A DNA stretch of 28,081 nt, from positions 1-28,081 of IMG/VR virus record IMGVR_UViG_3300022198_000924; one strand, 5' to 3'. The DNA comes from a virus. This document shows positions 1 through 28,081 of this stretch, in pieces (the stretch's first letter is position 1; every line of letters begins with the position of its first letter). Made by a program: the position numbers and the translations under genes. The notes beneath the pieces were generated by a model. That model did no database searches and was not told the origin of the DNA. It worked only from the letters and a program-made list of their open reading frames with translations.

Positions 1-1305
1 ACCGTTCAAGGGAACGGAAGAGGTATAGGGAGAGCCGCCTAAACCCAATGTTGTCAAACCTGTAGGCACGTTACCCGCAAGATCACCAGCAGGAACAGCG
101 CCATTACTTGTAGCTGCGAAATCATTCAGCTTGTACCCAACACAATTTCTATATTCCACGTCGGCTTGGATTGCCGATGCAGTTGTGTAGAAAAAGGCTG
201 AGTCTACGCCGGCAGCAACGACCCGAGCTGTCAACCTTTGAGGACTTCCATCCCGGTACATACTAATGTAGTTGGCGCTGTTCAAGGCGGCTTGAGCAAT
301 AAAGCTGGTTTGAGAAACCGCGCCAATAAAAGATGCGGCAGTATATAAACTCCCTTCTGACTCATTGAACCAGCCAGAGAAGTTGCTACCACTAATACTG
401 GCCACGTCAGCAGCGCGGGTGACGGTGGAGCTTGTGGTGGGGATGTAGCTGGTGGGGAAGGAGCCGGCTTCAAGTTGTACTGCGTCGATAAATAACTCGG
501 AATTAGCCGTGCCTGTGCCAGTGTCGCTGGACAAAGCAGTGGAAAAGCCAATGTCCCATTGCGTGTAATTAGTGTTAACGCTGGATACCTGTGTGACAAT
601 GCTAATGCGCGTCCATTTATTACCAACGGGAACTGCGGAAAAGCTGCCGGACGTTATCGCTGGTGGAGGGGAAGCTCCAAAAGGCGCGGAAGCATTAAAC
701 TCGTAAGTAGAATTTTCGCCATTATCTGTCACCGCTATCGATACTGACTGCCCACCTACGGCAGTTCTTAGGCGTACTATTATGCCACGTATGTCAGAAT
801 TGGCAGGCTTCGCGACATAGAGACTGAACGTAAACGCGGTACCCGCCGTATAAGGCCCAGACAATGCGCGAATGACTCGATGTGCACCCGTCGATGCATT
901 AGCCAGAAAAGCAGTAACTGTGGCTCCATCAATGGCTGCTTTGGTAGAAGCGCCTAACGACGCTGCTACAAAAGTCCATTGTGTGCTTTCATATCTGCTA
1001 TATGGTGTGAGATTCGTCCTCTGCTCCTCCACCAACAACCCCAAGCTCTCACCTGTCGTTGGGTCGTGATCAAACCGTGGCTCGTTTGTCGTCGCCGTCT
1101 TGATCAGCCCATCGCTGCCCACATACGTCCCACTACTGGCGCGGGTGAAGTCAACAAGGTTCGACCCAGTAGTGGCATCTGTCAGATCTTTGGAGTGTGC
1201 AAAATTAAGGTCAAGTGATGGTCGTGCTCCACCAAGGTCCCAGAGTTGATCACCAAGACCACCATTGGTGGAGATAACACTTGTCTTGGTTCCTCTGAGT
1301 CTCAT
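1..1305 (-). CDS. Lectin-like virion structural / tail-fibre protein (partial)
   Basis: The frame is open for 435 codons from ATG at 1305 to the window edge, so the C-terminus is missing. Near residues 50-95 the protein reads FTRASSGTYVG, then EPRFDHDP and GLLVEEQRTNL, a signature shared by many phage structural proteins that carry concanavalin A-like lectin/glucanase folds. Around residues 270-300 it has DAVQLEAG, SYIPT and TRAAD, the usual end of the first beta-sandwich, and a second sandwich-like stretch follows. The likely role is a tail-fibre or tail-tip carbohydrate-binding component. The start ATG overlaps the upstream stop by one base (TAATG), so it is translationally coupled to the 99-aa gene. 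Codon choice looks richer in C and G at third positions than in the tail fibre and internal virion genes, which would fit an exchanged receptor-binding module. Assignment to the lectin-like family is firm; the exact virion position is inference. Confidence 0.8.
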   Translation of the reverse strand, partial: MRLRGTKTSVISTNGGLGDQLWDLGGARPSLDLNFAHSKDLTDATTGSNLVDFTRASSGTYVGSDGLIKTATTNEPRFDHDPTTGESLGLLVEEQRTNLTPYSRYESTQWTFVAASLGASTKAAIDGATVTAFLANASTGAHRVIRALSGPYTAGTAFTFSLYVAKPANSDIRGIIVRLRTAVGGQSVSIAVTDNGENSTYEFNASAPFGASPPPAITSGSFSAVPVGNKWTRISIVTQVSSVNTNYTQWDIGFSTALSSDTGTGTANSELFIDAVQLEAGSFPTSYIPTTSSTVTRAADVASISGSNFSGWFNESEGSLYTAASFIGAVSQTSFIAQAALNSANYISMYRDGSPQRLTARVVAAGVDSAFFYTTASAIQADVEYRNCVGYKLNDFAATSNGAVPAGDLAGNVPTGLTTLGLGGSPYTSSVPLNG

Positions 1306-1604
1306 TAGATCAACTCCGTTACTTCAAGGGTGCCATCACTAGTACCATTACGGATTACTGCGATGTTAGCACCAGGATAACAAGCAAAATCAAGACGCTC
1401 ACCATTAGCAATAAAGTGACTAGTAGCTGTAGCAGTTTGAGCACCTACACCCATAGCAAATCGAATATCAGCACCAACAGCACGCATTGAAATACGTGTG
1501 ATACCACTTGTCAACGCAGTGTTAGCAGATGTAGAACCTGCAGACAGTTGTCGTGCCAAACCTGCTTTACCCAGCGGTTCAACATTATCAGTATAGTTAG
1601 CCAT
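1305..1604 (-). CDS. Small conserved phage protein, 99 aa, function unknown
   Basis: The 99-aa product starts MANYTDNVEPLGKAGLARQL and ends GTLEVTELI. The chosen ATG lies 25 bases after the stop of the Gly-rich gene. The same frame stays open further upstream, but that part is a Val/Leu-rich antiframe of the Gly-rich gene and is not credible coding. The middle, with GADIRFAMGVGAQ and ERLDFACYPGANIAVIRNG, looks like a compact beta-rich domain and resembles small proteins found next to tail-fibre genes in marine phages. It has no signal peptide or membrane segment. By position it is probably a tail-fibre accessory or a small virion protein. The downstream lectin-like gene overlaps its stop by one base. 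I recognise the general type but not a named function. Confidence 0.75.
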   Translation of the reverse strand: MANYTDNVEPLGKAGLARQLSAGSTSANTALTSGITRISMRAVGADIRFAMGVGAQTATATSHFIANGERLDFACYPGANIAVIRNGTSDGTLEVTELI

Positions 1605-1629
1605 GTTGTTTGAAAGAAAATGAAAGTTG

Positions 1630-2481
1630 TTAAATTGGGTAGCGAAGGACAACAATACCACGTGCGCCATTAGTAGGCGGATCAGTTGCTGGTGTAAAAG
1701 ATTGACCACCACCACCACTACCACTGTTAGCAGGTGGAATGGTACCAGGACGGACAGAACCACCAACAGAGGATTGCGTACTACCTGTAGTAGTACCACC
1801 GTGTCCACCAGCTGCGTAACGTACGTTGCTACCAGTTATATTAATAAGGAGTCCAGCACCACCACGACCTGATGCTGATGTAGTAGCACTAGAGCCAGCA
1901 CTAGCAGCTCCACCGCCACCTCCACCGTATTCTCTAGAACTACCACTACCACCAGCATAACCTTGGCCTACTACGCGACCACCACCAGCTCTAGCGGGGC
2001 TACCGCCTCCACCACCACCACTACCTCCAGAAGAGCCAGCAGCACTAGGATCAGAAGCGCCACCACCACCGCCACCAGTTGCAACGATATTAATGGTACT
2101 ACCAACAACTGAGGAATTACCGCCATTACCGGCTTGACCACCACTATTATTACGGACACCATTATTTCCAACAGTAATGGTATAAATAGCTGATGGGAAC
2201 AAAATACCACTACCAAGTGTGGTATAAAGTAACCCACCAGCTCCACCACCACCGCCAGCAGCAGCAGAAAATGAGCCAGCCCCTCCTCCTCCACCACCGA
2301 CAACTAAGTATTCAATAGTTGTCTCTTTGTTAAGCGTAAAGGTACCGCTAGTGGTGAACGTATGGACACGGTAATCCACACCACCATCATTAATATCAGT
2401 GACAGTACCACCCACTGCACCTGCTCCAGAAGGTAAAGTTTCTGAAGCAAAAAGGAGTGGAATAAGACCACCAGGAATCAT
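1630..2481 (-). CDS. Glycine-rich adhesin-like tail protein
   Basis: The 283-aa protein has a short N-terminal lead, a beta-rich segment (VHTFTTSGTFTLN), then TIEYLVVGGGGGG and several poly-Gly runs up to about residue 260, and ends GIVVLRYPI. This arrangement is typical of the phage Gly-rich domain family, in which sheets of polyglycine-II helices form receptor-recognition tips (known from adhesins of T-even-like phages; here it is inference). It starts 13 bases after the tail-fibre stop and has one of the best Shine-Dalgarno sequences in the window, GGAGGT six bases before the ATG. Gly codons dominate, which gives the plus strand its long ACC/TCC runs. It is probably a tail-fibre tip or fibre-associated receptor-binding protein. 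Confidence 0.85.
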   Translation of the reverse strand: MIPGGLIPLLFASETLPSGAGAVGGTVTDINDGGVDYRVHTFTTSGTFTLNKETTIEYLVVGGGGGGAGSFSAAAGGGGGAGGLLYTTLGSGILFPSAIYTITVGNNGVRNNSGGQAGNGGNSSVVGSTINIVATGGGGGGASDPSAAGSSGGSGGGGGGSPARAGGGRVVGQGYAGGSGSSREYGGGGGGAASAGSSATTSASGRGGAGLLINITGSNVRYAAGGHGGTTTGSTQSSVGGSVRPGTIPPANSGSGGGGQSFTPATDPPTNGARGIVVLRYPI

Positions 2482-2487
2482 GACTTT

Positions 2488-2493
2488 ACCTCC
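2488..2493 (-). promoter_or_regulatory. Strong ribosome binding site for the Gly-rich gene
   Basis: The minus strand reads GGAGGT followed by AAAGTC and then ATG at 2481, a perfect Shine-Dalgarno core with 6-base spacing. The site lies immediately after the tail-fibre stop codon. Most other genes in the window lack such a core, so this gene may be initiated independently and efficiently. Confidence 0.8.
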
Positions 2494-2494
2494 A

Positions 2495-5338
2495 TCACTG
2501 GATATTCTTCATAAGGTGACCAACGATGACGGTTGGGCTAAGTACCATGTAAATAAGTACATCAACAGCACCGGGGTTAAGCGTCAACACAGGTGCATTA
2601 CCATCAGGGAAAGCCCAATTACCACTGTAGCTAAGAGTACGACTACCAGTACCGTCTTGGGTAATAAAGATAGCACCTGATTGCCCAGCTACTGCATTAG
2701 AGGGATTATCAAGCACACGATTACCACCAAGGGTTACGCTAAAGTAGTTACTATCATCAAAGTCCACAAGAATAGTAGCTGCATCTGTAAGTGCTGTTAC
2801 ACCACCACGTTGACCAGCAGTAAAGGTTTGTGTGACATCTGTCTTAGCAGTATCAGCGTCATACCCTTGAACAGTGACACCAATATCAGCATCCTTAAGA
2901 ATCGTAGCGTCGTACGCTTCAACAGTTACACCAATGTCTGCATCTTTAAGAATCGTCGCATCATAGGCTTCAACTGTAACGCCAATATCAGCATCTTTAA
3001 GAATAGTAGCATCATATGCTTCTACTGTTACACCAATATCACCATCAACAAGAATGGTATTACCAGCAGGTAGGTTAGCGTCATAAGCTTGAACGGTACT
3101 ACCGATATCAGCAACAGTTACTGCATAGCTATCAACATAGTTCTTAGTGGCTGCATCTTGTGCACTAGATGGTTCACCAACATTACTAATCTTATTCAGG
3201 TTAAGATCCAGTGTATCGTTAATACTGACGGAACCTGTGCTGTCAATAATGTCGTTACCGTTAAGATCCAAGTTGGTGTTAAGTTGTGCATCACCATTAG
3301 GAGCAATGGTAAGCTCAGACAAATCAAGCGGGATACTACCAGTAGTCAGTGTAATAGTGCTATTTTGTTGATCGACAACAAAGAAATCACCAAGTTTAAA
3401 CTTACCACTTTGATCAGTAATAGCAGCCCAAACCTTACCGTTATTACGTTCAACAACTTGTGCAGCTTCAACTGGTACACCACCATTCTCCGGCAAAGCA
3501 GAGTAGTTAGTACCAGAGCCACAATACTCCATCGTATGATTGCTAGAAGAAATCATAGAACGAAGGTAGAAGCTAACTGCAGCACCACTACTTACTGCAC
3601 CATCCAGTCCAAGGTTCACTGAAACATCAGTTGGATCAGGACGAAGGATAGTAACATCCCAACCGGAACCATTAGCTGCTGCAGAAAGTACGGGATAAGT
3701 GACACCATTTACTTCCACGACCATATTATTTTGTGGACGTGTAGCAGAGCCATACCAACTAGCACCTGCAGTCGGAGTACCAATCGTAAAAGTAAGTGCC
3801 CCATCAGCTGCATTAGCAGTGGTCGTAGCCGTAAAGATTGCAGAGGTTGATTTACCATCAGCAATCAAGCCATAACGACCAAAGTCTGTAGTAGAACCGG
3901 TGATGTTTGCTTGACCACCATTCAAGCACTTGAGATGGTAATGAGCAAAGAAGGCGAAACAACTTGTTGCTTGGCAATAACCATTATTCGTAACAAGGAT
4001 ACCAGGGCCATCCAGACACACTTGTGAATAAGCATCACACACCATCGAACGAAGCGGGCTACTTGAGTTCACAACGGAACCATCCACAAGCATACCACCA
4101 CCAGTAGGTTCAGAATCCGTATCACCAGCAGAACCACCTGCAGGGGTATTGGGGTTCAGATTACTGTTATCGATCTCGGAATCGGTAAAGCTAGTACAAT
4201 TCTGGATGTACGGTGACTTGTAGATCATCGCATTAGGATAGAACGAAACGTTCCAACCTTGACTCGGCGGAAGACCATAAGTACCATCAGGATCAATAGA
4301 ACCTGCTGCACCCCTAATACCACTTGCTTTGACACCCATAAAGGTGATATTCTTGAGGTATGTACCGCTATTTACACGGAACAGTGAGTTCTCTTGAGTA
4401 GCAGCGGTAGGATGTACGATACAACCACGGTAAGTAGTACCAACAATAGATACATCCTTTCTTGTGATGTCAATAGGTGCAATCTCTTGGTAGACACCAG
4501 GAGCAACTACAATAACACTACCATCACCATAGGTGTCATCAGCGTTAACTTGCGTGACCGCGGCTTTAATTGTCTTTTTAGGACGACTGATACGGTGACC
4601 GTCATTAGCATCATCACCACTTGATGCGTCTACATAGACAACCTTAGGTTGGGTAGTAAACGTACCACCGGATGTAACACCAGTCCACTCACTACCATTC
4701 CAAATAGAAAGTGTAAGGTCAGCATTACTTTGCAACCACGTCTTACCTACACGCCAATCACTACCAGATGGTGTAGCAGTTTGGACTAGTGTATCGAAGT
4801 TAGTAAAAGTACGACCATCAATAGCTGCAGTACTGGCAATCTTATTATCAGCACTTGCCCACGTATCAGTGGAGTAGATAGCATCACTAAAGGTATTCCA
4901 ATAGTAGTCCCTCAGGAAATCATAGATCTCTTGAGGTACTTCTTGGCAATTACCTTCTTGAATAGCATACCGAAGTTGTTCAAAGTTTTTATTCAGATCA
5001 TCAGATCGAATAGCTGAACCTGGATTGAACAATGCTCGGATGTTATCAATGTTAGTAACACGACGAATCCGAACATTATCAACAGTAGGTTCATCTGGGT
5101 TAACAGGTGTTGCAGGTGTAGGAGGTGCAGTACCTGTAAACTCTACAATAGTGGGGTTAGCATCTGTCAGTTGCCAAGGATATGTAGCATCATTTTGTGC
5201 AATTACGTCCCATTCTTTAGTTGTAACGTTCCAAAAGGAAACCTGGACTTCTGATTTAAAAAGGTACGGAAAGTCAAAAGAGAATTGTGTCTTTGATCCG
5301 TTACCTGCTTGAATTGTTTGTACGTCAGCACATGACAT
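2495..5338 (-). CDS. T7-like tail fibre protein (gp17-like)
   Basis: The 947-aa protein begins with a T7 gp17-type N-terminal domain (about residues 1-140: NGSKTQFSFDFPYLF near the start, then ALFNPGSAIRSDDLNKNFEQLRYA), the part that attaches the fibre to the tail. From about residue 230, VVYVDASSGDDANDG and later DVSIVGTTYRGCIVHPTA indicate a right-handed beta-helix, with a Cys-containing stretch around residues 430-480. Residues of roughly 742-830 hold five tandem DIGVTVEAYDA-type repeats. A C-terminal beta-rich domain (GNRVLDNPSNAVAGQSGAIF, then ITQDGTGSRTLSYSGNWAF) is common at the ends of marine phage fibres. It follows the large internal virion gene after 5 bases, as gp17 follows gp16 in T7. 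It should be the main host-range determinant. T7 gp17 is about 550 aa, so this fibre is much longer. Confidence 0.92.
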   Translation of the reverse strand: MSCADVQTIQAGNGSKTQFSFDFPYLFKSEVQVSFWNVTTKEWDVIAQNDATYPWQLTDANPTIVEFTGTAPPTPATPVNPDEPTVDNVRIRRVTNIDNIRALFNPGSAIRSDDLNKNFEQLRYAIQEGNCQEVPQEIYDFLRDYYWNTFSDAIYSTDTWASADNKIASTAAIDGRTFTNFDTLVQTATPSGSDWRVGKTWLQSNADLTLSIWNGSEWTGVTSGGTFTTQPKVVYVDASSGDDANDGHRISRPKKTIKAAVTQVNADDTYGDGSVIVVAPGVYQEIAPIDITRKDVSIVGTTYRGCIVHPTAATQENSLFRVNSGTYLKNITFMGVKASGIRGAAGSIDPDGTYGLPPSQGWNVSFYPNAMIYKSPYIQNCTSFTDSEIDNSNLNPNTPAGGSAGDTDSEPTGGGMLVDGSVVNSSSPLRSMVCDAYSQVCLDGPGILVTNNGYCQATSCFAFFAHYHLKCLNGGQANITGSTTDFGRYGLIADGKSTSAIFTATTTANAADGALTFTIGTPTAGASWYGSATRPQNNMVVEVNGVTYPVLSAAANGSGWDVTILRPDPTDVSVNLGLDGAVSSGAAVSFYLRSMISSSNHTMEYCGSGTNYSALPENGGVPVEAAQVVERNNGKVWAAITDQSGKFKLGDFFVVDQQNSTITLTTGSIPLDLSELTIAPNGDAQLNTNLDLNGNDIIDSTGSVSINDTLDLNLNKISNVGEPSSAQDAATKNYVDSYAVTVADIGSTVQAYDANLPAGNTILVDGDIGVTVEAYDATILKDADIGVTVEAYDATILKDADIGVTVEAYDATILKDADIGVTVQGYDADTAKTDVTQTFTAGQRGGVTALTDAATILVDFDDSNYFSVTLGGNRVLDNPSNAVAGQSGAIFITQDGTGSRTLSYSGNWAFPDGNAPVLTLNPGAVDVLIYMVLSPTVIVGHLMKNIQ
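2848..3112 (-). repeat. Tandem repeats within the tail fibre (five units)
   Basis: Five protein repeats of the form DIGxTVxxYDAx are encoded here. The central ones are spaced 17 residues (51 bases) apart and carry ILKDADIGVTVEAYDAT. The peptide is nearly identical between the central copies, but the DNA copies differ at many third codon positions, for example gcatccttaagaatcgta, gcatctttaagaatcgtc and gcatctttaagaatagta. The repeats probably form a regular shaft between the beta-helix and the tip. Confidence 0.85.
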
Positions 5339-5343
5339 GATTG

Positions 5344-8300
5344 TTACTTACGAATAGAAAGAGCAGGGTTAAGTGTTTCACCAGCGATATTAGCTTCTTC
5401 AATCAGATCTCGCTCTATTTGACGAGCTTCAATTTGACCGAGCATTTCAGCATTCATTTCAGCATAGGCTAGTTGTTCTGCAGCACGTCGTGCATCAGAC
5501 AGCCTAGTATAAAGATCATGCCACTTTTTAATTGATACTTCATCTGACTTCAAACCACGCATACGTGCTTCACGCAGTTTAGCAATGCTGTTCCAATTAC
5601 CAGCATCACGCATAATAGCACGGATCTCTTCTTTGAAGAAACCACTTGTACCCATCAGACGGAACAGTTCAGAACGCTCATTGGCTTTCAACTTAACACC
5701 ATCTTTAGTACGGAAGGTAGTGTTAATATCGAACTCCATCTCCTGCAGGAACCGCTCTTCAGGTGATTGCTCAGCGTGTACCTTGATCGGGCTGTAAGCA
5801 TTCCAGATACGTTGCAGAAGACCATAACCATTAGCTTTCTCACCAGTCACCGGGCTGTAAACATAAGGGTGACGATTAGAAGGATCAAGGAAGCTATTAC
5901 GGTTACCAAGCAAAGAAAGGAAGTCATTATCTACTTCCATCAAACCTTCAGTGATAATACGAGACCACTCAGCACGTTGACCAGCCAAAGGACCAAGACT
6001 ATTAACAAATCCAGCACCCCAACGAGTCAATGCACCTTCGTTACCACTTACAATATCAAGCAAAGGTTTAACAGTAGAAAGAGCAGTACGATCAGTAATA
6101 GAAGCACCAATAACAAAGGCTACCTTTTCAAACAAACGTTCAGTAGCAGCTTCACCAAGCATATCAAAGTTATCAGCGATGTTAGCTACAAGTGCTATAG
6201 CATCAGCAAGGGGTCCCAGAGCTTCATAGCTATACCACTTACCATCAAGACCTTTGATATGACGAGGTTTCCAATTAGAGTTCTTTACTCGTGCACGTTG
6301 AATTTCTTTGTCGTAGATACCATCACCAGTAAGGCGATCATTCAAAACAAGACCAATAGCTCCAGTCACAGCGATACCACCAAGTGCTTTACGCCCCCTT
6401 GTGGTGTACTTAAGATCAGCAAGTTTGTTTTGCTTAGCAATCGTATCAAGTTCCTCTACATTGATATTACGTGCTCGGAGAAGTTCATCTACACGTGCTT
6501 CATTTACAAAAAGATCCTCTAGTTTAACGTAAGCTAGTTCGTTAACATCACGTTGGAATGGCATCCACGGTCCATATTTACCACCCATATCAATGAGGTT
6601 CATACCAGTGGTAGGGAACATCATAAAGGGACGCAAACCAGGTACGGTATTAATAAGACTTGAGATACCTTTAGCAAGATTACTATCAATGTTCAGTGCC
6701 ATCTCATCCGTGGCATACTTAACAGCTTCATCCTTCAGCAAACCATCAGCGCCAAACATCTCAGCGTAGTACTTATCAGCAATGGGCTTAACAGCTTCCT
6801 TAGAGATTGGTTGTCCTGAGGAAACTAGCTCATCCATAGCTCTGAATCGTGCTTCAGCTGCAGCATTAAATACCCCAGTAAAGCCATCAGTAGCTGTCAT
6901 AGCATTAATACCAAACCGCAACACTGGATCCTTACCAAGATCATTCAACATCTCTATTTGATTGACGAGATATTGAAGACCATGATTACCTTCTGCTGCC
7001 TGACGGTTAGCTGACATCTTAAGGAACTCCATCTCACGTTCTTGAGACAGGATAAAATCAAGACGTGTACCAGAACGTACTGAATTGGGTTCCTTTGAAG
7101 CACGCATAAATACATCACCAGCATACGGTAATGCTTTCTTCAGTGTATCCCCAACAGAGCTGTATGCGATCCAACCACGTTGCATTGCTTTGAAATCCAA
7201 AGACATTGCAGCACCAGCAAAGTGTGAAATTGGTTGAGAAATGATTCCACCAAAGTCACCAACCAATGCTTCAATAGGAGTCTTAAACGCAGACAACATA
7301 TTATTGAAGATGTTAGACCACACTCCAGCAACTAACTTATTCTGGACATCAGGGTTTAGGTTAATAATACCTTTACCAAGATCACCCGTCATCTCAAAGA
7401 TCCACTTATTCATCTTAACAATGGTATCAACATCACCATTGGTAATTTCATAAGCAAACAGAAACTCATCCATCAAACGAGGTTGGTTGAATGAGATTTG
7501 CCTCAAGGTATCAGCAAAACGTTGAGAATCTTGGAAGATCTTTTGTGCTACATCACCAGCTCCTTCAACAGTAGCAAGGTTATAGCCTTCAATATTCCTG
7601 AATCCATTTTGTACAAGTTGGATCAGGTTAGCTTTACGGTTCTTGTAGTATTTAGCAGATCCAGATAATTGAGTGACATATTGCATCAAATCAATTACCT
7701 TTTCTTGAGCCGCTTCAACAGCAGACGTACCTTCCATTAGACGTGCACCTTCTGAAAGGTCAGAGATACGCCCAGAAAGCGACCCAGCAAGCAATGCCTG
7801 GGCACGTCCTACATCCATACTGGTGAGGTCACTACCAAAGCCCCTGAGCGCCCTGGCAGCCATAGCAAAGCCTTCCTCTACCATTACCTCTTTACCATCA
7901 GCATCCCTTGTAATGAATGGTTCAAGGACTTGACGGACATCTGCCTTACTCATCCGTGGATCAAACAGTTGGATAGCTAGGTCTTCATTGGCGTCAATAA
8001 CGTCATCAAAGGTAACCTTCCAACCATCACCTTCCATACCAACACGTCCAGCTTGCTTCAGTTGATCAGCAAGACCAATAACAATGTCTTGAGCATTGTC
8101 ACCACTCTTAAGCGCATACTTAAGAGCAGGTTCAGAAAGCATATTACCAAGACGACCGTATACAGTATCAAGGTTCTTAGCAATACGAGCTTGGTCGATA
8201 GAAGCACCTACCACACCAAAATCGTCAACAGTACGTACACCAAGTTCAGTGTAGTCAAACACATCATGGATACCTTTAAGTGGTACATCCATCATGGGGT

Positions 8301-9225
8301 TTTCTGAGAGGTTATAGTAACCTAACTCATCCAAAGCCTCTTCTTGTTTAATAACTGCTGCAGTAATAGCATCTTCAGGATCACCAGTTGAAGGCTTAGG
8401 TGCATTAGCTTCAAGCCATGCCCGTGCTTGGGGAGTCTCACCAACAAGTTTATTAGACTTGCGGAGGCTACTACCAAGATTAGACAAGGAAGCAGCAAAC
8501 TTAACTACACCCTCTGCGACACCTGTAAAGACACCAAGACCCATATCTTCGTAGATATTCTTCTTACGCTTCAGGTCCGGTGGCTCATCTTTCAAAGTAG
8601 CAAGTGAATCAGGAATGAAGTCCCACGTTTCTGGGAAGCTTTGCTTAAGAGTACCTGTGAGGTTGTCTTCAGTATATTCACTACTGACCGCACCAACAGC
8701 AACACTAGCACCTAATTCAATACCTAAAGTACTAGCAGCTTTAACAAAAGCATTATTACCTAAAGACCAACCAACTCGTGAATGTGCTGCGGTACCACCC
8801 TTCATCCCAAGCTTACTAAGGATAATCGTAGGTGCTACAACGGATGCAATCTCACGAAGAGCTTGGAGGTGTTTAGTTTGAAATTCAGGTACCTTTGGGA
8901 CACTAACACCAGGAATTTTATTAATTAGATCAACACCAAAATCAACAAGACCAGCGGGAACTGAAAGTCCACCTTCTACGACTTGTCGTGCAGCATCACC
9001 TAAATCATAACCCGGATCAAACGGGGTTTGTTGCTCTGCCGTAGCAGGTTGCATGGGTTGAGCTTGTCCAGGTTGTCCTCCCGTAGGAGTAGTTGGAGCC
9101 ATTTGAGCGGCTTGAGCAGCAGCCTCTTCAGCTTGCCGCTCAAGTTCCATCTGGGCTTGTGCTTCCGCAGATAGTTCCATCTCACCTGGATCAACCCTAA
9201 ACATCTCTGTAGGATCGTATTCCAT
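5344..9225 (-). CDS. Large internal virion protein (T7 gp16 position)
   Basis: The 1293-aa protein is the last and largest of three internal core genes and sits directly before the tail fibre, the place of T7 gp16 (about 1300 aa). The N-terminus (residues 1-75) is Glu/Gln/Ala/Pro-rich and low in complexity. The rest is mainly helical, with hydrophobic segments around residues 85-175 and a small hydrophobic patch near residue 960 (ALGGIAVTGAIGLVLN). In T7 the core proteins are ejected to form a channel across the cell envelope, and this protein very likely does the same. I see no lytic transglycosylase motif here, unlike T7 gp16; that domain is in the preceding gene. The start is an ATG 10 bases after the upstream stop. 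Assignment rests on size, order and composition rather than a catalytic motif. Confidence 0.85.
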   Translation of the reverse strand: MEYDPTEMFRVDPGEMELSAEAQAQMELERQAEEAAAQAAQMAPTTPTGGQPGQAQPMQPATAEQQTPFDPGYDLGDAARQVVEGGLSVPAGLVDFGVDLINKIPGVSVPKVPEFQTKHLQALREIASVVAPTIILSKLGMKGGTAAHSRVGWSLGNNAFVKAASTLGIELGASVAVGAVSSEYTEDNLTGTLKQSFPETWDFIPDSLATLKDEPPDLKRKKNIYEDMGLGVFTGVAEGVVKFAASLSNLGSSLRKSNKLVGETPQARAWLEANAPKPSTGDPEDAITAAVIKQEEALDELGYYNLSENPMMDVPLKGIHDVFDYTELGVRTVDDFGVVGASIDQARIAKNLDTVYGRLGNMLSEPALKYALKSGDNAQDIVIGLADQLKQAGRVGMEGDGWKVTFDDVIDANEDLAIQLFDPRMSKADVRQVLEPFITRDADGKEVMVEEGFAMAARALRGFGSDLTSMDVGRAQALLAGSLSGRISDLSEGARLMEGTSAVEAAQEKVIDLMQYVTQLSGSAKYYKNRKANLIQLVQNGFRNIEGYNLATVEGAGDVAQKIFQDSQRFADTLRQISFNQPRLMDEFLFAYEITNGDVDTIVKMNKWIFEMTGDLGKGIINLNPDVQNKLVAGVWSNIFNNMLSAFKTPIEALVGDFGGIISQPISHFAGAAMSLDFKAMQRGWIAYSSVGDTLKKALPYAGDVFMRASKEPNSVRSGTRLDFILSQEREMEFLKMSANRQAAEGNHGLQYLVNQIEMLNDLGKDPVLRFGINAMTATDGFTGVFNAAAEARFRAMDELVSSGQPISKEAVKPIADKYYAEMFGADGLLKDEAVKYATDEMALNIDSNLAKGISSLINTVPGLRPFMMFPTTGMNLIDMGGKYGPWMPFQRDVNELAYVKLEDLFVNEARVDELLRARNINVEELDTIAKQNKLADLKYTTRGRKALGGIAVTGAIGLVLNDRLTGDGIYDKEIQRARVKNSNWKPRHIKGLDGKWYSYEALGPLADAIALVANIADNFDMLGEAATERLFEKVAFVIGASITDRTALSTVKPLLDIVSGNEGALTRWGAGFVNSLGPLAGQRAEWSRIITEGLMEVDNDFLSLLGNRNSFLDPSNRHPYVYSPVTGEKANGYGLLQRIWNAYSPIKVHAEQSPEERFLQEMEFDINTTFRTKDGVKLKANERSELFRLMGTSGFFKEEIRAIMRDAGNWNSIAKLREARMRGLKSDEVSIKKWHDLYTRLSDARRAAEQLAYAEMNAEMLGQIEARQIERDLIEEANIAGETLNPALSIRK

Positions 9226-9235
9226 AGTTAGTTAG

Positions 9236-12200
9236 TTAAGATTGAAATTGACTAGCAATTCGACGACGCAGTGAATCATAATAAGCGTAAGGAGTCATAT
9301 CCTTACTACCCCGTGGGGCTGGACGTAGGAAGTCAATAGAAGCAATGGTTCCGTCTGCACTGACAACTCTACCAGTGCCACCCTGCTGACCAATAATTTG
9401 ACCAGTTCTCACCATTTGACCTGGGCGTAGATTAGGCTTACTAGCAAGGTGCGCGTAAAGGACATCTACTTTTTCATTAGTCGCCGGGTCAATAGATTCG
9501 ATAACAACGTAGTTACCGTAACCCTTACCTGGACCACCTTGGAAGCTAATATCTTTTACAACACCTGAAAGAACAGCTGGGAATTGCTTGTCCTCAAAGA
9601 AAAGATCCAATCCAGGTTGACCAGTGTCAAAGGTAACCGAAGATACGTTAGGTGCAAAAGATTGGAGTGGACGCATCGGGGTAGTTTGCAACGAAGCCTG
9701 CTCCATTGGAGAACCAGAACGCATCATCTCAGGACGGTTAAGGGCTTGTGCGCCACCACCGTACTTATACATTGCCTTAGCGAACTTCTTACCGTGGTTC
9801 AACATCTCAGTCTTTATTGGTCCATCAGGAAGCTCACCACGGAGGTAAGCATCATAGTTACCTGGACCTGCGTTATATGCCATAGCAGCTGCTACAGGAT
9901 CCTTATACTTATTCAAAAGACCTGAGTAGTATTGAGCACCGTAATTGATATTAGCTTGAGGATCTCTCCAGTTTTGTTGAGCAAAGAATTGCGGATGGGC
10001 AGCTCGGTTGATCTGCATCACACCAAATGACGACCCATTATAGCTGGGGATGTTAGGATTAAAACCACTCTCAATCTCCGCCAAAGCAGCAATGAATGAA
10101 GGATTAACACCAGTAGCTTGTGCCGCCTGTTGGATCATAGGACCCATGTTATTGGGGATAATACTTGGGTTGAAAGTATTAGCCGTACCAAGAGCACGTG
10201 TCGAACGCTCAGGACTTGGGTTCTTATAAAGTAGCCTCTGGAAAGTAGGACTAACACCAGAGCCTGTACTAGCCAAAGACGGGGGAGGTTGAAGAGGTGG
10301 AAGACCAAGTGCTTGGAATTGACGGTTAATAATAACCATTGGGTCCAACCCATTAGACATACCAGCAACAGCAAGTACGTCTTGAGGGATAGTGAATCCA
10401 GGTTTACCGTAACCTTCAATAATAGCTGGAGCTTCTTCCGCTGTAATAATGGCATTCTTTGTGGAGATTGTTTTCTCCAAACCATTATTACGGATGTTCT
10501 GCTTTAGCTCCGTATAACGCCGGTTAGCCCTTTCTAAAGCAGAAAGACTACCTTTGTTAAGATTAGGGAATTGAGCAGAACCACCAGGAGCATCTGGTTT
10601 ACGGAACCACTGGCTATTAGGATCTCGTGCACCTGCTTTTACCTCAGCATCCAAAGCTTGACCAACAGTTGTTGCAGCTTGATCAAATGGCATACCACCA
10701 GCTACAGCTTGATCCACACGCTTACGGTACTCAGCCCGCATACGTTCTTGAAGGAAGACACTAGAAGGTGTGTTTGGTTTGTTGGTACCAAAGGATGTAA
10801 CACCATTAGCAGTAGCCTTAAAGGCTTCAGCAGTCTCCTTGTAGATACCACTGTTGTACCGTGCCTCCTGGGCTTGGTAACGTTGAGCCATTGCCTTACC
10901 AACATTAGGATCCAACGCAAAGGCAGCATCTACAGCTTCCCTTGTGACAAGACCATCAGGGATAGCTTCTAGCTTCTTAACTGCTTCAATCTTTTGAATT
11001 GCTTCAGTTGTATGAGAAGATTGGAATTTAATGACTTCTGGTGGTACTCTACCATCATGATTCTCAACAAAGTACTTGACAGCTGCATCCGCATTTGCTT
11101 GAGTTGGCTCTGCAATAAGACCGCCCATGATACGCTTTGTATCTTTAGCAAACTCAATGTTGTCTAGGGTAAGCTCACGACGCTCATACTCAATCTGTGA
11201 CTTAGTACGAGCCTCCTGCATAGCAGTCCAACGATTTGGCCACTCTTCTTTGAAAGTTTTACCATTACCTTTGAGGTCCAAGTTACCAAGGTCATCCATG
11301 GAGTAACGGAAGTTACCGTCGCTATCACGCTCAACCGAGAACCCCGCATACTTATCAAGTGCTCCAGCATAACCAAGGTGAGGTAGAGCGGCTAACTGGC
11401 GGAAACCTGTAGGACCATACGTATTCAAGCCATCAACATTGTTCCGAATAGTACCCAGAATCAAATCTTCATTCTGGAAGTTGATGTCCTCTCGTTGGAG
11501 TTTAGAAGCCTGTGCTTGTCGTGAAAGAAGGTGCTCATTAGCTGCCTTCAAACCAGGCATCAAGAATTGATCATCAAGACCAACAAGATTAGCTTTTTGA
11601 AGTAGTGTCCTCAATGCAAACGTACCAGCAATACCCATGATTTCTGGGTTACGCTGAGCTTGAGAAATAGGAACCTCTTGCCCCTTATAGCGAACAGTAA
11701 TACCAGAGTTGATTACTGCGTCAAGTGCTATAGAGTATTGATTGGTGAGTACAAAGGTAGCGTTACCTTTATTGGAGAAGTGCGTAAGTGCAGGGTTCCC
11801 GATCTTAGCCTTTGCACTGGACAAGGGATCAGCAGTACCTGTCGCCTCTTGTTCAGTAACAGCTGCATTGTAAAGCTCACCACTTTGTAGCAGTTTAGCC
11901 TCATTATCCTTATACCAAGTCTCTTTGGTATAATCAGGGTTTACTGCAGCAGAGATGTATGAAGCATAAATCTCTCGCTTTTCGTTGGTTAGTGCAATCT
12001 CTTGTGTAGCTTTAGCTGCGGTTTGACTGAGACCAGCCAGACTGCCAAAGATTTGTTGAGCAGCCTCTTGATTAACCCTAGCTTGGTTTTGTTCGGTTTG
12101 AGCTTTAAGTTGTTCCTCAAGCTGTTCAGCTTTTAGATTCTGCTGTTGAATCTCAAAGTTACGTTGCTCTTGCTGTCGTTGATACTCAGCATTATCTCGT

Positions 12201-12370
12201 AAAGCCTTTAGATTGGTCAGACCTTGTTGCAACTCAGCCTGACGATTCCTCTCCATATTATCGACAATACGGGCTGTCTCTTCCCGCATCCGAGTGATCT
12301 CAGCTGTACTCAGTTGGAGAGGACGGAAACTAGAGTCAGGTCGTGTTGGGTTGTGTGTTAGTCTAGCCAT
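9236..12370 (-). CDS. Internal virion protein with lytic transglycosylase and M23-like domains
   Basis: The 1044-aa protein occupies the T7 gp15 position. The first ~140 residues are Gln/Glu-rich coiled coil, and the middle is helical. An SLT-type lytic transglycosylase domain spans about residues 740-870: catalytic Glu767 in EIESGFNP, then SFGVMQI and AYNAGPGN. It would cleave glycan strands to let the ejection channel cross peptidoglycan. A second domain, about residues 905-1025, looks like a LytM/M23 fold (GLDLFF with Asp922, YAHL with His974, RPGQMVRTGQIIG), but the first metal His is Gln918 and the HxH motif reads Ser1011-Ile-Asp1013, so peptidase activity is doubtful. In T7 the transglycosylase is on gp16, so the domain sits on a different core protein here. 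The gene overlaps the preceding one by 8 bases. Confidence 0.9.
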   Translation of the reverse strand: MARLTHNPTRPDSSFRPLQLSTAEITRMREETARIVDNMERNRQAELQQGLTNLKALRDNAEYQRQQEQRNFEIQQQNLKAEQLEEQLKAQTEQNQARVNQEAAQQIFGSLAGLSQTAAKATQEIALTNEKREIYASYISAAVNPDYTKETWYKDNEAKLLQSGELYNAAVTEQEATGTADPLSSAKAKIGNPALTHFSNKGNATFVLTNQYSIALDAVINSGITVRYKGQEVPISQAQRNPEIMGIAGTFALRTLLQKANLVGLDDQFLMPGLKAANEHLLSRQAQASKLQREDINFQNEDLILGTIRNNVDGLNTYGPTGFRQLAALPHLGYAGALDKYAGFSVERDSDGNFRYSMDDLGNLDLKGNGKTFKEEWPNRWTAMQEARTKSQIEYERRELTLDNIEFAKDTKRIMGGLIAEPTQANADAAVKYFVENHDGRVPPEVIKFQSSHTTEAIQKIEAVKKLEAIPDGLVTREAVDAAFALDPNVGKAMAQRYQAQEARYNSGIYKETAEAFKATANGVTSFGTNKPNTPSSVFLQERMRAEYRKRVDQAVAGGMPFDQAATTVGQALDAEVKAGARDPNSQWFRKPDAPGGSAQFPNLNKGSLSALERANRRYTELKQNIRNNGLEKTISTKNAIITAEEAPAIIEGYGKPGFTIPQDVLAVAGMSNGLDPMVIINRQFQALGLPPLQPPPSLASTGSGVSPTFQRLLYKNPSPERSTRALGTANTFNPSIIPNNMGPMIQQAAQATGVNPSFIAALAEIESGFNPNIPSYNGSSFGVMQINRAAHPQFFAQQNWRDPQANINYGAQYYSGLLNKYKDPVAAAMAYNAGPGNYDAYLRGELPDGPIKTEMLNHGKKFAKAMYKYGGGAQALNRPEMMRSGSPMEQASLQTTPMRPLQSFAPNVSSVTFDTGQPGLDLFFEDKQFPAVLSGVVKDISFQGGPGKGYGNYVVIESIDPATNEKVDVLYAHLASKPNLRPGQMVRTGQIIGQQGGTGRVVSADGTIASIDFLRPAPRGSKDMTPYAYYDSLRRRIASQFQS

Positions 12371-13616
12371 TAGTTCCGAACACCGGAGTGTTTAAATAAG
12401 AAGGTACTGAGCTGGGGAAATTATTACTACCAAATATGCTACCTAAAGTGTTTTGTCCTTGGTTCTTATACATATCTGTATAGATAGAAATACCAGAACT
12501 AATACCTTGAGTAACACCACTAATCAGCGGTCCCCAAACATTCTGTTGGACAGGTTGTGCCACAGCACCAGGACGAACTTTCATTGGTTCAATGAAGACA
12601 CGCTCAGGAGCCAGTGTAGGGGCAGGAGCATACGGAAGTTGCTCGGGTTTAATCATCAAGTTAGCAGCTGCATTCAAATCAGCCCCATACTTCTGTAGGC
12701 TGATCTGCTGCATGTTACGTTCAGATTGAGCGACAGCACTAGCAATGTCCGCATCAAGAACACGCATGTTAAATTGAGCATCAGCAATAGCACTCATCGC
12801 TGCGTTATCCAGGCTTTCAGCTTGGATTTCTAGCTTCTTAGTAAGTAGTGAAGTCTCAAGACCAAGTTCAGCAACTTGCAAAGCAGCTTGTCGTTGCTTG
12901 CCAGACAAAGCAGAGGATAGTTCAGTCATGCCACGGTAGAAGCCAGCCATCGTGGATTGAGCACCTTTACGTGCTGAACCACCAGCCTGACGTAATTCGT
13001 TCTTACCTTGAGCTTGGAGGGCATCTACAAGAGCACTTTGCTTTTTGAAGTCAGTTTGCTTAGTGTATTCTTTAAGGTTTTCTTGGATTGCTGTAATACC
13101 AAAAGTACCCTTATTGCGGACACTTTGCATCTCAAGGTCAGTTGTCCTGCGATTCAATGAAATCTCAGTCAACGCCCTTTGAAGACCCATCATCTGATCT
13201 TCACGTGCAAAAGCTTGCTGTGTAAAAAGACCAGCTAAAGCAGCGCTTTCGTTAGCGTATGCAGTTTCAGCAGCTAAGTCGTTAAACGTTAGCTGTTGTT
13301 CATAGATCCCAACAGACTTGGCATATTGCCGCATCAATTGACTGAACTCAAAATCCTGGATCTCCTTACCGCGTTCCCAATTTTGAGTAGCTATTTGGAA
13401 TTCATAATCCCGTTGGTTGAAGTAGTTTTGTTGATCTACTTCAAAAGCACGTAGATTATATTCGTTTACATTTTTAGCAATTTTCTTTGCTTTCCTTTCA
13501 GCAGCTTCAGCAGCACGCTTTGCTCTAGCATTAGAGCTGGAGGCTTGGCTGGCTCCAAAGATCCCCTGACCAATGGAAAGGGCACCTCCAATTACAGCAG
13601 CGACAGGGAATGCCAT
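12363..13616 (-). CDS. Internal virion protein (T7 gp14 position)
   Basis: The 417-aa protein opens with a short hydrophobic, Gly/Ala-rich N-terminus (MAFPVAAVIGGALSIGQGIF), continues with a strongly helical Ala/Lys/Gln-rich region to about residue 310, and ends in a Pro/Asn/Gly-rich tail. This matches small internal core proteins of T7-like cyanophages; T7 gp14 is 196 aa, so this one is about twice as long. Known T7 gp14 forms a pore in the outer membrane during ejection, and the hydrophobic N-terminus would suit this, but that is inference. The start follows the tail tubular B stop by 2 bases and has an AGGAGG sequence 8 bases upstream. The stop overlaps the next gene by 8 bases. Confidence 0.82.
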   Translation of the reverse strand: MAFPVAAVIGGALSIGQGIFGASQASSSNARAKRAAEAAERKAKKIAKNVNEYNLRAFEVDQQNYFNQRDYEFQIATQNWERGKEIQDFEFSQLMRQYAKSVGIYEQQLTFNDLAAETAYANESAALAGLFTQQAFAREDQMMGLQRALTEISLNRRTTDLEMQSVRNKGTFGITAIQENLKEYTKQTDFKKQSALVDALQAQGKNELRQAGGSARKGAQSTMAGFYRGMTELSSALSGKQRQAALQVAELGLETSLLTKKLEIQAESLDNAAMSAIADAQFNMRVLDADIASAVAQSERNMQQISLQKYGADLNAAANLMIKPEQLPYAPAPTLAPERVFIEPMKVRPGAVAQPVQQNVWGPLISGVTQGISSGISIYTDMYKNQGQNTLGSIFGSNNFPSSVPSYLNTPVFGTNG

Positions 13617-13618
13617 CC

Positions 13619-16159
13619 TTAAGTCCTCCTATAGAAACGAGGTGAATAATTTCCTTCCCACATCATAGACACCAACGACACAGGATACGGTAAGTTACTT
13701 GTCACTTTTAGTTCAAAATTAGTATTACGTTGGTGGACGGGAATAGTAAACACACGTTCAGGTTTAACAGGATTACTGTCAGCAGTGTAATAATCAGCAT
13801 CTGCTACGTGTTGTACATCAAACCATTCAGTAGAACCTGTTGGTCGCAGTTGGAACCGTATAGCACCTGTCCTACCCACCGAGAATTTAACCCTAGAAAT
13901 AGTTAACGTTGCAGTAAAATCAGTAGTAGTTTGATCACGTCTAAAGTAGAACTTAGGCAAGGTTACATCAAACGTATAGTTATACCCTACAACGATACCG
14001 TCAGCATAAGGCAAGAAGTTACCTTTTACTTCAAAGTATCGATAACCTGTGCCAATCTCTGTACGTTCTGTAGCAGCTGCCCAGTAACCAGCATCAGCGT
14101 CAACCAAAGCAACAGCATCATCTAAATCAGCTTCTGGTTTAGTGAGGAGCATCGCTGCTTCACGTTGTTGGAATGGTGTGAACGGTACATAGATCTTAGT
14201 TACATCATTCACTGCATCATACACCACCGCATCGACACCTACAGCAGGCGAGACGGGGCGTGTAAACATATCTAGGCATGGATTACCCTCTACGCTACTA
14301 GAAGCTGCTGTAACCTCTCCTGAGGGGATTTCATCAAGGGTGATGGAACCAATAGTATACTCATCCTCATGTTGTGATACAATGATGATAGAGTCATTGA
14401 TAATCTTAGCAGTCTGGATAGTACCAGGTAATTGCCATTTAGTCCACGCTTGGAAGATATCTTTCTCACCGTTGTTGTAGTACCTAAACAGGTAAAGGTA
14501 AGATGAACCCCTATCGACCAACATGATCACAGAGTTCTGCGGGCTAACAGCTAGATCATTGATCGTAGCAGGAATCCATTCAAGTACTGCTTTGCTAATA
14601 TCAATAACAATTGGATTCTGCTCAACATCCCGCAGTTGCAACGTAAACAACTTACTGTAACCTGATACTTGACTTACAAAAGCAGCCGTTGTACCGACAT
14701 CAGCAGGTGGGATATTAGCATCCATTTCATAGTTAGAGATGGCTCTAACAATAGCTGAGGATGGAGTTAATACACTACCATCTGTTGTAAAGACTTGAAA
14801 CTGTTGTCGATCACTAAAGACAAGCAAACCTTGTGGAGATGGTAGAACGTCAAACAACGTAGCAGGTCTGATGCTAGCAACATTCAAATCAATAGGATCG
14901 GAGTCTACTTGAGTAAGAGCTGATTTAACAAAGAAGTTATAGACATCATTAGCTCTACTCATAATGATGTTATCTTCTGATAGGATACCAAACCTATTAC
15001 TGTAGAAGAATGTAGAGTTAATGGTAAACCCAACAAAAGCAGGTAAAGGACTTGTAACATCATCTCCAGTAAGACGTTCAGACCACTCAACAGGTTGGAA
15101 CTCAAAAGCAGTAGCACCTGTACGAATAAGCCTATAAGGCATCGTTGTACTATCTAATCCTGGTGAAGTATCACGTGCCCTTGATTCTTCCCACACACCA
15201 CGACCATTAACATTATCGTAGGCTTCAAACTTTAGATGGAAATCATCTTCAGCTACTGTACTATTCAGTACCTTAACTTGGTGCCCTTCAAAGGATTCCG
15301 TAGGGAGACGTGTTACATCTTCGATAGAATCTTGGAAGGCATAAAGAGAGTCGTTGGTAATACCACCTTTAGCAGTAAGAGTGAATGGAATCGGACTACC
15401 ACTAGGTGTTGAGTAATCAAGGATTACATCATTAGTACCACTAGTACGTCTGATGACAATACTATTGGTGTAACTTTCAAGATACCACTTCCCATCAAAG
15501 TCAGGGTTACTTGCACTTTGTTGAGCTAAGATACCAGCCCTTACAGCATCAATCAGGTGGTGGTTAGTGTTAACATCTGAAGACGTGTAAACCAACGTTT
15601 GATCAAAGGTGGTAGATGCTTGAGGGGTAGCATCAAATTTAACCCCTTGGATCGTAACTGAATACTCAAAATCTGGTGTCAATACACTCAGCACAACTGT
15701 ACCTACAGTATCCTCAGTATAGGTACCTGCAGGAAGCATAGCAGTCGTTACAGTCCTGTTGGTAACGATTGTGGTATCTTGAACACTACGGAAGTGGTAA
15801 TCATTTTGTCCAGTACCAGTTAGGTAACTCCTACCGTTATTGATAACAGTACACCACTCACCAGTTGAAGCTACCCAAACATAAATGTTATCATCTTTAA
15901 TAGCACCAATGTATGATCCAGCTACATCACGTTCGATGTAAAACCAAGCTGCATCTTCAAGTTCAGCTTTACTAAAGAATGAACCATCAGGTTTCTTAAG
16001 GGCACTGGTGAATCTCATCCCAGTCCTTTTCAAAAGACCAAAGGTAGGGTCTGGGTAACCGTTGATGCACTCAGTAAGTTGACCGTTTAATTTTTTATCA
16101 TCATTCTGTTGTGAGACACCACCTAGGAAGTTAGGTGTTAGTTGGGTTACAGCAGGCAT
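13619..16159 (-). CDS. Tail tubular protein B (gp12-like, tail nozzle)
   Basis: The 846-aa protein has the N-terminus typical of podovirus tail tubular B proteins: TPNFLGGVSQQND, NGYPDPTFGLLKRTGMRF, then a beta-rich body with FYSNRFGILSEDNIIMSRA and YNFFVKSALTQVDSDPIDL around residues 385-430. The C-terminus ends with GNYSPRFYRRT, also usual for the family. T7 gp12 is about 794 aa, so the length fits. It should form the hexameric nozzle at the end of the tail and hold fibres together with tail tubular A. The start overlaps the tail tubular A stop by one base (TAATG). Confidence 0.93.
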   Translation of the reverse strand: MPAVTQLTPNFLGGVSQQNDDKKLNGQLTECINGYPDPTFGLLKRTGMRFTSALKKPDGSFFSKAELEDAAWFYIERDVAGSYIGAIKDDNIYVWVASTGEWCTVINNGRSYLTGTGQNDYHFRSVQDTTIVTNRTVTTAMLPAGTYTEDTVGTVVLSVLTPDFEYSVTIQGVKFDATPQASTTFDQTLVYTSSDVNTNHHLIDAVRAGILAQQSASNPDFDGKWYLESYTNSIVIRRTSGTNDVILDYSTPSGSPIPFTLTAKGGITNDSLYAFQDSIEDVTRLPTESFEGHQVKVLNSTVAEDDFHLKFEAYDNVNGRGVWEESRARDTSPGLDSTTMPYRLIRTGATAFEFQPVEWSERLTGDDVTSPLPAFVGFTINSTFFYSNRFGILSEDNIIMSRANDVYNFFVKSALTQVDSDPIDLNVASIRPATLFDVLPSPQGLLVFSDRQQFQVFTTDGSVLTPSSAIVRAISNYEMDANIPPADVGTTAAFVSQVSGYSKLFTLQLRDVEQNPIVIDISKAVLEWIPATINDLAVSPQNSVIMLVDRGSSYLYLFRYYNNGEKDIFQAWTKWQLPGTIQTAKIINDSIIIVSQHEDEYTIGSITLDEIPSGEVTAASSSVEGNPCLDMFTRPVSPAVGVDAVVYDAVNDVTKIYVPFTPFQQREAAMLLTKPEADLDDAVALVDADAGYWAAATERTEIGTGYRYFEVKGNFLPYADGIVVGYNYTFDVTLPKFYFRRDQTTTDFTATLTISRVKFSVGRTGAIRFQLRPTGSTEWFDVQHVADADYYTADSNPVKPERVFTIPVHQRNTNFELKVTSNLPYPVSLVSMMWEGNYSPRFYRRT
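13625..13630 (-). promoter_or_regulatory. Strong ribosome binding site for the gp14-like gene
   Basis: AGGAGG on the minus strand lies 8 bases before ATG at 13616. It sits inside the last codons of tail tubular protein B, so translation of the internal core genes can start on its own from within the polycistronic message. Confidence 0.75.
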
Positions 16160-17043
16160 TAGCGATACAGCGTGTGATAAGGTTGATAACTTTTATAGAA
16201 GTTCTGACCTTGGGGACTGCCAAAGTAAGTGTAATCACCTTGATTGCACTCATATTCAAGTGCCATAGCTCTTGCAAAGGCTTCCTTTTGTTGAAGCATT
16301 TGGTACTGATTGCCGTCCCCAATAATACGACTAGAGACAATAGCAGCAGCACGTGCTACAATGAATGCCTGGATGGGAGTTGGAATATTCTCCCAATCAA
16401 AGTACCAAGTAATATCAACGTACAAGGTTTCATCATCCCAAATGTATGAATGTGCTGTACGATCATAGAGTTTACCTCCACGATTTACAGCATCACGATC
16501 CATATTAATTGGGTAGTTCTGGTTTAAATCTATTTGAAGTACGTTGTTGGGAACTTGTACTTCGTTGTTCTCATCAGGTGTGATTGGGTAATCATACTCT
16601 TTATTGAATGTCCAGCCTTCTGACTGCACTTCACGTGACACTTCTCGGAGAGTATTGAGTACAATCGCAACGTCCGGGTTGGTTGGGGTTTCAAGTCTAC
16701 TTGTAACAGTCGATTGGATTAGCGTACCTTCTGATACAGTCTGTGAGATATTCACAGTGTATTCATACGTTACAGGGTCTGTAGCTGGTACGACTTCAAC
16801 ACCAGCTGTAGCAATAGATGTACCGCTAGTGACTCCAGTACCTCCAATGTAAGTACCAACAGGAATACCTGCAGTAGTAGTAGTTAGAGTAGTACCAGAA
16901 ATAGAGCCAGTAAATCGACTGACTTCATTAATTACAAGTGTCTCTTCAGTTGTCAACGTAGTAACAGGAGCCTGACCAACTGACGCCAGGATCTGATTAA
17001 CAGCTTGTAGCTCAGTATTGGAGCCAGTAGTAGGGAAAGGCAT
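16159..17043 (-). CDS. Tail tubular protein A (gp11-like, adaptor) with an inserted domain
   Basis: The 294-aa protein opens with ELQAVNQILASVGQAPVTTL and later has LREVSREVQSEGWTFN and YDRTAHSYIW, matching T7 gp11 (AVNDILASIGEPPVSTL and IQSRGWTFN). It should form the ring joining the portal to the tail nozzle. T7 gp11 is 196 aa. The extra length lies mostly between these two motifs, about residues 28-120, as a Thr/Val/Gly-rich stretch (GSISGTTLTTTTAGIPVGTY, then GGTGVTSGTSIATAG) that looks like a beta-sandwich module seen in other phage tail and fibre proteins. The gene starts 79 bases downstream of the capsid stop, after a terminator and a palindrome, so it is the first gene after a possible transcription break. 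Confidence 0.92.
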   Translation of the reverse strand: MPFPTTGSNTELQAVNQILASVGQAPVTTLTTEETLVINEVSRFTGSISGTTLTTTTAGIPVGTYIGGTGVTSGTSIATAGVEVVPATDPVTYEYTVNISQTVSEGTLIQSTVTSRLETPTNPDVAIVLNTLREVSREVQSEGWTFNKEYDYPITPDENNEVQVPNNVLQIDLNQNYPINMDRDAVNRGGKLYDRTAHSYIWDDETLYVDITWYFDWENIPTPIQAFIVARAAAIVSSRIIGDGNQYQMLQQKEAFARAMALEYECNQGDYTYFGSPQGQNFYKSYQPYHTLYR

Positions 17044-17047
17044 AGTT

Positions 17048-17066
17048 GATAATGAGAATTATTCTC
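17048..17066. promoter_or_regulatory. Palindromic Fur-box-like element before tail tubular A
   Basis: On the plus strand GATAATGAGAATTATTCTC contains the perfect 7-1-7 inverted repeat TGAGAAT-T-ATTCTCA (17053-17067). By my count it matches the classical 19-base Fur consensus GATAATGATAATCATTATC at 16 positions and the 7-1-7 form at all but two arm positions. It sits between the terminator and the tail tubular A start. As RNA it could instead form a six-pair hairpin with a three-base loop. Either a chance AT-rich palindrome, an RNA-processing hairpin or a real operator is possible. Confidence 0.4.
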
Positions 17067-17080
17067 AAACAATAGATAAG

Positions 17081-17106
17081 AAAAAAGGAGCCCCCGAAGA
17101 GGCTCC
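17081..17106 (-). terminator. Intrinsic terminator after the capsid gene (Tphi-like position)
   Basis: Read on the minus strand, GGAGCCTC-TTCG-GGGGCTCC forms an eight-pair stem (one G-U) with a UUCG tetraloop closed by C-G, a known ultra-stable loop, followed directly by six T residues. It lies 16 bases after the capsid stop. T7 has its main late terminator Tphi in the same place between gene 10 (capsid) and gene 11 (tail tubular A). This would make capsid mRNA more abundant than tail and core mRNA. Confidence 0.92.
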
Positions 17107-17122
17107 CGTACGCACATTTAAA

Positions 17123-18250
17123 TCAGAACTCAGAAGGAGCAGTGCTGGTAACGTGCAGTTCAACAGCAGCAGCAGGGTTCAGGTAGTCACAACCACAAGC
17201 CAGACGACCCAGCATCACATCACCTTGGTAGATGACGGACACATCACCGCTGGTAACTTGCACCTGAGGACCAATAGCTTCCACCATACCGGCTGCTTCC
17301 TTTTGGAAGATCAGGCCGCAGGAGGTAGAGCCGAACTCAGCAGCAGTACCGTAGTCGTTGTTGATACCAGTTTGAGCAGTGTCAGCATCTTCCAGAGCCA
17401 CTTCCACGAAGTCACCAGTGTTACCAGGATCAGTCACACCAGTGGTACCGCCGTACTTGGTACCGTACTTACCCAGGAACGGAATGTTCATGGACTTGTA
17501 GATCTTAATACCAGCGATCTCGATGATGCCATTACCGGACTGCAGAGCAGTACCTTGGACATCACGGTTCACCAGACCATTAGTACCGACCGCTTGGATG
17601 AGGGAGTAGTACTGACGGGGGTTCAGAACAGCCACACGACCGTCCATGGACACACCCTTTTCATCCATAGCAGCAGCTGCATCATAGAACGCAGCAATCA
17701 GCTTAGCGGAATCATAAGCATCAGCCTCAGTACCAGCACCGGTACCGACTTGGATTTGGGTACCACCGGGCTCAACATAACCAGTAGCACTCACAGGGCT
17801 GGCCTTACGAGCACCACGTGCAATAGCACGGAAGGCAAGACGGTCATACTTCTCAGCCAGGGCATAGCCGATCTTACGAGAGATCTCACTACGCAGGTCA
17901 TAATGAGCAAGCACTTCGTCCAGCTCATACACAAAGGCAGAGCTGATCAGCAGGTCATCACAGGTAATGGTCTTCTCGGCCACCGGGGGTGCACCGTTGC
18001 TATCACCCAGGATGCTGTTACCAGGAGTATGGAACTCGGACTTGGTGCGACCCGTGAAGATGAACTGCAGAGATTTGCCGTTCTTCAGGGTACGCTTCAT
18101 GATCAGGTCACGAGCGATAGTGTTATTTTGGAAACCCTTGAACATCTCACCGCTAAACAGCTTGAGATAAAGGGCACGGGTATCACCCGCCAGATTAGCC
18201 TGACCCAGCTGAGTAAGCTGAGCAGGATTCACAGAAGATTGAAAAGCCAT
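17123..18250 (-). CDS. Major capsid protein (gp10-like)
   Basis: The 375-aa protein lies between the head accessory block and the tail tubular genes and matches T7-like cyanophage major capsid proteins: an N-terminal segment with ALYLKLFSGEMFKGFQNNTI, then NGKSLQFIFTGRTKSEFHTPG, later RLAFRAIARGARKASP and VAVLNPRQYYSLIQAV. Length is close to T7 gp10A (about 345 aa). It should form the T=7 HK97-fold shell on the scaffold protein. The start ATG is one base after the stop of a putative 52-aa frame, and there is no Shine-Dalgarno core before it, which is surprising for the most abundant virion protein. A strong terminator follows. Confidence 0.95.
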   Translation of the reverse strand: MAFQSSVNPAQLTQLGQANLAGDTRALYLKLFSGEMFKGFQNNTIARDLIMKRTLKNGKSLQFIFTGRTKSEFHTPGNSILGDSNGAPPVAEKTITCDDLLISSAFVYELDEVLAHYDLRSEISRKIGYALAEKYDRLAFRAIARGARKASPVSATGYVEPGGTQIQVGTGAGTEADAYDSAKLIAAFYDAAAAMDEKGVSMDGRVAVLNPRQYYSLIQAVGTNGLVNRDVQGTALQSGNGIIEIAGIKIYKSMNIPFLGKYGTKYGGTTGVTDPGNTGDFVEVALEDADTAQTGINNDYGTAAEFGSTSCGLIFQKEAAGMVEAIGPQVQVTSGDVSVIYQGDVMLGRLACGCDYLNPAAAVELHVTSTAPSEF

Positions 18251-18251
18251 T

Positions 18252-18410
18252 TTAAAGGAGTAAGGTTAATTGAACTTGCTCCCAAACGTTTGGAAAATTT
18301 TGATGTTTATCGTGGTCTATCCCACCGTCTAGACGGCGAAGGTTGTCTCCGTAGAGGCCAACGCCAATAGGAGCCAGGTCCGACTCTGAGGTGCCTGACT
18401 CCAACCACAT
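18252..18410 (-). CDS. Putative 52-aa protein upstream of capsid, unknown
   Basis: A 52-codon frame starts at ATG 18410 (MWLESGTSESDLAPIGVGLY) and ends one base before the capsid ATG. The tight join to the capsid start and a balanced, mildly acidic composition argue for coding. Against it, there is no clear ribosome binding site and I do not recognise the product. A perfect 12-base palindrome, CCGTCTAGACGG (18325-18336), lies inside it, so the segment could also be an untranslated leader for the capsid message. Confidence 0.4.
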   Translation of the reverse strand: MWLESGTSESDLAPIGVGLYGDNLRRLDGGIDHDKHQNFPNVWEQVQLTLLL

Positions 18411-18459
18411 TACTGTGGATTTCAGCCCGATTAGTGTACGTTAGCACGCACTGCGGGAA

Positions 18460-18564
18460 CTATTTCTGTTTAGGTGTGTAAGCAACGCCGCGATACTTCA
18501 GCTTCTGCTCTTTCTCTTGAGCTTTCTGCTCCCGTACACGGGCATCCAGTTCGACTTTAGTCAT
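18460..18564 (-). CDS. Small basic YRGVAY-motif protein, 34 aa
   Basis: The frame reads MTKVELDARVREQKAQEKEQ followed by KLKYRGVAYTPKQK and stop. The C-terminal YRGVAY is like the YRGxxY motif of short cyanobacterial proteins of the DUF4278 type, while the first part is a charged helix. An alternative ATG at 18597 in the same frame would add eleven residues (MERGVGTSIRP), and no ribosome binding site decides between them. It lies between psbA and capsid. The motif similarity makes it likely to be real; the function is unknown. Confidence 0.6.
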   Translation of the reverse strand: MTKVELDARVREQKAQEKEQKLKYRGVAYTPKQK

Positions 18565-18643
18565 TGGTCGGATCGAAGTACCTACCCCCCGTTCCATGAG
18601 TAGGCGTCATGCGTCCCAAGTGTGGGATGAACGGACGACGTGC
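18557..18643 (-). other. In-frame open extension after the psbA stop
   Basis: Directly after the psbA stop, the same frame stays open for 28 codons and ends in TAA, giving a peptide that finishes MTPTHGTGGRYFDPTND. Its last bases overlap the ATG of the 34-aa gene (ATGACTAA). It could be a mini-gene starting at ATG 18610 (17 aa), the remnant of a longer gene, or chance. Confidence 0.25.
18612..18629 (-). other. Hairpin just downstream of psbA
   Basis: CGTCCCA-AGTG-TGGGATG forms a seven-pair stem (one G-U) with a four-base loop, about 14 bases after the psbA stop on the minus strand. No T-run follows, so it is not a typical intrinsic terminator. It may protect the psbA 3' end or mark RNA processing. 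Confidence 0.35.
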
Positions 18644-19726
18644 TTAGCCGATTACTGGAGCAGTAAGAGCTACAGGAGTAGTCTCAGCAGAAGCTAGATC
18701 GAGGGGGAAGTTGTGAGCGTTACGTTCGTGCATCACTTCAAAGCCAAGGTTAGCGCGATTGAGAACATCAGCCCAAGTGTTAATGACGCGACCATCAGAA
18801 GAGAGTAGGGATTGGTTAAAGTTGAAACCGTTCAGGTTAAACGCCATAGTAGATACACCAAGAGCAGCAAACCAAATACCCACCACTGGCCATGCAGCAA
18901 GGAAGAAATGGAGACTGCGGCTATTGTTAAAACTTGCGTATTGGAAAATCAGGCGACCGAAGTAACCGTGGGCAGCGACAATGTTATAAGTTTCTTCTTC
19001 TTGACCAAACTTGTAACCATAATTCTGAGAAATGTCCTCGGTCGTTTCACGAACAAGCGAGGACGTAACCAGTGAACCGTGCATCGCACTGAATAGCGAC
19101 CCACCGAATACACCAGCAACACCCAACATATGGAACGGGTGCATGAGAATATTATGTTCCGCCTGGAATACAAGCATGAAGTTGAAGGTGCCCGATATAC
19201 CGAGAGGCATACCATCGGAGAAGCTACCTTGACCAAAAGGGTAGACAAGGAAAACCGCCGTGGCGGCTGCGACGGGCGCTGAGTATGCGACACAAATCCA
19301 AGGCCTCATTCCTAGTCGATAGCTAAGTTCCCACTCCCGTCCCAGGTAAGCATAGACACCAATGAGGAAGTGGAAAACGATGAGCTGGTACGGACCCCCG
19401 TTGTAGAGCCATTCATCAAGTGAATTAGCTTCCCAAATTGGGTAGAAGTGTAGTCCGATGGCATTGTTGCTCGGAACGATGGCTCCTGATACAATGTTGT
19501 TTCCATAAAGAAGAGAGCCAGCAACAGGCTCACGAATACCATCAATGTCTACCGGAGGGGCAGCAATGAAGGCGATGATAAAACAAATGGTAGCTGCCAG
19601 CAGACACGGAATCATCAGTGTCCCAAACCAGCCGAGATAAAGACGGTTGTTGGTCGAAGTGACCCAGTTACAAAAAAGCTCCCAAGTGTTCTCCTGAGAG
19701 CGGGGAGCTGCAATAGCAGTTGTCAT
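18644..19726 (-). CDS. psbA: Photosystem II D1 protein
   Basis: The 360-aa protein is a full-length D1. It has the canonical [36 protein letters not shown] (with chlorophyll- and iron-ligand His residues), [20 protein letters not shown] and [15 protein letters not shown]. It retains the C-terminal extension [15 protein letters not shown] that the CtpA protease removes to allow assembly of the oxygen-evolving cluster. At the position equivalent to D1 residue 130 (131 here) it has Glu (GREWELS), the residue of high-light D1 forms. It would replace photodamaged host D1 in thylakoid membranes and keep photosynthesis going during infection. The gene lies 6 bases after the RlpA-like gene and in the head block, so it should be expressed with late genes. 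No intron or frameshift is seen. There is no Shine-Dalgarno core before the ATG. Confidence 0.98.
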
Positions 19727-19732
19727 TTGAGT

Positions 19733-20029
19733 TTAGTTAAGTCTAGTTACTTTTACACGTCCAACTCCAGAGCCAGTCAGACCAATTCGATCAGCAGCAG
19801 CTTTACTAATATCCAATGAGCGGTTACCGTAGTACGGTCCACGATCATTAACTCTCACAGTGGTACACTGTTTGAAACATACCCTAAGGCGTGTACCAAA
19901 TGGTAGTGACCTGTGAGCAGCAGTTAGCGCATGTTGATTGAAGCGTTCTCCATTAGCAGTAAGGTTCCCATGGAAGTTAGGACCATACCAAGAGCTAATG
20001 ACTGACAGAGTAGTTAGAATAGGAATCAT
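19733..20029 (-). CDS. RlpA-like double-psi beta-barrel protein
   Basis: The 98-aa frame from ATG has the RlpA pattern: SSWYGPNFHGNLTANGERFN (residues 12-31), ALTAAHRSLPFGTRLRV, NDRGPYYGNR (61-70) and LDISKAAADRIGL. RlpA proteins are double-psi beta-barrel lytic transglycosylases that cut glycan strands lacking stem peptides. Two Cys (51, 55) may form a disulfide, suggesting an exported protein. The frame is open upstream. An ATA codon at 20053, eight bases after GAAGGAG, would add the residues encoded by ATAAAAGTTCTTCGC and following codons (start, then KVLRFII before MIPILTT), giving a normal signal peptide. From the annotated ATG the export signal is weak. It may act in lysis or cell-wall remodelling; no other endolysin or holin is seen in the window. 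Confidence 0.85.
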   Translation of the reverse strand: MIPILTTLSVISSWYGPNFHGNLTANGERFNQHALTAAHRSLPFGTRLRVCFKQCTTVRVNDRGPYYGNRSLDISKAAADRIGLTGSGVGRVKVTRLN

Positions 20030-20061
20030 GATAATAAAGCGAAGAACTTTTATATTGCTTG

Positions 20062-20068
20062 CTCCTTC
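20062..20068 (-). promoter_or_regulatory. Shine-Dalgarno sequence upstream of the RlpA-like gene
   Basis: GAAGGAG on the minus strand is 8 bases from an in-frame ATA codon (20053) but 32 bases from the first ATG (20029). The good core and spacing point to an ATA start, or to a site serving something else. Confidence 0.5.
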
Positions 20069-20110
20069 AAATCCGCCAATACACGCGTAGTATAAGCGGA
20101 TCTACCAATA

Positions 20111-20257
20111 CTACTTTTTAGCAGTCTTTGCTGCTTTCTTAAATTGGGCAGCAGTAGGTGCACCAGGCGAACCTGGCTTACGCATCTTCTCACCGCTACC
20201 CTGTTTGATACGCATCCGTTTAGCGTGGATGTTTGCGTAGAGTCCAGGTTTAGCCAT
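20111..20257 (-). CDS. Small basic conserved phage protein, 48 aa
   Basis: The frame reads [20 protein letters not shown], then SGEKMRKPGSPGAPTAAQ and FKKAAKTAKK. The [14 protein letters not shown] opening and the GEKMRKPG-PGAPT centre are typical of a small, highly basic protein found in many marine phages near head genes. Its role is unknown; the charge suits nucleic-acid binding or a virion component, but that is inference. The start ATG overlaps the upstream stop by one base (TAATG), so it is translationally coupled. Confidence 0.85.
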   Translation of the reverse strand: MAKPGLYANIHAKRMRIKQGSGEKMRKPGSPGAPTAAQFKKAAKTAKK

Positions 20258-20391
20258 TACTTTTTCTTCTTAGATTTACCAGCTTTACTATAGGCAATGG
20301 CTGCTGCCTGCTTAGAAGGGTAACCTTCAATAGTTAGCTGACGAATGTTAGCCGAGATTGTATTTTGTGATTTACCCTTCTTAAGAGGCAT
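20257..20391 (-). CDS. Small Lys-rich conserved phage protein, 44 aa (DUF6496-like)
   Basis: The frame reads [20 protein letters not shown], then [20 protein letters not shown] and KKKK. The pattern MPLKKGKS...I..NI......G.P.KQA.AIA...AGKS matches a family of small phage proteins I associate with DUF6496; the function is unknown. The start overlaps the hli stop and the stop overlaps the next start, each by one base (TAATG), so the three small genes form a coupled run. Ends are strongly basic. Confidence 0.85.
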
Positions 20392-20525
20392 TACCAGATA
20401 CCAGGAATCAGTTGACCAGTAAGAGCATACGCACCAATAGCTGCGATAACACCAAGCATAGCGAGGCGTCCATTCAGCCGTTCAGCACGTTCGTTGTGGG
20501 GGATACCGTAAGGATGATCAGTCAT
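20391..20525 (-). CDS. hli: High-light-inducible protein
   Basis: The 44-aa protein has one transmembrane helix with the chlorophyll-binding motif of the Hlip/CAB family: [20 protein letters not shown], with the Glu and Asn that ligate chlorophyll and the Arg that bridges to its partner helix. It ends [10 protein letters not shown]. Hlips work as dimers in thylakoid membranes, dissipate excess energy and protect photosystem II during repair. It lies 13 bases after scaffold and is the first gene of the accessory block that includes psbA, as known for P-SSP7-like phages. It is shorter than most host Hlips, which is usual for phage versions. Confidence 0.95.
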
Positions 20526-20538
20526 AATAATAAGTGGT

Positions 20539-21183
20539 TTAAAAATCAAGGTCAGAACGCTCAAGCTTACGAATCACGTCTTGACGATAAGCAGGGTCGT
20601 TATCATAACGGGGATCGCTCATTGCTCGTACAAGCTCAGCTTGACTGCGGAAGGTCTCAACGGATTCGTTACTACCACGTCCAGTCAGCAGCTTACCATC
20701 TTTACCAACAGCATCAGAGTACTTATTGGAAAGTGCTTGAACTGCAAAGAAGATAGCACTAGGATCACCACGACCCATCACTGCATCATACATCTTGATC
20801 TCAGCTTCAGAGAGGTTTTGCCCAGCCCATGCAATCATAGACTTGTAGGCTTTCTTACCTCCCACCATCTCAAACAGCTGATCAGCTTGTTCTTGAGTGA
20901 GAACCTCAGGTTCAGGCTCTTGTTCAGGTTCTTCTACTTCTTCGTCGGCTTCTTCACCGGCTTCGGCTTCATCGGTTTGTTGTACTTCATCACGGGGTTC
21001 ACCAAGTTTCTTTTGAAGGGCAAGATATGCTTGCTCAAGTGACTGAGCATCTTTAAACTTACCTGCCAGTAGTTGTTGTTGTTCAGCTTCGTTAGCTTCA
21101 GCTACAGCCAGGGAGTCCTGCTCATCTGCATTAAGTTCACCTTGTTCAGCAGGTGCTTCGTTATAAGTTAGAGTTTCACTCAT
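20539..21183 (-). CDS. Capsid assembly / scaffolding protein (gp9-like)
   Basis: The 214-aa protein is highly acidic, with a Glu/Asp/Pro-rich stretch at about residues 68-95, and Gln/Ala-rich helices on either side. The C-terminus (AMSDPRYDNDPAYRQDVIRK, then LERSDLDF) is the conserved capsid-binding tail of T7-like scaffolding proteins. T7 gp9 is about 307 aa, so this is a shorter version. It should guide procapsid assembly around the portal and then leave. It starts 9 bases after the portal stop, but it is separated from the capsid gene by about 2.3 kb of accessory genes rather than being adjacent as in T7. Confidence 0.9.
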   Translation of the reverse strand: MSETLTYNEAPAEQGELNADEQDSLAVAEANEAEQQQLLAGKFKDAQSLEQAYLALQKKLGEPRDEVQQTDEAEAGEEADEEVEEPEQEPEPEVLTQEQADQLFEMVGGKKAYKSMIAWAGQNLSEAEIKMYDAVMGRGDPSAIFFAVQALSNKYSDAVGKDGKLLTGRGSNESVETFRSQAELVRAMSDPRYDNDPAYRQDVIRKLERSDLDF

Positions 21184-21192
21184 GAGTGGTGG

Positions 21193-22770
21193 TTACATTT
21201 GTGGTGGTTGTTGCATCATTTGTTGAGCCATTTCTCCAGCCGCTTGTTCACGACGTTGCTCAACTTGTGCTAGTTGTCCAGCTTGTTGTGCCATAGCCAT
21301 CTGTGCTTGTTGTTGCATAGCGGCTTGTTGCTGTTGCTGAACTTCTTGCATACTCTTAACAAGATTCAATACTTCAATACCTTGAGCTGCAGCCAAGCGT
21401 TTGATGACTTCCTCAGGGTTGATGTAAGTTTGAATTGCTTCAGGTCCCATTGTTTGTGCAATGGTTGCAAGGAATTGACCAAGACTTTCACGATCTTGAC
21501 CACGACCCAAGGCGTTGATACCAGCAACGATCGTGGGTTTAACAATATCACCCTTAGGAAGACGAGGAATATCACCAGTCTTCTGGGCAACACTAAGCTT
21601 ACGGTTCAAGTAAGGTACAAGGAACTCAACAGTAAGAAGGGAGAATAGACCGCCCAACTGTTGTTCAAGTTCGAGTTGTGTAAGACGTACTTCCTCAGCA
21701 GTGGTTCGCTCACTTTGTCTTACAGTAAGTACAAGGAAGGCATCACTTAATCGTTGCGAAAGTGTTCCAATCATCTGGTAAGCTGTTTGGAAATCAGTTG
21801 TCTTACCAACTTGTACAACACCGATGTCATCAGGACGACCTTGAATGATAGCACCGTTACCCGCCTTAGCCAGTGTAGCAGGCTTTGTAGTACTAGAAGG
21901 TGATACAGTAAAGATCACCTTAGCTGCTGCTGCAGCGCCTTCTACAACTGCCTGGGAGAGTGCTTCAAGTGACTTAAGATCACCAATGAATTCTTCTACA
22001 CGACCACGCCCATACACTTCACCATCAACGTGGTTAAAGCGGAGGACTAGCCAAGGGCTTGATTCTTTAGGTGCTTTGCCTTGAGATCCAGGCACGACTT
22101 CCCCGTTGATTTCTTGGTGCCACACCCAACGATTGTTGTCTAGAGTGCAATGAGTGTACACATCTACCTCATCCTCACTGGACCTTGATTCGTCCATTGG
22201 GGCATTGGGTTGTGGTTCTTTGTAATCGGGGAAAAATTTTTTGAGTATTTTTTTCGAGATTGTCTCCTTTGTTACGATCTCAATAACATTACCGTTGCCA
22301 TCTCTATCTACTACATAACGGTTCAAAGGATAAAGCTTAAGCCCATCCTTACCCATGAAGATAAGAGCATTACCAGCGACAACAAGATGCTTTAGTGCTT
22401 GGTGTACAACGACACGATCACCGGAAGCTGCAATAGATTCCATGATCGTTCGCTCTACTTTAGCAAACGACAAGTCAAGTTCAGATCTAATCTCTGGTCC
22501 TAGTTCTTGACCAAGGTTAATATCATTTACCTGGAGTTTAAAGAAGCTGGTTTGTGGGGGCAGTAGAGCTAACATCAACTTAGATGCCAGAGTGACTACA
22601 CCCTTAGAACCAACGCTTTGCCACGGGGTTGTAAGTTTGATAGAACCTTTGGTGTATACCTCATCCTCTCGGATAAGATAAGGAAGAGTAAGATCTGCTG
22701 CTTGTCTAGCAGTGTTTAGAAACTGGGCACGGTCTGAGGACAATCTGTCATAACGAGTTTTAGCGGTCAT
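21193..22770 (-). CDS. Portal (head-tail connector) protein, gp8-like
   Basis: The 525-aa protein matches T7 gp8 in length (536 aa) and order. Features include an N-terminal RYDRLSSDRAQFLNTARQAA and LTLPYLI, then TPWQSVGSKGVVTLASKLML, ALLPPQTSFFKLQVND, YPLNRYVVDRDGNGNV and a C-terminal half with RTTAEEVRLTQLELEQQLGG. The last 65 residues are Gln/Ala/Met-rich. It forms the dodecameric ring through which DNA is packaged and ejected. The start overlaps the preceding stop by one base (TGATG). Confidence 0.95.
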   Translation of the reverse strand: MTAKTRYDRLSSDRAQFLNTARQAADLTLPYLIREDEVYTKGSIKLTTPWQSVGSKGVVTLASKLMLALLPPQTSFFKLQVNDINLGQELGPEIRSELDLSFAKVERTIMESIAASGDRVVVHQALKHLVVAGNALIFMGKDGLKLYPLNRYVVDRDGNGNVIEIVTKETISKKILKKFFPDYKEPQPNAPMDESRSSEDEVDVYTHCTLDNNRWVWHQEINGEVVPGSQGKAPKESSPWLVLRFNHVDGEVYGRGRVEEFIGDLKSLEALSQAVVEGAAAAAKVIFTVSPSSTTKPATLAKAGNGAIIQGRPDDIGVVQVGKTTDFQTAYQMIGTLSQRLSDAFLVLTVRQSERTTAEEVRLTQLELEQQLGGLFSLLTVEFLVPYLNRKLSVAQKTGDIPRLPKGDIVKPTIVAGINALGRGQDRESLGQFLATIAQTMGPEAIQTYINPEEVIKRLAAAQGIEVLNLVKSMQEVQQQQQAAMQQQAQMAMAQQAGQLAQVEQRREQAAGEMAQQMMQQPPQM

Positions 22771-23597
22771 CAGACGTTAAGAAAAGAAGGTAACAGTGTA
22801 GATGTTGCTGCAGCCAGTGTAGGTGCACTAAAGGCAACAGGTGCAGGGGTAGTAGATTTAGGACGTACCTTGAATCCTTCTGTACCGGCTAGCTTGTTTT
22901 GGTTGTAACCAATACCAAGTTGAAGGTTAGCAGGAGAAACAGCACGGGCTTGGTTAATCATCATGCTACGCTGTTCTTCTCTCAACTGAGCGATCTCCGC
23001 CAGACGTTGGGCTTCCTGTTGTTGGAACCCCTGCATCAACGCATCGATTTGCTGCTGAGATTGGATCTGCATCTGCTCAATCAAACCAGAGAAGTCCTCC
23101 ATAGTTGGCCCTTGATATTCGGGCACAGGGGGAGGAGCTGTCTCAGTAGTCGTTGGCTCCGGTGTCGGTGCACTAAACGCATCTTCACTGAAGCCTAAAC
23201 TTTGCTCAGCTGCTAGCTGTTTAATCAGACCAGTGGAAAGACCATAGTCTTGTGCACGTTTAACAGCGTTGGGACCAAGAATACCGGCGGTACCTTGTGG
23301 ACCAATGAAGCTGCTTAAATCAATCGAAGGCTTTGTAACAGTAGTAGTTGTTGGCGCAGGTGGGTTGGCCATCCGATTGACAACCTGAGCGTAATCATTA
23401 ACTGAATTGTAGTTAGTGATACCAAGGTTCTTAGCAGCTTGCTGATAGACCGGATCCGATTGGCTTTTCTGGGCAGCTGCAATGTAATTATTGATGCGGG
23501 TTAGTTCGTCTTGTTTATTGACGTTATTAATTCCAAGAGCCGCTGCAGCTGCTTTTTGTTCGTTAGATAGTTGTTTTTCCCAAGGTGCAAGAGCCAT
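22770..23597 (-). CDS. Unknown 275-aa protein upstream of portal (possible virion/tail-assembly protein)
   Basis: I do not recognise a family. ATG at 23597 (MALAPWEKQLSNEQKAAAAA) is preferred over an in-frame TTG two codons upstream because it lies 2 bases after the previous stop. The N-terminal 75 residues have two similar segments ending in LGINN-NK / LGITNYNS, perhaps a small duplicated helical motif. The centre is Pro/Thr-rich, followed by a Gln-rich coiled coil (about residues 163-215: QMQIQSQQQIDALMQGFQQQ) and a Pro/Ala-rich end. It directly precedes the portal gene, the place of T7 gp6.7 and gp7.3, small virion proteins needed for tail and ejection functions. That role is only positional inference. 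Its stop overlaps the portal start by one base. Confidence 0.8.
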   Translation of the reverse strand: MALAPWEKQLSNEQKAAAAALGINNVNKQDELTRINNYIAAAQKSQSDPVYQQAAKNLGITNYNSVNDYAQVVNRMANPPAPTTTTVTKPSIDLSSFIGPQGTAGILGPNAVKRAQDYGLSTGLIKQLAAEQSLGFSEDAFSAPTPEPTTTETAPPPVPEYQGPTMEDFSGLIEQMQIQSQQQIDALMQGFQQQEAQRLAEIAQLREEQRSMMINQARAVSPANLQLGIGYNQNKLAGTEGFKVRPKSTTPAPVAFSAPTLAAATSTLLPSFLNV

Positions 23598-23599
23598 GA

Positions 23600-23815
23600 T
23601 CAATCAAAGTTAGTCGGATCGTTTTCTTCAAACCAGTTAATAATCCACTCAACGACACTACGCTGACCAGATCGGTACATAATTTTTTCCATTGTATCTT
23701 CAGGTGTGGGTGTAGTTGGTGGAAATGTTTCGTCTAGTTTGGAGAGCATAGCCGTAGCAGCCATGCCCTTAACGTCCAGAAGGTTAAGCGTACTGGGGTA
23801 GGTTTGGGTTGGCAT
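23600..23815 (-). CDS. Small conserved cyanophage-type protein, 71 aa
   Basis: The frame from ATG 23815 reads MPTQTYPSTLNLLDVKGMAA, continues TAMLSKLDETFPPTTPTPED and ends with the RSGQRSVVEWIINWFEEND region. It overlaps the 3' end of the ribonucleotide reductase beta gene by 32 bases in another frame. A shorter start at 23764 (MAATAML) would avoid the overlap. The acidic, Trp-containing C-terminus suggests a small folded protein or a protein-interaction peptide. No function is known to me. Confidence 0.7.
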   Translation of the reverse strand: MPTQTYPSTLNLLDVKGMAATAMLSKLDETFPPTTPTPEDTMEKIMYRSGQRSVVEWIINWFEENDPTNFD

Positions 23816-24500
23816 GTTCAAAGAAAGCAGGCATCCGTGCCCTACGTGTTTCAGAAAGCTCAGGTGCTTTACCTTGGTACATCAAACTATCACTGGAATC
23901 CAGCCAAAATTTTTTGTCCAAATATTTATTGGAGGTATTTCTACCTAGAGGTTCAAGCACCCAATTAATGGTTGCCTTTCTGAGCTTATCCAAAGAAGGA
24001 CTCCAATTGAGACTAAGCTCACGACATACCAAGCTATTTGCTGCAACGTGTACTTGTTCATCACGTGAAATGTCTGCGCTTACTGTTCGGAGACCAGCAT
24101 CACCGTTAAATCGGAAGAATGGGAGGAGCACAAAGAAAATCGCACGTTCGGCAACAAGTGCTTTGAGGATCGTGTGATCTGGATGAGCAATCCAGGCGTC
24201 CCGAATTTTCTTTGCTTCGGCTTCAGCCTTTTCATCAACGCCGATAGCGTTGGCGATGTAACCGAGTGCAAGGTCGTGGTTCTCTTCGTCTTTGATATTG
24301 GATTGAAGGAGATCCCTCGCCATGTTCGGTACTTCATTTTTCAGTGCATCAGTGATAAAGTCTCCAACTGGTAGTTCCATATGACGAACAGCCAAGGCAC
24401 GGTAGATAGTTTCTTCCGCACCTTCAGCCAGTTTACCAGCAGTTGTTTGGACAGGTGTCCAGGTTCGTTTACGATTTAGTAGTTTTTGATAGGGGTTCAT
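23784..24500 (-). CDS. nrdB: Ribonucleotide reductase class I beta (R2) subunit, tyrosine-less
   Basis: The 238-aa protein has a ferritin-like four-helix arrangement. Likely metal ligands are Glu42 (HMELP), Glu72 and His75 (DEENH), Glu118 (VAERAIFF), Glu148 and His151 (RDEQVH). In E. coli R2 the radical Tyr122 lies four residues after the equivalent of His75; here that position is Leu79 (ENHDLAL). The enzyme therefore cannot use a standard tyrosyl radical and more likely resembles metal-radical (Id-like) or otherwise modified class I enzymes. It is short compared with E. coli R2 (376 aa). It would supply the radical to the alpha subunit for dNTP synthesis. The ATG overlaps the alpha stop in ATGA; an upstream TTG start is less likely. 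Confidence 0.85.
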   Translation of the reverse strand: MNPYQKLLNRKRTWTPVQTTAGKLAEGAEETIYRALAVRHMELPVGDFITDALKNEVPNMARDLLQSNIKDEENHDLALGYIANAIGVDEKAEAEAKKIRDAWIAHPDHTILKALVAERAIFFVLLPFFRFNGDAGLRTVSADISRDEQVHVAANSLVCRELSLNWSPSLDKLRKATINWVLEPLGRNTSNKYLDKKFWLDSSDSLMYQGKAPELSETRRARMPAFFEHANPNLPQYA

Positions 24501-25888
24501 TCGCCGCAATTACAATCAGGAGCAGGATCATTTAGAATCGACTCCAGGTAATCGTCAACCTCTGACTCATCCAATGCAGCATATGCACTAGTCTTGTCTT
24601 GGGTATCACCCATCACCTGAAGCGAATAATAAAGGGAGGTCTGCGGGGATTGCAGCCACTCTTCGATAAACGCTTCATCATAGGTGATCACATCAGACCA
24701 ACTATTGAAGCTATAACCGTGAAGAAGTCCCGTTGAGTCAAGCATCCGCATGATGCCATCAGCGACTCGTTTGTAAGATTCCCAGCCAACTTCCGACGCG
24801 ATTTCAACATTACCGTAGTCGTAGCTCTGGACACCAAAGGTTCCGCTGTCACGGTCAACCTGGCGGGCAATGGGAGGAGCGATCTCAGGGGTAGTAGTGT
24901 ACCCATCAAGATCCTTATAGCGATAGCTACAGGAGGCTGTAGGAGCGATGGCAAAGGCACGATCCATACGATTGTACTTAGCTACCTCTGCAGCTGCCTT
25001 AACGCCGATCTGGAGTTCCTTGGCGAGCACGTACCCAGGGGTCTCGGGGTAGGGGCGACCACTGTTAAGTGCTTCAAGTGCCAACCCGAAGCTTTCGTAA
25101 GTTACTCCGTAGCGTCGGAGAAGGTTGGCAAGTCCCAACATTCCGAGACCGACTTGGCGATCAGTCTCTGAAGGGAGGTACTCTCCGCTTTCTCCAACAT
25201 TTGTTTTGCCGTGTAGCTTACACAGTTCGGACATTCCTTTGACAAATGCACCTTGAATGTCATCGAATTCACATCCGCCGAGGTTGACATGTTGAAGTAG
25301 ACAGGTCCCTCGTGAGGGGAGGTATACCTCCAAGCAAACGTTACCCCGGATTCGATTTCCATTTCGATCGACTTTAGTTTTGTTGAGCCAAACGTCACCA
25401 CGTTTGATGGCAAGAATCAACGCTTCCTTGACGTCTTTGGTGGCAAGATTCCACCAGTAATCGTTAATGTTAACACAACGCTTTACCCAAGGAAGTTCAG
25501 CTCGGCTAACAGTAATGAAGTCAAGAACGTCAGGGTGGCTGAGATCCAAGTGACATACTACTGCTCCGTTCTTGTAGACGCCACCGCGACGGAGAATTTC
25601 ATTAAGTGTGGAGTAGATCTTAGCAAACGACACAGGACCAGACGCTACAAGTCCTTTACCATTTTCAGATCCTTTGGGTCGCAGTTTGCTAAGGTGGACA
25701 GCAACTCCTGCACCGTAGCGTAGTGCATGGCTGACGAAACGCCACGAGGCTTCGATTCCATTTTCTCCTTCCATTGTGTCTTCCACAACGAAGACGGTAC
25801 AGGATACAGGCAGCCTAGAGGTTGGATCATCAATCCAGGATTGTACACGCCCAGTGCGGGCAATTAGTTCTTTGGCGGGGGCAGACAT
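24497..25888 (-). CDS. nrdA: Ribonucleotide reductase class I alpha (R1) subunit, without ATP cone
   Basis: The 463-aa protein keeps the catalytic core: Cys30 (PVSCTVF, equivalent of C225), Asn183-Cys185-Glu187 in NVCLEV (thiyl radical site), Cys196 (TCLLQHVNLGG, equivalent of C462), PTASCSYR loop, the tyrosine pair Tyr420-Tyr421 (TSLYYS) that relays the radical from beta, and a C-terminal CNC (459-461) for reduction. It reduces ribonucleoside di- or triphosphates to deoxy forms. The whole N-terminal ATP-cone domain of E. coli NrdA (761 aa) is missing, so overall activity should not be shut off by dATP. It starts 2 bases after the MazG stop, and the next gene is its beta partner. The Tyr pair and the adjacent beta gene show class I rather than class II. 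Confidence 0.92.
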   Translation of the reverse strand: MSAPAKELIARTGRVQSWIDDPTSRLPVSCTVFVVEDTMEGENGIEASWRFVSHALRYGAGVAVHLSKLRPKGSENGKGLVASGPVSFAKIYSTLNEILRRGGVYKNGAVVCHLDLSHPDVLDFITVSRAELPWVKRCVNINDYWWNLATKDVKEALILAIKRGDVWLNKTKVDRNGNRIRGNVCLEVYLPSRGTCLLQHVNLGGCEFDDIQGAFVKGMSELCKLHGKTNVGESGEYLPSETDRQVGLGMLGLANLLRRYGVTYESFGLALEALNSGRPYPETPGYVLAKELQIGVKAAAEVAKYNRMDRAFAIAPTASCSYRYKDLDGYTTTPEIAPPIARQVDRDSGTFGVQSYDYGNVEIASEVGWESYKRVADGIMRMLDSTGLLHGYSFNSWSDVITYDEAFIEEWLQSPQTSLYYSLQVMGDTQDKTSAYAALDESEVDDYLESILNDPAPDCNCGE

Positions 25889-25890
25889 TA

Positions 25891-26271
25891 TTAAACGAGA
25901 TCAGTAAGGTTAGGAGGTTGATAATTTGGTCCTTTCAGAACCTTCCCATCTTCTCGGTAGATAGGTTTACCGTTGTCGTCCAGTTTGGACAAGTTACTTT
26001 GGTGGACACGATCAAGAGCTTCATCAAGATCCCACCCAAGGTTAGCTGCATACTGGTAACACACATAGACCAGATCAGCTAGTTCCTTCAGGCACTCAGA
26101 GGCGTTGACAGTGAGTCCCATGATCAGCTGGTTTTCAGCATCAAGGAACTCTTTGAACTCTTCAACGATCAAACGCCTCTGCAAAGTCCGTGAAGCCGGC
26201 GTAGTACTGTTCCTCACCTGGAAACTTTTCCGGAACTCTACGGCTTGCTGCTGACGGGTGGAGGATGTCAT
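25891..26271 (-). CDS. MazG-like nucleotide pyrophosphohydrolase
   Basis: The 126-aa protein has the all-alpha NTP pyrophosphohydrolase metal motif: Glu37-Glu38-x-x-Glu41 (VEEFKEF) and Glu63-x-x-Asp66 (KELADLV), followed by YQYAANLGWDLDEALDRVHQ and a C-terminal segment DGKVLKGPNYQPP, as in small MazG/PRA-PH-like phage proteins. It would hydrolyse (d)NTPs or alarmone-type nucleotides and thereby favour nucleotide recycling in the infected cell; the true substrate is unknown. It sits directly before nrdA (2-base gap). Its 5' end overlaps the DUF3310 gene by 110 bases in a different frame; the N-terminal residues there (AVEFRKSFQV) look like the family, so the overlap is probably real. Confidence 0.88.
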   Translation of the reverse strand: MTSSTRQQQAVEFRKSFQVRNSTTPASRTLQRRLIVEEFKEFLDAENQLIMGLTVNASECLKELADLVYVCYQYAANLGWDLDEALDRVHQSNLSKLDDNGKPIYREDGKVLKGPNYQPPNLTDLV

Positions 26272-26464
26272 TTTCTAGTTCGTTTTGAAGGTAGTGGATT
26301 GCTTTACGGAGGTCATCACGACGACTGTCTTTGTAACCAGCTCGGCAGATGTATTTAATTGCATTACCAAGGTGGAAGTTTAGTCCTTGGTCTCGGACGA
26401 AATCCCAAACTTGGATAGAACCTCGTCGATAGTAGTCGGGTCCATGATTGTCGGAGCTGGCCAT
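26162..26464 (-). CDS. DUF3310 family protein (T7 gp1.7-related domain)
   Basis: The 100-aa protein contains the DUF3310 pattern: DYYRRGSIQVWDFVRDQGLN, then FHLGNAIKYICRAGYKD and DDLRKAIHYLQNEL (residues 10-63). T7 gp1.7, a nucleotide kinase, contains a domain of this kind, so a role in nucleotide metabolism is plausible, but kinase activity cannot be read from this short version. The last 36 residues (from about residue 65) are encoded in the overlap with MazG. Its own start lies inside the preceding 95-aa gene (85-base overlap). Together with MazG and the RNR it forms a nucleotide-metabolism group. Confidence 0.85.
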   Translation of the reverse strand: MASSDNHGPDYYRRGSIQVWDFVRDQGLNFHLGNAIKYICRAGYKDSRRDDLRKAIHYLQNELENDILHPSAASRRVPEKFPGEEQYYAGFTDFAEAFDR

Positions 26465-26667
26465 TGTTTTACTAGGTTGGATACGTTGTTACTAAGGACA
26501 AAGCATTGCTTTTGTAGAGCAAGGAAGATCGTGATAATATCATCCACTTGATCTTTAGAAGCTTTTAATGCGTCTTCGATTTGACGCATCTTGAACTGCT
26601 GCTCAAAAGTGAGGTCAACTATTACTGGTGGGGGTCCAGAGTTTGACGCATTGGTTGGTAAAGTCAT
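26380..26667 (-). CDS. Conserved cyanophage-type 95-aa protein, unknown
   Basis: From ATG 26667 the protein reads MTLPTNASNSGPPPVIVDLT, then FEQQFKMRQIEDALKASKDQ, and VDDIITIFLALQKQCFVLSN, ending SKFGISSETKD. The helical FEQ-FK-RQIED and LALQ-QCFVLSN core looks conserved and resembles small proteins of other cyanophages. The same frame is open to 26922, but that upstream part is a shadow of the exonuclease and lacks the composition of this protein. It overlaps the exonuclease 3' end by 53 bases and the DUF3310 5' end by 85 bases. The function is unknown. Confidence 0.75.
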   Translation of the reverse strand: MTLPTNASNSGPPPVIVDLTFEQQFKMRQIEDALKASKDQVDDIITIFLALQKQCFVLSNNVSNLVKQWPAPTIMDPTTIDEVLSKFGISSETKD

Positions 26668-27343
26668 AATCGGAATGCTGAAGGATCTTTGCGAGTCTTG
26701 CATTCTGGAGGGCAGTTGACTCATCAAGATCCTTGGAAGCGAAGGCTTTGAGGACTGCATCCCACGTGTATCCGTTCTCTTCAAAGAAGGAGTACGCACG
26801 TTTGATTCCGAATCCAGGAACCCCGCCATAGCCGTCAGTTTGGTCGCCAGCCAACGTTTGAACGAAGTGCCAACGCTTACCTTCTTCTTCGGTAATGGTG
26901 ACGACACCATCAGATAAATCATAAAGTTCTCCAGGTATCTGTCTCATGTCTTTGTCGGGTGAGCAGATGATATGCCCCTGCTCCTTTGTTGCGTAGATGC
27001 CCATAGCATCATCCGCCTCAAGTGTAGGCATCACAACAACGTGATACTCTTCCTTGAGTTTGTTGATGACCCTTTTGTAGCCGCACGGTTTCTTTCGGTT
27101 ACGATGTCCTTTATACGTTGGGTCAATAGATTTACGAAAGTTGACACTATCAGAAAAGAACAGAATAGAGTCATCAAAACATCCAAGGTCAGTAGCGATC
27201 TTATAGAGTTCTCGCTCAACTGCTCTGTAGGCTTCACTGAAGCGACTGGATACGAAGATGACATCATCACCCCAGTCGATGTCGATTTCAGCTCCCGCAC
27301 AGGCTTTATATACGATGTAGTCTGCGTCAATTAATAGACTCAC
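26615..27343 (-). CDS. 5'-3' exonuclease / flap endonuclease family (T7 gp6-like)
   Basis: The 242-aa protein has the metal-binding residues of the FEN/5'-3' exonuclease family in order: LIDADY (Asp6, Asp8), YKGHRNRKKP (77-86), LEADDAMGIYA (Glu109, Asp111, Asp112), SPDKDM (Asp130, Asp132) and AGDQTDGYGGVPGFGIKRA (165-183, helix-hairpin-helix DNA contact). The C-terminal LWTP is also typical. It degrades duplex DNA from 5' ends and removes RNA primers; in T7, gp6 also helps degrade the host chromosome to feed nucleotide synthesis. The start is GTG, overlapping the preceding TGA as GTGA, and this coupling is the reason for choosing it. It is shorter than T7 gp6 (about 300 aa). Confidence 0.93.
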   Translation of the reverse strand: MSLLIDADYIVYKACAGAEIDIDWGDDVIFVSSRFSEAYRAVERELYKIATDLGCFDDSILFFSDSVNFRKSIDPTYKGHRNRKKPCGYKRVINKLKEEYHVVVMPTLEADDAMGIYATKEQGHIICSPDKDMRQIPGELYDLSDGVVTITEEEGKRWHFVQTLAGDQTDGYGGVPGFGIKRAYSFFEENGYTWDAVLKAFASKDLDESTALQNARLAKILQHSDYDFTNQCVKLWTPTSNS

Positions 27344-27477
27344 TTACCTTGTCCCCGCTTGAGCTTACGCCCATGCGAAGGAAGACTACGAGTGCCATTA
27401 CCTTGACGGGTGTGTTTGTACTTTGCACGGGATTGGAAGTCAACCCGTCCCAGTGCTGTTTTAGATTTTACTGCCAT
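27340..27477 (-). CDS. Small basic conserved phage protein, 45 aa
   Basis: The frame reads MAVKSKTALGRVDFQSRAKY, then KHTRQGNGTRSLPSHGRK and LKRGQGK. The opening KSKTALGRVDF and the end RGQGK look like a very small basic protein I associate with cyanophage replication regions. Function is unknown; about a quarter of residues are Lys or Arg, which suits DNA or RNA binding. It starts 8 bases after the DNA polymerase stop and ends in a four-base GTGA overlap with the exonuclease start. Confidence 0.82.
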   Translation of the reverse strand: MAVKSKTALGRVDFQSRAKYKHTRQGNGTRSLPSHGRKLKRGQGK

Positions 27478-27485
27478 TGGTTTGA

Positions 27486-28081
27486 TTAGTGAACGTCTGC
27501 CCAGGTTTGCCCGATTTTACCTTCTGCTGCAATAGGGACTCGTAAAGAGTAATGTTCTCCTGCAAGTCCTGCACATAGCTCAAGGTGTTGTCTAAGTGTT
27601 TCTGCCTCTTCTGGGATGGTTTCGTATTGTAATTCGTCGTGTACAAATGCTAATTGATGAATGTGATTTGATGGTTTACATTGATTAGCAATGACCATCC
27701 ATCGTTTAGCTACAACACCCGCGCTCCCTTGGAGTAAGTAGTTAAGGGCTTTGTGGCTACCATCAACAGGCAAGCGGCGACCGTCACACAACTGTAGGTA
27801 ACCAGATTCCGCCTTGGACTTAACCGCATTAACCAGCTTCTCAAGTCCTGGAATTGCATCCATGTAAGCCTGACGGATCTCTTTACCCTTGGCCGTGGCA
27901 GCCTTCTCAGAAAGTTGTGGATCATAACTTAGTCCGATCTTTTTATCGCCTGCCCCATAAAGGAAGGCGTAAGTTACCGTCTTTACTAGGCGACGGCTGA
28001 TACCTATCTTATCTGCGTTTTCCTGGTGAATATCACCGTTGAGAAGAACATCTCCGTACCTGCCTCCATCATAGCGAGCAA
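27486..28081 (-). CDS. DNA polymerase, family A, T7-type (C-terminal part)
   Basis: The frame is open for 197 codons from the right edge to its stop, so the N-terminal exonuclease domain and most of the palm are outside the window. Visible are the fingers O-helix, motif B (RRLVKTVTYAFLYGAGDKKI; compare T7 AKTFIYGFLYGAGDEKIG, with the Lys and Tyr equivalent to K522 and Y526) and motif C of the palm (FVHDELQYE, with catalytic Asp and Glu). The Tyr in motif B is that of T7 polymerase. It should replicate the phage genome. It is followed closely by a small basic gene and the exonuclease, an order common in T7-like cyanophages. Confidence 0.95.
   Translation of the reverse strand, partial: ARYDGGRYGDVLLNGDIHQENADKIGISRRLVKTVTYAFLYGAGDKKIGLSYDPQLSEKAATAKGKEIRQAYMDAIPGLEKLVNAVKSKAESGYLQLCDGRRLPVDGSHKALNYLLQGSAGVVAKRWMVIANQCKPSNHIHQLAFVHDELQYETIPEEAETLRQHLELCAGLAGEHYSLRVPIAAEGKIGQTWADVH

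Follow-up and report, generated by a model that had tools for sequence, protein, structure and literature searches.

A cyanopodovirus member of the class Ø ribonucleotide reductases and a chromosomal relative behind a cobalamin riboswitch in one cyanobacterial lineage

The small ribonucleotide reductases (RNRs) of cyanophages are known as Cyano SP or class Ø. Harrison 2019 (PMC6370689, "Cyano SP") reported that the P-SSP7 enzyme has no cone and no Tyr at the radical site, with the same ligand set as described below, and proposed a new subclass; placement of Cyano SP in class Ic was rejected there by network and trees. Burnim 2022 (PMC9531940) named class Ø and described for it a Leu or Phe in place of the radical Tyr, a short beta without the usual alpha-binding tail, and an alpha ending in CXC or CXXC, together with an alpha structure. 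According to a 2026 preprint (PMC12918982), class Ø is yet to be biochemically characterised. The closest described system to the locus analysed here is the class Ø enzyme of Synechococcus phage S-CBP4 (7urg, PMC9531940), which has the same length class, lack of cone, CXC tail, short beta and gene order, with C30, C185, C196, Y420 and Y421 of alpha numbered identically and Leu/Phe four residues after the first EXXH His of beta (H+4); the two differ only in sequence divergence (84% DNA identity over the RNR locus). Both deposited S-CBP4 records carry a beta that is frame-interrupted near its C-terminus, so that the terminal Tyr is missing from the annotated product, and P-RSP2 alpha and beta are likewise interrupted; these frame breaks may be sequencing errors. 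P-SSP7 (PMC6370689) also lacks the Tyr, has ligands E42, E71, H74, E117, E147 and H150 with D70 and D146 (own numbering), and its beta is 78% identical to ours. Among cellular enzymes, the class Ic beta of Chlamydia trachomatis (Mn/Fe) resembles the phage protein in its inert Tyr-site residue, Glu-rich ligands and acidic residue before EXXH, but it is only about 19% identical, is longer and has an alpha-binding tail, and its alpha carries three ATP cones (PMC9669993). Class Id of Flavobacterium johnsoniae shares the cone-less alpha and the first-sphere ligands but keeps the beta Tyr, has a larger alpha and uses a Mn2 cofactor.

The stretch analysed here (the window), a viral fragment of 28,081 bases, has a T7-like cyanopodovirus gene set that includes portal, scaffold, internal virion protein, DNA polymerase, exonuclease, psbA and hli. 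Its RNR genes and the other features discussed are collected in Table 1. The stop codon of alpha and the ATG of beta overlap as ATGA; a 241-aa form of beta starting at TTG 24509 is a mechanical ORF call only. After beta comes a small conserved protein (PHROG 4970, weakly Bbp19-like) that occupies the same position in many cyanopodovirus loci.

Table 1. Positions of the features discussed (window coordinates unless a locus or genome handle is given)
Feature	Coordinates	Strand	Evidence or remark
RNR alpha (class Ø / Cyano SP), 463 aa	24497..25888	(-)	Pfam, 7urg alignment, residue check
RNR beta (ferritin-like R2), 238 aa, ATG 24500	23784..24500	(-)	PHROG 6799, motifs, conservation, fold
Alpha C30 (first active-site Cys)	25799-25801		
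Alpha C185	25334-25336		
Alpha C196	25301-25303		
Alpha Tyr dyad Y420-Y421	24626-24631		
Overlap of alpha stop and beta ATG	24497-24500		ATGA
Leu79 codon of beta	24264..24266	(-)	H75+4, radical-Tyr site of class Ia/Ib R2
Tyr81 codon of beta	24258..24260	(-)	H75+6, rejected as radical site
MazG-like nucleotide pyrophosphohydrolase	25891..26271	(-)	Pfam/PHROG; immediately upstream of RNR alpha, within nucleotide-metabolism gene cluster
DUF3310 / "nucleotide kinase" PHROG protein	26162..26464	(-)	Pfam/PHROG
Small conserved protein after beta	23600-23821		PHROG 4970
S-CBP4 beta, frame-interrupted	L081:3001-3713; L083:3001-3707		
Cobalamin riboswitch, metE, orf144, alpha, beta, orf155 (G033, G050)	L216:9111-15349; L217:9100-15343	(-)	
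Paralogous small orfs flanking alpha-beta	L216:9111-9575; L216:11892-12323		no Pfam match
Truncated class Ø beta (G115)	L218:2965-3504	(-)	
Class II RNR split by in-frame insertion	G050:C52:58093-62469; G115:C10:3908-7255		

A preliminary description of this DNA had reported an alpha of 463 aa that starts near its first active-site Cys without an N-terminal cone and keeps a Tyr-Tyr relay and a C-terminal Cys pair, and all of this was borne out. The first Cys is C30, with C185 and C196 completing the active-site set; the only Pfam match is the barrel PF02867, from residue 28, with no ATP-cone match in the window alpha; the dyad is Y420-Y421 and the tail C459-N-C461 (CNC). That description had also held that an ATP cone elsewhere in the genome would speak against its reading. 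Because the window is only a 28-kb fragment, the cone search was run in 13 related phage records as well; no cone was found in the window or in those records, and the control gave a signal in 12 of the 14 genomes. Over its full length the alpha aligns with 7urg, the S-CBP4 alpha (939.6 bits); by this match and by the alpha and beta trees, which have no firm root, the window pair clusters with the published class Ø clade. Across the family the dyad is present in 144 of 145 alphas, and the C-terminal tails divide into 68 CXC and 62 CXXC. Escape from dATP feedback, also proposed earlier, is plausible given the missing cone as read from the sequence; some RNRs without a full cone have other inhibitory sites, as in B. 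subtilis Ib or with cones on beta (PMC9669993).

The class assignment follows the same traits. A cone-less minimal alpha with a CXC tail and an adjacent downstream ferritin-like gene is the class Ø / Cyano SP pattern, and the Tyr dyad of alpha combined with a dimetal R2 beta is a class I trait. A class II enzyme would have an adenosylcobalamin site in place of the dyad and no beta; here both dyad and beta are present. Such an alpha has nonetheless been read as a class II (adenosylcobalamin) RNR, which would make beta an unrelated ferritin-like protein: old annotations do so (nrdJ in P-SSP7), and by BLAST class Ø alphas score higher against class II than against class I (PMC9531940). We consider this very unlikely. 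In 7urg the two Tyr residues are stacked next to the catalytic Cys, in the place that an adenosyl group would take (PMC9531940); wherever an annotated cyanopodo- or siphovirus locus has both genes, beta lies directly 3' of alpha; and the cyanobacterial class Ø copy described below is preceded by a cobalamin riboswitch and metE, its genomes having a class II RNR as well.

Beta matches PHROG 6799 ("ribonucleotide reductase class Ia beta subunit") at E 8e-140. The six probable metal ligands and the Leu79 four residues after the EExH His, as first described, were confirmed with their numbering: the motifs are EENH at 72-75 and EQVH at 148-151, and the ligands E42, E72, H75, E118, E148 and H151. 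A Leu here fits both class Ø, where Phe or Leu is expected, and class Ic, where the residue is redox-inert. The protein ends ...LPQYA, with a single residue (238) beyond Y237, as class Ø betas do, and it lacks the C-terminal alpha-binding tail of class I. Conservation was assessed over 156 distinct betas from IMG/VR, isolate phages and genome contigs. Leu occupies H+4 in 153 of them and Phe in the other 3, so that none has Tyr there; E42, E72, H75, E118, E148, D71, D147 and Y237 are invariant, H151 is so apart from one ambiguous residue, and W14 is found in every row covering that position, being absent only at one row's gap. With the ligand set constant, that one ambiguous residue aside, and H+4 almost always Leu across 156 distinct relatives, the pattern is not chance. 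W14 and Y237 are probably radical-transfer residues.

One objection, for which the preliminary description itself named Tyr81, is that this or another Tyr bears a classical tyrosyl radical and that the enzyme is functionally class Ia/Ib. Tyr81 is indeed Tyr in 152 of the 156 betas, but it is Phe in the other 4, all from phages, and in the cyanobacterial copies it is Met (G033 and G050) or Leu (G115); with these replacements in relatives it is not the radical site. Eight cellular class I R2s, moreover, place their invariant Tyr at H+4 (H116/Y120, alignment A4) and not at H+6. The position of Leu79 is also that of Phe127 in the Chlamydia class Ic R2, of which PDB 2ani is the F127Y mutant. A hidden tyrosyl radical is thus very improbable.

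The predicted fold places beta among the R2 proteins. The AF2 model of beta has a mean pLDDT of 89.5 and a helix order that fits the ligand pairs, with residues 222-238, which carry Y237, modelled below 50. Foldseek against the PDB returned R2 proteins, the five best being C. trachomatis class Ic R2 (NrdB) at E about 1e-4; these matches are moderate (TM 0.57-0.62), and because the rmsd is large (5-10 A) they support the fold and its neighbourhood and not the identity of the metal. Sequence profiles against the PDB again ranked C. trachomatis R2 first, weakly (E 0.03 at best); a single-sequence search with beta found nothing relevant, and profile-profile comparison with cellular R2s aligned the second metal motif alone, at 37% probability. 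The conserved dimetal site beside Leu is most likely, by analogy, a class Ic-type metal-centred oxidant, and Mn, suggested in the preliminary description, is perhaps present in beta, being compatible with best fold matches that are Mn/Fe class Ic R2s. A dimanganese (class Id-like) or diiron-only cofactor is possible but rather unlikely: a class Id R2 (F. johnsoniae, 8dq4) is also among the fold matches, and the first-sphere ligands fit Ic and Id alike (PMC6370689), but class Id R2s retain Tyr at H+4 (PMC6370689), the invariant D71 before the first EXXH ligand resembles class Ic E119 (PMC6370689, Table 3), and class Ic gives the best fold matches. As for the earlier claim of a Tyr-free cofactor, what stands is a Tyr-free R2-like beta with a cone-less alpha; what does not is its novelty. 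The missing cone, the Tyr-site substitution and the short beta are all reported in PMC6370689 and PMC9531940, and so the RNR feature of the window is real and already described, with both traits published for the enzyme family; the window pair falls within the Cyano SP / class Ø RNRs of cyanopodo- and cyanosiphoviruses as an ordinary representative.

We consider it very likely that the pair is a class Ø RNR that holds its oxidant on metal and supplies dNTPs without B12. From motifs, conservation, fold prediction and operon context we infer the metal identity, the radical path and the lack of feedback as follows. Alpha is a minimal catalytic barrel, with specificity site, Cys triad, Tyr dyad and C-terminal CXC shuttle and without a cone, and beta a short R2-type ferritin fold with a dimetal site formed by E42-E72-H75 and E118-E148-H151. 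Because Leu occupies the Tyr site, the oxidised metal cluster itself would store the oxidant as in class Ic, most likely as Mn/Fe or a similar high-valent centre; class Ø beta can be unstable without metal (Burnim et al., PMC9531940). The hole would probably pass from D147 through W14 and Y237 of beta to Y421, Y420 and C185 of alpha. Such an enzyme, probably without an ATP-cone dATP shut-off, would provide deoxynucleotides for lytic replication without adenosylcobalamin.

The suggestion that this cofactor suits the iron-poor ocean fared less well. Leu is kept at H+4 in the beta of the Lake Chaohu phage Mic1 and in cyanobacterial chromosomal copies behind a B12 riboswitch, and the 2026 preprint (PMC12918982) explains the anti-correlation of Cyano SP with iron by the distribution of the hosts and by metal pools inside the cell; on these grounds the iron argument is weak. 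Harrison's alternative is nitric oxide avoidance (PMC6370689).

A second issue concerns who carries class Ø. Burnim et al. (PMC9531940) count marine bacteria, Tara Oceans MAGs among them, as the source of about half of class Ø. When GTDB species genomes were scanned with the phage beta, 18 loci (L090-L107) came up in bacterial or archaeal MAGs and SAGs, and all 18 lie on phage-like contigs. In 17, a cyanopodovirus portal and/or exonuclease adjoins the RNR; the eighteenth (L101) has alpha and a phosphoesterase resembling those of siphovirus S-CBS4. By their gene content, these loci are probably phage contigs, misbinned or co-sorted. No class Ø was found in 398 further Pseudomonadota genomes, and a plasmid search gave no match. 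The proposition that every cellular class Ø record is misbinned phage is disproved for two genomes, G033 and G050, by a search of Cyanobacteriia.

That search, of 390 genomes, found three further carriers (G033, G050 and G115); a second sample of 386 genomes of the same phylum held no additional carrier genome, and class Ø is rare in cyanobacterial genomes. G033 and G050 count as one lineage because they are close relatives, their metE genes being 95% identical. The surroundings are chromosomal (proS, a sugar kinase, a protein that reads as sugar-nucleotide dehydratase-like, and metE), on a 472-kb contig in G033. On one strand metE is followed by an orf of 144 aa, then by alpha (459 aa), beta (239 aa) and an orf of 155 aa. 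Alpha keeps all catalytic residues and ends in a CVAC tail; the 144-aa and 155-aa orfs flanking alpha-beta are paralogues and possible accessory proteins. About 650 bases upstream of metE is a cobalamin riboswitch (61 bits in G033 and in G050), with the next upstream gene on its far side; a transcription terminator after it is suggestive in G033 (z -3.2), with no clear U-run in G050. From this order and the shared strand we infer that the one riboswitch would control all genes of the cluster. As metE encodes the cobalamin-independent methionine synthase, the cluster reads as a B12-sparing unit. Both genomes also have the usual monomeric class II RNR (TIGR02505), which rules out class Ø as their sole RNR, and neither has a PF00268 R2. 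The arrangement suggests that chromosomal class Ø serves as a B12-independent isoenzyme, a B12-free backup. Our searches of open-access papers found no earlier report of a riboswitch-metE-class Ø locus. The third cyanobacterium, G115, has a truncated class Ø beta adjoining cas1 and cas4 on a 3.7-kb contig. In G050 and G115 the class II RNR is split by a long in-frame insertion that is probably an intein. In the beta tree the cyanobacterial beta separates the Mic1-like phages from the rest of the phage betas; the alpha tree (class II outgroup), whose root branches are saturated, puts the cyanobacterial alpha on a long branch near siphovirus sequences, in conflict with the beta tree on its attachment.

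To the published picture we add the measured invariance of the Leu site, the rejection of Tyr81 as radical residue, evidence that the MAG/SAG records recovered come from phages, and the locus that joins riboswitch, metE and class Ø. On balance it is likely that one cyanobacterial lineage keeps class Ø on its chromosome as a B12-independent backup of its class II RNR, that the MAG/SAG members are misbinned phage, and that the Leu cofactor extends beyond marine phages and is not specific to the iron-poor ocean. The MAG/SAG result bears on the "marine bacteria" class Ø members of PMC9531940: if such records are phage contigs, there is less evidence that class Ø is widespread among marine bacteria, and some of the evolutionary argument, in which class Ø is the proposed ancestor of class I and class II RNRs, weakens too. 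The chromosomal copy, under apparent B12 control, predicts that class Ø would be induced by B12 shortage and would be able to replace the class II enzyme, and it offers a free-living host in which class Ø can be tested.
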